Source: a virus
Virus record (IMG/VR): IMGVR_UViG_3300032296_001209
Span: 1-64,000 of that record
Direction: 5' to 3' (one strand)
DNA: 64,000 nucleotides
Shown: one piece after another, positions 1-64,000 of the stretch
How positions within the stretch are numbered: the first letter of the stretch is position 1
How the letters are laid out: each line of letters opens with the position of its first letter
The notes under the pieces: generated by a model
Seen by the model: only the letters and a program-made list of their open reading frames with translations
What the model was told of the DNA's origin: nothing
The model's database searches: none
Made by a program: the position numbers and the translations under genes

Positions 1-183
1 ACTTATGACAATGTAGAATGGGTATTTCAATTCAACGATGATAATCCAATACTAATATCTAAACCAATTGGAGGAGAAAAAGAATTGATTATCAAACTTG
101 ATAATACATCTCATTCAAATATTTTATTTAGTGATGGTAAAGGAAACACATTTAAAATTTTCGCAAGGGAGCAAACAAAATGA
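1..183 (+). CDS. Hypothetical protein, 3' end only (cut by window edge)
   Basis: The frame beginning at base 1 is open to a TGA at 181-183 and encodes the last 60 residues of a protein (TYDNVEWVFQF...FAREQTK). The start lies outside the window. The stop overlaps the next start in an ATGA, the usual arrangement in this gene chain, which supports it as a real gene. The composition suggests a small soluble beta-rich protein. No family was recognised. Confidence 0.7.
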   Translation, partial: TYDNVEWVFQFNDDNPILISKPIGGEKELIIKLDNTSHSNILFSDGKGNTFKIFAREQTK

Positions 184-202
184 CAAACAATAAACAACAA
201 AC
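180..202 (+). repeat. 23-nt direct repeat at gene starts, copy 1
   Basis: Identical to 628-650 and 2895-2917. It covers the first eight codons (MTNNKQQT) of three paralogous genes. Confidence 0.85.
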
Positions 203-452
203 GGCGGTAGAGTGGTTCATTGAAGAACTTGAAGAAAAGGGCAAAGCGTATGAGGAAAACCAAATAGTTAGAACTATCAATATATGTATTGATGTCAGTG
301 ATTATATGGAATTAAAACAACAAGCCAATGAAAGACATAAGCAACAAATTATAAACGCTGTTGATGACCAAAATAATTATGATTCGTGGCCGAGTTCAAT
401 TCCCACATTGGGTGAACGATACTACAATGAAACATACGGAGGTAACAAATGA
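180..452 (+). CDS. Small phage protein of the MTNNKQQT...TYGG family
   Basis: A 90-residue protein beginning MTNNKQQTAVEW and ending ETYGGNK. The same N-terminus and a related C-terminus (aromatic-rich, then TYGG) recur in the genes at 628 and 2895, so these are paralogs. The middle is charged and helical and no catalytic motif is visible. The codons for the C-terminal YGG contain GGAGG, placed to act as a ribosome binding site for the next gene, whose ATG overlaps this stop as ATGA. Function unknown; it is probably an early accessory protein. Confidence 0.8.
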   Translation: MTNNKQQTAVEWFIEELEEKGKAYEENQIVRTINICIDVSDYMELKQQANERHKQQIINAVDDQNNYDSWPSSIPTLGERYYNETYGGNK

Positions 453-631
453 AACTATACACAGAAGAACAAGTTAAACAAATTCTTGATGATTTATTAG
501 ACTATATAAATTCACTGCAAAATAACTATATAGCATTATCAAAAAATGACAAAAAAAAATCAAAAGAAGTGGATGCAATACTTACTGCAACCACATTAAT
601 TAAAATGAGAATTCAATCGTTAAACAAATGA
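449..631 (+). CDS. Hypothetical small protein (60 aa)
   Basis: A short lysine-rich, probably helical protein (MKLYTEEQVKQILDDLLDYI...). It starts inside the preceding gene's stop (ATGA), and its own stop overlaps the next start in the same way, so it is translationally linked to its neighbours. A GGAGG sequence lies about 10 nt before the ATG, inside the previous gene. No family was recognised. Confidence 0.7.
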   Translation: MKLYTEEQVKQILDDLLDYINSLQNNYIALSKNDKKKSKEVDAILTATTLIKMRIQSLNK

Positions 632-650
632 CAAACAATAAACAACAAAC
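628..650 (+). repeat. 23-nt direct repeat at gene starts, copy 2
   Basis: Identical to 180-202. After this copy the gene diverges before a second QQTAIEW motif. Confidence 0.85.
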
Positions 651-906
651 GGAGATTAATGCAGTTGAGTACCTTGGTAAGGTTAATCAATTTGCAAAAG
701 AAAACAACACGGATAAGCCAAGACAACAGACGGCAATTGAATGGTTAGAAGAAGAAATGTTAAAACCCAACTTAAGTATGAAAGAAATACTTGAACAAGC
801 CAAAGAAATGGAAAAAGACCAACACATAAAAAGTTGGGAAACTGGTCTAATGAAAGTTGACTTTAATGAATACTACGAACAAACCTACGGAGGAGTTAAC
901 CAATGA
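628..906 (+). CDS. Small phage protein of the MTNNKQQT...TYGG family
   Basis: A 92-residue paralog of the protein at 180. It begins MTNNKQQT, then has about 25 extra residues, then a second copy of the motif as RQQTAIEWLEEEML. This is followed by an EQAKEMEKDQ helix and a C-terminus YYEQTYGGVNQ. The doubled QQTA(V/I)EW motif suggests an internal N-terminal duplication or fusion. The last codons carry GGAGG upstream of the next ATG. Function unknown. Confidence 0.8.
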   Translation: MTNNKQQTEINAVEYLGKVNQFAKENNTDKPRQQTAIEWLEEEMLKPNLSMKEILEQAKEMEKDQHIKSWETGLMKVDFNEYYEQTYGGVNQ

Positions 907-1145
907 GTAAGTATCAACAACAAATTATTGAAGCCCTAAAAAATGGCGCAAAACTTCAATGTACTGAAGGCACAAATTGGCGTGCTTGGCTAAAATACCC
1001 AAACGGAGAAATTAAATATGTTCGTAGAGATTCTGCCAATAAAGTATGTCAGCAATATTCAGATATATTAATATTTGGTAAATATGAAGGTATTAGTTAT
1101 AAGTTAAAAAATAAAAAAGAAACCTACGGAGGAGGTGAGCAATGA
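903..1145 (+). CDS. Hypothetical protein ending in ETYGG
   Basis: An 80-residue protein (MSKYQQQIIEALKNGAKLQC...). Its C-terminus KKETYGGGEQ shares the TYGG ending with the MTNNKQQT family although the N-terminal part differs. The YGGG codons give GGAGGAGG about 8 nt before the next ATG. The start overlaps the previous stop by 4 nt. No enzymatic motif is visible. Confidence 0.75.
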   Translation: MSKYQQQIIEALKNGAKLQCTEGTNWRAWLKYPNGEIKYVRRDSANKVCQQYSDILIFGKYEGISYKLKNKKETYGGGEQ

Positions 1146-1399
1146 TGTGGATACTTGGAATCTTAGCTGCTGTTATTCTACTTGGATTAAACAAAATTGA
1201 CAATGATGAACGTGATGAGCGTAGTGACTTGTTCCATTTGTTATTATTTGCACTCATGGCTGTAAGTGTAGTAGCAGGTATGTTAGGAATAAAACAAGCT
1301 GGTGTAAAATCAGATAAGCCTATTAAACCTTCTATTGAAATTGTGTGTACAGACGGTAAGTGTGATACTACCTACATCTATAAAAATGTTAAGAAATGA
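1142..1399 (+). CDS. Small membrane protein (85 aa)
   Basis: It has two hydrophobic stretches: residues 3-16 (WILGILAAVILLGL) and about 30-50 (FHLLLFALMAVSVVAGMLGI). They are separated by an acidic, arginine-rich loop (DNDERDERSD) and followed by a polar tail with two cysteines (CTDGKCD). This is a two-pass membrane topology. It lies in the early gene chain with ATGA overlaps on both sides. The host-membrane target or role is unknown. Confidence 0.7.
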   Translation: MMWILGILAAVILLGLNKIDNDERDERSDLFHLLLFALMAVSVVAGMLGIKQAGVKSDKPIKPSIEIVCTDGKCDTTYIYKNVKK

Positions 1400-2040
1400 G
1401 AACCAAATTTGAAATAAAAGACAAAAGACCTGTTAAGGAGAAAGTAACCTTCTTCTTAGCAGGTTTAATGTTCTGGAAAGGACGTAAGAAAGGTATGATT
1501 AATACTATGCATATAGGCTGGAGAGAGATTAGACCTATATTCTTCCCTAAGGGTTTCTATGATAAGTATTCTTACTTAGGTACTATTCCTTACAGTGAAG
1601 ACGGAGATTGTTTTAGAGCTATTTACCCGTTAGTTTTAGCTATGGACTATGAAGCTAAGCCTAAATGGTGCCCTAGATGGTTTCTACGCTTCTTACACTT
1701 GTTTGGTTGTGATAACTCTATTGTAAGAGTTAGAAACAGAAGACTACATAACCTGTTTAGAAATTTAACTAAGGGTATTATATTCTGGGACTATAAGACT
1801 AAGTGGAGTAGTTATGACTTAAGGATTAGTATTTCAGCACCTAAACACTTACAAGACCTAGCTGATGACATAGAAAGCGGATTTTACAGTAGGGGTAGAC
1901 AAGAAGAAATAGTAGCTGAGATTAAAAAACTAGACCCTAATGCAGGTATTATCTGGGGTAGTATTGATAGATTAGAAAAACAACTAGAAGAATTAGAAAA
2001 CAAAAACCATGAAAATAAGAATAGAAAACATAGAGTGTAG
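1396..2040 (+). CDS. Hypothetical protein (214 aa)
   Basis: A basic, aromatic-rich protein with many tryptophans in the middle (KPKWCPRWFLRFLHLFGCDN) and a charged coiled C-terminus (RLEKQLEELENKNHENKNR). No catalytic motif was recognised. It follows the small membrane protein with an ATGA overlap, and its last 32 nt overlap the next gene. Codon use is like that of its neighbours. Confidence 0.75.
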   Translation: MRTKFEIKDKRPVKEKVTFFLAGLMFWKGRKKGMINTMHIGWREIRPIFFPKGFYDKYSYLGTIPYSEDGDCFRAIYPLVLAMDYEAKPKWCPRWFLRFLHLFGCDNSIVRVRNRRLHNLFRNLTKGIIFWDYKTKWSSYDLRISISAPKHLQDLADDIESGFYSRGRQEEIVAEIKKLDPNAGIIWGSIDRLEKQLEELENKNHENKNRKHRV

Positions 2041-2380
2041 ATTTATTCATAATACCTATGAATTTGTTAAATGGTATCCTAATAGTTACTATGGTGCAGA
2101 AGCTAAACTAGAGGAAGAGGGATATAAACGTATATCATCTGAAGATGGAAAATTTAGTTTAGCTAAAGATCATCACTATATAGATAGTTCATGCTTTAAA
2201 AACCCGGAAGGTTGTTATGTTATTGCTATAATTACTTATGATGATAGTGAAGACTGTACTGAAATTAGATCTATTGGGGATAGGTTATTAAAACTAACAG
2301 AAGAAGAAAGAATGCATTTCTTTGAAGTTTACCATTATGCTGATAGACAAATTAAAAAAGAAAGACAAAAAGATGAGTGA
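2009..2380 (+). CDS. Hypothetical protein (123 aa)
   Basis: An acidic protein starting MKIRIENIECRFIHNTYEF and ending in a lysine-rich helix. The start lies 32 nt inside the preceding gene; no later in-frame ATG keeps the N-terminal beta-like segment. Its stop lies within the start region of the next gene (ATGAGTGA). Function not recognised. Confidence 0.7.
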   Translation: MKIRIENIECRFIHNTYEFVKWYPNSYYGAEAKLEEEGYKRISSEDGKFSLAKDHHYIDSSCFKNPEGCYVIAIITYDDSEDCTEIRSIGDRLLKLTEEERMHFFEVYHYADRQIKKERQKDE

Positions 2381-2618
2381 TAAAAAAATAAAAACAGTAA
2401 GTATTTCTCAAAATGCATTAGATAATACATTTGAAGATTTGGACATGTTGAGTAGGTTATTAAATGATATGGTCTCAGATATGCATAACGTTAAAGGTGG
2501 ACAGCAAGTACGCCATGCATACATGCTATATAGAGACTATATATTTAAAATCCAACAAGAACTAAAGAAAGGAATACAAGTAGATGAGCAACAAAAAACA
2601 AAAAACCATGAAAAATAA
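2373..2618 (+). CDS. Hypothetical helical protein (81 aa)
   Basis: MSDKKIKTVSISQNALDNTF... is a mostly helical small protein. An earlier in-frame ATG exists at 2322. The ATG at 2373 is preferred because it gives an 8-nt overlap with the previous stop, as elsewhere in this chain, and avoids a lysine-rich extension. The C-terminus (DEQQKTKNHEK) reads through the start region of the next gene. No domain recognised. Confidence 0.65.
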   Translation: MSDKKIKTVSISQNALDNTFEDLDMLSRLLNDMVSDMHNVKGGQQVRHAYMLYRDYIFKIQQELKKGIQVDEQQKTKNHEK

Positions 2619-2898
2619 ATTAAGACTAGTAGCAATTTTCGCAATTGTAATTCTATTCTCATTTATCCCAGAAACATTCCCAGATTTTTTTGGAGACTGG
2701 GTTTGTCAAGGAGGAAAGTATCAGTATATAGAAAATGGACCAGACATCCAGGAAGGATGTATGTATGGAATTAATGCTAGTAATAGTCATAATCCAACCA
2801 TACACTGGGGCTTCAGACATTGGATGTGGACACTATGTGGTGTATCACTATTCATTTGGAACATAGTAGAGTTAATTGATAAAAAATACAGACTATGA
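2608..2898 (+). CDS. Membrane protein with N-terminal and C-terminal hydrophobic segments
   Basis: From the chosen ATG the protein starts MKNKLRLVAIFAIVILFSFIP, a typical membrane anchor or uncleaved signal. A loop with two cysteines (VCQGG, EGCMYG) follows, then a second hydrophobic segment (WMWTLCGVSLFIWNIVELI). That gives two membrane passes around an exported loop that could hold a disulphide. An alternative ATG at 2584 adds MSNKKQKT, which resembles the MTNNKQQT start of nearby genes. Function unknown. Confidence 0.65.
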   Translation: MKNKLRLVAIFAIVILFSFIPETFPDFFGDWVCQGGKYQYIENGPDIQEGCMYGINASNSHNPTIHWGFRHWMWTLCGVSLFIWNIVELIDKKYRL

Positions 2899-2917
2899 CA
2901 AACAATAAACAACAAAC
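2895..2917 (+). repeat. 23-nt direct repeat at gene starts, copy 3
   Basis: Identical to 180-202. A degenerate fourth copy is at 2584, inside the gene before it. Confidence 0.85.
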
Positions 2918-3113
2918 AGCAGTGGAGTGGTTATTTGAACAGATGTTTGACCCAACTTATCCTGCTGGAGAACAAATGGAATGGCTTGAAGAAGCTAAAG
3001 AAATGCAGAAGGCACAACATAAATCAACTTATTTAGCCCAAATGAATCGCAATAACTTCAATTTTGAACATTACTTTTTTAAAACATATGAACACGAAGA
3101 AGATGAGCAATGA
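2895..3113 (+). CDS. Small phage protein of the MTNNKQQT family
   Basis: A 72-residue paralog of the proteins at 180 and 628: MTNNKQQTAVEWLFEQMF, then WLEEAKEMQKAQH, then an aromatic C-terminus FEHYFFKTYEHEEDEQ. The first 23 nt are identical to those at 180 and 628. The TYGG ending is changed to TYEH, so the embedded GGAGG seen in the other members is absent here. ATGA overlaps link it to both neighbours. Confidence 0.8.
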   Translation: MTNNKQQTAVEWLFEQMFDPTYPAGEQMEWLEEAKEMQKAQHKSTYLAQMNRNNFNFEHYFFKTYEHEEDEQ

Positions 3114-3406
3114 TAGAAGATATTATTAACCTAACACCAGCTAGGCAGCTGATTAATGACTTTTATTATCAGTTGCCTAACAATGGGTCCCATAAAGAAG
3201 GATTACTAAGTTGTGAGAGAAGATATAATGAAGCAATTACTTGTGCTTTAATATGTGTTAAACAAATAATTGAAAATTATGAGTTTGATTCAATTCATGA
3301 TTTAAAGAATACTAGAGTGATGGATAATATAAACTACTGGGATAAAGTAAAAGACGAATTAATACAAATACAAAATGATCAAATGGAAATACAAACCGGC
3401 AGGTAA
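3110..3406 (+). CDS. Hypothetical protein (98 aa), paralogous to the gene at 3657
   Basis: The C-terminal half (AITCALICVKQIIENYEF...YWDKVKDELIQI) matches the pattern of the 57-residue protein at 3657 (AKQCALIAVDEVLNVIDNF...YWEEVKQEIEKL). The two form a small local family of helical proteins. No catalytic residues are evident. Its end overlaps the next gene by 32 nt. Confidence 0.7.
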   Translation: MIEDIINLTPARQLINDFYYQLPNNGSHKEGLLSCERRYNEAITCALICVKQIIENYEFDSIHDLKNTRVMDNINYWDKVKDELIQIQNDQMEIQTGR

Positions 3407-3653
3407 CTGTCCAGTACAAGCAGAAGGCTGGTTCTTAAAACATTATTTTTATTTTAGAGCTAGAGGTGAGTACGCTACTATTGAATTCAGTAAGAGTGAA
3501 GATCACCATGATAGATATGAAATCTATAAAAAATATATACTAACTAAAACAGATCAATATATGGCCGGTTGGTTACCTAAGTGGATATGCAAATTACTAA
3601 TCTACAAAGGATGTTTTAAATTCTTATTTAAATATAAATCAATTAAAGATTAG
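3375..3653 (+). CDS. Hypothetical protein (92 aa)
   Basis: A basic, aromatic-rich small protein (MIKWKYKPAGNCPVQAEGWF...) with a hydrophobic, lysine-rich C-terminus (WICKLLIYKGCFKFLFKYKS) that could associate with membranes as an amphipathic helix. It overlaps the preceding gene by 32 nt. Function unknown. Confidence 0.65.
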   Translation: MIKWKYKPAGNCPVQAEGWFLKHYFYFRARGEYATIEFSKSEDHHDRYEIYKKYILTKTDQYMAGWLPKWICKLLIYKGCFKFLFKYKSIKD

Positions 3654-3656
3654 AGT

Positions 3657-3830
3657 ATGACACCAAGAGAAAAAGCAGTTGAATTAGTCCATAAGTTTGG
3701 TATGGAGAATCAATACTATGAAAGAGCCAAACAATGTGCCTTAATTGCAGTTGATGAGGTATTAAATGTAATTGATAATTTTGAAATGATTTATTGGGAA
3801 GAAGTAAAACAAGAAATAGAAAAACTATGA
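3657..3830 (+). CDS. Hypothetical 57-aa protein, short paralog of the gene at 3110
   Basis: An ATG at 3657 opens 57 codons to a TGA at 3828-3830: MTPREKAVELVHKFGMENQYYERAKQCA and onward to VKQEIEKL. It fills an otherwise empty gap. The stop overlaps the next ATG as ATGA, and the sequence parallels the C-terminal half of the protein at 3110. These three points support a real gene despite its length. Function unknown. Confidence 0.75.
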   Translation: MTPREKAVELVHKFGMENQYYERAKQCALIAVDEVLNVIDNFEMIYWEEVKQEIEKL

Positions 3831-4132
3831 GTAAAATAGAACAACCTAAATACAATTTAGAATTAACAGATATCTCTAAATATAAGTTAGTAAGAGAAAG
3901 AGATGGTTTAACTAATGTAGGTCAACAAGTACGTTGGATTGATTGGAGTGAAGATGGTTCTTTTAAAGAGGCACACACAGAACCTGCAGTAGGTAGATCA
4001 CTTATATTAGACCCTCATCCATTTCAATATACTTGGCTGACAACTTCTATTACAGAGATTTTAGAACAAAAAGAAAACTACATTAAGTTTGCAACTAAAA
4101 ATAGTATTTATGAATTATGGCAAAAAGATTAA
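3827..4132 (+). CDS. Hypothetical protein (101 aa)
   Basis: MSKIEQPKYNLELTDISKYKL... The ATG at 3827 is chosen over an in-frame ATG at 3794 because it gives the usual ATGA overlap with the 57-aa gene; the earlier start would add a basic tail read from the antisense-like frame of that gene. Predicted soluble. No domain recognised. Confidence 0.7.
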   Translation: MSKIEQPKYNLELTDISKYKLVRERDGLTNVGQQVRWIDWSEDGSFKEAHTEPAVGRSLILDPHPFQYTWLTTSITEILEQKENYIKFATKNSIYELWQKD

Positions 4133-4404
4133 GTAGAGAAGAAAAACGAGAGAAAGCACTAATTGACATCATCAATCAGATGTTTATCATTGCAGGTCAT
4201 GATGTTACATTTGATGACATCAAAGACCGTAAAGATGATTGGTTTACTGACTGGACTATGACTACTGCACAAGCAGAAGAATGGAAAAAGTGGGGTGTAG
4301 ATTATCTTAGAAAAGAACTAAAGATGAATAAAGGATTAGCAGAGAAAGAGATGATGTGGGTTAATGTACAATGGGGACTTAAATACTCAGATTTTAACAT
4401 ATGA
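4117..4404 (+). CDS. Hypothetical protein (95 aa)
   Basis: A highly charged, tryptophan-rich helical protein: MAKRLSREEKREKALIDIIN..., then WFTDWTMTTAQAEEWKKWGV and LKMNKGLAEKEMMWVNVQWG. The start overlaps the previous gene by 16 nt. Proteins of this appearance are common in Bacteroidota phages, but no function is assigned. It lies just upstream of the thymidylate synthase segment. Confidence 0.75.
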   Translation: MAKRLSREEKREKALIDIINQMFIIAGHDVTFDDIKDRKDDWFTDWTMTTAQAEEWKKWGVDYLRKELKMNKGLAEKEMMWVNVQWGLKYSDFNI

Positions 4405-4637
4405 AAGAACAAGATATAATTAACTTAGGATTTAAAAAGGAGTATGGAGAAAATGAAAGCTTTTATTACTATACATTAGATATTGGTAGTGATTCTCCAT
4501 TAACTTTGATATCTCCTGCAAATGATGAAGTATCAGATGATAACTGGTGGTATGTAACAATATTTAACCATCAGTCTATTAAATTTAAAGAACGGGATCA
4601 GTTAAGAGACTTTATCTATCTTTTAAATAACTTATGA
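4401..4637 (+). CDS. Hypothetical acidic protein (78 aa)
   Basis: MKEQDIINLGFKKEYGENES... is a small acidic protein with an aromatic beta-like core (SFYYYTLDIG, NWWYVTIFNH). ATGA overlaps occur at both ends, with its stop inside the start of the thymidylate synthase gene. No catalytic motif seen. Confidence 0.7.
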   Translation: MKEQDIINLGFKKEYGENESFYYYTLDIGSDSPLTLISPANDEVSDDNWWYVTIFNHQSIKFKERDQLRDFIYLLNNL

Positions 4638-5680
4638 ATAGTATAGATACACAATATCAGATCCTACTTCAATCTATCTTAGATTACGGAGTAGAGAAGT
4701 CTGATAGAACAGGAACAGGTACTAAGTCAATCTTTGGTTACACCATCAGACACAAGATGAGTGATGGATTTCCTCTTCTAACCACTAAGAAGATGCCCTG
4801 GAAGACAATAGTAACTGAGTTATTATGGTTTTTAAAGGGTGATACAAATATTAAGTACCTTTTAGATAACGGATGTAATATCTGGACAGGAGACGCTTAT
4901 AAAGCCTATCGTGAACCTAGACCAAATGATAGAGACGCTTACACTGTAGAAGAGTTTGTAGAAGCGATTAAGACTAATCCTGAGTTTGCTGCTAAATATG
5001 GTGAGTTAGGTCCTATTTATGGTGCTCAATGGCGTAAGTGGGGAGGTTTACAAGACTTGACTGATGATGACCAGCCAATTTATTTGGACCAAATTGCAAA
5101 CCTAATCAACGACCTTAAAACAAACCCAGACTCAAGACGGTTGATGGTTAGTGCCTGGAATGTAGGTGAATTAGACCAAATGGTTCTTCCTCCTTGTCAT
5201 TATGGGTTTCAAGTGTATACTAGAGAGCTCAGTTATGAAGAGAAAAAACTATACACCTATAAGCATTTTAGTAATCAACCACAGTTTGATTTAGATGCTT
5301 TTGAGAAGTTTAATATTCCAAGTAGAGCAATCTCTTTAATGTGGAATCAGAGAAGTTGTGATACATTTTTAGGTTTACCCTTTAATATTGCTTCTTATGC
5401 TCTTCTCTTAACTATTATTGCTAAAGAAGTTAATATGATTCCTGAAGAACTAATTGGTAACTTAGGTGATACACATTTGTATTTAAACCATATTGAACAA
5501 GCTAAAGAGCAAATAGAAAGAGAGTCTTATGATTTACCTACATTAAAGCATCTTAAAGATGATGGCTTTTATAAGTCATTATCAGAAGATCAATCACTTT
5601 ATGCACACTTAGAAAACACTGACTTTATTTTAGAAAACTACACATGTCACCCAACGATCAAAGCACCCCTCTCAAACTAG
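4634..5680 (+). CDS. thyA: Thymidylate synthase (ThyA type)
   Basis: It makes dTMP from dUMP with methylenetetrahydrofolate as donor. Visible signatures are the N-terminal DRTGTGTKSIFGYTIRHKM segment, GPIYGAQWRKWGG, the substrate-binding DSRRLMVSAWNVGELDQM and the active-site cysteine in LPPCHYGFQ (about residue 188). MWNQRSCDTFLGLPFNIASY and GDTHLYLNHIEQ follow. At 348 residues it is longer than the usual 260-290, with extra segments near residues 90-125 and 200-230. Together with the dCTP deaminase at 27162 and the uracil-DNA glycosylase at 9391 it implies control of the dUTP/dTTP balance during phage replication. Its end overlaps the next gene by 37 nt. Confidence 0.96.
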   Translation: MNSIDTQYQILLQSILDYGVEKSDRTGTGTKSIFGYTIRHKMSDGFPLLTTKKMPWKTIVTELLWFLKGDTNIKYLLDNGCNIWTGDAYKAYREPRPNDRDAYTVEEFVEAIKTNPEFAAKYGELGPIYGAQWRKWGGLQDLTDDDQPIYLDQIANLINDLKTNPDSRRLMVSAWNVGELDQMVLPPCHYGFQVYTRELSYEEKKLYTYKHFSNQPQFDLDAFEKFNIPSRAISLMWNQRSCDTFLGLPFNIASYALLLTIIAKEVNMIPEELIGNLGDTHLYLNHIEQAKEQIERESYDLPTLKHLKDDGFYKSLSEDQSLYAHLENTDFILENYTCHPTIKAPLSN

Positions 5681-5844
5681 ATTTAAAAGGATTCACAGCT
5701 AAACAATATGCTGCTCTAATACTTAAAGAAGAGTTAGGATACTCTTATGGTAAAGCAGGTCTTAAAATGGGCATCAACTATAGAGCCTTTGCTAGATTAT
5801 ATAACAGAGCTAAAGTAAAACGTAATGATATCAATGACAGATAA
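5644..5844 (+). CDS. Small basic protein, possible helix-turn-helix
   Basis: A 66-residue protein with a C-terminal part (TAKQYAALILKEELGYSYG then KAGLKMGINYRAFARLYNRA) that resembles a helix-turn-helix: a helix, the GYSYGKAG turn, then a basic recognition-like helix. It overlaps the end of thyA by 37 nt. DNA binding is an inference from this pattern and the basic charge. Confidence 0.6.
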   Translation: MSPNDQSTPLKLDLKGFTAKQYAALILKEELGYSYGKAGLKMGINYRAFARLYNRAKVKRNDINDR

Positions 5845-6007
5845 TAAATGTAATGTGTGTGAGGCCCTTATACCGGATCAGGAAGTTTTCTGTGATAGGT
5901 GTAAGGCTTCACCTTATTACCGTGAGAAGTATTATACCAAACAGGAAAGAATATATGGTATAATAGAAGATAGTAGTGAATACTATGACATGGACGATGA
6001 CTCCTAG
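5834..6007 (+). CDS. Zinc-ribbon protein (57 aa)
   Basis: MTDNKCNVCEALIPDQEVFCDRCK contains two CxxC pairs (CNVC and CDRC), a typical zinc knuckle or ribbon, followed by a tyrosine-rich and strongly acidic tail (EYYDMDDDS). The ATG at 5834 is preferred; an in-frame ATG at 5825 would add three residues. It may bind a protein or nucleic acid partner. The specific role is unknown. Confidence 0.65.
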   Translation: MTDNKCNVCEALIPDQEVFCDRCKASPYYREKYYTKQERIYGIIEDSSEYYDMDDDS

Positions 6008-6027
6008 AACACTTTAAAAAACTAACT

Positions 6028-6411
6028 ATGAAAACAAGACTTACATTAATCATCCTAACACCTATTATGTTGTTAGGACTACACCACATCGCTGCAATTT
6101 TTTACAAGTTTAATAGAATGCGGGACTTATATATTAAGAAGTTCCAGTATTACAAAAGAAAGGGTTTAGTTAAAGACTCATACTGTGAGTACTATATACA
6201 AGCCTTTGGTGAATTTAGATTTTGGATGTTTAAAGAGTTTGTGTTTAGAAAGCACTACACTATTAAGCATTTCTTTGAAGATACATATGTATATAAGAAT
6301 ATGTCTGCTTATTACATAAAAGAATCCGGGGATATCCCATTTATGCCAGAACTAAATGGTATCATGGAATACTGGAAAACACAAAGACAGTCACAAAACA
6401 GTAGGGGGTAG
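6028..6411 (+). CDS. Membrane-anchored protein with a basic cytoplasmic part
   Basis: A 127-residue protein with one N-terminal hydrophobic segment (LTLIILTPIMLLGLHHIAAIF, residues about 4-24). A tyrosine- and lysine-rich soluble part follows (YIKKFQYYKRKGLVKDSYCEY). It is the last gene of its unit: its TAG stop lies in the ascending stem of a rho-independent terminator at 6404. Function unknown. Confidence 0.7.
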   Translation: MKTRLTLIILTPIMLLGLHHIAAIFYKFNRMRDLYIKKFQYYKRKGLVKDSYCEYYIQAFGEFRFWMFKEFVFRKHYTIKHFFEDTYVYKNMSAYYIKESGDIPFMPELNGIMEYWKTQRQSQNSRG

Positions 6412-6430
6412 AAATATCCCCTTTATTTTT
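6404..6430 (+). terminator. Rho-independent terminator
   Basis: A 7-bp stem GGGGGTA/TATCCCC (one G-T pair) closes a GAAA tetraloop and is followed by TTTATTTTTT. The stop codon of the gene at 6028 lies within the stem. A promoter-like TATATTTG follows directly, so this is a unit boundary. Confidence 0.8.
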
Positions 6431-6438
6431 TATATTTG
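6431..6438 (+). promoter_or_regulatory. Bacteroidetes-type -7 element TATATTTG
   Basis: An exact match to TAnnTTTG directly after a terminator, with only 6 nt to the ATG at 6445. Transcription would begin within a few bases of the start codon, giving a nearly leaderless mRNA. No TTTG -33 box is visible at the expected distance. Confidence 0.6.
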
Positions 6439-6444
6439 AAAGTT

Positions 6445-6711
6445 ATGACTAACACACAATTACTAATTCAGGAGACATGTGACCAGATTAAAGAGTTACT
6501 AATAGAGAAGAATAGAAAGTATGGTGATTCAGCAGTAAATCCTATCCGGATACTCTCTAAGAGTAGTAATACTGAACAGATTCTTGTTAGAATTGATGAT
6601 AAGCTAAATAGAATTAAGAACATGCAGTCTGATGAAGATGAGGATGTGATTACAGATTTAATTGGCTATTTAGTATTATATAAAGTTGCTAAAAAAATTA
6701 ATAACATATGA
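6445..6711 (+). CDS. DUF1599 / nucleotide-modification-associated domain 1-like protein
   Basis: An 88-residue helical protein with the family pattern LLIEKNRKYGDSAVNPIRIL, then SSNTEQILVRIDDKLNRI and DVITDLIGYLVLYKVA. This family occurs in phages and has been linked by gene context to DNA base modification; its reaction is not established. The ATG at 6445 is used rather than the in-frame TTG at 6436, which lies inside the promoter element. It is first in a new transcription unit, 4-nt overlapped with the phosphoesterase gene. Confidence 0.8.
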   Translation: MTNTQLLIQETCDQIKELLIEKNRKYGDSAVNPIRILSKSSNTEQILVRIDDKLNRIKNMQSDEDEDVITDLIGYLVLYKVAKKINNI

Positions 6712-7367
6712 GAATAGTTTGTATATCTGATACACATACAATGCATGAAGATGTTAATCTTCCTGACGGTGATATCTTAATTCATGCCGGTGACTTTAGT
6801 AATAGAGGTGGTAGACATGATGTAGAAGATTTCTTTGGTTGGTTGATGAGAATTAAACCTAAGTATAGATACATAGTATTTATTGCCGGTAATCATGATA
6901 AATCTTTTGATAGCAAGTATGGTGATATGCCAGACTGGTTAGCTGAAGGTATAGCAGAGTTAGAACAGAATGATATTATCTATTTAAAAGATAGTTCTAT
7001 AGAGTTAGAAGGTGTTACATTTTATGGAATGCCTTGGACTCCTTGGTTCTTTGGAGATACTTGGGCTTTTAATAAGAAAGAACAAGACATGCAGGAAGTC
7101 ATTGATATGATAGAGCCCTGTGATGTATTAATTACACATGGACCACCATTATATACCGGTGATTTAGCAGCTAATAATGGAAAACATGTAGGTTGTCCCT
7201 TATTAAGAGAGAAAATAAATGAGATACAACCCAGATTGCATGTATGTGGACATATACATGAAGGTAGTGGTATCCAATTAGTAGATAGATGTATTCATGT
7301 TAATGCATCACAGCTCAATGAACATTATGAGCTAATCAATGTACCATATTCAATAGAACTGCCATGA
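6708..7367 (+). CDS. Calcineurin-like metallophosphoesterase
   Basis: A two-metal phosphoesterase with the full motif series: SDTHTMHEDV (D-x-H, residues about 7-9), DILIHAGDFSNRGG (GD), IAGNHDKSF (GNHD), LITHGPPLYTGD (H) and HVCGHIHEGSG (GHxH). Its 219 residues suit a small single-domain family member. The substrate could be a phosphomonoester, cyclic nucleotide or nucleic acid end and cannot be told from sequence. It is translationally coupled to the DUF1599-like gene and to a 58-aa gene. Confidence 0.9.
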   Translation: MRIVCISDTHTMHEDVNLPDGDILIHAGDFSNRGGRHDVEDFFGWLMRIKPKYRYIVFIAGNHDKSFDSKYGDMPDWLAEGIAELEQNDIIYLKDSSIELEGVTFYGMPWTPWFFGDTWAFNKKEQDMQEVIDMIEPCDVLITHGPPLYTGDLAANNGKHVGCPLLREKINEIQPRLHVCGHIHEGSGIQLVDRCIHVNASQLNEHYELINVPYSIELP

Positions 7368-7540
7368 AAATAGAATCAACTTACTACAACTTTTTCAGAA
7401 AGAAATTAGGACAAAGGGACTATCCCTACATCTTCTTTTATCCATTACCATTTATTGCTATTTCTAGAACCGGGGTAACCTATAAGTTCAGTGTAACATT
7501 AGGATGGTTATTCTGGACAATTTATCTAAAATTTAAATGA
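7364..7540 (+). CDS. Hypothetical 58-aa protein
   Basis: An ATG at 7364 opens 58 codons to TGA at 7538-7540. Both ends show the 4-nt ATGA overlap with the phosphoesterase and helicase genes, filling a 170-nt gap. The product is aromatic and basic (RDYPYIFFYPLPFIAISRT, then FSVTLGWLFWTIYLKFK), with a hydrophobic end that could be a membrane-associated hairpin. No function recognised. Confidence 0.75.
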   Translation: MKIESTYYNFFRKKLGQRDYPYIFFYPLPFIAISRTGVTYKFSVTLGWLFWTIYLKFK

Positions 7541-8640
7541 CAAAAAGAGACCAAGTACAACAAAATGCATTAATAGAAGTAGTTAAACATAAAAGAAGTA
7601 GTGCTGTAATGAGTATGGGTGCTGGTAAAACTAAACTGGGCCTAATGCATATGCAGTATTATCTACATGATCAAAGCAGATACCTAGTAGTAGCACCCAA
7701 AAGATCTATCTTCCAATCTTGGATTGATGATTGTAAAAAGTTTGAGTGTGAAGAGTTACTAGAGCATATCACCTTTACAACATATTTATCTTTAAGTAAG
7801 AATAAAACAGATTATGACTGTGTGTATCTAGATGAGATGCATAGTCTATTAGATAGTCACCTAGAGTGGCTTGACAGTTACCGGGGAAGAATACTAGGTC
7901 TAACAGGTACACCTCCTAAGAGAGGCTCTAAAGCAGATATAGTATTTAAATACTGCCCGGTTAAGTTTACATATACTGTAGACACCGCAATTGATGATAA
8001 AATTCTTAATGATTATGAGATTCATGTGCATACAATGCCATTGGATACTAGAAATAACATGAAGAAAGAATCTAAGAAAACGGGTGTGTGGTATACATCA
8101 GAGTTTAAGCAGTACACTTTCTGGAATAATAAATTACAGAATGCCAGTAGTGAGAAAGAAGTAAGGTTCTTAAGAATCATGCGCATGAAAACACTGATGA
8201 GTTTACCAAGCAAAGAGAAATATGCTACACAGCTTATGAATAATAGTAATCATAAATGTATAGTATTTGCTAACACAAAAGAGCAGGCTGATAAACTTTG
8301 TAGATATAGTTACCATTCTGGAAATAAGAAATCTGAAGAAAACCTTCAGAACTTTAAAGATGGTGTTATAAACAGACTAAGCTGTGTGCTACAACTTAAT
8401 GAAGGTATTAACATTCCTAATCTTAAGGAAGGTATTATCTTACATAGTTATAGTAATGAGCGTAAGTCTAATCAGCGTATAGGTAGATTGCTGAGACTAA
8501 ATCCGGATGATAAATCTATTATTCATATTTTATGCTATAGTAATACTATAGATGAGACATGGGTAAAAGAAGCACTATCTGATTTAGATCAAAACAAGAT
8601 TACCTGGAAGAACATTAATCAATTAGAATTAGATTTATGA
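7537..8640 (+). CDS. Superfamily 2 DNA/RNA helicase
   Basis: A 367-residue SF2 helicase. Visible motifs are Walker A as SMGAGKTKLG (about residues 26-35), Ia YLVVAPKRSIFQSW, a DExH-type Walker B in VYLDEMHSLLD, motif III LTGTPPKR and, in the second RecA domain, HKCIVFANTKEQAD, LNEGINIP and QRIGRLLRL (motif VI arginines). It is compact, with two core domains and no large accessory domain. It probably remodels DNA in replication or recombination. It is in one unit with the next gene. Confidence 0.9.
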   Translation: MTKRDQVQQNALIEVVKHKRSSAVMSMGAGKTKLGLMHMQYYLHDQSRYLVVAPKRSIFQSWIDDCKKFECEELLEHITFTTYLSLSKNKTDYDCVYLDEMHSLLDSHLEWLDSYRGRILGLTGTPPKRGSKADIVFKYCPVKFTYTVDTAIDDKILNDYEIHVHTMPLDTRNNMKKESKKTGVWYTSEFKQYTFWNNKLQNASSEKEVRFLRIMRMKTLMSLPSKEKYATQLMNNSNHKCIVFANTKEQADKLCRYSYHSGNKKSEENLQNFKDGVINRLSCVLQLNEGINIPNLKEGIILHSYSNERKSNQRIGRLLRLNPDDKSIIHILCYSNTIDETWVKEALSDLDQNKITWKNINQLELDL

Positions 8641-9026
8641 AAGTATTCACAACAACCTTAGTTAAGAAAGAAGGCAAACTAGATTTTAATAATGATGCTA
8701 TTAAGAAAGTTTATAACCAGTTTGTTGGAGTAGTACCGGATGGTTTTACAGTAAATGTAATCTTTGAATTAAATGGGCCCAAAGCTACACTTGCACAAAT
8801 CTCTAAAGCACATGCTGCATGTAGAGAGATTGCAGTGTTTACCGGGCACAACTTTGAAGATATCAAACTATTGGTTAAAGAGAAAGCAGGATTGATTATA
8901 AAAAATAATAGTGATGGGGAAACCACCACTATTATCAAGTCTTTTGGCGATTGCTCAAAAGAGGAAATGAGTCAAGTAATACAAGTTACTGAAGAAATGT
9001 GCGCCAGTATGGGAATTGGGTGTTAG
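8637..9026 (+). CDS. Hypothetical protein (129 aa), weak NinB-like features
   Basis: An N-terminal beta-like part (MKVFTTTLVKKEGKLDF...) is followed by a helical segment AQISKAHAACREIAVFTGHN, then FGDCSKEEMSQVIQ and EEMCASMGIGC. The late pattern of a small acidic turn, a helix and a terminal GI is reminiscent of the phage recombination protein NinB, but I could not confirm this. Its TAG stop overlaps the stop of the convergent minus-strand gene. Confidence 0.7.
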   Translation: MKVFTTTLVKKEGKLDFNNDAIKKVYNQFVGVVPDGFTVNVIFELNGPKATLAQISKAHAACREIAVFTGHNFEDIKLLVKEKAGLIIKNNSDGETTTIIKSFGDCSKEEMSQVIQVTEEMCASMGIGC

Positions 9027-9373
9027 TCACCTGATTCCTGTGGTGCATCTTCCTGAGTAGACTCTGCACTTTCAAGATCAATCATCTTCTTGGCCTCTTC
9101 TTCAATCTCTTCTACAGTTTTCATCTCTGTAAGATTATTATCTTTAGCATACTTCTCGATATCATTGATAAGGATAGCTAAAGTTTCATAATGAAACTCC
9201 CAGGGCTCTGAATGTTGTTGATTCTTGATTCTTTCATTAGCAGCTTGTACTTCTTCTTTAGATAAATCTTTTAAGATGTACATCAACAATGCTTGTACAC
9301 GGGTTAAGAAGGCCCCGTTTACTTTAATATCTACTACTGTAGATAATGGTAATACTTCAATTTTTTCTGACAT
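9023..9373 (-). CDS. Hypothetical acidic protein (116 aa)
   Basis: MSEKIEVLPLSTVVDIKVNG... then a helical body (RVQALLMYILKDLSKEEVQAA, ERIKNQQHSEPWEFHYETLA) and an acidic tail (STQEDAPQESGD). The ATG at 9373 is chosen because an exact TAnnTTTG promoter element sits 6 nt upstream; a farther in-frame ATG at 9409 would lie upstream of that promoter. It is a single minus-strand gene in a plus-strand region. Its stop overlaps the stop of the gene at 8637. Function unknown. Confidence 0.7.
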   Translation of the reverse strand: MSEKIEVLPLSTVVDIKVNGAFLTRVQALLMYILKDLSKEEVQAANERIKNQQHSEPWEFHYETLAILINDIEKYAKDNNLTEMKTVEEIEEEAKKMIDLESAESTQEDAPQESGD

Positions 9374-9379
9374 AATACA

Positions 9380-9387
9380 CAAATATA
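9380..9387 (-). promoter_or_regulatory. Bacteroidetes-type -7 element TATATTTG
   Basis: An exact TAnnTTTG on the minus strand, 6 nt from the ATG at 9373. The spacing is the same as for the promoter at 6431 and again predicts an almost leaderless transcript. A further TTTG copy lies directly upstream of it. Confidence 0.6.
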
Positions 9388-9390
9388 CAA

Positions 9391-10113
9391 ATGAATACAA
9401 CACAAACAATAAACATTAGTGAAACACAAAAGAAATTAACTAATAGATTATTAAATACAGACTGGTATAGCGCTCTTAATCACTTCATTACAAAGAGTGA
9501 GTTTGCAGATATACTAGAGAAACTGGTGTATGAAGTTGAGCAGGGTAAAAGATTTGTACCAAAAGTTAAAAATACTTTAAATGCTTTTATTGAGTGTGAA
9601 TTAAAAGACTTAAAAGTTGTTATTATTGGACAAGATCCTTATCCATGGTTACATCATAGTCATCCAGACGGTACAGTAGCAGATGGTTTAGCATTTAGTT
9701 GCGGTAATAGTATGAAAATACAACCATCACTGCAGTATATCTTTGATGCTTTAGGTAAACCTGAAGAAGATAGAAATCCGGATCTTAAATATTTAGCGCA
9801 TCAAGGTGTATTATTATTAAACACTGCACTTACAGTTGAACTAAATAAGCCGGGAACACATCAAGCTATATGGAAGCCATTTATAAACATTGTCATTGAT
9901 ACAATTAATTTTAATAAATCAGATATTGTTTATATATTGCTCGGTAAAGTAGCTCACCAGTTTGAAGATGTTATCTCTGATGAGAATCTAATACTAAAAG
10001 CTTCTCACCCGGCAAGTGCTGCGTATAACAAAGGTGTGTGGGATTGTAATGATGTATTTAACAAAGCTAATGAGCACTTAAAACAAAAAGATAAAACTGT
10101 AATCAAATGGTAA
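9391..10113 (+). CDS. ung: Uracil-DNA glycosylase (family 1)
   Basis: It removes uracil from DNA. It has the catalytic water-activating motif GQDPYP (about residues 80-85, Asp82), the uracil-binding region GTVADGLAFSC, VLLLNTALTVELNKPGTH and the C-terminal HPASAAY (His about 206), here in place of the usual HPSPLS. Its 240 residues match family length. It is divergent from the gene ending at 9023, with its ATG only 17 nt from the other start codon. With ThyA and dCTP deaminase it suggests the phage DNA contains thymine and is kept uracil-free. Confidence 0.93.
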   Translation: MNTTQTINISETQKKLTNRLLNTDWYSALNHFITKSEFADILEKLVYEVEQGKRFVPKVKNTLNAFIECELKDLKVVIIGQDPYPWLHHSHPDGTVADGLAFSCGNSMKIQPSLQYIFDALGKPEEDRNPDLKYLAHQGVLLLNTALTVELNKPGTHQAIWKPFINIVIDTINFNKSDIVYILLGKVAHQFEDVISDENLILKASHPASAAYNKGVWDCNDVFNKANEHLKQKDKTVIKW

Positions 10114-10304
10114 GAGACTTTATTGACATGGTAATCTGTACTTATATACATAAGAAGTACAAAGAAAAAAACCCAGCTGTTATAGCCAGGTTTCTTAAAT
10201 TTAAATATGGTGTAAGCTGCAGCTTAGATGTTATCAATAAAAGATATCAATTAGAAAAATGCAGTCTTGATTCTGAAGCCAACATAAAGGGCAATAGCAA
10301 CTAA
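10107..10304 (+). CDS. Hypothetical small basic protein (65 aa)
   Basis: MVRDFIDMVICTYIHKKYKE... with a helix-turn-helix-like stretch (PAVIARFLKFKYGVSCSLDV). The start overlaps the uracil-DNA glycosylase stop by 7 nt. The last 54 nt overlap, in antisense, the end of the lipoprotein gene at 10251, so the C-terminus (about 18 residues) is less certain. DNA binding is only a possibility. Confidence 0.55.
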   Translation: MVRDFIDMVICTYIHKKYKEKNPAVIARFLKFKYGVSCSLDVINKRYQLEKCSLDSEANIKGNSN

Positions 10305-10778
10305 AAGACCATAGAGCTCAATCTTTAATTTTTTAATGTCTGAGCTCTTATCTTTTATGATAAGTTCTTGTTCTTTTATGATGCTATCTCTATCAGCAAT
10401 GTCTTTTTCCAATACAGACTCATAAGATTTATCACGGAGTTTTTGTGTTATGGTATTACTTTGTATAATAGTCCTGGTTTTTTCAGGGCAGTAACTAGTA
10501 ATTACACCATTCTTAATACTGATTCTTACATCATTAACTGTAGTATCCAAGTAAACACCTTTTAGACCATCATGAATGATCTTTGTTTCAATCATGGTAT
10601 CAATATCTGTAAAAGTATCAATATGAGTAACGGTATCAATAATGGTATCAACAACGCAAAGCTTTCTTCTGAAGAATTCTTCTTTGGTTTTACTGATATG
10701 TTTTTCTTTGAAAGCAAGTCTAACAGGGTTACATGCAAGTAATGTAATAGCTAATAAGAGTGATAATCGGTATTTCAT
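10251..10778 (-). CDS. Lipoprotein with C-terminal transmembrane helix, candidate unimolecular spanin
   Basis: The N-terminus MKYRLSLLLAITLLACNP is a lipoprotein signal with lipobox LLAC (Cys16). Polar and coiled-coil regions follow (VLEKDIADRDSIIKEQELII), then a C-terminal hydrophobic helix (ELYGLLVAIALYVGFRI). A protein tethered to the outer membrane by lipid and to the inner membrane by a C-terminal helix is the architecture of a u-spanin, which joins the two membranes at lysis. At 175 residues the length fits. The next minus gene upstream is another small membrane protein. The role is inferred from topology only. Confidence 0.7.
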   Translation of the reverse strand: MKYRLSLLLAITLLACNPVRLAFKEKHISKTKEEFFRRKLCVVDTIIDTVTHIDTFTDIDTMIETKIIHDGLKGVYLDTTVNDVRISIKNGVITSYCPEKTRTIIQSNTITQKLRDKSYESVLEKDIADRDSIIKEQELIIKDKSSDIKKLKIELYGLLVAIALYVGFRIKTAFF

Positions 10779-10783
10779 ATAGT

Positions 10784-11095
10784 TTAAATTTTGGTTTTAC
10801 TTAATTCCTGATCTAAATCACAAATCTCTTCGTGTTTAGCAACAGGAACAAAAAAAGGTAACTTTTCTTCAGGTAGCTCACCCTCATTGGATGCTCTCCT
10901 AAAATAGTTACCCTTGATTAGAGCTAAGTCTTTTTCTAAAGACTCAATTCTAGCTTGCTGTGAGCTTGATACCTCTAAAAGACGTTTTATATCTTGCTTC
11001 ATCTCACGGAGATCAGCCCAAATCATCATCCCAAGAATTGAGACAATTGCAGGACTGGCCCAGATTTTAATTCTGTCAATAACGTTTGTTGCCAT
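10784..11095 (-). CDS. Small membrane protein with coiled coil, possible lysis accessory
   Basis: A 103-residue protein: a short amphipathic N-terminus, one hydrophobic segment (IWASPAIVSILGMMIWADL, residues about 11-29), then a coiled coil (REMKQDIKRLLEVSSSQQARI and ESLEKDLALIKG) and a polar tail. This single-pass plus coiled-coil layout is seen in holin-associated and hemolysin-XhlA-like proteins. It is directly upstream of the candidate u-spanin on the same strand, 5 nt apart, suggesting a two-gene lysis cassette. Confidence 0.7.
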   Translation of the reverse strand: MATNVIDRIKIWASPAIVSILGMMIWADLREMKQDIKRLLEVSSSQQARIESLEKDLALIKGNYFRRASNEGELPEEKLPFFVPVAKHEEICDLDQELSKTKI

Positions 11096-11096
11096 G

Positions 11097-11170
11097 ATTA
11101 AAAAGGGTTAGCCTCCCTCTGAGATAACCCATCTTTGGAAACCTGCAGATAGAGGAAGGCATCCCCACCT
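11097..11170 (-). promoter_or_regulatory. Attenuator-like leader before the membrane-protein gene
   Basis: Read on the minus strand, GGGTTA (11130-11125) pairs with TAACCC (11110-11105), followed directly by a TTTTT tract 2 nt before TCATG. This is an intrinsic terminator just upstream of the start codon. Its loop contains AGAGGGAGG, which can instead pair at 8 of 9 positions with CCTTCCTCT lying upstream (about 11159-11151). Two exclusive foldings, one of them a terminator, is a riboswitch or attenuator arrangement. No ligand family was recognised. Confidence 0.45.
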
Positions 11171-11228
11171 AAATTAAAACTATGAATGATAGAAGTTGTC
11201 AAAAGATATACAGATTTCTAGATAGGTT

Positions 11229-11260
11229 CTTGTGGATACGATGTTAGTGAGTTATATTTG
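11229..11260 (+). promoter_or_regulatory. Bacteroidetes-type promoter for the replication block
   Basis: An exact -7 element TATATTTG at 11253-11260. A near -33 element CTTG (consensus TTTG) at 11229-11232 is 20 nt away, the expected spacing. The ATG at 11290 follows after 29 nt. The spacer contains TGTGGATAC (11231-11239), one mismatch from a reverse-oriented DnaA box. Confidence 0.65.
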
Positions 11261-11289
11261 TACTCCCACTATTAATATACAAACCAACT

Positions 11290-11745
11290 ATGAAAGAAAC
11301 AATAAAAAGTGAAGAAGTAGAGGAAGAAATTGCAAAATTTAAAAAGCAATTTCAGGAAAAACACGGCATTAAACTAATTGTATTATCTCCTGCAGATAAT
11401 ATACATAGGCTTACAATACCGGAAGCAGCTGAAATTATTAATAGACACCTGGTTAAGTATAGTGCACTGCATTATAAAAAGCCGGCTAAAAAGAAATCTA
11501 GAAGAGAGGATACAGTTATTCACTCACAGGCATTCTGTAAGATTTGTAAAGATCTTAATTATGGACCTAGTGAAATAGCAAGGTTTCTTGATAAGGATCA
11601 TAGTACCGTTATATACTCTATAAGAAAAGCAAGTGACTTATTATCTATAAATGATAACCGGTTCTTGACTGTATATAATTCTGTTAAACGAGAGATAATA
11701 AATAAAATGTATGGAAGAGATATTCAATATTCTGATTCAGAATAA
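11290..11745 (+). CDS. DnaA domain IV-like DNA-binding protein
   Basis: A 151-residue protein whose C-terminal half has the DnaA origin-binding helix-turn-helix: YGPSEIARFLDKDHSTVIYS followed by IRKASDLL. This matches the DHSTV signature with the following helix that contacts DnaA boxes. The N-terminal half is a charged helix plus a basic linker (KKPAKKKSRRED). There is no AAA+ ATPase domain, so it is not a full DnaA; it may mark the phage origin or regulate transcription. It is the first gene of the replication block, downstream of a promoter containing a DnaA-box-like sequence. Confidence 0.8.
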   Translation: MKETIKSEEVEEEIAKFKKQFQEKHGIKLIVLSPADNIHRLTIPEAAEIINRHLVKYSALHYKKPAKKKSRREDTVIHSQAFCKICKDLNYGPSEIARFLDKDHSTVIYSIRKASDLLSINDNRFLTVYNSVKREIINKMYGRDIQYSDSE

Positions 11746-12298
11746 GATAACTCCTAATCAGCATTACATGCTACATTGTCTCCGGAATAAAATACAACCT
11801 ACTGCTATTAATCCATATGCAGAGGGAAGAGAACTCAAGTTTAAAGGTTTAGTAAATGATAAGTGGGAACTACTCCCAGCTGCCATTGAACTCCTTGATA
11901 AGATAGATGAGTTCTTTCATGTAAAGAAAGAGGAGACAAGTAAAGTAATTGCCGGTGATGATTTTAAAGAGAACATAGTCAAGTATCTGGACCTATTCCC
12001 TAAACGTAAACTACCAAGCGGTAAACTAGCTAGATCAGATAAGAAGAATATAGAGAGTAACTTCAGATGGTTCTTTAAAACCTTTGAGTATTCTTGGGAC
12101 ACTGTTCTTAAAGCAACGGCTCACTATGTAGACGAGTATGAGAAGAAGAATTATCTATACATGCAAACATCACAGTACTTTATCAGTAAGACACAACCGG
12201 ATAAATCCAAAATGTCAGAACTGGCAAACTATTGTGCAATGCTAATAGATGGTGTAGATATGGATGATGATGATCATTTTAAAGAAAGAGTAGTATGA
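11711..12298 (+). CDS. Conserved replication-block protein of unknown function
   Basis: A 195-residue protein (MEEIFNILIQNKITPNQHYM...) with a helical, tryptophan-containing middle (NIESNFRWFFKTFEYSWDTV) and an acidic end (DGVDMDDDDHFKERVV). It lies directly before the replicative helicase with a 4-nt overlap and starts 35 nt inside the DnaA-like gene. Position and composition would fit a helicase loader or replication adaptor, but no family motif supports that. Confidence 0.75.
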   Translation: MEEIFNILIQNKITPNQHYMLHCLRNKIQPTAINPYAEGRELKFKGLVNDKWELLPAAIELLDKIDEFFHVKKEETSKVIAGDDFKENIVKYLDLFPKRKLPSGKLARSDKKNIESNFRWFFKTFEYSWDTVLKATAHYVDEYEKKNYLYMQTSQYFISKTQPDKSKMSELANYCAMLIDGVDMDDDDHFKERVV

Positions 12299-13257
12299 CA
12301 AAAGAGTTATGGATTCCTAGAAAAGATGGCTTTAAGAAAGCTTTAGAGTACATGAAGGGTAGATCTGATGGAGTTATTAAATCCATACAGACACCCTGGG
12401 CTAAATTTAATGATGCTACTACTAATGGTATTGAGTGGAACACACTTAATGTAATTGGTGGTAGACCAGGTGCTGGTAAAACTTTGATTAAAGACCAGAT
12501 TATCCGGGAAGCATTTGCTCTTAACCCAGATACACAGTTTAGAGTACTAGAGTTCAGCTTTGAGATGATTATGCAGACTTCATGCCTGCGTGATTTTAGT
12601 GCAAGTTTAGGTAAGACTTATAAGTATCTGTGTAGTGCAGAGAACAATAAGCTTACCAATGAAGAGCTAGCTCAGTGTTATGAGTTAGCAAAACAGAAGG
12701 TGCACTATCCTATTGACACAGTTGAACAACCTTGTACTGTAAATGAGATGCGTGATATAGTAGATAAATACATCAATGAATATCAGACAAAGACAATTAT
12801 TACATTGGATCACAGTATCCTATTAAAGAAAGCCCCATACCATAGAGACAAATACGAGATGTTATATGAGTTTGGTGAGATGCTTACTGAAATAAAGAGA
12901 GTGTACCCAATTACTATGATTGTTCTTAGTCAGTTAAACAGAAGTGTAGAGTCACCGGAAAGAAATGAAGATGGTAAGTATGGTAACTACATACTTGACT
13001 CTGATATCTTTGGTGGTGATGCTCTATTACAGCACGCTGACTTAGTAGTAGGTCTTAATAGACCCGCAAAACAAAAAATTAAATACTATGGACCTGATAG
13101 ATATATCATTGAAGATGATAAGACTTTGGTTATGCACTTTCTTAAAGCAAGAAATGGTGATAACCGGATGTCATTCTTTAAGGCCCAATTTGAAAAGATG
13201 AGTGTAACAGAAATGGAGACACCAGCAACACAAGAAAGAAGAATTAAAACCGTATGA
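12295..13257 (+). CDS. DnaB-type replicative helicase
   Basis: A 320-residue RecA-fold (SF4) helicase without the DnaB N-terminal domain. Walker A is GGRPGAGKT (about residues 55-63), followed by RVLEFSFEM. Walker B-like TIITLDHSIL comes next, then the ITMIVLSQLNRSVESPERNE segment (motif 3/DnaB H3 glutamine and Arg) and the late QHADLVVGLNRP and LKARNG regions. It should unwind the phage fork as a hexamer. It sits between an unknown protein and a 182-aa protein, with ATGA overlaps on both sides. Confidence 0.9.
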   Translation: MTKELWIPRKDGFKKALEYMKGRSDGVIKSIQTPWAKFNDATTNGIEWNTLNVIGGRPGAGKTLIKDQIIREAFALNPDTQFRVLEFSFEMIMQTSCLRDFSASLGKTYKYLCSAENNKLTNEELAQCYELAKQKVHYPIDTVEQPCTVNEMRDIVDKYINEYQTKTIITLDHSILLKKAPYHRDKYEMLYEFGEMLTEIKRVYPITMIVLSQLNRSVESPERNEDGKYGNYILDSDIFGGDALLQHADLVVGLNRPAKQKIKYYGPDRYIIEDDKTLVMHFLKARNGDNRMSFFKAQFEKMSVTEMETPATQERRIKTV

Positions 13258-13802
13258 TAAGCACAAAATCAACACAGAAACTTAGTACGGAAGAAAGAAA
13301 GAAGAGGATACAAGACTTGTATGAATACCAAATGGAAAAATTCATGCAGGAGAATGTATCTGAACCTTTATTTATTCCAAAGATGGCCTACAAACCGGCC
13401 ACAAAAGATGAGAAGCACATTACATTCTTTGCCTCTGAGTTAGAGAGAGCAGAGTATTATGAGGTGCCTAAGAATGTATACACTGAATTTATTAGCAGTG
13501 AGTACATTCCTGAAGATCCCAAGCGTACATTGTACAAGTGGGTATTTAATCCACACTGGAGAACAGAGTATGATATCATTGAAGCTACAGAAAGCATTCA
13601 AGAGAGATACATGATCCCTGTTGCGGAACTTAGAATTGTGCAACAGGCTGCTGCACAAAAAGAAATTAAATTGCCATCATTGGATTTAGGTCCTACAGAT
13701 GAGCCCTTTAATATGCTTACAATTAGAGATCTTGCTGCTATCATGCTGAAGAAGCCGGTTAGTAACAAGCAATGGTTAAATGAAATTATAAAATCAAAGT
13801 AA
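13254..13802 (+). CDS. Hypothetical replication-block protein (182 aa)
   Basis: It begins MISTKSTQKLSTEERKKRIQ, a charged helical N-terminus, with a tryptophan-containing middle (KWVFNPHWRTEYDIIEA) and a C-terminal helix (LTIRDLAAIMLKKPVSNKQW). It shares its MISTK start with the SSB-like and primase genes nearby. It is coupled to the helicase gene. No function recognised; a helicase or SSB partner is plausible from position. Confidence 0.75.
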   Translation: MISTKSTQKLSTEERKKRIQDLYEYQMEKFMQENVSEPLFIPKMAYKPATKDEKHITFFASELERAEYYEVPKNVYTEFISSEYIPEDPKRTLYKWVFNPHWRTEYDIIEATESIQERYMIPVAELRIVQQAAAQKEIKLPSLDLGPTDEPFNMLTIRDLAAIMLKKPVSNKQWLNEIIKSK

Positions 13803-13803
13803 T

Positions 13804-14487
13804 ATGGCATCAAGTATCTTAATCATCGCAGAGAGTGGTGCAGGTAAAAGCACAAGTATTGCAAACCTGGACCCAAAAGAAACATTTATTATTAACGTTG
13901 CAAACAAACCACTTCCTTTTAAAGGATGGAAGTCTAAGTACAAAATCTGGAGTAGGGAAGACCAGAGTGGTAACATGTATACAAGACCCATTGCTAAAGA
14001 AATTGAGGCTTGTCTTAAATATGTTAGTGAGAAAAGACCTGAAATTAAAAACATTGTAATAGATGATTTTCAGTACATTTTTGCATTTGAGTATTTTGAA
14101 AGGGCTGAAGAAAAAGGCTATGATAAATTTACTAGCATTGCCAAAAACATGGCAAGCATTGCAAAACTTCCTATTGTACTACGTGAGGACCTACATGTAT
14201 TTTTCTTAACTCATGCGGAAGAGTCTCAAGACTTAGAAGGCAGAAGAAGATTTAAAGCAAAAACAATTGGTAAATTAGTAGACAACAGTTTAACTTTGGA
14301 GGGACTATACTCCATAGTTTTATTTGGTAAAGTAAAGAAAGATAAGGATGGTAATATAAACTATGTATTTGAGACCCAGAACAATGGTGAGAATACATGT
14401 AAGTCACCAGCCGGTATGTTTGAGTCCTTTGAGATTCCCAATGATTTAGAATTTGTAAAACAAGCAATAATTAACTACGAAAATTAA
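13804..14487 (+). CDS. RecA-like P-loop ATPase (AAA_24/Sak4-like)
   Basis: A 227-residue ATPase starting directly with Walker A, IAESGAGKSTSIANL (residues about 8-22). Walker B is NIVIDDFQYIFAFEYFERA, and a sensor-like HVFFLTHAEE follows. This layout is the phage nucleotide-binding family that includes Sak4-type single-strand annealing proteins. The gene immediately before the SSB-like protein is the usual context of such recombinases. It probably promotes strand annealing in recombination-linked replication. Confidence 0.8.
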   Translation: MASSILIIAESGAGKSTSIANLDPKETFIINVANKPLPFKGWKSKYKIWSREDQSGNMYTRPIAKEIEACLKYVSEKRPEIKNIVIDDFQYIFAFEYFERAEEKGYDKFTSIAKNMASIAKLPIVLREDLHVFFLTHAEESQDLEGRRRFKAKTIGKLVDNSLTLEGLYSIVLFGKVKKDKDGNINYVFETQNNGENTCKSPAGMFESFEIPNDLEFVKQAIINYEN

Positions 14488-14492
14488 TAACC

Positions 14493-15173
14493 ATGATTAG
14501 CACTAAAGACGTGCAAGCTACAAGTAGCTCGCCAAAGAAAACCCTGAGCCCCGGTGAACACACCGTAAAAATTAACTCTATTGGATTAGAGAGTGTAAGT
14601 TACAAAGCAGGTGCATATCACCTGATTCTTAATGTAGAAGGTCCTGATATGGGATCAGAATTTGAAGGATTCTTAGTAGACAAAGACAAGCCTAATGGTG
14701 CCCGTTACAAGGGTCAGATTGGTAAAGTTAAGTTTAGCTTTTATCCTTTCTCTGATGGTGAAACCAAAACTGGTATCAAGATCAGTAGAGATTTAAGTAT
14801 TTTACGTGCAATACAGCAATTATGTATTGCCGGAAATAAACTTGAGTGGTTTGAAGAAGCAGATGGTAAGTTTGCCACCATTGAAGATTTTGTTAAAGCA
14901 GCCGGTACAATCATTTCTGATGATACCTTATTTAACATGTGTCTCAATGGTAAAGAGTATGAGAAGAATGGTTATATCAACTATGATTTGTTCTTACCAA
15001 AGTCTAGCAAAGAGGCCTATGCATTGGAATCTGCAGCTGCAAGCCCAAGTAAATTAATCTCTTACAACCCTGAGTTGCATATCAAGAAAGCTAAGGTAGA
15101 AACAGTAGCATCATTTGGTGATACTAATCCTTTTACCACAGGTTCTGATACATCTACAGGATTTGAGTTTTAA
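14493..15173 (+). CDS. Single-stranded DNA-binding protein (crAss-like type)
   Basis: A 226-residue protein with a beta-barrel-like core (LSPGEHTVKINSIGLESVSY, AYHLILNVEGPDMGSEFEGF) and a flexible C-terminal part. It ends in the aromatic STGFEF, like the short tails by which SSBs bind partners. It is paired with the RecA-like ATPase upstream and followed by a terminator. The assignment rests on similarity to crAss-like phage SSBs as I remember them and on context. Confidence 0.7.
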   Translation: MISTKDVQATSSSPKKTLSPGEHTVKINSIGLESVSYKAGAYHLILNVEGPDMGSEFEGFLVDKDKPNGARYKGQIGKVKFSFYPFSDGETKTGIKISRDLSILRAIQQLCIAGNKLEWFEEADGKFATIEDFVKAAGTIISDDTLFNMCLNGKEYEKNGYINYDLFLPKSSKEAYALESAAASPSKLISYNPELHIKKAKVETVASFGDTNPFTTGSDTSTGFEF

Positions 15174-15192
15174 GTTTTAAAGTTTATTATAT

Positions 15193-15225
15193 AAAAGGGG
15201 GATTATATGGTCCCCCTTTTTTATT
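15193..15225 (+). terminator. Rho-independent terminator
   Basis: A perfect 10-bp stem AAAAGGGGGA/TCCCCCTTTT with loop TTATATGG, followed by a T-rich run. It ends the helicase to SSB unit 20 nt after the SSB stop. Confidence 0.88.
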
Positions 15226-15229
15226 ATTG
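15222..15229 (+). promoter_or_regulatory. Weak TAnnTTTG-like promoter element
   Basis: TATTATTG, one mismatch from TAnnTTTG, overlaps the end of the terminator and lies 5 nt before the primase ATG at 15235. The spacing is the same as at the other near-leaderless starts in the window. Confidence 0.35.
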
Positions 15230-15234
15230 CAGTT

Positions 15235-16203
15235 ATGATTAGTACCAAGATCCTAATTCCGGATATAAAGTCAGTACCTATAGCATGGGTATTTGAGCAT
15301 TATTGTAGATTAGATCAGAAGTTAACTGGTCAAGACATTAAGATTAAATCTATCTTTAACCCTAGTGAAAGAACTCCTAGTATGTGTATCTATTTTAAAA
15401 AAGATAGAGAGAAATACTACTACAAAGATTTCTCTACAGATAAGGGTGGTGATTGTGTTGATTTAGTACAGCAGATACTTGGTATAGATACCCGGTTAAA
15501 TACAATGCATAAGATTGTAAGAGATTACAATGAGTTTGTATTGCATAATAACGGTGGTTATGACTTACAGGTATTTAAACAATACAACAAATACAAGATA
15601 GATAGATATGAGATACGGCAGTGGAATACACTAGATAAAAGTTTTTGGGGTAAATACGGTATAGGGTCTAGAATGTTAGAACACTATAACGTAAAGCCAC
15701 TAACTACTTATACCATGTTTAAAGAAGAGGATGGTGTATATAAAGTCTTAAATATTGAAGGCTCTAATATATACGGTTACTTCAAGAAAGATGGTACATT
15801 AGTTAAAATCTATCAGCCTAAAGTACAAAAGAAGAAGTTCTTAAAAGTAAAAGATTACATACAGGGCAGTGAGCAACTATCCGGTAGTGATTCATTAGTG
15901 ATTGTATCCTCTCTCAAAGATGGTATGTGTTTAAAGAAGATGTATCCCCATATAGATTTTCTGGCACCAGATTCTGAGAATACTATGATCAAGAAAGAGT
16001 ATCTAGATAGTATTAGTAGCAACTACAAGACATGCTATATACTGTTTGATAATGATGAGGCCGGTAACAGATCTACTGTAAAGTATTGTAATCAATTTAA
16101 TTATCTGAAACCTTTATATTTGCAGTTATCTAAAGACATCTCTGATTCAGTAATGGACCACGGATATCTCAAAGTAAAAGAATATATAGATAGTAAGTTA
16201 TGA
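15235..16203 (+). CDS. DnaG-family DNA primase (TOPRIM)
   Basis: A 322-residue primase. The N-terminal part keeps the DnaG zinc-domain fold pattern (FNPSERTPSMCIYF, then YYKDFSTDKGGDCVDLVQ) without the usual zinc cysteine set. The C-terminal TOPRIM region has LVIVSSLKDGMCLKKM (with S where the catalytic Glu is normally found) and the acidic YILFDNDEAGNRST. It synthesises RNA primers with the DnaB-type helicase. It shares the MISTK start with two genes upstream and overlaps the RusA gene by 4 nt. Confidence 0.85.
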   Translation: MISTKILIPDIKSVPIAWVFEHYCRLDQKLTGQDIKIKSIFNPSERTPSMCIYFKKDREKYYYKDFSTDKGGDCVDLVQQILGIDTRLNTMHKIVRDYNEFVLHNNGGYDLQVFKQYNKYKIDRYEIRQWNTLDKSFWGKYGIGSRMLEHYNVKPLTTYTMFKEEDGVYKVLNIEGSNIYGYFKKDGTLVKIYQPKVQKKKFLKVKDYIQGSEQLSGSDSLVIVSSLKDGMCLKKMYPHIDFLAPDSENTMIKKEYLDSISSNYKTCYILFDNDEAGNRSTVKYCNQFNYLKPLYLQLSKDISDSVMDHGYLKVKEYIDSKL

Positions 16204-16577
16204 CAACATTTATTATACCGGGTAATACACCCTCTAGTAAGAATGGTAGAGTATGGACAGGCAGATACAGTATAGCAAGTGCAGCCACAAGAAAGTGGAA
16301 ACTTGCAACTGATGAACACTGGAAATCACAAGCTAAACAGTTTAGAAAAGAATCTAAAGATCTTGGTAAACCATTGTATATAGAGTTTAAGTTCTATAGA
16401 AAGAGCAGACATAAGTTTGACTTGATTAACATAGCACAGGCTGTACAAGATGCAATGGTAAACTATGATTGGATAGATGATGATAACGCTGATGAACTAG
16501 TGCCAGTATTTGCTACTTATGAGTATGATAATAAAAACCCAAGAGTTGAAATTAAAATCCTAAAGAAATGGAAGTAA
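16200..16577 (+). CDS. RusA-family Holliday junction resolvase
   Basis: A 125-residue RusA-like endonuclease: N-terminal FIIPGNTPSSKNGRVWTGR, then the acidic metal-binding pattern HKFDLINIAQAVQDAMVNY and DWIDDDNADEL. The aspartates are spaced as in RusA. It would cut branched DNA before packaging or in recombination. ATGA coupling to the primase supports co-expression with replication genes. Confidence 0.88.
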   Translation: MTTFIIPGNTPSSKNGRVWTGRYSIASAATRKWKLATDEHWKSQAKQFRKESKDLGKPLYIEFKFYRKSRHKFDLINIAQAVQDAMVNYDWIDDDNADELVPVFATYEYDNKNPRVEIKILKKWK

Positions 16578-16795
16578 AAAAGAAGATTAAGGTAATGTAC
16601 GCTTTTAGTCAAGCTGCGGCTCTTTATGTAGACATTCATGGTTGGGATGCATTGTTTAGTAATAAACATGAATCAATGCAGGTAGACTATGATTATGGTA
16701 TTAAGGAATTTGATACCAAGAAAGAAGCAGAGGCTTATGTTAGTGGTGTAAATGATGCAAACGGTTGGACAGACCCTGTAGCAGAGATTGTGTGA
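16568..16795 (+). CDS. Hypothetical protein (75 aa)
   Basis: MEVKKKIKVMYAFSQAAALY... is a small mixed alpha/beta protein with an acidic end. It overlaps the resolvase by 10 nt, and its stop overlaps the next gene's proposed GTG start. No motif recognised. Confidence 0.65.
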   Translation: MEVKKKIKVMYAFSQAAALYVDIHGWDALFSNKHESMQVDYDYGIKEFDTKKEAEAYVSGVNDANGWTDPVAEIV

Positions 16796-17052
16796 AAGAA
16801 TCAGATTTAAAAGAAATTAGAAAGGCTTATATATTAGCCAAAGCACTTAATGTGCAGTATCAATTTATTAGAGAACTTGTAAATCCAGAACTTAAAAAAT
16901 CTGTAAACGAGGCAAAAGCTAAGAACTCCCATGTGATCAAGATTGTAAATAATTATTTCTCTAAGAGAAATGTTACAGGCTCATTTATAGATCAGGAAGA
17001 AGAATTAGCATTTCAGTTTTTAGAGGAACTGGATAAAATTACAAAACTTTAA
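16792..17052 (+). CDS. Hypothetical helical protein (86 aa), GTG start
   Basis: A lysine-rich helical protein starting VKESDLKEIRKAYILAKALN. A GTG at 16792 overlaps the previous stop as GTGA, the counterpart of the ATGA overlaps seen elsewhere. The only earlier start is a TTG at 16765, deep in the neighbouring gene. No family recognised. Confidence 0.6.
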   Translation: MKESDLKEIRKAYILAKALNVQYQFIRELVNPELKKSVNEAKAKNSHVIKIVNNYFSKRNVTGSFIDQEEELAFQFLEELDKITKL

Positions 17053-17065
17053 ACCCAAACTTACT

Positions 17066-18205
17066 ATGAAAAAAGACGAAGAACTGGCATTAGCCGGGAA
17101 AGAACTTATGCTTGAACAACCCTTCTATGGTATGTTCTTGATAGGTCTTAACAAAGAATGGAATAACAGAATTCCAACTGCTGGTGTAAGCAAACACAAC
17201 ATTAATTATAAGCTTGTGATTAACTCAGATTTCTGGGCTAGTCTACCACATGACCACAAGAAAGGTCTATTGTGGCATGAGCTTCTACATATTGTGTTTG
17301 ATCACCTTAACTTACGGGATGAGTTTGCAGACAAGAAGTTATTTAACATAGCTGCTGACTGTGAGCTTAATCAGTACATTACTCTAAGCTGTCTTCCAGA
17401 TGGTGCTATCTTACCTAGTTCATTTCCTAACTTGAGACTTGATTACAAAGCAGGTACTAGATACTATTATGATATGCTACAAAAGAATCAAGATGATGAA
17501 GATGTACAAAACATGATAGGTAATGGTGATGATATGCATCCTACATGGGAAGAGTTTGATAACCTAAGTGATTCTGAAAAGAAATTACTTAAGTCTCAAG
17601 CTGAGTATCAACTTAGAGAGGCAGCAGAAGAGTGTCTAAAAGCTAGAGGTCATTTACCTGGAGAAATTAGTGAGATTTATAAAAGAATCACTGCAGTTAC
17701 TCCAAGTAAATTTAACTGGAAAGCTTATCTGAGAAGATTTGCTGGTAACTCTTACATTGTTGAGACTAAGTTATCTAGAAAGAAGATTAACAAGAGATAT
17801 CCGGATGCTCCCGGAATGAAATTTAAACCCAAGAAACATATCTTGGTTGCAATAGATACATCTGGTAGTGTGAGCAATGATGAACTTATAGAGTTCTTCA
17901 ATGAAATTAAACACATGCATAAAACCGGAACAGAGATTACAGTATTACAGTGTGATACAGAGATTACTAGTGTTGAGAGTTATAACCCTAAGAAGGATGT
18001 AGAAGTCAAAGGCCGTGGAGGTACTGAGTTTGATCCCGTACTAGAATATTATAACAAGAATACTAAAAGATACACATGTCTTATTTATTTAACAGATGGT
18101 GAATGTTATACAACAGTTACACCAAGAGGTAGAATGCTTTGGGTTATTTCTTCAAAAGCCCAAATCAATGAGCAACTACCCGGTCCCCAAATTCAATTAA
18201 ATTAA
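17066..18205 (+). CDS. Metallopeptidase-VWA protein (DUF2201-like)
   Basis: A 379-residue protein with two parts. The N-terminal zinc-peptidase-like domain has LLWHELLHIVFDH (HExxH, residues about 71-75) and NIAADCELNQY. The C-terminal von Willebrand A-like domain has the MIDAS motif LVAIDTSGSVSNDEL (about 264-268), GRGGTEFDPVL and YLTDGECYT. This pairing is typical of DUF2201 proteins, which sit beside MoxR AAA+ ATPases, as here (13 nt apart). The pair may act as a chaperone-like remodelling or protease-activation system; the target is unknown. Confidence 0.88.
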   Translation: MKKDEELALAGKELMLEQPFYGMFLIGLNKEWNNRIPTAGVSKHNINYKLVINSDFWASLPHDHKKGLLWHELLHIVFDHLNLRDEFADKKLFNIAADCELNQYITLSCLPDGAILPSSFPNLRLDYKAGTRYYYDMLQKNQDDEDVQNMIGNGDDMHPTWEEFDNLSDSEKKLLKSQAEYQLREAAEECLKARGHLPGEISEIYKRITAVTPSKFNWKAYLRRFAGNSYIVETKLSRKKINKRYPDAPGMKFKPKKHILVAIDTSGSVSNDELIEFFNEIKHMHKTGTEITVLQCDTEITSVESYNPKKDVEVKGRGGTEFDPVLEYYNKNTKRYTCLIYLTDGECYTTVTPRGRMLWVISSKAQINEQLPGPQIQLN

Positions 18206-18218
18206 AAACCCTAAAAAC

Positions 18219-19400
18219 ATGGCACAAGTAAAATTAAACAGCGCTGAATTAAAAGATTTCATTAAGCACGTAATTAACAACAACAGATTCATTCAAGGTC
18301 AAGGTAAAGTACCAACAGCTTTGAATGTAGTAGGTAATGCAGGTCTTGGTAAAACTACAATTGTCTCTAACCTTGCAAAAGAAGAGGGTATGCAGTTTGT
18401 AAAAATTAACCTTGCAATGATAGAAGAGTTATCAGACCTAGTAGGATTTCCAGTTAAGGAATTCCAGATTGGTAAAGATACTCCTGATGGTCTTAAGACT
18501 AAGTGGGTAACTGAGATGGAAGCTGAGCTAGCAGTTAAGGCCGGGTTTAAACTAACCGGTGCAAGGCGCACTGCTTATTGTGCACCTGAATGGATTTCTG
18601 GTAAAGGTGAGTCTGGTATCTTATTATTAGATGACTACACTCGTGCAGATCCTAGAATGATCCAAGCATGTATGGATTTGATTAACACTCAGGAGTATAT
18701 CTCATGGAAGTTACCTAAAGACTGGACTATCATCCTAACTACTAACCCTGATGGTGGTGACTATCACGTAAATAGTATGGACGTAGCACAAACTACTCGC
18801 TTTATTTCTTGTGACTTAAAGTTTGATGTAGACTGTTGGGCACAGTGGGCAGAAGAAACAGCTATGGATGGTAGATGTATTAACTTCATCTTGAAGCATC
18901 CAGAAGTTGTTACTGAGTCTACTAACCCGCGTGCAATTACTACATTCTTTAATGCTATCTCTAGCTTTGAGAAGTTTGAAGATAATCTACCTATGATCCA
19001 AATGATTGGTGAAGGTTCTGTTGGTGCAGACATGACTAGCTTGTTTACTTTGTTTATCAATAACAAACTGGACCAGTTGATGTCTCCTAAAGACATTATC
19101 TTACATGACAATGAGGACTATATTGTAGGTACTTTGAAGTCTACAGTTGGTAGAGGTGACGATTACCGGGCAGACATTGCTAGTATTATGAGTACTAGGA
19201 TTGTAAACTTTGCCTTGGCGCACTTCAAAACAAATCCTATGAAGAGTGAAGTAATTAAACGTTTTGAGAAATTAGTGGTGGATGAGATATTTGCTATTGA
19301 CCTTAAGTATATGATTGTAAGAAATCTTATTAATGGTAACAAGCAGAAATTTCAAAAGCTTATGTTGAACGATAAAGTTATGGAGTACACAATCCGATGA
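18219..19400 (+). CDS. MoxR-type AAA+ ATPase
   Basis: A 393-residue AAA+ protein. Walker A is VVGNAGLGKTTIVSNLA (about 37-53), Walker B is GILLLDDYTRADPRM, sensor 1 is WTIILTTNPDGGDYH and the arginine-finger region is VAQTTRFISCDLKF. This series resembles MoxR/AAA_5 ATPases that work with VWA-domain partners. The gene is flanked by the metallopeptidase-VWA gene and, with a 4-nt overlap, by an unknown 353-aa gene, so the three are probably one functional unit. Confidence 0.88.
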   Translation: MAQVKLNSAELKDFIKHVINNNRFIQGQGKVPTALNVVGNAGLGKTTIVSNLAKEEGMQFVKINLAMIEELSDLVGFPVKEFQIGKDTPDGLKTKWVTEMEAELAVKAGFKLTGARRTAYCAPEWISGKGESGILLLDDYTRADPRMIQACMDLINTQEYISWKLPKDWTIILTTNPDGGDYHVNSMDVAQTTRFISCDLKFDVDCWAQWAEETAMDGRCINFILKHPEVVTESTNPRAITTFFNAISSFEKFEDNLPMIQMIGEGSVGADMTSLFTLFINNKLDQLMSPKDIILHDNEDYIVGTLKSTVGRGDDYRADIASIMSTRIVNFALAHFKTNPMKSEVIKRFEKLVVDEIFAIDLKYMIVRNLINGNKQKFQKLMLNDKVMEYTIR

Positions 19401-20458
19401 AAAATTTGTATTTAAGAATAGATGGTAATAAGTTTCAAAAGAAAGTAGGTGATACTTATTCTCCTTATGGTTTTAGTAGTAGTAACTATAAAGACTTGTT
19501 AGAGTCTCTTAAGTTAGAAAGCGTTAATATTGTAGATCCAACAATCTTTGATGGATTAAATACATCATCACAAAGTCTTGTAGCTGGTGACAAAGTATTT
19601 ATAATGCCGGGGGTAACCATCCCCCGGTATAAAATACGGGAAACTGGTAAAGAGATTGGTTTTGATATAGTAAGAAATCAAAGTAAAGCAACCAAAGTAG
19701 TCTTTAACAAGAAACAGGTTATAGAGGAAATGATAGACAAAAGAAATGAGATGGGAATATCTATTAACAGTGTAAAACAAATGTTTGAAACTTATAATAT
19801 TAGTGTTCCTGAACTAGATGATCCAGATACAGGTAGTTATGTTGTTGTAGACTGGTCATTACTTAGAGGACTTAATCATATCTATAATAGTGTTATATCT
19901 GGCAATACAGATGGTCTAGAAACTAATCATTTTTATACTTATCGCTTTAAAGAAGATGCTTATGAGCAACTAATCAATGATTTGCTAGCTAACACTAAAG
20001 TTATTATCTCTGATAAAGATGTAATGAAACAGTGTAATGGTTCTCAACCACTTAACTCTGAATCTTATGCAAGGTTAGTAAGTATGTTTAGTTCAAATCA
20101 AAATCAGGAAATTGGCTTGGAGTTATTATGTAACTGTGACTATGATCAGTCTATGGTATATATCTTGAAGTTAATGTCTAGATTTGATCTACGTAGTATG
20201 CCCGGTACAAACCATGTAAACTACAAAGCATTTAGACAGTACATGACCACACACTGGAATATTGATCCTAACTATTACAGTGGTGATATTATAGATATTA
20301 TATCTAGACTTGCAGAGGGTGGTAAACTTAAGAGAGAATACTTATCTGAATTTAAAGATGACATTCTAAAACATGTAAAATCATATGGTGAGAATAAAAT
20401 CTTTACCATCAGTGCAATTCAAATGAATGATAAGTACAAAGAAAAAATAGTAGAATGA
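19397..20458 (+). CDS. Unknown protein coupled to the MoxR/VWA pair (353 aa)
   Basis: The N-terminus (MKNLYLRIDGNKFQKKVGDT) is beta-like, and the C-terminal two thirds are helical with aromatic and acidic segments (QEIGLELLCNCDYDQSMVYI). No catalytic motif was recognised. It overlaps the MoxR gene stop and the nuclease start by 4 nt each, so it is expressed with both. It could be the substrate or adaptor of the AAA+/VWA system. Confidence 0.75.
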   Translation: MKNLYLRIDGNKFQKKVGDTYSPYGFSSSNYKDLLESLKLESVNIVDPTIFDGLNTSSQSLVAGDKVFIMPGVTIPRYKIRETGKEIGFDIVRNQSKATKVVFNKKQVIEEMIDKRNEMGISINSVKQMFETYNISVPELDDPDTGSYVVVDWSLLRGLNHIYNSVISGNTDGLETNHFYTYRFKEDAYEQLINDLLANTKVIISDKDVMKQCNGSQPLNSESYARLVSMFSSNQNQEIGLELLCNCDYDQSMVYILKLMSRFDLRSMPGTNHVNYKAFRQYMTTHWNIDPNYYSGDIIDIISRLAEGGKLKREYLSEFKDDILKHVKSYGENKIFTISAIQMNDKYKEKIVE

Positions 20459-21429
20459 CAGATCAAGAGTTAATAGAACAGTTTTATAAAACTAAGTATT
20501 ACATTAGTTACTCAGGACTAAGCAAACTAAGGTTTAGTCCTAGATTGTTCTTCACTCATTACATCCTCCAACAAAAGGAGGAATCGGTTGGTGCACATTT
20601 GGTAGAGGGCAGGTTAATTCACTGCCTTCTACTACAACCGGATGAGTATGATAATCAATTCTATGTAGCTAAAAGTAAACTTCCTTCAGATAATCTTAAG
20701 GATATTGTAGATAAAATATTTAGAGAGCACCCTGAATGTAGTGATTTGTCTAACTTTCAAGATGAAATCTTAAACATTTTAATAGAAAAGAACCTTTACC
20801 AGACGCTAAAAACGGATGAGCAAAGACTAGCCAAGGTAATTACACCAATTACTACTGACTATCTTACTGATCTTATAAATAGTATTGGTAAATCTGTAAT
20901 TGATCAGAGCACATATGATAAATGCTTACGGGTAGTAACTAAGTTTAAAGCTAATCCGGAAGTTAGATATCATCTAGGTCTAGACATTACAGAGTTTGAT
21001 GATGTTAAATTTCATAGAGAGTTACCGGCATCTTGTGATTTAGTTGATTACAAGTTTGGTATCAAGGGTATTCTTGACAGTGTAATTGTAGATGATGTAA
21101 ACAAAGTAATTAAGATAGCAGACGTTAAGACTACTAGCAAAACAATCCCTGAATTCAAAGAGAGTGTAGAGTACTACAACTATTGGATGCAGGCTGCAAT
21201 GTATGTACTACTAGCTAAATGTCACTTCTTAAAAGTTGATTACACTTATCAGTATTCTTTTGTGGTGGTAGACAAGTATGAGCAGATTTATTGCTTTCCT
21301 GTTTCTCAGTTAACACTTGATGACTGGAATGAAAGATTTAGAAAAGCGCTAAATGAAGCACATTATCACTATGAAAATAGAGATTATTCTCTACCTTATG
21401 AGTATATTGTAAACAAAATAATACTATGA
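20455..21429 (+). CDS. PD-(D/E)XK exonuclease-like protein
   Basis: A 324-residue nuclease with the phage exonuclease layout: SYSGLSKLRFSPRLFFTHYI, then GAHLVEGRLIHCLLLQPDEY (helical GxxxH motif I). The catalytic GIKGILDSVIVDD follows, then KIADVKTT (D-x-K) and the QAAMYVLL helix. It is likely a 5'-3' exonuclease or RecB-like nuclease used with the annealing ATPase and SSB in recombination. Confidence 0.87.
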   Translation: MTDQELIEQFYKTKYYISYSGLSKLRFSPRLFFTHYILQQKEESVGAHLVEGRLIHCLLLQPDEYDNQFYVAKSKLPSDNLKDIVDKIFREHPECSDLSNFQDEILNILIEKNLYQTLKTDEQRLAKVITPITTDYLTDLINSIGKSVIDQSTYDKCLRVVTKFKANPEVRYHLGLDITEFDDVKFHRELPASCDLVDYKFGIKGILDSVIVDDVNKVIKIADVKTTSKTIPEFKESVEYYNYWMQAAMYVLLAKCHFLKVDYTYQYSFVVVDKYEQIYCFPVSQLTLDDWNERFRKALNEAHYHYENRDYSLPYEYIVNKIIL

Positions 21430-21986
21430 AAAAATTACATGACAAGTACACACAGAAATCCCGGATATTCTTATACCCGGCACTAAACATTAGAAGAGGC
21501 AGTCATATCAAACCCATACAGACTTACATTGCATGGGAAGAGATTGTATCTCCTACTGATAGAAAACTTATTTGCGTTTATGATATACAAGATAATGAAG
21601 ACTATCAAATCTTTGAGAGGGTTAAGTTGTTTGGTAATGATAAGTTCTGTGAGTTTAGACAGACTACAGATAACAAGGGTATTTATATTTTTACATTTGA
21701 TGACCGGGCTTATGACTGGGATAAATTTGTAAAGGGTAAATATTCTCAACTGTCTGATGCTGCTAAAGATGAGATTGAAAGATTCTATGGTAAAGACTCT
21801 AGTACTTATGAGTACGTGATGAGCTATCTATACCCTGAAGACTATTTTGATATCTATGCAGAGCTGTTAGGAGTCAATGTAAACATCCTAAAAGGTGTTG
21901 GAGAATTGTGTGCTCCGTATCACACTGAAAAAGAAACACTTAAAATACCTGTAGAGAATTTGGAAATGAAAGATTTAATTATTTGA
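21426..21986 (+). CDS. Hypothetical protein (186 aa)
   Basis: MKKLHDKYTQKSRIFLYPAL... with an alternating beta-like N-terminal half (YIAWEEIVSPTDRKLICVYD, GIYIFTFDDRAYDWDKF) and a helical acidic end. It is coupled to the exonuclease by ATGA. Many tyrosines and aspartates, no recognisable catalytic signature. Function unknown. Confidence 0.75.
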   Translation: MKKLHDKYTQKSRIFLYPALNIRRGSHIKPIQTYIAWEEIVSPTDRKLICVYDIQDNEDYQIFERVKLFGNDKFCEFRQTTDNKGIYIFTFDDRAYDWDKFVKGKYSQLSDAAKDEIERFYGKDSSTYEYVMSYLYPEDYFDIYAELLGVNVNILKGVGELCAPYHTEKETLKIPVENLEMKDLII

Positions 21987-21995
21987 TTTGTGTAT

Positions 21996-22388
21996 ATGAA
22001 AGATAGTATGTTATGTATTAGTTCCGTATGGAACGGTCAGGAGAGTTTTAAAGTTATACCTTTAGTAGAAACTTGTCCTTATGTAGAAATGATTTATGAT
22101 CCAGAAGCAAGCATGTTGGTTATCATCTCTAAAATTATTAAAGATGCTTACCACATGATTCCTAGAATGGATGATAAAGGTGATGTAGTATTTACTAAGA
22201 ACAGAAAGAATCCAGAGAAAAGTTACGCGGAAGAGAGAAGACTGGTTGAGTCTTTCCAAGAATATTATGTACATAAGAAAGAAGAGATCTTAGATATTAT
22301 TGCTAAGTTTGCAATGAATCATGATAACTTTGACTTTAGTATCTTGGAAAAAGAATCAGTAGGAATCACGGGTCCAACTCAAGTATAG
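21996..22388 (+). CDS. Hypothetical protein (130 aa)
   Basis: MKDSMLCISSVWNGQESFKV... a mixed alpha/beta protein with a helical acidic C-terminal half (EILDIIAKFAMNHDNFDFSI). The ATG at 21996 is preferred; a GTG at 21990 would add two residues. It is the last gene before a strong terminator and precedes the DNA polymerase. No domain recognised. Confidence 0.7.
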   Translation: MKDSMLCISSVWNGQESFKVIPLVETCPYVEMIYDPEASMLVIISKIIKDAYHMIPRMDDKGDVVFTKNRKNPEKSYAEERRLVESFQEYYVHKKEEILDIIAKFAMNHDNFDFSILEKESVGITGPTQV

Positions 22389-22420
22389 GGTCTTGAGGAT
22401 TGCCATATAAACCAACAATC

Positions 22421-22452
22421 AAGGGGGATGTAATAGTCCCCCTTTTTTTTCT
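22421..22452 (+). terminator. Rho-independent terminator
   Basis: An AAGGGGG stem pairs with CCCCCTT across a loop of about 11 nt and is followed by eight Ts. It closes the unit ending at 22388 and stands 7 nt before the DNA polymerase ATG. Its G5/C5 core is like those at 15193 and 6404. Confidence 0.85.
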
Positions 22453-22458
22453 AAAACT

Positions 22459-24441
22459 ATGAAGAGACATTGGGTAATGGATATAGAAACTATGTCAGAT
22501 TTCTTCTGTGCTGTATTTGAGCACTATAAAGAAGAGTCTGTAACAGAGTTTGTAATATCCTTTAAAGAGAATCAGATTAAAAAGCTAGTAGATTTTATTA
22601 ATGAGAACATTAAAAGTGAGGAATGGCATATCAGTTTTAATGGTCTTGACTTTGATGCACAAGTAATACAGTATATCATTGATCATGCTCAGGAACTTAT
22701 TGTACTAGACTCTGCACAAATTACAGATAAACTATACAAAGTAGCGCAAGATATTATCTATAGAAAGAATAATGGCGAGTTTGCTCTGTATAGTCACAAG
22801 CAATTAAAGATTAATCAGATAGATTTATTTAAACTTAATCACTGGGACAATCCGGCTAAAAGCTCTAGTCTTAAGTGGTTGGAGTATACACTAGATTGGC
22901 ACAACGTAGAGGAAATGCCTATACATCATAGTGATAGCATAGACACCATTGAGAAACAAGAGATGGTACTAAGCTATTGTAGAAATGATGTAAAGTTCAC
23001 CAAAAAAATAATGGAGTATAGTAAATCTCAGATTGCTTTACGTGGTGTACTTACAAAAGAATATGGTATTAACCTGTACAGTGCTAGTGAGCCAAGGATA
23101 TCTAAAGAGCTATTTAAGTATTTCTTATCTAAAGCTACCGGGATTAGTAGTTATGAGCTCAACGGTCTTAGAACTAACAGAACTCTTATCAAAGTAAATG
23201 ATATCATTCTAGACTATGTAAAGTTTAAAACACCAGAGTTGCAGGCGCTGCTAGATAAGTTTAGAACTATTGAGTTGGACCCTAAAGAAACTAAAGGTGG
23301 GTTTGCTCATAGTGTAACTTATAAAGGTATGCAGACTGATTTTGGTCTAGGTGGTTTACATGGCGCACGTTCCGGAATCTTTGAAGCTAAGAATGGTATG
23401 ATAATAATGTCATCAGATGTTGTAAGTTATTATCCCAATCTAGCTATTAAGAATAAATGGGCCCCGGCTCATCTTCCTAAAGAAGAGTTCTGTGAGCAGT
23501 ATGAGTGGTTCTTTACAGAGCGTAAGAAGATCCCTAAGAAAGATCCTAAGAACTATGTATACAAGATCATCTTGAACAGTACTTATGGCCTTAGCAACGA
23601 TAAGAATAGCTTTCTGTATGATCCTGAGTTTACCATGCGTATTACTATCAATGGTCAGCTAAGTCTATGTATGCTTTATGAGATGATAGCAGAAGGTATA
23701 CCCGGTGCTATTCCTATAATGCAGAATACAGATGGTCTAGAGATGATGATACCTGAAGAACATAAAGCAAAATATCTTGAGATATGTTCTGAATGGGAAA
23801 CAATCACTCAGCTAGCACTGGAACATGACCAGTATCAGAAGATGATTATTGGTGATGTAAACAATTACATTGGTATAAATACCCACAGGGAAGCAGATCA
23901 AGAGACTTTAATTAGTCTTAAAGAAGATGAGCCCTATTATGTTTATACTGATAATGGTTATTCCCCGGTAAAGTGTAAAGGTAGATTTGAGTTTCACCAC
24001 TTAGCATTACATAAGAATAAATCTTTCTTAATCATCAGAAAGGCGCTCTATAATTACTTTGTATTTAATACCCCGGTAGATAAGACTATTCTAGAATCTA
24101 AAAGCATAGTTGATTTCTGTGGTGGTATAAAAGCAAAAGGTGATTGGAGATTTACAAGTAACTGCATGATTAAGGGTGTGCTCATAACAGAACCGTTACA
24201 GAAAATAGTGAGATACTATATCTCTAATAAGGGTTGTAAGATACTAAAACAACACAGAGATGGTAGAATCATACAAGTAGAATCAGGTAGATGGTTGCAG
24301 ACTACATTGAATAAGTTAGATAAAAAAGATTGGGATGGTTATGATATCAACTATGATTATTATATTAACAATGCAATACGTGAAATTATGAATGTATGTC
24401 CAGAAAAGATAGCTTACCAACAACTAGAACTAAACTTATGA
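22459..24441 (+). CDS. Family B DNA polymerase with 3'-5' exonuclease domain
   Basis: A 660-residue replicative polymerase. Exonuclease motifs: WVMDIETMSD (ExoI, D8 and E10), HISFNGLDFDAQV (ExoII), LSYCRNDVKFT (ExoIII). Polymerase motifs: A, SSDVVSYYPNLA (about 318-329); B, KIILNSTYGLS (about 368-378); C, QNTDGLEM (about 422-429). Motif C keeps only one aspartate of the usual DTD. It is compact, as in the polymerase B of some crAss-like groups. A terminator sits just upstream and no clear promoter is seen in between. Its stop overlaps the next start as ATGA. Confidence 0.92.
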   Translation: MKRHWVMDIETMSDFFCAVFEHYKEESVTEFVISFKENQIKKLVDFINENIKSEEWHISFNGLDFDAQVIQYIIDHAQELIVLDSAQITDKLYKVAQDIIYRKNNGEFALYSHKQLKINQIDLFKLNHWDNPAKSSSLKWLEYTLDWHNVEEMPIHHSDSIDTIEKQEMVLSYCRNDVKFTKKIMEYSKSQIALRGVLTKEYGINLYSASEPRISKELFKYFLSKATGISSYELNGLRTNRTLIKVNDIILDYVKFKTPELQALLDKFRTIELDPKETKGGFAHSVTYKGMQTDFGLGGLHGARSGIFEAKNGMIIMSSDVVSYYPNLAIKNKWAPAHLPKEEFCEQYEWFFTERKKIPKKDPKNYVYKIILNSTYGLSNDKNSFLYDPEFTMRITINGQLSLCMLYEMIAEGIPGAIPIMQNTDGLEMMIPEEHKAKYLEICSEWETITQLALEHDQYQKMIIGDVNNYIGINTHREADQETLISLKEDEPYYVYTDNGYSPVKCKGRFEFHHLALHKNKSFLIIRKALYNYFVFNTPVDKTILESKSIVDFCGGIKAKGDWRFTSNCMIKGVLITEPLQKIVRYYISNKGCKILKQHRDGRIIQVESGRWLQTTLNKLDKKDWDGYDINYDYYINNAIREIMNVCPEKIAYQQLELNL

Positions 24442-24689
24442 TTAATATAGAAAAACAACCGATTCACAAGACTGAGGTCTTTATTCACAATGGTACTTAC
24501 ATAACTAAGGATGCATGGGAAGATGAGATAGATTTAACACCCTATCCTTTCTCATGCACACTTAGAATAGATCATCTACAACAATCTGTTACTTGTAGTG
24601 TAGTTTGGCCGCAAGTAAAACCACCTGGTACAGAAGCTATAGAAGTAGAGATTGAAAAAAAACTAAGAAAAATCTATGTCAACCCTTAA
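24438..24689 (+). CDS. Hypothetical protein (83 aa)
   Basis: MINIEKQPIHKTEVFIHNGT... is a small beta-rich protein. The ATG at 24438 is chosen because it overlaps the polymerase stop as ATGA; an earlier in-frame ATG at 24396 lies inside the polymerase gene. It overlaps the next gene by 14 nt. No function recognised. Confidence 0.7.
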   Translation: MINIEKQPIHKTEVFIHNGTYITKDAWEDEIDLTPYPFSCTLRIDHLQQSVTCSVVWPQVKPPGTEAIEVEIEKKLRKIYVNP

Positions 24690-25170
24690 TGAAAAAGAAG
24701 TATTAAAGATCCAGCTACATAATTTAAAATTAGCACTTAGGAGAAAAGAGGAACAACTTATTAAGATCAAGGAAGAATACAGTAGTGAATTACAAAAGGT
24801 AAAGAAAGATTACGGAGTAAAGTTATTACATCTACGTATTACTCTCTCACCTAAAAAGGAATTAACAGACAATGTTATACCTCTGCTTTGTAACATACTG
24901 CATTCTGTAACAGGTGTATCCGCTAAAGAGATATTAAGTAAGTCCCGCAAAAGAGATTACATTATACCTAGGTATGTGATTATTCATATACTTAGATTAG
25001 AAGGTAAAACACTCCAATTTATTGGAAAAACAATTGGTAATCAGCATCATGCAACTATTATACATGCTATTAGAATTGTAGAAGACTGGCATACATATCC
25101 AGAGTACTACAAGAAAGAAATAGAAATATATAATAAAACAAAGAAAATGTTTGAAGAAATAAAAAACTGA
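24676..25170 (+). CDS. DnaA domain IV-like DNA-binding protein (second copy)
   Basis: A 164-residue protein with an N-terminal charged coiled coil (NLKLALRRKEEQLIKIKEEY). Its C-terminal domain has the DnaA domain IV order: VTGVSAKEILSKSRKRD, then YVIIHILRLEGKTLQFIGKT, then the DNA-contact helix region QHHATIIHAIRIV. The usual RDHTTV core reads QHHATI. It lacks an AAA+ domain. With the protein at 11290 the phage has two such factors, so they may act at different sites or times. Confidence 0.8.
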   Translation: MSTLNEKEVLKIQLHNLKLALRRKEEQLIKIKEEYSSELQKVKKDYGVKLLHLRITLSPKKELTDNVIPLLCNILHSVTGVSAKEILSKSRKRDYIIPRYVIIHILRLEGKTLQFIGKTIGNQHHATIIHAIRIVEDWHTYPEYYKKEIEIYNKTKKMFEEIKN

Positions 25171-25179
25171 TTATATTTG
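25150..25179 (+). promoter_or_regulatory. Bacteroidetes-type promoter for hairpin-tRNA-GroES unit
   Basis: An exact TATATTTG at 25172-25179 with an exact TTTG at 25150-25153, 18 nt apart, just under the usual 19-21 nt. It overlaps the end of the DnaA-like gene and reads into the hairpin, tRNA-Asn and the GroES-like gene. It is the best complete promoter in the window. Confidence 0.75.
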
Positions 25180-25182
25180 CAT

Positions 25183-25207
25183 TGTCTTCTGATTTTCATA
25201 GTAAGCT
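25183..25207 (+). repeat. 25-nt intergenic repeat, copy 1
   Basis: It matches 32816-32840 at 23 of 25 positions and begins 3 nt after the promoter element, so it covers the first transcribed bases. The other copy stands just before a minus-strand start codon. Confidence 0.7.
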
Positions 25208-25260
25208 GCTCACAAAGTGTATTAGGTCATGCCTGTTTCCTGATACACTTGAGTAGCTTA
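25202..25260 (+). ncRNA. Long hairpin RNA upstream of tRNA-Asn
   Basis: 25202-25211 pairs with 25251-25260 (10 bp, one G-T). After an ACA bulge, 25215-25226 pairs with 25239-25250 (12 bp, one G-T), leaving a 12-nt loop. This is 22 bp in total and no T tract follows, so it is not a terminator. It lies between a promoter and the tRNA and could be a processing signal, a stability element or a small RNA. No known RNA family recognised. Confidence 0.6.
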
Positions 25261-25272
25261 AGCTGAACACAA

Positions 25273-25346
25273 TCCTTGGTAGCTCAGTTGGTTAGAGCAA
25301 CTGACTGTTAATCAGTAGGTCACTGGTTCGAGTCCAGTCCAGGGAG
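25273..25346 (+). tRNA. tRNA-Asn (anticodon GTT)
   Basis: A full cloverleaf: acceptor TCCTTGG/CCAGGGA (one G-T), D arm GCTC/GAGC with loop AGTTGGTTA, anticodon stem ACTGA/TCAGT with loop CTGTTAA (anticodon GTT at 25307-25309), and a T arm with GGTTCGAGTCC. Discriminator G; CCA is not encoded. It decodes AAC and AAT, which are frequent in the asparagine-rich giant virion proteins. Confidence 0.95.
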
Positions 25347-25364
25347 CAAATAAAAACTAAACAC

Positions 25365-25652
25365 ATGAATACATTTACACTTAGAGGACGAAGAATTCTC
25401 CTTGACAAACCACACAAAGAAACTTTTGGCATTGAATTAACAGAGGCTGCTAAAGCTGAAGTTGATGCTGAGATGATGAAGAAATGGACAGCATTAACAA
25501 TATATGCTGTTGGTACAGAAGTAACTGAAGTAAAAGTAGGAGATAAAATATATATCCCTAGTTACGTTTTACAAAGCGCTGAAATAGTTGATATGCAAGA
25601 TGAAGGCATTAAGATTATGATAGGTGAGCAAGATATTGCCATTATTTGGTAA
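25365..25652 (+). CDS. GroES-like co-chaperone (Cpn10)
   Basis: A 95-residue protein with the Cpn10 pattern: N-terminal FTLRGRRILLDKP, then EVTEVKVGDKIYIPSYVLQS, AEIVDMQDEGIKIMIGEQDI and the closing AIIW. Residues about 20-48 occupy the mobile-loop region and are divergent. In known phages such proteins (for example T4 gp31) cap host GroEL to fold capsid or other proteins. It is in one unit with tRNA-Asn. Confidence 0.8.
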   Translation: MNTFTLRGRRILLDKPHKETFGIELTEAAKAEVDAEMMKKWTALTIYAVGTEVTEVKVGDKIYIPSYVLQSAEIVDMQDEGIKIMIGEQDIAIIW

Positions 25653-25653
25653 T

Positions 25654-25735
25654 ACTAGGTAACCACTAACCCTCTGGTAGTAGGCGTTGATCAGGATGGA
25701 ATGCTAAGGTCATGTAAGCCCTGCCTAGTTTTTTT
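25654..25735 (+). ncRNA. Multi-stem structured RNA ending as a terminator
   Basis: The outer stem ACTAGG (25654-25659) pairs with CCTAGT (25724-25729) and is followed by seven Ts. Inside, ACTAaCC pairs with GGTAGT around a CTCT loop, and TGATC pairs with GGTCA (25688-25713 region). TAGGC at 25681 can also pair with GCCTA of the closing strand, giving an alternative fold. The 76-nt structure sits 3 nt before the next ATG region. It could be a regulated terminator or a small RNA. Confidence 0.5.
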
Positions 25736-25738
25736 AAA

Positions 25739-26377
25739 ATGAGCACACAAAACGCAAACATCCCTCAAGTAAAGTGCTATATAAGGAACTCTTATATAGG
25801 ACTTGGTGATGGTGTCACTGAAGGATATATGTTTGGTGTAAAGTGTATATTAAATAAACCATTGTTATTTCATTTTCAAAGTAGTTTTGGGGCTGTATTT
25901 TGGATGCAGCCTCTCTCTGCTTTTGTACACAAACCGGACTTTGATAAACTCTCTGATGATGAAGAGACTAGATTAAGTTTATTACAAACCTGGGATTGTC
26001 AAAGTAATTTTTTATCAGTAACAACCTTTGCTTTCTTACAACATAAGAGAGTAGATGTACTATGTAGAGATGGTAAGTGGAGATCCGGTCATTATCTGTT
26101 TACTATAGATGATTACTACGGTGATCTAAATGAGCTTAACTTAGGTTATGCTACAGACAATGACACCAAGTGTTATCAGTTTATACAGTTAGAAGACGGT
26201 AACTACTGTGCACATCCAAACAACTTGCTTAGATGGCATAATCCAGACTTTATTGTTCCCTATGATAAGGACAATATACCCAAGTTAAAAATTAATGCTG
26301 AAGATTACAGCTCAGAAGATGTAGACAGGACCTATGGTAATAGTCCTTACTTCTTCTATAATGATCCTAATCACTAA
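25739..26377 (+). CDS. Hypothetical protein (212 aa)
   Basis: MSTQNANIPQVKCYIRNSYI... a beta-rich soluble protein with aromatic segments (FHFQSSFGAVFWMQPLSAFV) and an acidic, tyrosine-rich C-terminus. It follows the structured RNA directly. Its end overlaps the convergent PhoH gene by 11 nt. No motif recognised. Confidence 0.75.
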   Translation: MSTQNANIPQVKCYIRNSYIGLGDGVTEGYMFGVKCILNKPLLFHFQSSFGAVFWMQPLSAFVHKPDFDKLSDDEETRLSLLQTWDCQSNFLSVTTFAFLQHKRVDVLCRDGKWRSGHYLFTIDDYYGDLNELNLGYATDNDTKCYQFIQLEDGNYCAHPNNLLRWHNPDFIVPYDKDNIPKLKINAEDYSSEDVDRTYGNSPYFFYNDPNH

Positions 26378-27053
26378 AGGTCTTATATACTTCTAGTATA
26401 GGAGAAACTATACTATGTCTGTGATTTTGTAATAAAGCAAAGACCTTAAATCCCTGAACATGTTCTTCTATACGTGCTAAGAAACTAAAGCCGGATGTCT
26501 TCTTATCTTTAAGATCTATCTGGGCAATGTCACCACAGATTACCATCTTACTTTCTTTACCCAATCTACCTAGAATAGCCTCCATCTGAGAGTGTGTAAC
26601 ATTCTGGGCCTCATCTACAATGATGAAACTATTTACAAACGTTCTACCTCTTACAAATGCAAAGGGTACAATCTCAATATTACCAAACTCTATCTCTTTA
26701 TCTATCTTCTCTTTGTTATATAGAGCATATAGATTATGATAAATAGGCGCTAACCAGGGGTCCATTTTTTCTTTAATGTCTCCGGGTAAGAATCCTATAT
26801 CTTCTTTAGATACAGTAGGTCTAGTAATAATAATCTTGTCAACCTCTTTGTTAAATAACATATCAAGAGCAACTTGACAGGCTACAAGTGTTTTACCGGA
26901 GCCTGCCATACCTTTTAATACAGTTATTGGATTGTCAAGAATCAGAGACTTAGCTCTTTTCTGCTCCTCATTTAAAGTTATTTGAAACTTAATGGGATTC
27001 TTGGGCCTTCTTTTTGCTTTGAAGACCTCATCTTCATGTGAATTTGATGTCAT
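26367..27053 (-). CDS. phoH: PhoH-like ATPase
   Basis: A 228-residue P-loop protein with Walker A KGMAGSGKTLVACQVALD (G48-T55), then IIITRPTVSKEDIGFLPGD. Walker B is FIIVDEAQNVTHSQM, followed by VICGDIAQIDL. These are the PhoH family signatures, related to SF1 helicases. PhoH-like genes are common in phages; the role may be RNA or nucleotide metabolism and is not settled. It forms a minus-strand trio with a zinc-ribbon protein and dCTP deaminase, with a 4-nt overlap upstream. Confidence 0.92.
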   Translation of the reverse strand: MTSNSHEDEVFKAKRRPKNPIKFQITLNEEQKRAKSLILDNPITVLKGMAGSGKTLVACQVALDMLFNKEVDKIIITRPTVSKEDIGFLPGDIKEKMDPWLAPIYHNLYALYNKEKIDKEIEFGNIEIVPFAFVRGRTFVNSFIIVDEAQNVTHSQMEAILGRLGKESKMVICGDIAQIDLKDKKTSGFSFLARIEEHVQGFKVFALLQNHRHSIVSPILEVYKTFSD

Positions 27054-27235
27054 GCTTGTTCTCCGTTACAGCAAGGTATAGCATTTTGTTTACATACCGG
27101 GCACTGATAGTGACCATGTACAAAAATATATTCTACCCTACTATTACAAAATACACAATAATCAGAAGTTTTTATGCATGAGAGACTCTTGCACTCCTGA
27201 TTGTCCGTGGTATTTGCTTCCTGGTTTTTTGTCAT
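27050..27235 (-). CDS. Zinc-ribbon protein (61 aa)
   Basis: It contains CVFC and CPVC knuckles (YCVFCNSRVEYIFVHGHYQC then PVCKQNAIPCC) spaced like a zinc ribbon. The N-terminal 25 residues overlap the end of the dCTP deaminase gene in another frame, so the start is less sure than the ribbon. It may be a small RNA or protein-binding factor. Confidence 0.65.
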   Translation of the reverse strand: MTKNQEANTTDNQECKSLSCIKTSDYCVFCNSRVEYIFVHGHYQCPVCKQNAIPCCNGEQA

Positions 27236-27695
27236 AAGTCTGGAGAATTTTACCTGCTACACGTTCAAACTTGATTTGACAGATCTTCATGTTAGGATAA
27301 ATACGTAATGGTTTTACCACACGCATCTCTAATACTAGAGATCCCATAAATCCTGAATCAATAAATCCGGCACAGATATGAATATCTAAACCTAATCTAC
27401 CTAGACTAGACTTACCCATAACTGTAGCACAGATATCTTCCTTTACTCCAATAGTTTCATTGCATGAGTAAAGATATAATTCACCTGGCTGTAACACATA
27501 ACCCTCTTCAGGAATCTCAAATTCCTCTACAGGATTAGGTTGTCTGCAGTCTAAAGTATTACCCGTATATATTTTACATTTAGGGTTTAAAGTTAAATCT
27601 ACAGAGTTTGGATTTAAATACTCATGTTTAAAAGGAGAGATTATAATCATACCTCTTTCATGCTCTAATAAAATTTCTGAATCTGCAAGTACCAT
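27162..27695 (-). CDS. dcd: dCTP deaminase-like enzyme
   Basis: A 177-residue member of the dCTP deaminase/dUTPase family. Visible are NPNSVDLTLNPKCKIYTG, VLQPGELYLYSCNETI, the active-site region MGKSSLGRLGLDIHICAGF with IDSGFMGSLVLEM, and a C-terminal GSKYHGQSGVQES (mobile tail). The Glu in VLEM matches the deaminase catalytic position, favouring dCTP deaminase over plain dUTPase. It feeds dUMP to ThyA. It starts from a divergent promoter region shared with the glycosyltransferase genes. Confidence 0.87.
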   Translation of the reverse strand: MVLADSEILLEHERGMIIISPFKHEYLNPNSVDLTLNPKCKIYTGNTLDCRQPNPVEEFEIPEEGYVLQPGELYLYSCNETIGVKEDICATVMGKSSLGRLGLDIHICAGFIDSGFMGSLVLEMRVVKPLRIYPNMKICQIKFERVAGKILQTYDKKPGSKYHGQSGVQESLMHKNF

Positions 27696-27700
27696 AGTCG

Positions 27701-27708
27701 CAAATATA
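27701..27708 (-). promoter_or_regulatory. TATATTTG promoter element (minus)
   Basis: An exact TAnnTTTG on the minus strand, 5 nt from the dCTP deaminase ATG at 27695. Near-leaderless spacing. It is back to back with the plus-strand element at 27712. Confidence 0.6.
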
Positions 27709-27711
27709 TAC

Positions 27712-27719
27712 TAAATTTG
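27712..27719 (+). promoter_or_regulatory. TAAATTTG promoter element (plus)
   Basis: An exact TAnnTTTG with 4 nt to the ATG at 27724. Together with 27701-27708 it forms a compact divergent promoter of about 20 bp. Confidence 0.6.
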
Positions 27720-27723
27720 TGAT

Positions 27724-28350
27724 ATGTCGGATGTAAAATCTGTAATTGGTATACCCACTATAAATAGAGCTGATCTTCTAGAAGGCGCATTAGATTTATA
27801 TGTAAAAAACTGGAAAAGAAATATCTTTATTGTAGATAATGGTAATCAAATTATACAACCAAGACCTATAGTAAAAGTTATGAAAATGTCTCATAACTTA
27901 GGCGTATCTGGTAGCTGGAATCATTTATGTAAAACTTTATTTGCTCAAGGGTATAGTCACGTATGTCTACTCAATGATGATATAGTTTGGAATAAAACCC
28001 AAGACCAGGTAGATAAATTTATAGAGGAGAATCCTACTGACTTTTATGTTGGCACCGGTACGTGGTGTAACATTGTATTACCCAAAACAACTTGGGATAT
28101 AGTGGGACCATTTGATGAAGAGTTTTATCCGGCTTACTTTGAAGACAATGACTATTGTTATAGAATGAGATTAGCGGGACTTAAGAGAATTAACTCTGAG
28201 TTTTTTAACCCAGAAGTATTTAGAAATAGCCAGACTATTGCTAGAGATAGTTCTCTCAATAAAAACTTTGATAGAAACAGAGAAAGATATAAAGAGAAGT
28301 GGGGAGGTTACCCTTTAGAAGAAACATTTAAAACTCCATACAATGAGTAA
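27724..28350 (+). CDS. Family 2-like glycosyltransferase
   Basis: A 208-residue GT-A fold enzyme: SVIGIPTINRADLLEGALDL, FIVDNGN, SHNLGVSGSWNHLCKT, then the metal/nucleotide-sugar motif HVCLLNDDIVW and the acceptor region FDEEFYPAYFEDNDYCYRM. It transfers a sugar to a phage or host product; the acceptor is unknown. It opens a plus-strand cassette with a methyltransferase and a second, two-domain glycosyltransferase. Confidence 0.9.
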   Translation: MSDVKSVIGIPTINRADLLEGALDLYVKNWKRNIFIVDNGNQIIQPRPIVKVMKMSHNLGVSGSWNHLCKTLFAQGYSHVCLLNDDIVWNKTQDQVDKFIEENPTDFYVGTGTWCNIVLPKTTWDIVGPFDEEFYPAYFEDNDYCYRMRLAGLKRINSEFFNPEVFRNSQTIARDSSLNKNFDRNRERYKEKWGGYPLEETFKTPYNE

Positions 28351-28894
28351 AGAATTATATCCAATGCGTGGTCAAGAGTTCTTAGTAAAAGGACTTATTG
28401 ATCTTTGTGACTTTGTATCACAAGCACTTAACAGGCCTACTTATGAGTTAACTATTTGTGAGATAGGTAGTTACAGTGGAGAAAGTACTAGTATTTTTGC
28501 TAGTAGATTTAAATATGTATTAGCTGTAGATCCCTGGATGGATAATTATGATCCGGATGATGCTGCTTGTCATCATGCTGCTTTTAGTGAAGTAGAAAAA
28601 GCTTTTGATCAGCGCATGAGTTTCTATCCTAATGTAACTAAGTTAAAAGCAACAAGTGATGATGCAGTTAAACAATTAAAAGATGCACGTTTTGATGTTG
28701 TTTATATAGATGGTTTACATACATATGAGCAAGTAAAGATTGATATTGCAAACTATGCGCCTCTTACAAACTTTATTGTTGCCGGTCATGATTATAATAA
28801 GACAGATTGGCCAGGAGTATACAGAGCTGTAAATGAATCATTTGACCAACCAATTTATACATTCCAAGATACATCATGGGCCAAGATATTATAA
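28343..28894 (+). CDS. Class I SAM-dependent methyltransferase
   Basis: A 183-residue Rossmann methyltransferase: ICEIGSYSGESTSIFASRF (SAM motif I), LAVDPWMDNYDP, FDVVYIDGLHTYEQV (motif IV-like) and FIVAGHDYNKTDWPGV. The pattern fits the Methyltransf_24 group, which acts on sugars or small molecules. It overlaps both glycosyltransferase genes (8 and 19 nt), which suggests it methylates the glycan they make. Confidence 0.88.
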   Translation: MSKELYPMRGQEFLVKGLIDLCDFVSQALNRPTYELTICEIGSYSGESTSIFASRFKYVLAVDPWMDNYDPDDAACHHAAFSEVEKAFDQRMSFYPNVTKLKATSDDAVKQLKDARFDVVYIDGLHTYEQVKIDIANYAPLTNFIVAGHDYNKTDWPGVYRAVNESFDQPIYTFQDTSWAKIL

Positions 28895-30717
28895 ACCTAA
28901 GTATTATTATACCCTTCTCTAGAAAGACTATTAATCTAGATGAGATAGTAAATAGTATTGGTAATCTTACTAATGCTAATTTAGAAGTAATCATTGTTAC
29001 AAGTGATGATAGAAAAGATGAGGTAGAAACTTGGTTACCTAAAAGTTTAAACATCAGTGTATACTCTACAGATGAACCAACAGTATCCGGTAATAACTAT
29101 AGAAACATAGGTGTTACTAAAGCTACAGGAGATTGGATTTACTTCTTAGATGATGATAACATTGTGCACCCTAACTTTAATGATCTATTAGAGTACATGG
29201 ATAAAGAAAGAGATGTTATATTCTTCTCTCAAATATTTGCAAATCAGAAGCTCAGACTAATGCCCGTTAGTATAGATGTTGGTGGTGTAGATACCGCAAT
29301 GTTTTTAGTAAAGAAATCTGTGATGGATAATCACAAATGGGAGGAAGGAGCATATACAGCTGATGGTATACTAGCTAAAGAACTTAGTGAGTACAACTGT
29401 CAATATATTTATACCCCGTATTGTTTTTATAACTATCAACAAGATACAGTATTTAATGAAAATACGGTCCCCAGTAGAAAGATTCTAGCTTATATGGACT
29501 TTGATTCTCCAACAGGATTTGCTACTGTCTCTCATAATGTACTTGATAGATTAACTCCCTGGTTAATTGAGAATAAAATTAAAGTAGATGTTGCTGCTTT
29601 AAACTATGGTGATAAACCACATGCTAGATATAATCAAGCTATTACTATTATTAATCCAATGGCTTTTGCAGATAATGCAGAAGACTATTATTGGAGAGAT
29701 GGTATATTAAAATTGTTAAGTAATGGAGATTACGATCTTTTTTGGGCTATGAATGATGTACCGGTTATTGGACCAATGGCAGATTTTATAAAACAATCAC
29801 AGATTAAAAGAGAGTTCTATAATAGAAAACCATTCAAGACTATTCTCTATACTCCTATTGACAGTGTACCGTTTGCTAGGTACTTTAATAATTTAAACTT
29901 CTTTGATGAGATTGTTACATACACAGAGTATGGTAAAAGAATGGCACTGGATGCTTTCTATAAGTCTAACAAGAATGTTATTACAGATGTAAAGTTTGAT
30001 ATCATTGCACATGGTACAGATAAAGAAACATTTAAGAAATTAAGTAACAAGAGAGAGCTGCGAAAGAAGTATGACTTACCTGAAGATGCGTTTATCTATG
30101 GTAACTTTAATACTAACTCTCCTCGTAAAGATTTTGGTACAACACTAATTGCTTTCTCTTATCTTAAAAAACAGAGACCGGATATAAACTCTGTTCTCTA
30201 TTTACATACTGAGCCCAATGATGAACAGGGAATTAAAATGTATGTAGCCTGTGAAAGATTAGATTTAAAACCAGGTAAGGATGTATTCTTTCCTTTAGCA
30301 GATAAACATAAAAGAAAGAAATACTCTACCAAAGAGATCAATGAACTCTACAACTGTCTAGATGTATTTGTTACAAGTACTACTGCAGAAGGTTGGGGAC
30401 TAACTGTAACTGAAGCTATGGCTTGTGAGTTACCAATTGTATGCGGTTTACATACATCATTGAATGAAATTACAGACAATGGTGAATTAGTATATGCTGT
30501 AAAGAATATATATGAGCACATACAAATTGAAGACGCAGAAAATATCCGGGAAGTATTAGATCCTAAAGAAACTGCACAGAGAATGATAGAAGCTTATGAG
30601 GATTGCAAATTAGATATTGCAAAAACATTCTACTCCCATAAAATGGAAGAGTATGATTGGGATAAAATAGCTGAACAGTGGAAAGAAAAGTTTAAGAAAA
30701 TACTTTACTTACCCTGA
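28876..30717 (+). CDS. Two-domain glycosyltransferase (GT2-GT4 fusion)
   Basis: A 613-residue protein. Residues 1 to about 200 form a GT-A domain (NLSIIIPFSRKTINLDEIVN, NYRNIGVTKATGDWIYFLDD with DDDN). From about 330 onward is a GT-B family 4 domain (DAFIYGNFNTNSPRKDFGTT, LDVFVTSTTAEGWGLTVTEA, then CELPIVCG). The middle has further GT4-like sequence. It likely adds two sugars or makes a disaccharide. Its end overlaps the convergent minus gene at 30705. Confidence 0.88.
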   Translation: MGQDIINLSIIIPFSRKTINLDEIVNSIGNLTNANLEVIIVTSDDRKDEVETWLPKSLNISVYSTDEPTVSGNNYRNIGVTKATGDWIYFLDDDNIVHPNFNDLLEYMDKERDVIFFSQIFANQKLRLMPVSIDVGGVDTAMFLVKKSVMDNHKWEEGAYTADGILAKELSEYNCQYIYTPYCFYNYQQDTVFNENTVPSRKILAYMDFDSPTGFATVSHNVLDRLTPWLIENKIKVDVAALNYGDKPHARYNQAITIINPMAFADNAEDYYWRDGILKLLSNGDYDLFWAMNDVPVIGPMADFIKQSQIKREFYNRKPFKTILYTPIDSVPFARYFNNLNFFDEIVTYTEYGKRMALDAFYKSNKNVITDVKFDIIAHGTDKETFKKLSNKRELRKKYDLPEDAFIYGNFNTNSPRKDFGTTLIAFSYLKKQRPDINSVLYLHTEPNDEQGIKMYVACERLDLKPGKDVFFPLADKHKRKKYSTKEINELYNCLDVFVTSTTAEGWGLTVTEAMACELPIVCGLHTSLNEITDNGELVYAVKNIYEHIQIEDAENIREVLDPKETAQRMIEAYEDCKLDIAKTFYSHKMEEYDWDKIAEQWKEKFKKILYLP

Positions 30718-30845
30718 CCTCTATACTTAGATTGAGGAGTAGCTTTAGGTCCTACAGACTTGTGAGCTTTACCCTTCTTCTTGTTTACATTTTTAGGTGC
30801 CAAGCTCTTAGCCATGCTGTTACCACCTTTTTTTGCTGCCGCCAT
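30705..30845 (-). CDS. Small basic protein (46 aa)
   Basis: The minus strand has an ATG at 30845 and TAA at 30705-30707 with a strongly basic product (MAAAKKGGNSMAKSLAPKNV, then KKKGKAHKSVG, ending SKYRGQGK). It lies between a fibre-like gene and the plus-strand glycosyltransferase and overlaps the latter's end by 13 nt. The composition resembles small nucleic-acid-binding or virion-internal proteins. Function unknown. Confidence 0.6.
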   Translation of the reverse strand: MAAAKKGGNSMAKSLAPKNVNKKKGKAHKSVGPKATPQSKYRGQGK

Positions 30846-30858
30846 ATATATAATATAA

Positions 30859-31746
30859 TTAAAATACTCGATATAAATTAAACATATCTGTATATATAGA
30901 GTTTAATGGATTAGCACTAGCCCATTGAGCAGTAATGTTTAATGTATTACTTATAGTAGTATTAAATGTAGTATTGTTTAGATTATAAAAACCAATACTC
31001 TCAGGAGAATTACTAGCATTCTTATTGTAAGCAAATCTACCGGATGTTGCAATACTTGCAATACCTGAAGTTCCTATAGATCTTACTGTAAAGTTTACAT
31101 ATAATTCCCAGTTTTTATTTGTTGTAGCCGCCAGAGTCATTAATCCTGTGTCTGCCAATGTAAAACCATTTGACATACAGCGAATCTCTAATTGCTCATT
31201 ATTTACAGAAGATATTTTTCCTGATAGATAAGCAATAAAAGAATCCCCAAGTTTAAAACCACCAGCAGGTACAGTTAATGTACCAACTCCACCATCTATT
31301 AAAGTAGTAGAAACGGTAGTATTTGTAATTACAATACTGTCAGCTGTTTGAGCATATAATCCGGGACTTAAACCACTACCTTGACCATAAGTTAAAAGAC
31401 CATTTGAGGTATTATAATAAACTATATTAGGTGTTGTTACATTTGCAAGATTAGCATTTATAGCACCAACACTAATATTATTTAAAGTTATGTTTCCTGC
31501 AGTAGTTACCTGGTCTAATGTTACATTCCAAGTTCTATTTGCAGATAGATCATAGGTTACACCATTGATTGTAAGTGTTCTACTATTTGGAACACTATCA
31601 TCTGTAGATTGATTTAATGTAGCCGCAAGATATCTTAGATGTACGGTGTCCCTTCTATATTTAATTTCTTTGGTAGCCCGATAAATCTGTTCCGTTTCAT
31701 TGGCCCAAAGATTTAATTCTGCAGCTAATACAGCTAATTTTATCAT
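30859..31746 (-). CDS. Fibre or appendage protein (receptor-binding candidate)
   Basis: A 295-residue protein: a helical N-terminus with a coiled attachment-like segment, a fibre repeat-like element (TLTINGVTYDLSANRTWNV), then serine-, threonine- and asparagine-rich beta segments. The C-terminal head (GGFKLGDSFIAYLSGKISSV, ELYVNFTVRSIG, FYNLNNTTFNTTISNTLNIT) resembles a jelly-roll tip. This is the layout of phage head or tail fibres. It is probably a host-recognition or head-decoration protein. Confidence 0.75.
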   Translation of the reverse strand: MIKLAVLAAELNLWANETEQIYRATKEIKYRRDTVHLRYLAATLNQSTDDSVPNSRTLTINGVTYDLSANRTWNVTLDQVTTAGNITLNNISVGAINANLANVTTPNIVYYNTSNGLLTYGQGSGLSPGLYAQTADSIVITNTTVSTTLIDGGVGTLTVPAGGFKLGDSFIAYLSGKISSVNNEQLEIRCMSNGFTLADTGLMTLAATTNKNWELYVNFTVRSIGTSGIASIATSGRFAYNKNASNSPESIGFYNLNNTTFNTTISNTLNITAQWASANPLNSIYTDMFNLYRVF

Positions 31747-31799
31747 AGTTAATCCCTTATATATAATTTACATTATTTTAGGGATAAATAAATGATTTA

Positions 31800-32111
31800 T
31801 TACTTTTTGTCAGGATTGCGAGGCTTGTATTTCCTCTTTTTCTTTGGTTTTACTACTTGCTTTTCTTCTACCTCTTTTTCTTCAGATGTAGAAATAGCTT
31901 CTTTCATAACCTTTTCAGCTGCTTCTACAGTAGAATTTACTGCTGAATTAATTGCTGAATTTACAGAGGATTGAATACCCGCTTTAATCTTTTGATGCAT
32001 TTCATTAAACAATGCATTCTCTTTTTTCTCTAAGCGTAAAGCAAGAATAATTAGAATTATTAGGATAACACCTAATACAATTCCTAAAACAATTTGTGGA
32101 GTCATAATCAT
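31800..32111 (-). CDS. Small membrane protein with coiled coil and basic tail (103 aa)
   Basis: From MIMTPQIVLGIVLGVILIIL the protein has an N-terminal membrane helix, a coiled coil (ALFNEMHQKIKAGIQSSVNS then AINSAVNSTVEAAEKVMKEA) and a lysine-rich tail (KPKKKRKYKPRNPDKK). An in-frame ATG 48 nt earlier lies upstream of a TATATTTG promoter element, so the later start is preferred; 32105 is another option. A lysis-accessory role is possible from its neighbours. Confidence 0.7.
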   Translation of the reverse strand: MIMTPQIVLGIVLGVILIILIILALRLEKKENALFNEMHQKIKAGIQSSVNSAINSAVNSTVEAAEKVMKEAISTSEEKEVEEKQVVKPKKKRKYKPRNPDKK

Positions 32112-32112
32112 A

Positions 32113-32538
32113 TTATTTGTACAAATATAATCTAAAATATTCAAAATCTTCTTCACCACCTTCCTTCTTATATTTTAGAAAGGCATCATATACAGGGCCC
32201 ATAAATTTTGCTTCATCTTCTACAGTTGCTGTATCTAGTCCGGCACTAACCATCTTAATAGCATACATCTCATTTACCTGAGACATTACTTTAACTTGTT
32301 TTTCTGCTACTATTACTGCTTCTTTTAGCTCTGCTTTCTCTTCTACTTTAGTCTCTACTAATTTTTCACTAGTCTTTTGAGCAATCTGAGTTACTTGAGA
32401 AGCAACTTGTAAATTCTTTTCAATCTTCTTAAGCATCATCTCAATATCATCTACAGGAGGTGTTGTAATAGCATTAACCGGGAATGATATTTTAATAGCA
32501 ATAAGGAACGTAATAAAAAAGATAACTAAAATTCTCAT
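32113..32538 (-). CDS. Exported helical protein
   Basis: The 141-residue protein starts with a signal peptide (MRILVIFFITFLIAIKISFP, then VNA) and continues as an extended helical coil (EMMLKKIEKNLQVASQVTQI, SEKLVETKVEEKAELKEAVI). It has the look of a periplasmic coiled-coil protein, as an outer spanin partner might have, though no lipobox cysteine is present. It is coupled by 4-nt overlap to the small membrane protein upstream. Confidence 0.7.
   Translation of the reverse strand: MRILVIFFITFLIAIKISFPVNAITTPPVDDIEMMLKKIEKNLQVASQVTQIAQKTSEKLVETKVEEKAELKEAVIVAEKQVKVMSQVNEMYAIKMVSAGLDTATVEDEAKFMGPVYDAFLKYKKEGGEEDFEYFRLYLYK
32114..32127. promoter_or_regulatory. 14-bp palindrome overlapping a promoter
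   Basis: TATTTGTACAAATA is a perfect inverted repeat overlapping the TATATTTG element of the minus strand (32122-32129). A symmetric site on a promoter is a typical operator position. Confidence 0.4.
32122..32129 (-). promoter_or_regulatory. TATATTTG promoter element (minus)
   Basis: An exact TAnnTTTG inside the end of the gene at 32113, 10 nt upstream of the ATG at 32111. It would give an extra transcript for the 103-aa membrane protein and perhaps the fibre gene. No good -33 box. Confidence 0.5.
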
Positions 32539-32813
32539 AACTTTTTAACTGTATTAATGATACGTAATTCTGTAATAGCAGCAGCAAGTGCGCTATCTGA
32601 TTTTTTAAGAGCGTAATTCATCCTATCTATCTTTAATTCAAGATTATTCATCTTCTCATTAGAGATCCTAATCTGATCAGCATAACCCGTTTTAACGTCA
32701 TAGTACAAATAGCTAACAGCCACAAGCATACAAAAAGCAACGGCAGCAACTGGGTTCTTTTTAAATTGGTCAAATGTGACAGGAAAGGCATTGGGTGTTT
32801 TTTTAATAGTCAT
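32535..32813 (-). CDS. Membrane protein with periplasmic coiled coil, candidate inner spanin
   Basis: A 92-residue protein: a short cytoplasmic part, one membrane helix (AVAFCMLVAVSYLYYDV), then a coiled coil (QIRISNEKMNNLELKIDRMN, then YALKKSDSALAAAITELRI). That is the layout of an i-spanin. It is directly downstream of the endolysin-like gene and upstream of an exported helical protein that could be its partner, with ATGA overlap between the two. Confidence 0.7.
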   Translation of the reverse strand: MTIKKTPNAFPVTFDQFKKNPVAAVAFCMLVAVSYLYYDVKTGYADQIRISNEKMNNLELKIDRMNYALKKSDSALAAAITELRIINTVKKL

Positions 32814-32815
32814 AA

Positions 32816-32840
32816 TGTCTTCTGATTTTTATAGTAAACT
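32816..32840. repeat. 25-nt intergenic repeat, copy 2
   Basis: It matches 25183-25207 at 23 of 25 positions. It fills the space between the endolysin-like stop and the ATG at 32813. It also shares 12 nt (TTTATAGTAAAC) with the end of the heptamer array at 33430. Confidence 0.7.
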
Positions 32841-33427
32841 TACTTAATGTCTTTAGATTCAATAAGGGTATAGGTAAAAGAGTTACCACCTAAAGTAGCC
32901 GCTTTTTTACAGATTGCCATAAACGCATCAAAGTCTGCAGATTTCTTGAACACTTGGCAGCCCTCTGACCAGTTTTCCACATAAGTTGAATCTGCACCAG
33001 CCTTGTGAATATTAATACCAAAAATGCCTTCTTGTATCTTTGTTTCATCATAGTTCATGTCTTTATTGGCATCACGGTATACTTTAACATTAGCCTTCTG
33101 TTTAAGGGCCTCATACTTACCTTGGTGTAATCCAAGATGGTGTGAACCAGAATATTGACCGGGCACTAAGCGTGCAACACCAGCAGCATTGTGAAATTCT
33201 TTAACACCCTTAGTTCCGGGATCAGTTGTAGCAGGCCAAATTTTAAATTTCCACTCACCATTTTCTTTGTAAGAAAGAGTTAAGTGATCATCAAATACAT
33301 TGGTTACTTTGTTACCAGTAGAAGAATTACGTACACCAATGATGTTTACATTGAAGTCACCATTCTCAAAGTACTTGTAACCTTTGGCTTTCATTGCAGC
33401 CTCAATTTGTTCTCTAGTATAGCTCAT
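32840..33427 (-). CDS. L,D-transpeptidase-like lysis enzyme
   Basis: A 195-residue protein with a conserved pattern GIFGINIHKAGADSTYVENW then SEGCQVF. This places a histidine about 13 residues before SxGC, as in YkuD L,D-transpeptidase-fold enzymes whose usual motif is SHGC. The fold works on peptidoglycan peptides with a catalytic cysteine, so a cell-wall-cleaving endolysin role is likely. Upstream is a two-helix holin candidate and downstream a candidate i-spanin, a normal lysis cassette order. Confidence 0.75.
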   Translation of the reverse strand: MSYTREQIEAAMKAKGYKYFENGDFNVNIIGVRNSSTGNKVTNVFDDHLTLSYKENGEWKFKIWPATTDPGTKGVKEFHNAAGVARLVPGQYSGSHHLGLHQGKYEALKQKANVKVYRDANKDMNYDETKIQEGIFGINIHKAGADSTYVENWSEGCQVFKKSADFDAFMAICKKAATLGGNSFTYTLIESKDIK

Positions 33428-33429
33428 AA

Positions 33430-33457
33430 TAGTTTATAGTTTATAGTTTATAGTAAA
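33430..33457. repeat. Tandem heptamer TAGTTTA
   Basis: Three exact TAGTTTA units followed by a degenerate TAGTAAA lie between the holin and endolysin genes, just before the endolysin start on the minus strand. The array may set spacing or act as a protein site. Confidence 0.8.
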
Positions 33458-33464
33458 CAGTAAA

Positions 33465-33713
33465 TTACTCCTCAGTTTTAGCTTCTGGCTTCTTCATGAT
33501 TTTCTCAACAGAAGTCAAACCTAAACAACCAAATGCAAGCAATGCAACCGCATCCACCAATGGAGTAGAGGGAGCAAAGTGTGCTTCAGTAAAAGAGTTA
33601 GCATACAGAGTAGCGCAAAGAGTTAAAGTGCAGACTAAGCCACACAGGCGCTTCATGGAAACGGAGCCTTTTTCATCTTTGAAAAGACCACCAATAAAGT
33701 TTAATAGTTTCAT
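33465..33713 (-). CDS. Holin candidate
   Basis: An 82-residue protein with two hydrophobic helices (LCGLVCTLTLCATLYA and LVDAVALLAFGCLGLTSV), separated by a short loop, and a charged tail (KKPEAKTEE). It is immediately upstream of the endolysin-like gene on the same strand. Size, topology and position fit a phage holin. Confidence 0.75.
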   Translation of the reverse strand: MKLLNFIGGLFKDEKGSVSMKRLCGLVCTLTLCATLYANSFTEAHFAPSTPLVDAVALLAFGCLGLTSVEKIMKKPEAKTEE

Positions 33714-33795
33714 ACGGTATAAATTTTTTTACCGCAGTTGATTCGGGATGCAGCCCTAGATGGTTTTTAGGGTACTACATATATAATATACAAAA
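33714..33795 (-). other. Intergenic region with two short inverted repeats
   Basis: CGGTA (33715-33719) pairs with TACCG (33730-33734), directly before the holin ATG. CCCTA (33754-33758) pairs with TAGGG (33768-33772). Neither has a T tract, and no TAnnTTTG is present. They may be a weak stop or a translation-control site between the giant genes and the lysis genes. Confidence 0.4.
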
Positions 33796-36700
33796 TTATC
33801 TCCTAATTTGGTACTCCATACCTTTCAAAGCTTTAACTGGATCAATTTGATTACCAGTAAATCCAAACAAGTATCCAAAGTCATTGAAAATTTTAGGTGC
33901 ACCTTCTTTCTGCCATGAGTAAGGACCTACATCTCTTGTATAGTAGGCACGGTTATCATTAGAAAGTAAGTGAAGTAAGTTAGTACCAAAATCTTTATAC
34001 TTATCTACAACGGGACCTAATGTAGGTGCTCCTCCATTGTATACTAATCCTACATATTCTTTTGGATTTAAGAAAGTAATTGTTTCTTGTCTAGTACCCA
34101 TTGTTGCAACAAGTGCATGGTTTACTAACCAGCCACCAGCATTGAAGTTATCAGATAATAAATCACCACTTCTTTGGCGCATCTTTTCAAATCTTTCTTC
34201 ATCATCCGGATCATAGTCAAATAAGTAAGCAATGATAAGAGCCAGTAATGTAATACTAATGCCTTCAGTTACTATCTTCTTAGCAGCATATGCTTCATCA
34301 TCTGTCATATACATATTACCACTAGAGGCTCTAGAAACAAAAGACTTTAAGAATCTAGCAAATGATCTGTAATAACCTTCTGTCATATCTCCACTACGCA
34401 TATTATATCTCAAAGGACTAAATCTATTTACAAACATTCTTGTAAAGAATCTTCTTAATCCTGAGAACATTCTCCATACAGCATACTTATCAAGCATTAC
34501 TTTATCCATTAAAGAATAAGCACCCTGTAAGTCGTTACTCTTTTCCTGTATAGTATTACGCATTGCTTTAAACTCTGCACCACCTGGAGCATATGTTTCA
34601 TCAATACCTGGTTTTAGTTTAATAATTCCCTGACCATCTTTCTCCCAAGCATCTATGTAATTGATCATATTTGTTTGGCCATTTACTGTTTGTGGTATCT
34701 TTTTAAAGATCATCATACCCGCAAACAAAGAAAGTGTACCTTCATTTTCTAACCATTTTCTTGGAGCAGTATATACACCATTTGATATACCTTTACCTGC
34801 TCCAAACATTAAACTATCTGCTAAGTCAGTACCAAAGGATCTACCAAACTCAGTACCAAAACGTTCTTGGAATCTACCTTTGATAGGATCAAAAATCTCA
34901 ACTAACTGATAGTCAATACTTTTCTCACCGGGATTATAGATATTAGCAGAGATGTCTGTCATTATCTTTAAAGCTTTTGACTGTCCTTGTAAATAAGAAC
35001 GCTTGTTAAGATACTTACCACCACCTGATTCAATGATCATTTGTGTAACAGCACCACCAAAGTTTTTAACTGCAGATGGTAAAATGTTAAATGCAAACAT
35101 TCCAAATGAAGATTGTGACTGTAAAATATCTACAGCTTTACTTAATGTAGTAGGCTCAGATAACCAACCGGCTTTTGTTTGTCCTTTAAACTCTCTTTCA
35201 ATAAGAGTATTGATTGCTTCAGCTCTTACGTTCTTACCTTTCTTTGCAACAAAAGATTTAATGTTGTTAGTTACCCAATTATAACCATTTACTTTAGAGG
35301 TATCCTTAATAGAATTCTCAGAGTTATTTACAACTTTCTGTAAAGCTTGAGCAATAGGATTTAACTCAATAAGTTTTTTCTGGTGCTCTAACGAGAACAT
35401 GTATTGCAATAGAGAGTACGGTACATTTAATGATACCTGATCTATATCTAGTTTATATAATCCTTTTACAGGAATAGATGAGATCTCTTCGTCAAACATG
35501 TCAGCTCTAACTAAGTTAAACGCATCATCATAGTTGAAGCCCTGATCAAAATCATCTTGAGATGTTGTTACAGCATCTTTAACTTGCTTAACAAAAGTCT
35601 TTACTTTCTCTGCACCTCTATTTAAACTACCGCCTACTAATTCACTCTTAAGCTTTCTGAATCTTGGAATATCTAAATATAGTCTACTATACTTAGTTTT
35701 ATCTTCCTGGAAAAGAAGTGTGTACTTTGTAATAACATCAAGGACATTTGCTTTATCCGGAGAATTCTTTTGTAAATCATAATAAGCTTTATTGATATAA
35801 GAATCATCCTTTGCTCCTTCTGCTACTGTTCTTGGTAACCAGTTACCACGGTTATCAACGTGCACCCCTACTTTACGCTCTACTTTACCGGTTGTTTTAT
35901 TATACCCAGTTCTGTATTCTTTTTTAACAGCTCTTCTGTAAAAATCCATAGTAGGTATTCTATCTAAAGTAACTTCAGTAGTCTCACCTGTAGATGGATT
36001 TACATCGTTATACGTGTAAGTATTATAGTATTCTAGATCAGAAGGAATTGTTACATTCCAAACATATAATCTTTCATATACGCGCTCATCCTTTTTAGTC
36101 TTACTGTTGTACTTTTCTGTTTCAATGTGATTAGCAAGAAACCATTCTTTAAATTCAGGACTTGCTTTAAAGTACTTAGATAAGAATGCGGGCTTTAAAA
36201 AATTATCTGAGTTATCAGTATTAATTTCACTAATAGTAAAACCAGCAAGTTTAGCAGGATCAATAGCCTCTAGATTATTATTAAATGCAGATAAGTAATC
36301 ATCAGTTGGTTCTTTAGATTGCATATCAGATAGCTGACTATATAAATTTAATAATGTCTTCTTAGTTAATCTATCTACAGCACCTTCTCCCTTTAATTTA
36401 TCTAATTCTTTAAACTCTTCTTTATCATTTATAGATGCTCTTCTGCTTTTAATTAACTTAGCTAGTTCTATGTATCTTTCAAACTGTAGTTTACTTAGAC
36501 CACTAAAGCCAGCCATGTTGTCTTTAATTTTAATCAGTTCTTTCTGTAGTTCTTTTACCCGTTTGATTCTTTCTTCAGACATTTCTGATCCAACAATTTG
36601 TCCATCAGCATTTCTAAATCCTACAGATATATCAATAAGCTCTTCCCAAAGCTCATCTTGCTTTAGTTTACTAGCTGCATCTTTTGGTAAACCATCTACT

Positions 36701-39354
36701 ATAGCTTTAATCTTATCAAGAATAACTTTCTTTTCATCATAGAAGCTTTCTTTAATAGATGTTCTTGTATTAGCTTTAACCCAATCATTAACGTTATCTT
36801 CAAATTCTGTATCACTAGAGAGTAAACCCTGATCTAAAAGATCTTGTTTAAATTGATTTAGCTTAAACTCAAATAGACCAGTGATCTCTTTATTTTCATA
36901 GAACTTACGAGACTCCTCTCTGTACTTTTTTTCTATCTTAGCCATCTCTAATTCATCACCAGTTTTTAATTTACCGGCTTCATCACGTAGTGAAGATAAC
37001 TGACTATACTTCTTCCATAGAATCTTCTTTTGTTCAAAAGCCTCATCTTCTGTAAGATCTTCAAATACCCTTTGATCTACATCAGCAATATCAGCTAGGA
37101 TGTTTTGCTTTCTTTGATATATGATAGAACCTAAATCAGAGTCATAGATTTTTTCTTTTGTATAAAACTCCGGTACAAACTCATCATGCATATAATCACG
37201 AGAGAATTGTCTGTACTGCTTGTTTAGTAATCTTGCTTTCTCTAAGTCTCCAACTCTTTTAGCATCTTCTATATCAAACTGAAACTGGCTTGTTACTTTT
37301 TCAAATGCTTTAAATGGATTAAGTAATACTAACTTAGTAATGGTTTTAGGGTTACCATTCTCATCACGTACAATAACTTCTTGCTCAGATACTAATTCTT
37401 TCATTAGTTCTGTAATGTTCTTATCAGAGTAACCGGCTTGTTTTAATGCTGGTAATAACTCTCTTAAGAAATCATCTTTATTCTTCTTAGCCTTTAACTC
37501 TACATCAGTGTAGGCATTGTCTAAGAATACTGAGAAACTAGCAATAATAGGATCCGGTGAACTTGCAAATGATTCTACATAAGCAGATAAAGCATTAACA
37601 TCACCACGCATTCCTGATAAGTAATCATCAACTGTAGCACGGTTTAATTTTAATCTATCCCACTCTTCTTGTACCTCTCTTATTTGTTTTGGAGTAGCAT
37701 TTTTAGATCTTAACTTCTCAAGCTTATTAGTAAAGTATGTATCTACATTTTTAGATAAGGGCTCAAGTTGTTCTGTTAATACTCCACCAACTCCTTTTTT
37801 ATAAATCTCATTAATAAGTCTGTCAGCTTGCTCTGCTTTCTTACCCATCTTAGCAAATAAAGCAAATAATGAACTATCTGTACGTAAACCGGCATCAGTT
37901 AAACCATTAGTAGTTTCTTGAATAAACTTATTCCAGTTACGTAATAAGATGTCATAATAGAATGTTTGATTGATAACCTCTTTAGTATCACCAAGAGCTT
38001 TCATATCTGTTAACTTATCTATTATTCTATCTAATAAGACATCTGTCTGTAGAGCGCTTCTTACACTAGCTGTAATTTGTTTCTCTCTCTTATCAACTTC
38101 ATCTTTAAATTTCTTAACCTTATCATCTACTGTAGTTGTTTCAGCAACACGTAAGTTATCTACTATATCTTTAAGAATAGATCTTCCTGATTCAGTTGTA
38201 ATTGTGTCTACAACATCAGAATAGTTTTGGTTTGTCCTAATTCTATTTAACTGTGATCTAGAGTTAGAAAAGAATCTATTAACTACTTGAATAAGTACAT
38301 CAGTATTAACTTTATCTAGGTCGTTATACAGAGTTTGATTATTCTTTGCATATAGTACTAGGTCTTCCGGTGTAATAATCTCTGTTGTAAGAATAAAGTT
38401 CTCTCCAACTAACATATCAGCTAACTGATTAAGTGTAGTATCTACAGATAACTTCTCAATCTTTATACCTTTACCAAATATTTTTCTGATTAACTGCTTA
38501 ATAGCAAATAACAGGTTAGAGATAAATGAATTAAATCCAGGAGTAGCAGATACTTTATTAGCTTTCTGTACAGCAGCTTGCTCTAAAGCTCTTACAAATA
38601 CTTCCTGAGCAAAATTAGGGTTAGTAATATCATACTCAGGATATAGTTCAGATACAGTATTTACAAGTGTAGCGCCTTCTGGTGTACTAATAATCTGATT
38701 GTATAGATTATTAAACAACTCATAGTTACTTAAATATAAACTTCTAACTATAGGGTGTGCATATTCATGCAGTACGTGATTTAATTTAAACCCATTCTCA
38801 ATAAGATATACAGTGTCCTGATAATAAAATGCAGGCTCACCATTCCAGGGAGAAGTTGTATCTTTTGTAATCTCTGCGGCTTGCTCAGCAGATATCATCT
38901 TATAGTTAATACCTGTCTGAGATGCTAAGTTATTAGCAAACTTAGTTGCTATCTCTTGAGCTTTTACACCCTCTTGTAACTCTACAGATGGAAACAAACT
39001 ATTTAAAAAGTCTTCATCAGCAACTCTGTAATAGTCAGGACTTTCATCAGTGATATTGTTTTTCTTTTTATACTCTTCCCAGTAATGATCAATAACAAAA
39101 CTTGGAGGATTAACAAATACTCTAGCTGTACCATCCCATGTAATAAAGTCAGCCATATTGGTTCTCCAATACTGATTTAATCCTATTACTGCCTTTACAA
39201 TAGATGAGGCACCGGCTCTTGTATCACCGGCAGCATTAACATAAAATGTAGTTAAACTATCTGTTGGAGATAAGAACTGTCCAACCTCTTTAGCTAAAGC
39301 TTTTTTATATGTCTTTAGTACATCATTCTGTATATCTAATCTACACTTACTCAT
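33796..39354 (-). CDS. Giant virion-associated protein with zincin motif (1852 aa)
   Basis: The N-terminal region carries LNHVLHEYAHPIVRS, an HExxH zinc-peptidase motif near residue 193. Long charged coiled regions follow. Near residue 1700 is a hydrophobic helix (ISITLLALIIAYLFDYD), which could cross a membrane. Giant proteins in this position in crAss-like phages are virion components thought to be injected with the DNA. The ATG at 39354 is used because it overlaps the upstream stop as ATGA. It is the last of the giant genes in transcription order, before the lysis genes. Confidence 0.8.
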   Translation of the reverse strand: MSKCRLDIQNDVLKTYKKALAKEVGQFLSPTDSLTTFYVNAAGDTRAGASSIVKAVIGLNQYWRTNMADFITWDGTARVFVNPPSFVIDHYWEEYKKKNNITDESPDYYRVADEDFLNSLFPSVELQEGVKAQEIATKFANNLASQTGINYKMISAEQAAEITKDTTSPWNGEPAFYYQDTVYLIENGFKLNHVLHEYAHPIVRSLYLSNYELFNNLYNQIISTPEGATLVNTVSELYPEYDITNPNFAQEVFVRALEQAAVQKANKVSATPGFNSFISNLLFAIKQLIRKIFGKGIKIEKLSVDTTLNQLADMLVGENFILTTEIITPEDLVLYAKNNQTLYNDLDKVNTDVLIQVVNRFFSNSRSQLNRIRTNQNYSDVVDTITTESGRSILKDIVDNLRVAETTTVDDKVKKFKDEVDKREKQITASVRSALQTDVLLDRIIDKLTDMKALGDTKEVINQTFYYDILLRNWNKFIQETTNGLTDAGLRTDSSLFALFAKMGKKAEQADRLINEIYKKGVGGVLTEQLEPLSKNVDTYFTNKLEKLRSKNATPKQIREVQEEWDRLKLNRATVDDYLSGMRGDVNALSAYVESFASSPDPIIASFSVFLDNAYTDVELKAKKNKDDFLRELLPALKQAGYSDKNITELMKELVSEQEVIVRDENGNPKTITKLVLLNPFKAFEKVTSQFQFDIEDAKRVGDLEKARLLNKQYRQFSRDYMHDEFVPEFYTKEKIYDSDLGSIIYQRKQNILADIADVDQRVFEDLTEDEAFEQKKILWKKYSQLSSLRDEAGKLKTGDELEMAKIEKKYREESRKFYENKEITGLFEFKLNQFKQDLLDQGLLSSDTEFEDNVNDWVKANTRTSIKESFYDEKKVILDKIKAIVDGLPKDAASKLKQDELWEELIDISVGFRNADGQIVGSEMSEERIKRVKELQKELIKIKDNMAGFSGLSKLQFERYIELAKLIKSRRASINDKEEFKELDKLKGEGAVDRLTKKTLLNLYSQLSDMQSKEPTDDYLSAFNNNLEAIDPAKLAGFTISEINTDNSDNFLKPAFLSKYFKASPEFKEWFLANHIETEKYNSKTKKDERVYERLYVWNVTIPSDLEYYNTYTYNDVNPSTGETTEVTLDRIPTMDFYRRAVKKEYRTGYNKTTGKVERKVGVHVDNRGNWLPRTVAEGAKDDSYINKAYYDLQKNSPDKANVLDVITKYTLLFQEDKTKYSRLYLDIPRFRKLKSELVGGSLNRGAEKVKTFVKQVKDAVTTSQDDFDQGFNYDDAFNLVRADMFDEEISSIPVKGLYKLDIDQVSLNVPYSLLQYMFSLEHQKKLIELNPIAQALQKVVNNSENSIKDTSKVNGYNWVTNNIKSFVAKKGKNVRAEAINTLIEREFKGQTKAGWLSEPTTLSKAVDILQSQSSFGMFAFNILPSAVKNFGGAVTQMIIESGGGKYLNKRSYLQGQSKALKIMTDISANIYNPGEKSIDYQLVEIFDPIKGRFQERFGTEFGRSFGTDLADSLMFGAGKGISNGVYTAPRKWLENEGTLSLFAGMMIFKKIPQTVNGQTNMINYIDAWEKDGQGIIKLKPGIDETYAPGGAEFKAMRNTIQEKSNDLQGAYSLMDKVMLDKYAVWRMFSGLRRFFTRMFVNRFSPLRYNMRSGDMTEGYYRSFARFLKSFVSRASSGNMYMTDDEAYAAKKIVTEGISITLLALIIAYLFDYDPDDEERFEKMRQRSGDLLSDNFNAGGWLVNHALVATMGTRQETITFLNPKEYVGLVYNGGAPTLGPVVDKYKDFGTNLLHLLSNDNRAYYTRDVGPYSWQKEGAPKIFNDFGYLFGFTGNQIDPVKALKGMEYQIRR

Positions 39355-41102
39355 AATTTGCAACTATTGTATGTTTCATCTTGAACTTCAGGATATCCTA
39401 TTGGGGCATATGTATTAACTGGTTCTGCATTCTCATCCGTATTAAAACTAGTAGTGCCATCAGCAAAAGAGAAATATCTATATCCAGCGTTTGTAAACTT
39501 AAATGCATTATCAATAAAGGGATCATAGTAAATTAAATCTACTATATCTTTTGACCTACCCATTTTAACTTTAGCTTCAAAGATTTGTTTCCAGTCTTTA
39601 AAGTAGTTATCAAATATTTCAGGATAGTTACCTTCTGCAGTACGTACAAAGAAATCAAAAGTATAAGCTATGATGTTACCTTTATCATCATACTGCTTTT
39701 TACCAGCTTCATCTAATATAGGTATAATACCTTGCACGGTTACTGTCTCTTGATTAGCTTTATGGTCTTTACCAATAAATGCATTAGTCATCTCAAAGGT
39801 CGGATATTTTTCAGTAAAAGATTTATACCAATTTTGATCTTCTATAAATTCTTTTACTTTAGCTGTAAACTCATTTTGGTCTTTAATAAATATTCCCTTA
39901 TGATGTAACCAACCATAGAACTCACTATAGTTTTCTTCTTTCTGAACAGTACCTAATTCTATAACCCCATCAATATCATGTATATCTTCATCTATAGCTC
40001 TATAGACGGTGCCATAATATCTTAATACCATAGAACCACTTAACTTATAACCCATACTAGGATTATTAAGCATAAAGTCTATAATTGATTTAGCCTTTGC
40101 ATCTTTAGATAAAGTTTGATTGTACTTTTTTATCTCTAATTGTTTAAATGCTCCTAGATTATTTTTATCAGGAACTAATAAAGAGTCACCAACTTTTTCT
40201 ACACCACGTGTAAAAATATTATAATTACCTTTATAGATATCATCTACTAAATCTAATACTCTATCCTCTAGATCTTGCTGATTAAGTTTATCAAACTTAT
40301 TTCTAAACAAGGACAAAAATAAATCATGAATCTTATACCATAATTTTTGTAGAGCACTGGATTGTTTATCATAAGGATTATACTTAAAACCTCGTTTTTC
40401 AAAATACTGTTTATCTATATCACCATTACCTCGCTCACTTCTAACAAATGTGGTTAAATCTCTTCCGTAAAAATCTGTAAGACCCTCAGTAATAAAATCT
40501 ATAATTACTTGTTTGTGTGCAGTAAAATTAAAAGTTCTATCTGCATACATATCAACAAGATACGCTGGTAAATCACTATCTTTATCTAGATTTTCTTTAG
40601 TAAAAATATCTTCTACCTCTGTAGTATCTTCTAACTTTAATCTATAAGATCTGTATAGATCTTTATACTTAGACCAACTTTTAATATTAAACCAAAGATT
40701 GTTATAGAGCTCACTCTTCTTACCTAAAAAACTAAGCATGATGTTAGCCACTTGCTTTGGTACAATTTCTTCAGCACCATCTCTAATAGCTAAATACTTT
40801 TGTAATAAATCAAATCCAGCTAAAGGATTACCGGGAACATTATTTAATACAGCTTCAGCAACATTACCACCCTCAACTTTAATATTAAGAGCCTTTACAA
40901 AATCTAGTAATATCTTATTAGTTCCTGCAGATAATTTAGGATTAAGAGGAATAGAATTCTTTTTTCTATTTACAATATTCTTATATACAGTAGCTGGAGG
41001 ATTGCCCTCAAACTTATCCCAAAGATAAGTAGCCATCTTTGTACCTTGGAATGCTTCTAACCTTTGAAAGTCAGGATCTGATTTTATAGGACAGGTTGCC
41101 AT
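39351..41102 (-). CDS. Virion-operon protein with nucleotidyltransferase-like domain
   Basis: A 583-residue protein (MATCPIKSDPDFQRLEAFQG...). Residues about 350-520 show a nucleotidyltransferase-fold pattern: LSGSMVLRYYG (GS), then EDIHDIDGVIE (DxD). A third acid follows in YTFDFFV, and the helix EAKVKMGRSKDIVDLIYY matches the K...R.KD..D element of AbiEii/MNT-type enzymes. The ATG at 41102 overlaps the RNA polymerase gene's stop (TAATG). It is encoded between the polymerase and the 1852-aa zincin protein. The target could be RNA, protein or a small molecule. Confidence 0.75.
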   Translation of the reverse strand: MATCPIKSDPDFQRLEAFQGTKMATYLWDKFEGNPPATVYKNIVNRKKNSIPLNPKLSAGTNKILLDFVKALNIKVEGGNVAEAVLNNVPGNPLAGFDLLQKYLAIRDGAEEIVPKQVANIMLSFLGKKSELYNNLWFNIKSWSKYKDLYRSYRLKLEDTTEVEDIFTKENLDKDSDLPAYLVDMYADRTFNFTAHKQVIIDFITEGLTDFYGRDLTTFVRSERGNGDIDKQYFEKRGFKYNPYDKQSSALQKLWYKIHDLFLSLFRNKFDKLNQQDLEDRVLDLVDDIYKGNYNIFTRGVEKVGDSLLVPDKNNLGAFKQLEIKKYNQTLSKDAKAKSIIDFMLNNPSMGYKLSGSMVLRYYGTVYRAIDEDIHDIDGVIELGTVQKEENYSEFYGWLHHKGIFIKDQNEFTAKVKEFIEDQNWYKSFTEKYPTFEMTNAFIGKDHKANQETVTVQGIIPILDEAGKKQYDDKGNIIAYTFDFFVRTAEGNYPEIFDNYFKDWKQIFEAKVKMGRSKDIVDLIYYDPFIDNAFKFTNAGYRYFSFADGTTSFNTDENAEPVNTYAPIGYPEVQDETYNSCKL

Positions 41103-44100
41103 TAGCCACAAATTTCTTTTAATATTTCACCAATTGTATCTTCATCATATCCCATTTCTTCTAGCATTTTAGAATTAATAGCAGATGCTGGATAAATGTT
41201 ACCATCAACTAAAGTTACCTCTTTTTCTTTTACAACTTGATCCTCAGTATCTGGGGCACTATCAGCATCTTCTTCAAAGACCTGATTGATAGGTTGCACA
41301 GAATAAATATACTCTTTAAATTCCGGATCTTCTGCAAACACAGGATTTTTATACCCAAAGTTATAGTATAACTCTTTAAATAACTCCATATAAGCTGGCT
41401 TATCAATATTAGGATCATCATTTAAGATACCATATCCTTCTTTGTTAAAGAGTAATGTTTTACCAGCCTCATATAATTCTATAAGAGTAGTAACAGTATC
41501 CTCTACTAACTTCATATTGTTAGCAGTATCTGCAGCATTTAAGTATTTAGCTTTACCAACAAATGATTCAAAGATTGGTAATCCTATAGTAGTACCAGTT
41601 ACTTTACTAGCATTACCTAAGTAAGTATCTGAAGCAATAACATTAGTTCCGGTATTATCTTTTGCTTTACTATATATACCAACTAGACCTGAGTATTTAT
41701 TAATCAGTCCTATAGTACGCATCTTACCATAAGAATAAGTATATACTCTAGGAGTTAATGTTGAAGATGTACCCTCTGGTAATTTAGGAACTTCATCACC
41801 CATCTTTTCAATAGTATTATCTACTACATAGTTTTTAAACCTGTACTTAGTAATGTTATTTCTAGAGTTCTGCTCACCAAACTTTTTATAGTATCTGTAT
41901 AAAGCAGTATTACCCTTATCACTTTCTAATACTTTAGTGAACTTATCAATGTTTTCTTTAATGATATCTTTAAAGTTATTACTAGATAAGATAGGAACAA
42001 ATGATAAGTATGACTTATTCATACCAGACTGCATGAATCCAAAGATAGATAACTTGTTAAAGAACTCAGAAATCTCTCTATTGATAATAGGATCAGGATT
42101 CTTTTCTACATTTACATCAGATAGTTCTTCAAACTGGATATTCATTTCTTCTAAGAAATCAGGATCTTTTGTATCACCAGTTAAACGTAAGTTTTTAATT
42201 GTTGCATTCTTAGTAGGAGTCTTAATCTGCTGCGAATCATAAACCAGGTAATCAAACAAACTATAGTCTTTATTTTCTATAGCATTCTTTACCATCTCAA
42301 ACTTATCTGGGAAACTATTGGTACCAAAGAACATTGACTTCAGATTGTATACATTATGTAAAGCATCTTGAACAAGACCTTTTTCATAGATATCATCTGA
42401 AAAAATACCTTTATCTCTAGTAGCACGTAAGTATTCTCTCTCTAAAACAAAAGCAGTATACTGTTTTTCAGAACTAAATAAAGGTATAACATCTGTACGT
42501 TTATCAGCTGGTAATTTTGCTAAACCTGTTTCTTCATACTCAGCCTTAGAATAAGTTTTATTATTATACTCCTCACGTAACTTGGCTCTATCTAAATAGA
42601 TCTTACCTTCATAGTATACAGCGCTTCTTTTAAGACCTCTTACCTTCTCTACATCAATAGAATCACTTACAGCATAACCTTTGTAATCTTTTACTGTATT
42701 GATATCTACAGATCCAATACTATTCTGAATGATAAACTGAAGAAGATCATTTCTAAATAAATCTACAAATGATTCTACATCTTTATACTCTTCACGGATG
42801 ATATTATAGTTGTTGTTAATTATATCAGTTAAGTAAGTATTTATGGTATCACTTGCTCTTAATGGGAAGTAATCTTTAAATACGTTTAAGATATAATCCT
42901 GTATAAAGAATGGAGCAATAGAAGATTGATTTTCCATTCTTGTTGTAATCTCTTGAGGTAATCTATTACCCTCCTCTAATTGTTCTAATTTACTTAAACG
43001 ACTCTTTGCTTGGAACAAGTTACCAGACTTCTTAGTATCAACGTTAGTAGAAGAAGAAATTTCCCGCATTACTTGTGCTTGATCCTCTACTTCTAAGAAA
43101 TGTATAAAGGATAACATAGCAAGAGGACTTCTTTTCTCACCATTCTGTACAACCTTTTTAATATTCTCATTAGAGATAGCATAAACATTATAAGCTTTAG
43201 TCATAATGTCTACTGCTGCAGTTAAAGATTTTTTAGAAGCCAATGGATTCTTCATTGTATTTGCATTATACAATTGCTTAAGTAAGAAAGGATCCTTTAT
43301 TTTTTTCTTTAACTCAAGTTTATGCTCAGGATCAAATAAACCATATTTGTTTATTACATACTGTTTTGCTTTAAACTTTAAGAAACCAGGACCTTTAGCA
43401 CTATCTCCAGAAGCATCTAATGATTTAGTGTACATACCATTTAATACTCTGTATGCAGATATATAATCTCTAATTAAAGGTTGTGATAAGAAATAAGAAG
43501 CAGTTTCAACATCAACACCGGCTTGTAACATATACAACAATGTAGGTGTTAACTCGTAGATAGCATTCATATCAAATACCCAAGAGTCTTTTTCAACATC
43601 CACCCATCCATTCATAAGCTGAGATATTACATCTGAGATATAAACAGCTGAATCTTTAGAGTTAAGATCTGATAAAGATATTTTACCATCCTCTGTTTTG
43701 TTATGTTTAAATAGAATACGATTCTTAGCAGTTCTTGTCTTTCCTTTACTATCTAAGAAAGTATAAGTCTTATTTAAATATGCACCAACACGGTTAAGAA
43801 GTACTGAATATTTGTTTGATACAGCACCAATACCTAAAGTTAATTTACCAATGTTATTAGACTCATGCTTATATAAGTTATTCTGAGTCTCAAACATTCT
43901 TGTTGGAGAAATAATAAATTCAGAACTCTGGAACTCAGCTTTAGCTCTTGGATCATATTCTCTATTATATTTTGCTAATTCATCTGCAATTGGTTTAACA
44001 ATATCTGTTTCGTTAGGAGTAATAAGCTGAACAAAGTTTTCCTTAATCTCCATTATACCAATCATAGACTTAATGATCTCATTCTCAATACCTCTTATAG

Positions 44101-47100
44101 TGGTATCATCTGTAGTCATCATAGCTTCTTTACTAAATAAATCATCTAATAAAGACTTATACTCAGAATCTGTAGTAGTATCTTTAGCAATACCTATATT
44201 AGGCATTAGAATACTTAACTTATCAATATCAAAGTCACCACCAGACTTAGCAACTAGTTCAGTTGGAACAATTACAATAGATCCGGCTTCTGGAGGTAAG
44301 AACTCACCAACCTCCATGTATTCAATAGAGTTAAGACCTTGTACAGGAATACGTACACCGATCATTTTGATGGTTTCTCCGTTAATACTTTGCCATAATG
44401 TATCTTTTAGCATTTCATTAAGTCTAGCTAATGTATTTACTGGCTTACCATCTGTATGAATAGTAGTTAAAAGCTTTAAGAAATCACCTTGTAAAGCAAT
44501 CTTTACTTGCATTGGTGTAATCTTACCGTCTACTATATCATAAAAAGCAAGACCATTTGTACCATACTTTAATAGATCTTCTTTAGATGGATTACTAAAC
44601 TTAGGATTCTCAAATCCGGAACTAGATACTTGTACTAACTGCTCACCCCTTACAGTAGGTCTTACAATCTTTCTTTCAATGATTGCAACAAGCTGCTTCT
44701 CAATAGCATTAGAATTGATAATACTATCAAAGTCATACTTTAAACTACCATCCTCATTTACATCTAGAATATCCATCTGATGTTCAGGAACCTCTAAACG
44801 TACTAATTCTTTCTGGATAGCTTTAATTAAATCTTTCGGATCTCCTTTAATTAGTTTACCATCAGCACTAAATTCTAGGCCTACCTCTTTAAATAACTTC
44901 TGCTTATAGAACTTTACATAGTTATCAATAGCTTTCTCATATCGCTCTACAATTGGTTTATATTCTTTCTTAAGAGGTTTACCATTAGCATAAAGGTTAG
45001 TCTCAATAATTGTACGTAACTGAGAAGACAATGTAACTTTACCTTTAAAGTATGGAGCAATGTCTAACTGATTCTTAAAGAAGTTTAAGTTAATACCATT
45101 TATAGGATACTCACCAGAATATAATGTGCGCTTTGTAGCGTCCGTATACATATTAGGAATAGTACCATCTTCTAATGTAATATTAGAGATCTTACTACCT
45201 GACTTATATAATGCATAAGATATACCTTGCTCAAGCAATTGCTTATGAAACTGCTCTAAGTTAGTATCCTTAATAACTGAAGGAATCAAAGGCATCAATG
45301 AAAACTTATGTAATCCAGAAACATTTAGTTTCTCTGTTTTTAAAGGACCATAATAACTGGCTTTTAATACTGGGAAGAACTCAGATGCTTTTCTAGGATC
45401 TACAGAAGCAGGATCATTAATAATCTGGTTATACAAATCTTCTTGTATATCAGACCATTTATTTAAAGATCTTAAGAAGTTACGATAGAAATCAAAAGTA
45501 ATCCAACCCTGACCATCACCTTCAGTAATCTTTTTATAAGGTTTTAAAATCTTTTCAGCTCTATCTTCACTTACTCCAAGACTAGTTAATAACTGTTTGT
45601 AGTGACTATAGTATACTGATTCTGGTTCTACATCATCAAGAACTGTAGTTTTAACAGCTGAATCAAATCTTAACTTTGGTAAACCTTCTTTCTCAGCATA
45701 TGTATTGTTACTTGTATTATTTAAGTAATCAATAGTGTACTTATCTAAAATACTAAAGTCTCCTGTAGAAGCAATAGCTGCATTACGTTTAGGAAACTCT
45801 TCTTTGTCATGCTTAAACTGAGAAGCATCACCATAAAATAGTTGTGTCTCAAAGTTATTAAACCATGAGTTATACGTATAAACCTCATTTACTAACTCTA
45901 ATTGATCTTGAGGATTAATAGCATATATATTAGTTTTATCTAAACCTTTACCAATTCTAGTTTCTTCAGCAATCTTATTTCTAATTTCAGGACTTAGTAA
46001 TACACTTCCAGTAACAGCACTAATCTGAGTCCAGATCTTATAATTAGTTTTAATCTGATTATCAAAATATTTACCTGAATCTTTTTTAATAGCTTTCTCT
46101 AGTTCTTCAGAGTAAACTATATCATCTATAGAATCTGCATTATCTACTAACTCGTAAAGCTTAGCTTTAGTAGGACCAGATAATACAGAATCAAAAGCCA
46201 TAATCTTAGTACCATTCTTCTTAAAACTATCTACGTTTTGTAGTGAAGGAATGTTTTTAATGTACCAGATTCTTTCTAATTCAGCAGATAAGTAGTTTAA
46301 GATAATAGGCATTGCAGAATCATGTCCATATCTAGCTACATCTTTAATAGGTAGTATTAAATTATCTACTCCAGATTCACCGTAGTATTTATTCATACCA
46401 ACACCATAAGAAGAACTTTTACTAGCGTGTCTAGGAAGCTCTGGTGTTTTACCTAAGATAATGGCATGTACATCAAACATAAACTTATCATACTTATTAA
46501 GTTTGTTTGTTTTAATACCTTCAACAGTAATACCATTAAAGTCTCTACGGATACCACTTAAGTTCTCTAAACTAAGAATAACATCTTTTCTTCTATTACC
46601 ATTAGCATCAAAGAGAGAGTTAATGATATAAGAATGTTTAGCATAAGGATTATTATTAGGATGGTAAACACTTAAGTATTGAAACTCAGGATCTTGTAAC
46701 ATCTGATCCATAAACTCAAGTTTATTAAGACCATCAATGATCTGACTTAAAGAGTTTCTTAATGATGTTTCATACTCCATGTTACCTTCAGGATTCATGA
46801 TACCAGTACTAAAATCACTAGAAGTATATCTTGCCTGCAGAGTTAAAAGTTTACTTACATATCCCGCTTGATTACCCTGCTTAGGATCCCTAAAGAACTT
46901 AATAGGGTTAGTAATTATAGTTTTATTTTCTTTAGCTTTTTCTAAAGCTTCTATTAAATAATCAAATGCAATATGTGTCTCCTTGCTTTTTCTATCTACT
47001 ACAGCATTCTCTAGTGCTGCTCTTAAAGTAGGATTATTATCCAAATAGAAACCTATAGCTTTTAAAAAGTCAAATACATTATACTTATTAATTAATGAAA

Positions 47101-50100
47101 AGTCTTCAAGTACCTTATCTATATTTAAAATAGGTGTTGAACCTTTCTTTCTAATTACATACTTAGATTTACTAACTAGGAACTTAGAATTAAAAGTATT
47201 AATGATCTTTGTTGTATCACTAGTAGCTCTCTGAATGTATGTAGAAACTTTAGTTGAACTAGGTTTTCCTTCCTCTTCTTCAATAGAAGTAGAAAGCCTG
47301 TGCTCTATAATAGGAGTTACTGTTTTATTAAATGTTTGAGCAAATCCTAACCAACGTTTAAAGTTAGCATTATTAATTTGAGATTGACTTGGATCTCCCA
47401 ACTTAGCAATTAACTGTGCTACTTCTGGAAAACTTTCTTGTAAGCCAATTAACTTAGTATATATCTCATCAAAACTATTTGAGTTAATTAAGGTTTTAGA
47501 TATGGTACTCCAAGCTTTACCAAACTCAACAAGCTTATTAAAACCTAATCTGTTCTTGATAGGTTCTCCGTTTGCTTTTACTTGGTATAAACTCTTAACC
47601 ATATAAAGAGCTTGTTTAGAAGCTAACTCTTTTAATGATTTATCATTACCGGTACGGTCAAAACTATCTATACTTGGATCTGACTTATCTTCTTCTGCTT
47701 CAAGAACTTTTGCTTCAAATGCTAAGTACTTAGATTTTTGTCTATGATAAGCAATAACACCTGATTTTTCTTTACCAGAAATAACGTTATCTAATTCACC
47801 AAAGTTATTAATAGCATACTCTAAAATCCGAATATTATTTCTATCTACAGTATCAGCACCATCAGGATCATTTTCAACTCTAGCAATTGTATCAGTTAAA
47901 ATATCTTGAAAGTACTGCTTAGTATTCTTATATAAGAAATCTAATGCTCTCTTATCACTATAAATAGCTGAAACGTTTAATCCAGTAGCATTAATAATTT
48001 CTGAAAAAGCACCATCAACTGATTCATTGATTAACCTACTATCTGATAAACTAATACTTGGTTCTTCTTCATTTAATGGATCTATACCTCTATACAAGTT
48101 ACCAAACTGCATGTTCTCTACAGAGTACGCATACTCAAATAGATTACCCAATCTTAAGTTATCATATAACTCTTTTACTAATGGTACAACAGTGGGGTCT
48201 ACAATATCAGTTTGACCGGTAAAGAAAGCTTTTACAATACGCCATAATTTCTGGAAGATGCTCTCATTAGGTTTAACAAGAATTTTCTTACCATCAGATA
48301 ACACATAACCTCTAAAGTCTTCAGCTAAGTATTCTTCTACTTGCTTATCTGTAGCATTAGCTAAATACTTAACTCCTTTTCTTACTGAATTATATAAGCT
48401 TTGCTTTTGATCTTGTGTTAATAGTAACTGAGAGAATGCATGCCATGCTTCATGGTATAACGTAGTGTAATCTTTTTTACCGGCTTTTGTAAATAATGTA
48501 ATACCACTAGAACTAAATAGTCCCAATGCATCTGAGTTAGTTAAAGCAATTGCTTCATTAACCGGAATCATTGTAGAAAGTTTTACTTTCTCACCATCTA
48601 CCATAACCTCTAAAGATCCATACCAATCTTTAATCTTCTTAATCTCTTCAGGTGTAGTATTTACAGTTTTAAATCCGGCTCTTTTTAGACTATTATTAAT
48701 ATCATTAATAAGGTCCATATCAAATGTACCTTTAAAACCAGAGGGTGTAGTATTTACATTCTGATTCTTGATAACAGTTTTAGGTTTAGCTTTTACTTTA
48801 GCTTTTGGTTTGGTTTCTTTAGTCTCTTCTTCAGCTGGTACCTCTTGTTTCTTTTCAGTTGGATACATTTCTTCTAATGCCTCTACTGTAAATTCATACT
48901 GCAGACTGGGATTAAAAGTTTTAATAGTACCATCATTACGTAATACAGTAAATACTACGGTATTCTGTCTTACAAAGTCATTATAGTTAACCTTACTTTT
49001 TGCAAACTTTCCTGACTTATAGTTAGGTACATCTATCTTACCATCAATGTTATCCTTTGATATGTTTATATAAGCAGTAGCTAATTGCTCTGCTATAAAA
49101 TCTTCATCAGCTAAATCCGGATTTTCAGAATCATATATCACATCCTTATCTGAATAGATACTTAACAATGGTTTCTTAGTAGTATTATCATAACTGATAT
49201 TAAAAGTACCATCATTAATATTATAGATGTTCTCTAGTATTCCAAACTTTACAGCGGTTGATACTTTAGGATCTACAATAAGCTTTGCAAGATTCTTAGC
49301 TAACTCAGCAGATGTTTTATTTGGAAATATCTGTACTAGATCACCAAACTTATCTAACTTCAAATATGTTTTACCAAAGTTATCAAACTCTATATTACTA
49401 ATAGTATCTGAAGTAACATTACTTACCTCTGTTAACTTAACAGGAGTATCAGATAATAAGTTAAAACCAGATCTACCACCAACTATATTTAAAGGTAAAG
49501 CTAAAGTCTTATTACCTATGAAGGTCTTAATAAACTTATCTACTAACTGTACTTCTTTAGTTCTTTGATCCTCTAATTGTTTTCTTAAGACATCAGCATC
49601 TGGAATTTCTACTCCAGCTTTAGCAGCCCTAGCAATAGTTCTTTCTACAAGTTCATCTATAGGTGCAAGACTGGTTTCACCACTCTCTATAAATATAAAT
49701 TCTCTTTTACCCTTATTAGTGTTAGGGGTAATGAAATCAGTTACGGGAATAATAGCACCTTCTGCTTCATCCTGACCCTCAATGTTTGTAATATAACCTC
49801 TGCTATTTACAAAGATTTTCTTATATCCATCTTTAGTAAGTGTGGCAAAAGATAACTGTGTAATTCTACTACCTCTAGATGTAATTATATCAGTAGGAAT
49901 CATATAGATCCCTTTGATCTTGGTACCGTTAGATGCGGTTATCTCTATTTGTTCAGCACTATTTAGATTTTGTTTACTTAATCTATCTAGAATAGAACGC
50001 ATAAATGCATATGTAGCAATCTTTTCAGGATCTGGATCTGCCTCACCTATTAGTTCACCCTCATCATTAACCTCTTCTTCTTGACCAGTGGTAACTAGAC

Positions 50101-50545
50101 CGGTAGTATGCTTTGCTTGAAATTCTATATCATTACTTAATTCTGTTGCTTTCTCTAATTGAGAACTAACAATACCAGCTTTCTTTCTTACTTGCTCTAG
50201 TCTTTCTGGACTTAACTCTTTTACAGCAAGGTATTTTTCTACAACAGTAACATCTTCAAAGCTATCTCTAAGATCTAAAACATCATCAGTACTAATTTGA
50301 TTATCTCTAAGATGCTTACGAACATTAGGATTTTTGTTAACAATAGTAGCAACTATTCTTGGAAGTAACTGTATATAGGTTAATCCTAAACTAGGATCAT
50401 TACTGGCAGCAACTACTTGCTCATAAAATTGATTAACGTAATCTTTTAAATTATAAGGTGTTTTGTTATCTGTAATTACAGATAAATCTTTAAAAACTTT
50501 AGCATAAAACTGCTGCTGTTGTAATGCGGATAGTGAGCAATTCAT
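41102..50545 (-). CDS. Giant virion RNA polymerase-containing protein
   Basis: A 3147-residue protein. Near residue 2103 is AKSGGDFDIDKLSILMP, the DFDID metal-binding motif of crAss-like phage RNA polymerases (a two-barrel polymerase related to cellular RNAi-type enzymes). Near residue 697 is TLYHEAWHAFSQLL, an HExxH zincin motif, so a protease-like domain is fused on. The rest is mostly helical, asparagine- and lysine-rich. By analogy it is packaged, injected and transcribes early genes from special promoters. It lies in one long unit with four other giant proteins. Confidence 0.88.
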   Translation of the reverse strand: MNCSLSALQQQQFYAKVFKDLSVITDNKTPYNLKDYVNQFYEQVVAASNDPSLGLTYIQLLPRIVATIVNKNPNVRKHLRDNQISTDDVLDLRDSFEDVTVVEKYLAVKELSPERLEQVRKKAGIVSSQLEKATELSNDIEFQAKHTTGLVTTGQEEEVNDEGELIGEADPDPEKIATYAFMRSILDRLSKQNLNSAEQIEITASNGTKIKGIYMIPTDIITSRGSRITQLSFATLTKDGYKKIFVNSRGYITNIEGQDEAEGAIIPVTDFITPNTNKGKREFIFIESGETSLAPIDELVERTIARAAKAGVEIPDADVLRKQLEDQRTKEVQLVDKFIKTFIGNKTLALPLNIVGGRSGFNLLSDTPVKLTEVSNVTSDTISNIEFDNFGKTYLKLDKFGDLVQIFPNKTSAELAKNLAKLIVDPKVSTAVKFGILENIYNINDGTFNISYDNTTKKPLLSIYSDKDVIYDSENPDLADEDFIAEQLATAYINISKDNIDGKIDVPNYKSGKFAKSKVNYNDFVRQNTVVFTVLRNDGTIKTFNPSLQYEFTVEALEEMYPTEKKQEVPAEEETKETKPKAKVKAKPKTVIKNQNVNTTPSGFKGTFDMDLINDINNSLKRAGFKTVNTTPEEIKKIKDWYGSLEVMVDGEKVKLSTMIPVNEAIALTNSDALGLFSSSGITLFTKAGKKDYTTLYHEAWHAFSQLLLTQDQKQSLYNSVRKGVKYLANATDKQVEEYLAEDFRGYVLSDGKKILVKPNESIFQKLWRIVKAFFTGQTDIVDPTVVPLVKELYDNLRLGNLFEYAYSVENMQFGNLYRGIDPLNEEEPSISLSDSRLINESVDGAFSEIINATGLNVSAIYSDKRALDFLYKNTKQYFQDILTDTIARVENDPDGADTVDRNNIRILEYAINNFGELDNVISGKEKSGVIAYHRQKSKYLAFEAKVLEAEEDKSDPSIDSFDRTGNDKSLKELASKQALYMVKSLYQVKANGEPIKNRLGFNKLVEFGKAWSTISKTLINSNSFDEIYTKLIGLQESFPEVAQLIAKLGDPSQSQINNANFKRWLGFAQTFNKTVTPIIEHRLSTSIEEEEGKPSSTKVSTYIQRATSDTTKIINTFNSKFLVSKSKYVIRKKGSTPILNIDKVLEDFSLINKYNVFDFLKAIGFYLDNNPTLRAALENAVVDRKSKETHIAFDYLIEALEKAKENKTIITNPIKFFRDPKQGNQAGYVSKLLTLQARYTSSDFSTGIMNPEGNMEYETSLRNSLSQIIDGLNKLEFMDQMLQDPEFQYLSVYHPNNNPYAKHSYIINSLFDANGNRRKDVILSLENLSGIRRDFNGITVEGIKTNKLNKYDKFMFDVHAIILGKTPELPRHASKSSSYGVGMNKYYGESGVDNLILPIKDVARYGHDSAMPIILNYLSAELERIWYIKNIPSLQNVDSFKKNGTKIMAFDSVLSGPTKAKLYELVDNADSIDDIVYSEELEKAIKKDSGKYFDNQIKTNYKIWTQISAVTGSVLLSPEIRNKIAEETRIGKGLDKTNIYAINPQDQLELVNEVYTYNSWFNNFETQLFYGDASQFKHDKEEFPKRNAAIASTGDFSILDKYTIDYLNNTSNNTYAEKEGLPKLRFDSAVKTTVLDDVEPESVYYSHYKQLLTSLGVSEDRAEKILKPYKKITEGDGQGWITFDFYRNFLRSLNKWSDIQEDLYNQIINDPASVDPRKASEFFPVLKASYYGPLKTEKLNVSGLHKFSLMPLIPSVIKDTNLEQFHKQLLEQGISYALYKSGSKISNITLEDGTIPNMYTDATKRTLYSGEYPINGINLNFFKNQLDIAPYFKGKVTLSSQLRTIIETNLYANGKPLKKEYKPIVERYEKAIDNYVKFYKQKLFKEVGLEFSADGKLIKGDPKDLIKAIQKELVRLEVPEHQMDILDVNEDGSLKYDFDSIINSNAIEKQLVAIIERKIVRPTVRGEQLVQVSSSGFENPKFSNPSKEDLLKYGTNGLAFYDIVDGKITPMQVKIALQGDFLKLLTTIHTDGKPVNTLARLNEMLKDTLWQSINGETIKMIGVRIPVQGLNSIEYMEVGEFLPPEAGSIVIVPTELVAKSGGDFDIDKLSILMPNIGIAKDTTTDSEYKSLLDDLFSKEAMMTTDDTTIRGIENEIIKSMIGIMEIKENFVQLITPNETDIVKPIADELAKYNREYDPRAKAEFQSSEFIISPTRMFETQNNLYKHESNNIGKLTLGIGAVSNKYSVLLNRVGAYLNKTYTFLDSKGKTRTAKNRILFKHNKTEDGKISLSDLNSKDSAVYISDVISQLMNGWVDVEKDSWVFDMNAIYELTPTLLYMLQAGVDVETASYFLSQPLIRDYISAYRVLNGMYTKSLDASGDSAKGPGFLKFKAKQYVINKYGLFDPEHKLELKKKIKDPFLLKQLYNANTMKNPLASKKSLTAAVDIMTKAYNVYAISNENIKKVVQNGEKRSPLAMLSFIHFLEVEDQAQVMREISSSTNVDTKKSGNLFQAKSRLSKLEQLEEGNRLPQEITTRMENQSSIAPFFIQDYILNVFKDYFPLRASDTINTYLTDIINNNYNIIREEYKDVESFVDLFRNDLLQFIIQNSIGSVDINTVKDYKGYAVSDSIDVEKVRGLKRSAVYYEGKIYLDRAKLREEYNNKTYSKAEYEETGLAKLPADKRTDVIPLFSSEKQYTAFVLEREYLRATRDKGIFSDDIYEKGLVQDALHNVYNLKSMFFGTNSFPDKFEMVKNAIENKDYSLFDYLVYDSQQIKTPTKNATIKNLRLTGDTKDPDFLEEMNIQFEELSDVNVEKNPDPIINREISEFFNKLSIFGFMQSGMNKSYLSFVPILSSNNFKDIIKENIDKFTKVLESDKGNTALYRYYKKFGEQNSRNNITKYRFKNYVVDNTIEKMGDEVPKLPEGTSSTLTPRVYTYSYGKMRTIGLINKYSGLVGIYSKAKDNTGTNVIASDTYLGNASKVTGTTIGLPIFESFVGKAKYLNAADTANNMKLVEDTVTTLIELYEAGKTLLFNKEGYGILNDDPNIDKPAYMELFKELYYNFGYKNPVFAEDPEFKEYIYSVQPINQVFEEDADSAPDTEDQVVKEKEVTLVDGNIYPASAINSKMLEEMGYDEDTIGEILKEICG

Positions 50546-50549
50546 ATTA

Positions 50550-53500
50550 TTAACAACCTATATTATTAAAGAAATCATTATTTACATCTTTTTCAGACTT
50601 GTTATTAGTCTGATCTTCAAGTTTCTTAGTGGCTTCCTCATTATCTAAGAAGTCATCTATATTCTGTGAGTTAGTCTCAATAATCTTTTTCTCTTCTGCT
50701 GAAGGAGAAGGAACATCTTTAGTACCAACTACTACATTGGACTCTGTATCATATAATGATTTTACCATTTTTGAGAAATCTTTCTTTAAAATTGTAATGC
50801 GTTTATTAGCATCTTTTGCCGGAGTCATACGCTCACCATACAAAGGTACTACAGTTAACTTAGTTGAAGTAACTTTCTCAACCAAACCAAACTTATTATC
50901 CCCAAATACTAATACATCTCCCACTTTAACATTCTCATACTTTACAGACTTACTCAACTCTTGTTTACGAGACTCAATTGCTTTATTAACTGCATCAATA
51001 TTAGCTGGATCTTCAGCCAGTAAATCTAAATCTAGTTCTTCTAGCATAGTATCTAACTCACCAAGTGACTTGGCTTTACTAATTGTATCTAGGATTGGTT
51101 GTAATGGATCAGTAACTACTTCAGCTTCTATAACCGGTTCTTCTTCTACAGGTTCTTCTGTTTTAACAGGTTCAGCTTTAGGTGCTTCTGCTGGTTTTGC
51201 TGGAGCTTTCTTTTCATTAAATGCTTTAACATCTGCAGCATTCTCAGGATCTTTAAAGAACTTAGTAATAATTCTTCTAGCTGAAGCTGTACGTAAGAAT
51301 CTATCTAAAGGTAATTCTGATTCACCATCAGCTTCTCTAGCAGAATTCTGTTGAGTTAATGCAGATCTAATTAAACCTTGTAGCTTAACTGGTAATGTAT
51401 TAAACTGTTTAACTGATTGAATTAAAGGTACACCCTCTTCTTGCTGTATCTCATCTGATACAGCGGGTTGATCTTCTACCACTTCTTCTTCTGTAACTAC
51501 TTCTTCTGCTGGAGCTTCCTCTGTTACTTCTTCAGTTACAATACCATCAAACTCGTTAATAATACTAAAGATAAGTAAAGATCTTGGATCAGTCTTATCA
51601 AACTCTCTATCTGAATTAAAATCTATAAATACAACATCTAGATCATTAATAATAGTTTTTACAAACTCATCATAATCTTTACTTACATCTTTAGGTAAAG
51701 AAGATAGTTTTATACCATAACCTCTATCAGCTAGATACTGAATAAAATCTCTAACCTTTACAGCATTAATAAAAGACTTTCTAGCATTTTGCATATAAGC
51801 AACTTGCTTTTCTTGTCTATATTTTTGTTGTTCTACAAGTCTATTTACATAATCATAGAAACTCTGTGGATCATATAATGAATTCAGATTCTCTGTAAAT
51901 ATATTTACATCATCTGATAATGAATAGTAATCAGTTATTATATTATAAGCTTCCGCAGCTTCAGTTTTAGAGATAGTTGTACCTGCCTCTTGTGCTAAAG
52001 TATTAAAGTATTTAATAAAAGCATCTCTTAAAAATCTTTTATTTTTTAATTGTTCAGAATCAGATACATCTCCAACTTTCTCAAGATTTGTTTTATATAA
52101 CTCTAATGCTTTCTTCTTAGCTTTTTTATAATTAAGAATCTTTAAAGTTTCTTTATCTGTAGAACCGGTTAATGATTTGATTTCACTATCTAATAAATCT
52201 AACTCTTGTTCAAGATTGTTAGAATTTAATAAGGGTGTAATATCTGAGTATGTTAATTTACCAATTGTACCAATAGCTGTAAGTCTATCAGTAAGCTCAC
52301 CCATTCTTTTCTGGGCTTGCTCTCTACCATGTAAACTAAATACAGCAACCTTTCTTGCTTCTTCAAATGCTTTATAGTTTATTACTTCTTTAACATAAGC
52401 ATCTTTAGTTTCAGGATCTGATAGATTAGTTCTTCTAAATCTATTAGGATTAAAAGGATTTTTATAATCTGAGAATTCTTTATACTGCTCTTTAACTTGT
52501 TTAGCTCTTTCAATACTAACATCTAATACCTTTAAAGCATCTTCATCAGTTACATCTTCAGTTAAATCAAAGGCCTCTTTTAATTCAGAACCCTTCATAT
52601 CTTTTAGATTCTCTAGCTTTTGTATTAAGAGATCAAATTTACCAGATTCTAATGCTGTATAAATACTATTAAACCGTGCCATATCTTTTAGATCATGAAA
52701 AACTTTCTCATCAAAGTTCTTCCTAGCCTCTACCATGTCTGTACCTAATCTAACTTGCGTTAGTAGATTTTCCATATCTAAAGTTAAAACCTTCTGACCA
52801 TTCTTAATAGCATCATCTAATTCAGTAACTATACTTTTAAATCTTTCTTGTTCTGCTTTATATAATTGATTATACTTTTCAGGATCATTTTTAATGTAGT
52901 TATAATAAACATTAGAACCCGCTCTTCTTGATACATTAGCTAAATTACCAGCAATACCGGTAAGACCACCCATCAAAAATCCTGACGCAAATACTTCAAG
53001 ACCTTGCATAGAAGCTTGTCTCTTAGTATTCTCATAGGCATCAGCCAAGTAAATCATAATACCACCAGCTTCTGGGGTATCATATAATCTATCATAATAG
53101 TTCTTAGAAGCACCAGCCACAACCTCTTGAGAAATTTCCTGAATACCTTCAGATAAGTTTCTCTTAAAGTATTGGGCTCCAAAGCTTAAATACTCTTTAG
53201 GTTTTAATAATTTCTTAGCTGCTTCTTTTGCAGTTAAAACTGTAGCACCTTCTGTACTAGCAATAATCTTTTCTCCAGTTAATGCTGATCTAGCAATAAC
53301 ATCATTTGTTGGAGCATTTAGCATTGCTGCTTTACCCTTAAATAAGTTATTAAAGGTGATAGCATTTGTAAGATATATAAGCGGTGTGTTAATAGCACTA
53401 GTGGTAAAACCAGCATCACCAGCTAAACTATATATCCGGTTCATCTCTTCCTGTTCTGGATAGTATCCGTTCTCAGAAACAAACTGATTTATCTTATCAT

Positions 53501-54539
53501 CAATAAATTCATTCTTAACAGCACCACCTTCCATAGAAGCTTCAGCAACTGTATAACCAACTTGCTTAAGATCTAATATAAAATCACCAACGTTTCTTAC
53601 AGCATTAGCATAACCAATTACATTATCTCCAGCATTTACTGTATTCCTAATATTTGTTAAAGTTCTTGGTACAAGCGCTTCTGCAACACTTGTAACTCCT
53701 TGACCCAGCTTGGTAGCATTTAAACCTTTAATAGAGCTATAAGCTTCCCTTGCACCATTAGCGGTGAATAACTTACGCATGTTAGCTAAGTCTTTAGCAG
53801 CTTTAACTGTCTTAGCAGAACTAGCTGCTAGAGCTGCTGGTAAAGTAGCGCCTTCGGTTAATGCTACACTACCTGCAATTACAGCTTCAGTTAATAAATA
53901 GTCTCCAACAATACCTGCTACAAATCCAGATTGCAATAATAAATTAGAGGCAAACTGTGTAGCACCACCTTTAGTACTACCATACTCAGCCATAATTTTA
54001 GCAAACTCATCCGCAGCTACTTCATCTGTCATTGAGAAATCACCGGTGAGCATCTCACCCATTCCTCTGTAGCTAGACTTAACTACAGATAAACCTAGTG
54101 CCGGTACTCCTAATAAGCCTCTACCAAGATCCTCATACCAAGATCTATTTTGATTATAGATCTCATCGTTATTAGCTAAAGGATCAAAACCTAATTTATA
54201 GAAGTTATCATTATCACTATAGTATCTATTAAAGTTAGTTTTCTGATATCCGGATTGAAAAGTTTTAATTTTAGACTTTTCAAAGACAATATCAGATTCA
54301 GTAATAGGAGATCTTAAAACATCCTTAGTAATATCAAAAGGATTATTCTTATTATAATTTACTTCAAATCCTCCAGTAGGAACTGCTGGTATACTTACAT
54401 CTTCATTATAAGGAACTAATGGTGCACCGGGTGGTAATGAATTCATACCATCTACAAATACCATATCTGGTCCTTGTAATGAATTAGGTATACCGGTTTC
54501 TATACCTGGAGGTGGTAAAATGTTTTCAAAATCTGCCAT
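50550..54539 (-). CDS. Giant virion-associated protein with hydrophobic segments (1329 aa)
   Basis: The N-terminal third has several glycine- and alanine-rich hydrophobic stretches (FVAGIVGDYLLTEAVIAGSV, EVFASGFLMGGLTGIAGNLA) that could insert in membranes. The middle is coiled coil, and an acidic proline/valine-rich linker (TEEVTEEAPAEEVVTEEEVV) precedes the C-terminus. This profile suits an ejection protein that helps the genome or polymerase cross the host envelope. It starts 10 nt after the 855-aa gene's stop. Confidence 0.8.
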   Translation of the reverse strand: MADFENILPPPGIETGIPNSLQGPDMVFVDGMNSLPPGAPLVPYNEDVSIPAVPTGGFEVNYNKNNPFDITKDVLRSPITESDIVFEKSKIKTFQSGYQKTNFNRYYSDNDNFYKLGFDPLANNDEIYNQNRSWYEDLGRGLLGVPALGLSVVKSSYRGMGEMLTGDFSMTDEVAADEFAKIMAEYGSTKGGATQFASNLLLQSGFVAGIVGDYLLTEAVIAGSVALTEGATLPAALAASSAKTVKAAKDLANMRKLFTANGAREAYSSIKGLNATKLGQGVTSVAEALVPRTLTNIRNTVNAGDNVIGYANAVRNVGDFILDLKQVGYTVAEASMEGGAVKNEFIDDKINQFVSENGYYPEQEEMNRIYSLAGDAGFTTSAINTPLIYLTNAITFNNLFKGKAAMLNAPTNDVIARSALTGEKIIASTEGATVLTAKEAAKKLLKPKEYLSFGAQYFKRNLSEGIQEISQEVVAGASKNYYDRLYDTPEAGGIMIYLADAYENTKRQASMQGLEVFASGFLMGGLTGIAGNLANVSRRAGSNVYYNYIKNDPEKYNQLYKAEQERFKSIVTELDDAIKNGQKVLTLDMENLLTQVRLGTDMVEARKNFDEKVFHDLKDMARFNSIYTALESGKFDLLIQKLENLKDMKGSELKEAFDLTEDVTDEDALKVLDVSIERAKQVKEQYKEFSDYKNPFNPNRFRRTNLSDPETKDAYVKEVINYKAFEEARKVAVFSLHGREQAQKRMGELTDRLTAIGTIGKLTYSDITPLLNSNNLEQELDLLDSEIKSLTGSTDKETLKILNYKKAKKKALELYKTNLEKVGDVSDSEQLKNKRFLRDAFIKYFNTLAQEAGTTISKTEAAEAYNIITDYYSLSDDVNIFTENLNSLYDPQSFYDYVNRLVEQQKYRQEKQVAYMQNARKSFINAVKVRDFIQYLADRGYGIKLSSLPKDVSKDYDEFVKTIINDLDVVFIDFNSDREFDKTDPRSLLIFSIINEFDGIVTEEVTEEAPAEEVVTEEEVVEDQPAVSDEIQQEEGVPLIQSVKQFNTLPVKLQGLIRSALTQQNSAREADGESELPLDRFLRTASARRIITKFFKDPENAADVKAFNEKKAPAKPAEAPKAEPVKTEEPVEEEPVIEAEVVTDPLQPILDTISKAKSLGELDTMLEELDLDLLAEDPANIDAVNKAIESRKQELSKSVKYENVKVGDVLVFGDNKFGLVEKVTSTKLTVVPLYGERMTPAKDANKRITILKKDFSKMVKSLYDTESNVVVGTKDVPSPSAEEKKIIETNSQNIDDFLDNEEATKKLEDQTNNKSEKDVNNDFFNNIGC

Positions 54540-54547
54540 TATAATTA

Positions 54548-57115
54548 TTATTCAGTAATCTGATCAAACCTACTAAGGAGATTATTAAAGTATATAGAAT
54601 TCATATTATCCTGAATAAAAGGATCTATTCTTCCAGTTGCTGAATTAAATGCTGTTCCTGATGCAGAAATACTACCGTCATTATTCTGAGTAAATGTAAT
54701 ATCAATATTACTAATAGGATTCTTATATCTATAAGAACCACTGTTATTTAAAATCATTTGCCTATCAGATGTCTCTAATCTAGTAGCAATAGGATTTGTA
54801 ACTATCTCTCTTGGAATAACTGCTGTAATACCTCTAGCAATAATTTTATTATATTGATCTACGCTAATAATACCAGATTCTTTTAAAGCTTTTAATTCTT
54901 TATCAGCAGAGCTAGGTCTTACAGTTAATGAATGATAACTATTATTACCTAAAGCTCTTCCTGCATAATCATATGCAATAGCTGTTTTATCTACAGCCAT
55001 CTTAGAACGCAAGTTATTAAAGTAAGCTTTCAATGCAGGTAATGATTCCATATCTGCAAATATGCCTTGACTCTGTTCTGTAATATCAGCAGCGTTACCA
55101 GCTCCTACTTTAACTATTGGATTATTTACATCATTCATAACACCAATAAATCCAATGGTGGTTGGTGACATAAACTTCTTAGGATCTGCAACACCGGTTA
55201 CATAGTTAGAAATATACTGACCATCTCCTCCTGCACCTACAGGTCTGTACCCTGCTTTATTCTGAGCTAGATTTACATATTTAGCTTTATACTCTTCAGA
55301 AACATCCGCATAGTTCTCAGCAAAATTTTCAAATGACATAGGATAACCAGAACTAGTTAATACTTTATATGCAGAATTAACATCTCTTAATGATCCTTCT
55401 TTGCTAAACATAGCTCCTAAAATATTTGGATTAAACTCATTGCTAGCAATCATATTACTAACTACTACTTTATTATTACTCGCTACTACAGAAGAATTAG
55501 TATAAGCTAATTGCTTTCTATCATTTACAGCAATTAATAAAGGCGCCATTTTATTACTCAAGTTAGGATCAGCAGCTAACATATTCTCTATTCTTTGCTG
55601 AATCTTATTAAGTCCACTCAAACCAATTTTACCTTGTTTAAGTGCAGTCATATTAAATCCAGCACCAGATACTGCAGACTCAATAGCACTCTGTAACTTA
55701 GGATCATTAGTATTATAAATACTTTGTGCTAGTGCAGAAACACTTTTTGAGTATTGTTGCCAGCTAGTATTAAACTCTTGTCTATCTGCAGCAAGTGGAT
55801 CACCAGAAACACCAGCTTGATAGCTTGTAGAACCTGCCATAAATTGATCTTGTGCACCGGCTGCCATTGCCATCTTCTCTCTTTCAAAATCTTGTCTAAT
55901 CTTTTCTTTCTTTGTCCAAGTAGAAAACTCTAAACTATTTTTAAATGCTTCAAGTCTATAAGGATCAGCCTCTCTTTTAACAGAGTAATTTTTATAGGCT
56001 TCTGTTTCAGAAGCTTTAGCTAATTGATCAGAAATAAAACTTGTAGCTTTAGAAGCTTGAAAAGCTCTACCTAATAAATCTACATCTTGTGTTTCAACAG
56101 CTGTAGTAATCTGTTTGATTCTATCTTCTAGATTAGTAACTATTTGATCACCAGTAGCTTTTTCTTTTGCTAATGCCTGATACTGCGCTTGCTCTTTTTG
56201 AGAGAGTCTATCACCCCTATTTATTCTAGACTCATATACGCTTAACTTACTAGATGTTTCAGATACACTTTCTTTAATATCTTCTAATCTAGACATATCA
56301 TTTTCTAAAGCTACGTCAGCATTATTAATATAATACTCTTGCTTAGCAGCATTAATATCACCGTTATATTTTTGATTTGCTAATGCAGTTATATCATTCA
56401 TTGATCTAACATATGCATCTTCCTGAGCATAAGCTCTAACGTTAGGATCAGCTCCTAATGCCATACTTAAATACTGCCTGATTACATTTATAGACTTTGG
56501 CCCACCAGTAGTAGTAATATTATATCCACCTTTTAGTTCTTCAACAGATATGTTTTTAAAATCATCACCAATTAATTCATGAGCCATCTTTGCAATATTT
56601 ACAGCTGGCACATACTTAGGTAAAGGCATTTTATATGCTTTATCTTGAGGTGCTGTTCTAAATTCCATCTGTTTATACTCTAGCGCTTGTACTCCAACTG
56701 GAGACCATTTGGCTTGTGTTTCTTCATCACCGGCAATCCTATATGCTTCTGCTTCAGTTTCACCTTGCCTTTTAGCTTTAGTAAACATGATATCATACTG
56801 CATCTTCTTGTCATCTACAAAAGGTTGAAATACCTGTTGTGCTAATTGTACATTAGCTGGATCTGAAAGATCTAAAGATGTAATTTGTTGAATAGCTTTC
56901 TCAGAGTTCTTCAAGAAGTTATCTCTTGCTTCTCTATTATCATCTCTTGTAAGATCAGCATATACAATACTACCATATGCACCACTTAATTTATTAAGTG
57001 CGCTATCATACCTAGCCTGTCTTGTTGCTAAAACCGTATTAAGAAAATCAAAATTGGGTTTATAAGGCTCAGCCTTTGGTATATAATCGGTAAGACCTTG
57101 AATGTAACTAGCCAT
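54548..57115 (-). CDS. Virion-associated protein, coiled (855 aa)
   Basis: MASYIQGLTDYIPKAEPYKP... is a long helical protein (NKLSGAYGSIVYADLTRDDN, then KQYLSMALGADPN-like regions), rich in Q, A and K. No catalytic motif was found. It is preceded by a TATATTTG element at 57136, so it may head its own transcript. Position in the giant-gene run suggests an internal virion or ejection protein. Confidence 0.75.
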   Translation of the reverse strand: MASYIQGLTDYIPKAEPYKPNFDFLNTVLATRQARYDSALNKLSGAYGSIVYADLTRDDNREARDNFLKNSEKAIQQITSLDLSDPANVQLAQQVFQPFVDDKKMQYDIMFTKAKRQGETEAEAYRIAGDEETQAKWSPVGVQALEYKQMEFRTAPQDKAYKMPLPKYVPAVNIAKMAHELIGDDFKNISVEELKGGYNITTTGGPKSINVIRQYLSMALGADPNVRAYAQEDAYVRSMNDITALANQKYNGDINAAKQEYYINNADVALENDMSRLEDIKESVSETSSKLSVYESRINRGDRLSQKEQAQYQALAKEKATGDQIVTNLEDRIKQITTAVETQDVDLLGRAFQASKATSFISDQLAKASETEAYKNYSVKREADPYRLEAFKNSLEFSTWTKKEKIRQDFEREKMAMAAGAQDQFMAGSTSYQAGVSGDPLAADRQEFNTSWQQYSKSVSALAQSIYNTNDPKLQSAIESAVSGAGFNMTALKQGKIGLSGLNKIQQRIENMLAADPNLSNKMAPLLIAVNDRKQLAYTNSSVVASNNKVVVSNMIASNEFNPNILGAMFSKEGSLRDVNSAYKVLTSSGYPMSFENFAENYADVSEEYKAKYVNLAQNKAGYRPVGAGGDGQYISNYVTGVADPKKFMSPTTIGFIGVMNDVNNPIVKVGAGNAADITEQSQGIFADMESLPALKAYFNNLRSKMAVDKTAIAYDYAGRALGNNSYHSLTVRPSSADKELKALKESGIISVDQYNKIIARGITAVIPREIVTNPIATRLETSDRQMILNNSGSYRYKNPISNIDITFTQNNDGSISASGTAFNSATGRIDPFIQDNMNSIYFNNLLSRFDQITE

Positions 57116-57135
57116 TATCTATATTATAAATATAA

Positions 57136-57143
57136 CAAATATA
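57136..57143 (-). promoter_or_regulatory. TATATTTG promoter element (minus)
   Basis: An exact TAnnTTTG in the 54-nt gap upstream of the 855-aa gene, 20 nt before its ATG. It could start a separate transcript covering the RNA polymerase genes. No clear TTTG -33 box is seen. Confidence 0.5.
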
Positions 57144-57169
57144 AAGTTAAACTATTAAACCTCTAATAT

Positions 57170-60100
57170 TTAAGAGCCCTTAGTTTTCCTTCTGTTAGAC
57201 ATTGCAGATTGTGCTGCTAAAATATTACCACGCTCATCTACATCTATATCTCCGAATATACTTTTAACCATAGCAGCCTGAACTGTAGGATTCTTAGTAT
57301 CAATTCCCATTTCAGTTAAGTATTTTGCTAAATCTTTACCCTTTTGTCCAGGTGGAAGTTTTTGAGCTGGTGTATAATAAGTTTTAAGAGCAGCAGGATC
57401 AACAAAGAAATTAGGATATAAACTGTTCATTTGATCTGTTATAAATCTATTTTCTAATGCAGCATTTACATAATCAACAGCCTCTCTTCTACCAGCTCTT
57501 CTAGCATTATCATATTGCTGATTAGTAGCAACAGTCTTATCATAGAAGTCATTAGCAGCTAATTGATTTCTAAAGTTAGCTTCATTGATTAATTGCTTAT
57601 TAGCTTGCTCAAACTGATTAGCTACACCAACATTTAAGTTATTATATCTACCTAAGATATTAGCAGCATTAGCTAAACCTTTACCTTGTACTTCAGAGAA
57701 CCTTGTATTGAAAGCTTGTGGTCCAGTAAACTGAGCCAAGTTTGCACCAGCAATATTAGCCATCTCAGCATTTGCTGCTAACTCTCTATTAGGATCATAG
57801 AATGTAGGCTCCATAGGCTCTGCAGTAAACTGTGCCATTCTAGGATAGTATCTATTGATACTAGCTAAGTCACCAACAGCAGCTGCAGTATTTAATACAT
57901 CTTGAGGATAGAAACCAATAGGTGGTCTTTTTGGAACCGGTGGAGGATTTAATTGTCCTGGCTCAAGAGGATCTCTTGGGGTATTTGGAGTATTTGGAGT
58001 CTCTGGAGTTTCATCATCAAAATAGTTTGGAACAGAATAAGTTACTCTACCAAATTTTACATCTCTTTGATAAGGATCTTTACTATTAGGATCTTTTGGT
58101 TTAAAGTAAGCTTTACCTGTGGCTTTAATAGATTTTTCATTAACCTTATCTTGGAACCATCCTGCAGCTTTATTACCAACAGTTTCTAAATTTTTTAATC
58201 TATCTGGATCATTGTCTACAGTTTCTAAATCTTGTTTAAATTTATTAAATCCTCCTGGATATTCTTTTTCAATCCAATCACCATGTCTGTCTTGAAAATC
58301 TTTCCACTCTGCAGAACTTAAAGTTCCTTCAGTTCTAGCTGAAGCTTCAGCACTTGGTAAATAAATACCTGTATTTTTTACACGAGGTTGATTAGCAAAC
58401 TGTCCTGCAGGAATTCTGGTATAGATAACTTTATTACCTTTTCTAACTCTCTCATCAATTGCAGTTCCAATTTCTGGAGAACCATATTGTGTAAACTTTG
58501 TATCTTCTGCGGTTCTGACTTTTCTAGTTCCTGGTATTTCATTACCTGCCTCATCAACAAGATATTTCTGATCACCTTCATAATACAAATAAGCTTTCTT
58601 TCCTGTTGTTTTACTAGTTCTTTCTTCAATAAAAACTTTAGCATATGGATTTGGCTTTGCTACTTCTTGAGGAGTTTCTCCTGCAGTTTGATACTGTGGA
58701 ATATTACCACCATATTCATAATCGCCCCATTCTGAACTTACAGGATCTGTACTGGGTTTAGCTACATTAACTTTAGGCTTTGGTGTTTGAGCAGCAGGTT
58801 TAACTTTTTGTGTTACAACCGGTTGTTTAACTGGTGCTGGGGCAATGGTATCTACTTGTTGTTTAGCAAACGGTTGATTAAGAGTATTTAAAAACTCTTG
58901 TCTTCCTTTATCTACTCTTTCAATGTAAGATGGAATACCACTAGATTTAATAACTAAATCAATTGCAGCTTCTGGATTATTAAATGTATAATCTTGAAAT
59001 CTCTGAGGAGACATATTTTGTGAAGATACGCTATATGGTGCAGCTTGCATATTAGCTGTAGGTTTAACTTGCCATCTACCATCTTTATATTCTATATCCT
59101 GAGCTGTATATGGTGTTGTTCTATTAACTGGAACATTTGGTGTTGCTCTCTGAGTAATTCCAGTATTTGGATTACCAGCGTAGTAATTTCTTTTTAATTT
59201 TTCAAACTCTGCCATACCATCCATTCTACTAATACCATTTTGAGCTTTAGGAATACCACCATACATAGCCATTGCCATACCTTCTTCAGGAGATGGTGGT
59301 AAGAACTGTGCTGGATCTAATCCTACTTTATCCATATATGGTACAGCAATTTGTGGAACACCTTGAGGAAATCCTTTCTGTGATTCTTGTACAAGAGCTA
59401 ACTTACCTAAGTTAGAGATATAGTTATCAGCCATCATAACAGCTGTCTTTTTACGTAAGGGATCGGTCTCAGAATATAAGCCTTCACGCAACTCTTTATT
59501 ATTAAGATCAAACTTCTTAGAAATTTTAGCTGGAGTATAACCACCTTTCTTAGCAGCAAACCCAAAAGATTCTAATATAGCGGGATCTTTAATCTTCATA
59601 GCCTTTGTATCTGAATAAATAAAACTATCTGGAGTAGCTTTATCTCCAGCTAATGGAGTACCACCTTCTGAGTGACGCTTACCACCAATCTTAAAGAACT
59701 CAGGAATTGTACTATTAGTACCTTTACGTACTAGAGTCTCTCCCTTCTCTGCTTCTAATACAGAGATAGATCTAGGATCCGGTCCTAATGTCTGACCATA
59801 TTGTTCTTGTGGTTCACCTTCAGTAGCACCATTAAACATGTTCATCATGTAAGCTGAGTTACCATATAACTGATTAACAGCTTTAGCATCTTGAGTACCA
59901 CCATATCCAGCTTGTGGTAAACTTGTAATTTTTACTTTTCTTTTCATTTCTCCACCCATTTGGGCCTCTTTATTATAACCTTTAATTATAGCTTCATCCG
60001 GTCTAAAGTCTAAACCAAAACCAGGAGTATTAGTTAAGTAATCTCCTCTATTACCAGAGTAATCTTCCGGTCTAACATTATATAAGTTATCAGCTAAAAA

Positions 60101-60793
60101 CTGATCTCTAAAATCTTCTTCAGTACTTCTATCTTGAATCTTTCTAGCAACAGAACTAAATATATCTGTACCAGCTAATAACATAGGACCCACATAAGGA
60201 TTACCTTTTTGATTAGGTTTTTTTGTTTTAATATCGCCAAATGGTTCTAAGCCCATTAACTTCCTAGTATCTTCAGGAATCTGATCAGTATAAGATTTTC
60301 TAATAGCATCCTTTGTACTAAGAATGCCAGACTCTAATTTAGTATTTCTAGGATATAAGCTTAAAGAACGTCCTCCCATAGATGTAGGCAACTTACTATA
60401 ATCAATAGGAGTTGTATTTTCAAAAAATAAAGGTTCTCCAACACTAGTTTTTGGTGCAAAAGATGAAGGGCGTAGACCTTGAATGCTTGGCATACCTACA
60501 TTAAAAGATCCTGTAGTATTAGGATCTCCTTGATATACATCAGCATAAAATGAAGGATTAGTATTTAAATTAAACGCAGGCATTCCTACATTAAAGTTAC
60601 CACTAGTATTATTAATACCAGAATAAACATCTGCAGAAATTGCTCCAGAGGTTGGTGCACTTCCAAAAGACGGATAGGGATTATTTTTTTGCCAGGTGGC
60701 TAAATAATCTGGACGTAGCACATTAGGTGCAGGTAAGTTATTAAATCCGTATTGAGCTTTAGGTAAGCTCTTAACCCTTACTTTCTTTTTCAT
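57170..60793 (-). CDS. Giant virion-associated protein with internal repeats (1207 aa)
   Basis: It starts MKKKVRVKSLPKAQYGFNNL, and the same kind of segment occurs again near residue 285 (MKRKVKITSLPQAGYGG), as if two units were joined. Early residues carry two copies of an ADVYxG...GxFNVGMP repeat. A crAss-like core follows (ISVLEAEKGETLVRKGTNST, FFKIGGKRHSEGGTPLAGDK). The C-terminal half is proline- and glutamine-rich. No enzyme motif seen. A virion or packaging-related role is inferred from position. Confidence 0.78.
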   Translation of the reverse strand: MKKKVRVKSLPKAQYGFNNLPAPNVLRPDYLATWQKNNPYPSFGSAPTSGAISADVYSGINNTSGNFNVGMPAFNLNTNPSFYADVYQGDPNTTGSFNVGMPSIQGLRPSSFAPKTSVGEPLFFENTTPIDYSKLPTSMGGRSLSLYPRNTKLESGILSTKDAIRKSYTDQIPEDTRKLMGLEPFGDIKTKKPNQKGNPYVGPMLLAGTDIFSSVARKIQDRSTEEDFRDQFLADNLYNVRPEDYSGNRGDYLTNTPGFGLDFRPDEAIIKGYNKEAQMGGEMKRKVKITSLPQAGYGGTQDAKAVNQLYGNSAYMMNMFNGATEGEPQEQYGQTLGPDPRSISVLEAEKGETLVRKGTNSTIPEFFKIGGKRHSEGGTPLAGDKATPDSFIYSDTKAMKIKDPAILESFGFAAKKGGYTPAKISKKFDLNNKELREGLYSETDPLRKKTAVMMADNYISNLGKLALVQESQKGFPQGVPQIAVPYMDKVGLDPAQFLPPSPEEGMAMAMYGGIPKAQNGISRMDGMAEFEKLKRNYYAGNPNTGITQRATPNVPVNRTTPYTAQDIEYKDGRWQVKPTANMQAAPYSVSSQNMSPQRFQDYTFNNPEAAIDLVIKSSGIPSYIERVDKGRQEFLNTLNQPFAKQQVDTIAPAPVKQPVVTQKVKPAAQTPKPKVNVAKPSTDPVSSEWGDYEYGGNIPQYQTAGETPQEVAKPNPYAKVFIEERTSKTTGKKAYLYYEGDQKYLVDEAGNEIPGTRKVRTAEDTKFTQYGSPEIGTAIDERVRKGNKVIYTRIPAGQFANQPRVKNTGIYLPSAEASARTEGTLSSAEWKDFQDRHGDWIEKEYPGGFNKFKQDLETVDNDPDRLKNLETVGNKAAGWFQDKVNEKSIKATGKAYFKPKDPNSKDPYQRDVKFGRVTYSVPNYFDDETPETPNTPNTPRDPLEPGQLNPPPVPKRPPIGFYPQDVLNTAAAVGDLASINRYYPRMAQFTAEPMEPTFYDPNRELAANAEMANIAGANLAQFTGPQAFNTRFSEVQGKGLANAANILGRYNNLNVGVANQFEQANKQLINEANFRNQLAANDFYDKTVATNQQYDNARRAGRREAVDYVNAALENRFITDQMNSLYPNFFVDPAALKTYYTPAQKLPPGQKGKDLAKYLTEMGIDTKNPTVQAAMVKSIFGDIDVDERGNILAAQSAMSNRRKTKGS

Positions 60794-61341
60794 GTCTTAT
60801 TTTTTAATATACTATCACAAAAGAAATATAATTCATCTAAAGTTAAATCTGATTTCATTTGATTTATAGCCATGCAAACAAATTGTATATTACCTTGGAT
60901 ATATCCTTTTTTACTATCAATTCTATCTATACTTAAGTTAGTTAAAATTCTACCTTTATTACTTAAATATGTCATATCAATTTGAGATAAAGCACATTTA
61001 CCTTCTTGCTTATTCCATATTTCTTTTAAATAATCTAAATCAATATTAACTTCTAACTTTAAACGATTCGCTCTATCTTTTAATCCTAAAAATCTTTTAT
61101 TTAATAACTGTTCAAAAGTAGAATTATTATTACTTAATAATCTTTTTTTATACTGTGAGTGCTTACAATCCTTACATCTTCTATCTTTACCATCTCTATA
61201 AAAAATATTACTCTCTTCAGAATTATTATCAAACAAATTAATATCTTTATAGTCTTTGCATTTATAACAATACAAATTCCCTAAATCATCTTTTTGTTTA
61301 AATTTAGTTCTGTGTCTTCTTTTTTTATCAGATGTATTCAA
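60790..61341 (-). CDS. HNH endonuclease-like gene (homing type)
   Basis: A 183-residue protein. An N-terminal cysteine set (CYKCKDYKDINLF, then RRCKDCKHSQY) binds zinc. The C-terminal part has GKCALSQIDM and LSIDRIDSKKGYIQGNIQFV with VCMAINQMKSDLT, the pattern of HNH nucleases found as free-standing homing genes. The gene sits between two large virion genes and overlaps them by 4 and 14 nt. The normal first HNH histidine is not obvious. It is likely a mobile element gained by the phage. Confidence 0.75.
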   Translation of the reverse strand: MNTSDKKRRHRTKFKQKDDLGNLYCYKCKDYKDINLFDNNSEESNIFYRDGKDRRCKDCKHSQYKKRLLSNNNSTFEQLLNKRFLGLKDRANRLKLEVNIDLDYLKEIWNKQEGKCALSQIDMTYLSNKGRILTNLSIDRIDSKKGYIQGNIQFVCMAINQMKSDLTLDELYFFCDSILKNKT

Positions 61342-63754
61342 CTTTGTATCCTTTATTAATTAAATCTTGTATTTCTTCATCAGATAATTCATATTCTTCA
61401 CCCATAACATAACCACCATTCTGATAATTTCTTCCACCAAATACATGAGCAAAGTTAGCTCTTTTAACTTGTGTTGCACTATAGTCCTCTTTATTTGCAA
61501 GTACCTTTCTAGCAAACTCTTGCACACCCATACCGGCTCTATTAGCTGACTCAGTAAACTTACCTTTATTAGCAGGATTAATATTTATACCACCATAAGC
61601 CATTTGAGGAGATTGGCCTTGTTGTGCTTCTTGAATAGCCTGCATAATCTTTTGAATAGCTTCTTGTTGTTCTAAAGGTGGTAAAGATTGTAACTGTGCC
61701 ATAAGTTGTTCAGGATCTGTTTGAGTCATTTGTGCATACATCTGAATAGCTTGCATAACTTCATCTTGTTGACCACCCTGTTGATATACTTTACCTCCAC
61801 ACTCATAACAAGGTTGACCACCTTTCATCATCTGGTACATAGCATCTATATCCATTTCACCACCATACATGTCAGTATCACCACCATACATTCTTCTACC
61901 CATTTTACGGAGTTCTTTATTTGATGGAGTTTGACCAGTGCCTAGTCTTGGATCATTAGAATTCATGAACTCTTGATAACCTCTTTGCTTACGACCAGCT
62001 CTAATTTCAGAGGCAATAATACCAGCGGCAGTTCCAATACCTAAACCAATACCAGCTATTGTATCATTACGTTTCTTTTTCTTAGCAGCAGCTTCTGCAG
62101 CGGCAGCTTTTTGTTCTTCTGTTAAAGCTGGACCACCTTCTTGAAATCTACGGGCTTGTTGATCAAATGCAGACTTCTGTAAATTAGTACCTTGATTTAA
62201 TACTTTACCAGTATTAGGATCTACAGCTTGACTAAATGTAGTTGAACTAGAAATAGTTCCTGGTGCAGAATTAAATATCATACGTCCTGTCTGATCTACA
62301 GCTGATTGAGGATTAGAGGACTGATAATAAGAATAAATGTCATTACGTGATGGTGCTTGTTTTACACCAGCTTTATTAAATTGCTGAAGCTGTTGATTAT
62401 AATATTGTTCAAATCTAGGATCATTATCAATACCAGGAGACATAAATGTATTAATAGGGGCAGAACCATAAGTTCCTCCTTCTGCCATATTAGATAATAT
62501 CTTAGCTTGTACGTAAGGAGGTAATGCTTGGAATCCAGCATTAGTTGGTTGACCACCTTTAGCATAACCATAGTCATCTAACTTATCTAAGTTACCAGCA
62601 GCGGCAAAACGAGCACGTGCAATTTCAGGAGGCATCATCTCACCACCATTAGCCCAAGTACCAAAACGTTTGTGCCAGTATAAAGGAGAGAATGGATCTG
62701 TAGCCTTAGCTGAGTTTTTACCACCCATTCTATTCCAGAAATTATCTTTACGTTTCTTAGAACCATGCTGGCTAAAGTCTTTCATACCAACATAACCACC
62801 ATGTACAATTTTATACTTATCACCCTTCTTAGCTAATACCATCCATTTCTTACCAGCTCTATCAGATTTTCTTTTAGCACCTACTTTACTAAAGCCTCTG
62901 TTCTTATAACGCTGAGGAATACCACCCATCTTCATCTCTTCCATCTCACCCATGTTCATATCAATATCTTCTTCCTCTTCCTCTCCTTCTTCCTCTCCTT
63001 CTTCAGAACCTTCATTGAATTGAAGATAGTCAGCAACAGAAGAAATATAATCATCAGCTAAAGTTAATTTACTAGCTACCCAAGGCTCAACCTCTGATTC
63101 ACCATTAATAAAGTTTTGCAATCTAGCAATCTTATCATTCATAGCCATTATCTGACCCATTGCCATTTCACCACCTTCATCATAATAGTTATCACGCATC
63201 ATCATACCTACACCACCCATCTGCATAGCTGGCATACCCATAACATTCATAGCTAACTTTGCCATCTGCATTTTATCTTCACCATTTCCTTCTGCATTAT
63301 CCATAGCAGTTCCGGCAGCCATTGCACCATTAACCATAAAATCACCAATAGCATTCGTAGGATTGTTAGCTCTATCCTCATTCATCTTATTATAATAAGA
63401 AGCCATGTTACCATCATAGTTAGGATATTGGAATATTTGTTGTTGCTCCATACCACCACCGGTTTGAGCTTTTCTATATCCACCACCACGGTTCTTGTAA
63501 GTCTTCACAAGCCATGCAGAACCATAAGCTGAAGGCCAGGTATCAAATTTAGCTTTAGCCTCGGATTTAACACGAGAATATAATCCAGGATTAGTGGGTA
63601 CATTACCACCTTTCTTCATCTCTCTGGCTTCAGGATAAGCTTGAAAGAATGCTTCTTCTGTAGGAAACATAGAATAGAATTCTTCCTCAGAATTAACACC
63701 AGCCATTTGTAAAAATTTATCTTTCATTTTAGTTATTTGTATTTGTTTAGCCAA
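61328..63754 (-). CDS. Virion-operon protein with DUF5872-like domain (808 aa)
   Basis: Residues about 55-95 contain SRVKSEAKAKFDTWPSAYGS and WLVKTYKNRGGGYRK, the pattern of DUF5872, a domain seen in crAss-like and large eukaryotic viruses. A second conserved block (KWMVLAKKGDKYKIVHGGYV, then MKDFSQHGSKKRKDNFWNRM) follows in the middle. Methionine- and glycine-rich repeats and an acidic stretch (EEGEEEGEEEEEDIDMNMGE) lie between. It is the first large gene of the visible minus-strand run. Function unknown. Confidence 0.78.
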   Translation of the reverse strand: MAKQIQITKMKDKFLQMAGVNSEEEFYSMFPTEEAFFQAYPEAREMKKGGNVPTNPGLYSRVKSEAKAKFDTWPSAYGSAWLVKTYKNRGGGYRKAQTGGGMEQQQIFQYPNYDGNMASYYNKMNEDRANNPTNAIGDFMVNGAMAAGTAMDNAEGNGEDKMQMAKLAMNVMGMPAMQMGGVGMMMRDNYYDEGGEMAMGQIMAMNDKIARLQNFINGESEVEPWVASKLTLADDYISSVADYLQFNEGSEEGEEEGEEEEEDIDMNMGEMEEMKMGGIPQRYKNRGFSKVGAKRKSDRAGKKWMVLAKKGDKYKIVHGGYVGMKDFSQHGSKKRKDNFWNRMGGKNSAKATDPFSPLYWHKRFGTWANGGEMMPPEIARARFAAAGNLDKLDDYGYAKGGQPTNAGFQALPPYVQAKILSNMAEGGTYGSAPINTFMSPGIDNDPRFEQYYNQQLQQFNKAGVKQAPSRNDIYSYYQSSNPQSAVDQTGRMIFNSAPGTISSSTTFSQAVDPNTGKVLNQGTNLQKSAFDQQARRFQEGGPALTEEQKAAAAEAAAKKKKRNDTIAGIGLGIGTAAGIIASEIRAGRKQRGYQEFMNSNDPRLGTGQTPSNKELRKMGRRMYGGDTDMYGGEMDIDAMYQMMKGGQPCYECGGKVYQQGGQQDEVMQAIQMYAQMTQTDPEQLMAQLQSLPPLEQQEAIQKIMQAIQEAQQGQSPQMAYGGININPANKGKFTESANRAGMGVQEFARKVLANKEDYSATQVKRANFAHVFGGRNYQNGGYVMGEEYELSDEEIQDLINKGYKVEYI

Positions 63755-64000
63755 CCGGTTTGACCACCTTCTTTGCGGTATGTTGGTGTAGTATTATTTA
63801 ATAGATCGTAATAGTTTTTAATTCTTCTAGTATAAACACTATCTCCTTGTGCATCTCCTGATTTTAAAGTATTAGGTGATTGCCAGGCATAACCAATTCT
63901 TTCAGCAACACTTAAATCAGCATTACCTTTTGTTTTCATTGTAACTACCAAGCTACCATTTTTAACAGATACTTTATATTTATCTGCTGCACCTGCTGTT
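63733..64000 (-). CDS. Virion-operon protein, 3' end only (cut by window edge)
   Basis: The minus frame is open from the right edge to the stop at 63733-63735, giving at least 88 residues (for example KYKVSVKNGSLVVTM, SVAERIGYAWQSPNTL, ending GWLNKYK). There is no stop before the edge, so the start is outside. It overlaps the DUF5872-like gene by 22 nt. No family recognised. Confidence 0.7.
   Translation of the reverse strand, partial: TAGAADKYKVSVKNGSLVVTMKTKGNADLSVAERIGYAWQSPNTLKSGDAQGDSVYTRRIKNYYDLLNNTTPTYRKEGGQTGWLNKYK

Follow-up and report, generated by a model that had tools for sequence, protein, structure and literature searches.

Glycine-glycine tails of small phage proteins as a likely in-frame reading of a portable ribosome-binding site for the overlapping next gene

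The window analysed here, that is the whole 64,000-nucleotide stretch taken from the 97,353-base virus record IMGVR_UViG_3300032296_001209, begins with a series of short genes, three of which (starting at 180, 628 and 903) end in TYGG, as the original prediction had stated, with the codons TACGGAGG. The genes and Shine-Dalgarno (SD) sites are as follows.

180..452, + strand: gene for a small protein of the KQTAVEW...YYNETY family, with the tail TYGGNK (ACATACGGAGGTAACAAATGA); the SD of gene 449 lies in its final codons.
438..443, + strand: SD GGAGGT, spelled by the codons GGA GGT, with ATG 449 lying 6 nt beyond the last G of GGAGG; pairing -10.9 kcal/mol.
449..631, + strand: gene behind the first SD, with its own tail SLNK without GG, leading to the SD-less start 628.
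628..906, + strand: gene for a second family member, with the tail TYGGVNQ (ACCTACGGAGGAGTTAACCAATGA).
889..893, + strand: SD GGAGG, 9 nt from ATG 903; pairing -9.5 kcal/mol.
903..1145, + strand: gene for an 80-aa protein with the tail TYGGGEQ (ACCTACGGAGGAGGTGAGCAATGA).
1128..1138, + strand: extended SD GGAGGAGGTGA, its second GGAGG 6 nt from ATG 1142; pairing -17.5 kcal/mol.
1142..1399, + strand: gene behind the third SD, the strongest of the three.
2895..3113, + strand: gene for a family paralogue without an SD, with the tail TYEHEEDEQ.

In all three cases the next ATG (449, 903 and 1142) overlaps the stop as ATGA, as first described. The genes are not strictly consecutive as had been supposed, with 449-631 sitting between 180 and 628, and the 8-11 nt originally given between GGAGG and ATG has to be corrected to 6, 9 and 6 (or 9) nt when counted from the last G, or to 11, 14 and 11 (or 14) nt from the first. 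The intervening gene 449-631 serves as an internal control: its GG-less SLNK tail leads to a start that pairs with the 16S tail at only -1.7 kcal/mol, and hence has no SD, versus -10.9, -9.5 and -17.5 kcal/mol at 449, 903 and 1142. The paralogue 2895-3113 ends in TYEH(EEDEQ) without GGAGG, in agreement with the original prediction; its tail DNA reads GAAGAAGATGAGCAATGA where the viral loci L018 and L100 have GGAGGAGATGAGCAATGA, and gene 3110 overlaps it by ATGA, again without GGAGG. The proteins of 903-1145 and 628-906 gave no BLASTP match to each other and have the tail alone in common. Pairing was computed against a 16S tail sequence that we take to be representative and that may not be the host's own, and the energies come from RNAduplex rather than from the free_scan program of PMC9976891.

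Across the whole record, mechanical lists of ORFs of at least 50 aa contain 85 on the + strand, of which three have GGAGG 4-20 nt upstream, exactly those following TYGG, and 74 on the - strand, of which two have GGAGG upstream. About 0.23 GGAGG-led + strand starts would be expected (Poisson P 0.0017, assuming 12 placements per start and no codon model), and GGAGG at the three TYGG junctions thus exceeds chance. Two other starts pair well without any GGAGG, namely 2584 at -10.3 kcal/mol (AGAAAGGA, window 2562-2586) and 180 at -8.1 kcal/mol (AAGGGAG, window 158-182). These values match or approach that of start 903 and count against an SD reading.

Genes 180, 628 and 2895 encode members of a large small-protein family of the layout KQTAVEW ... 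AKEMEKEQI ... YYNETY, for which Pfam and PHROG gave no convincing match, the weak hits concerning single members only. Its conserved end, strongly kept as protein, is YYNET[Y/F], after which KSE, K, ESNT and other endings occur too. When ORFs were selected by the N-terminal motif and hence blind to the tail (identical proteins merged; 5 of 127 rows omitted, with the ORF near a contig end), 9 of 122 distinct ORFs ended in YGG and 2 more in GG among the matches listed; in 10 of the 11 a GGAGG lies a short way upstream of an ATG. The exception, L195, spells its YGG tail GGC GGA, lacks GGAGG and speaks against an SD reading. With so few YGG ends, YGG is not a family-wide trait, whereas YYNET[YF] is. 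The TY belongs to the protein family, and only the GG and what follows it are the SD site, such that the original proposal of a peptide motif kept for its ribosome site holds from GG onward and fails for TY.

A second tail type, NETFKSE with TTTAAATCAGAATAAgATG, is found in L134, L154, L203 and about 100 other loci. GG and KSE tails share no fetched stretch (102 and 103 loci), and the median GC of NETFKSE and GG loci differs (0.329 vs. 0.383); given the lack of a common locus and the difference in GC, tail type may track the host. Searches for named relatives by tblastn gave no phage or plasmid match for 628-906 or for the family member of L129, and no named relative for the 1207-aa protein 57170-60793 of the window. 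Vibrio matches at E 6 and eight short DNA matches at E 0.3-4 were set aside, as were 12 records matching window positions 1-1200 (E 0.1-0.4, 2-4% of the query covered).

Counts drawn from the scans of the viral collection are samples limited to the matches listed; either the head motif or these tails served to pick the loci behind the junction, tail and pairing counts, and near-identical copies were merged while related copies were kept separate. An exact-pattern scan for YYNETYGG returned at least 120 stretches, in which the first Gly codon is GGA in 129 of the 130 matches listed, the remaining match not being C-terminal. Scanning for the other three first-Gly codons yielded four stretches, comprising two copies of one unrelated protein, L126 (GGG GGT) and L125 (a run of six G, its frame running on into the next gene); the GGG of L126 and L125 could still pair by G:U. 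Synonymous spellings that destroy GGAGG, which the original prediction had named as evidence against itself, are thus absent as GGT or GGC at the first Gly among those exact YYNETYGG tails of the family that the viral collection yielded. Chance occurrences of YYNETYGG in four unrelated cellular genomes use GGC or GGT, and the sole real member among cellular genomes, in a Flavobacteriaceae MAG, has GGA GGT. GGA is the Gly codon in 112 of 113 [YF]GG tails vs. 12 of 16 [YF]G tails without a second Gly (Fisher P 8e-4); that it is the commonest codon even in the latter counts against an SD reading. Within the gene bodies of the GG set GGA makes up only 0.36 of 254 Gly codons, and the Thr codon two codons before GG varies (ACA 61, ACC 32, ACT 23, ACG 2; n=118, including L132, a chance match in a non-phage genome).

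Codon invariance of this kind extends beyond the glycines. In YYNETY, Tyr is TAC at 0.90-0.94 vs. 0.26 in the gene bodies of the GG set and 0.13 in those of the KSE set, and Asn in the GG set is AAC at 0.97 vs. 0.27; AKEMEKEQI is likewise frozen (GCC, GAG, CAG), with variable spacers between it and YYNETY (e.g., L038, L085, L280). In the KSE set the head KQTAVEW is for the most part frozen too (Thr, Ala, Val), and in the GG set it varies at the codons for Thr, Val and Glu; the KSE tails, which have no SD, are equally frozen, with TTT, AAA and TCA in 115-116 of 116. Recombination anchors or a recent expansion may lie behind the freezing of the family motifs. Because AKEMEKEQI and YYNETY are frozen, GGA invariance alone proves little, as recent spread could have frozen GGA too; once this was evident its use as sufficient proof was dropped, and the case rests instead on spacing, portability and the contrast between SD and mock windows.

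As to spacing, in 104 of the 113 [Y/F]GG tails a GGAGG precedes an ATG that opens an ORF of 20 aa or more (or one open to the contig end), at a gap of 5 nt (26), 6 nt (71), 9 nt (6) or 19 nt (1), while the position of the stop relative to that ATG ranges from 9 nt upstream to 17 nt downstream. The start-stop offset is -1, i.e., the ATGA overlap, in 72 of the 104, and the 113 tails represent 33 different tail peptides. So few tails, 9 of 113, lack the GGAGG and ATG-led ORF (L126 among them, with an ORF present and GGGGG) that conservation of YGG where no gene follows, the other observation that was to speak against the original prediction, can hardly be assessed. Under a stricter definition, which asks for an ORF of 35 aa or more within 30 nt, a following gene is missing from 11 of 113 GG, 17 of 117 KSE and 14 of 72 other tails, in a set whose regular expression misses further tails, that of L195 included; the rates being similar, a next gene by itself does not distinguish the GG tails, which again counts against an SD reading.

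What does distinguish them is the junction. GGAGG marks 76 of 80 YGG, 0 of 116 KSE and 72 of 2269 others among 2465 distinct junctions of the fetched loci. The four YGG junctions without it are L126 (GGGGG) and L057, L118 and L121, for which the script had picked a later ATG. In the window and at the family junctions alike, the SD reads as complementary to the 16S tail at normal spacing. Median pairing is -14.9 kcal/mol at YGG, -1.5 at KSE and -2.0 at other junctions, and 57.5% of the 80 YGG junctions vs. 1.2% of the 2269 others reach -13 kcal/mol or lower. YGG starts mostly lack A-3 and A-6 (16%/11% vs. 55%/54% at others) and therefore differ in start type as a whole. KSE-tail starts have A at -3, -6, -12 and -13 in 95-99%, and A at such positions is reported to favour translation in F. 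johnsoniae, in the portions of PMC6847099 and PMC9976891 available to us. The KSE tail is thus an ideal SD-less Bacteroidota start, and GG and KSE tails both look like start-site modules.

The wider background of these phages sets the strong sites apart. Weak SDs (-3 kcal/mol or lower) are fewer at starts than in a mock window, at 223 vs. 375 of 637 in GG loci and 196 vs. 418 of 757 in KSE loci, whereas strong ones outside YGG tails exceed the mock in GG loci (42 vs. 10 of 637 at -10 or lower; 21 vs. 0 at -13 or lower) and do not do so appreciably in KSE loci (14 vs. 19 of 757; 2 vs. 1). Like Bacteroidota, these phages are short of weak SDs, and a separate strong class exists alongside. The MAG bearing the L129 member behaves likewise, with starts SD-poorer than mock (54 vs. 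69 of 119 at -3) and rpsU pairing at -23.8. According to the sections of McNutt et al. (PMC9976891) consulted, rpsU pairs at -14 to -21 in Flavobacteriales, SD matches there are fewer than in mock windows, and SD-dependent control seems to be confined to rpsU; GFP in wild-type F. johnsoniae was somewhat lower, not higher, with a strong SD, and bS21 mutants gave more strong-SD GFP than wild type. For the host of the window's virus there are indirect pointers towards Bacteroidota, namely the Flavobacteriaceae MAG with a family member, the depletion of weak SDs and a structural protein with matches in 39 phage records; 36 of these records are of Flavobacterium or Cellulophaga, although a Leptolyngbya phage (first) and a gut crAss-like phage rank at the top. 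bS21 (PF01165) is absent from the window's own record, which may be a fragment, and was found in 2 of the 50 tail-bearing records checked out of 120 (L009, 294,914 bases; L116, 232,874 bases) and in 0 of 50 KSE records, such that phage-encoded bS21 as the cause was rejected for most.

The element is not tied to the family. The 72 GGAGG junctions outside YGG and KSE tails place it in the Gly-Gly frame in 32 cases, in the second frame in 32 and in the third in 8, with 12 of the second-frame cases contributed by one recurrent gene pair. In that pair (L141, L147, L182, L203 and 8 more loci) the upstream protein ends in KEQEAQL or similar and the next begins MKFRASQLG or similar, the GGAGG lying in CAG GAG GCA at a gap of 7. 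Many of the Gly-Gly-frame cases are other proteins ending in KGGNK, QGGDK or NGGNK with the identical GGAGGT..ATG, and a different protein in L364 ends in NKGGEQ. The core GGAGGTRASMA-ATG occurs at 70 junctions, in 15 of which the upstream protein is outside the family cluster, and the 148 SD junctions together bring 48 upstream clusters next to 71 downstream clusters in 89 combinations.

Gene 903-1145 further recurs as a cassette in three more viral contigs, with 93-98% of nucleotides identical (whole in L364:2001-2243, its 5' part in L365:2001-2172 and its 3' part in L366:1-114), with three upstream and three downstream genes seen as its differing neighbours. It is bounded by a 24-nt imperfect direct repeat, 21 of 24 positions being identical.

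883..906, + strand: left repeat copy, made up of the TYGG tail, SD and ATGA; identity to L364 and L365 becomes continuous inside it.
1122..1145, + strand: right repeat copy; identity to L364 and L366 stops at its ATGA.

Homology-block ends cluster at start codons generally, with or without an SD. With blocks restricted to 150 nt or more and 88% identity or more, ends vs. spans number 115 to 80 at SD junctions and 938 to 1338 at others (odds ratio 2.05, the blocks not being independent). RBS repeats as the sole recombination joints are unsupported, as block ends are common at SD-less starts too; with an only about twofold enrichment among non-independent blocks, the RBS as a joint is a minor claim.

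In light of these results, we consider it very likely that the tail residues GG(N/D/G..)(K/Q) are the in-frame reading of a portable RBS for the next, overlapping gene. The protein itself would stop at about YYNET[Y/F], and from GG onward the tail would be the reading of an RBS that usually takes the form GGAGGT(A/G)A(C/G)(A/C)A-ATGA. Pairing between SD and 16S tail may hold a ribosome that has just finished the first gene at ATGA, or a newly arriving 30S subunit, which then starts the next gene; in the likely Bacteroidota hosts the users of the site may be ribosomes with a free anti-SD (e.g., short of bS21), as for the host rpsU mRNA. The observations comprise the positions of the sites, the spacing fixed to the ATG, the unrelated proteins sharing the element, the discrete strong class in phages poor in weak SDs and the cassette lying between two copies; base-pairing, termination-reinitiation at ATGA and use by bS21-poor ribosomes are what we infer. 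The core idea of the original prediction is thereby supported, in a setting more interesting than it had proposed.

Three other readings have to be weighed against this evidence. Recent recombination among small-gene cassettes could have frozen the DNA of the 3' ends and carried GGAGG along without its being an SD, in line with the codon freezing of AKEMEKEQI, YYNETY and the SD-less KSE tails, the frequent ending of homology blocks at starts and the presence of the 903-1145 cassette in three other contigs. We judge this unlikely: the Thr codon near GG and the head codons of the GG set vary, the gap is constant to the ATG and not to the stop, the element is common to unrelated tails and different next genes, strong SDs exceed the mock window, and the frozen KSE tail itself looks like a start-site module. 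That TYGG is instead a functional C-terminal peptide, i.e., a sorting, degradation or binding signal whose match at the DNA level reflects codon bias, is highly improbable, strongly kept as the protein end YYNET[YF] may be: YGG closes a small minority of the head-selected ORFs among the matches listed, GG closes unrelated proteins with identical DNA, and GGA accounts for a minority of the Gly codons in the gene bodies of the GG set, with chance cellular YYNETYGG using GGC or GGT.

A third reading accepts the site and inverts its effect, with GGAGG damping the second gene by displacing the favourable A-rich leader for SD-blind Bacteroidota ribosomes. The scarcity of A-3 and A-6 at YGG starts agrees with it, as does the somewhat lower GFP from a strong SD in wild-type F. 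johnsoniae in the part of PMC9976891 cited above; damping would, however, make the exact gap needless, and the strong class persists with extended pairing and an unvarying gap despite the depletion of weak SDs, so that we regard it as rather unlikely. Going beyond the portable RBS itself, we tentatively raise, as possible and short of probable, a two-class translation code of Bacteroidota phages in which ordinary starts are A-rich and SD-less and exchangeable small genes with strong SDs, marked by GG scars, are read by bS21-poor ribosomes, such that the phage couples these genes to the ribosome state of infection and the RBS repeats act as exchange joints.

Among the matches listed, our literature search found no description of SD cassettes in Bacteroidota phages, and a search for the tail peptide strings found no paper. 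As the likely hosts seldom use SD sites, tails written by an SD are odd, and they go against the simple expectation, drawn from the parts of PMC9976891 at hand, that Bacteroidota phages would have no use for SDs. A recurrent C-terminal peptide of environmental phages would be an RNA signal read out rather than a protein function, and if the strong-SD class is truly read, phage reporters could offer a simple handle on specialised Bacteroidota ribosomes. Among cultured phages, a family member occurs in the Flavobacterium phages elemo, whose host is Flavobacterium sp. BAL314 (39% identity, E 2e-3); its tail, unlike those described here, is YYNEKFKK without an SD (two of 68 records). With the bS21-encoding Bacteroidetes phages, as far as the available text of PMC9723584 goes, there is in common a suspected adaptation to the unusual Bacteroidota 30S, whereas here bS21 is present in few tail-bearing records and not in that of the window. 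The strong-SD autoregulation of rpsU, as presented in the part of PMC9976891 used here, is alike in exceptional SD strength on an SD-poor background, with one window site at -17.5 kcal/mol and rpsU of the L129 MAG at -23.8; it differs in that ours are phage genes, polycistronic and overlapping by ATGA, with many pairings weaker (-9 to -11). Translational coupling through an SD in the end of the upstream gene, in the passages of PMC12548453 seen, shares the ATGA overlap, the SD and the site-bearing codons; what sets the present case apart is a portable site that marks unrelated proteins with one and the same peptide scar, in phages otherwise depleted of weak SDs.
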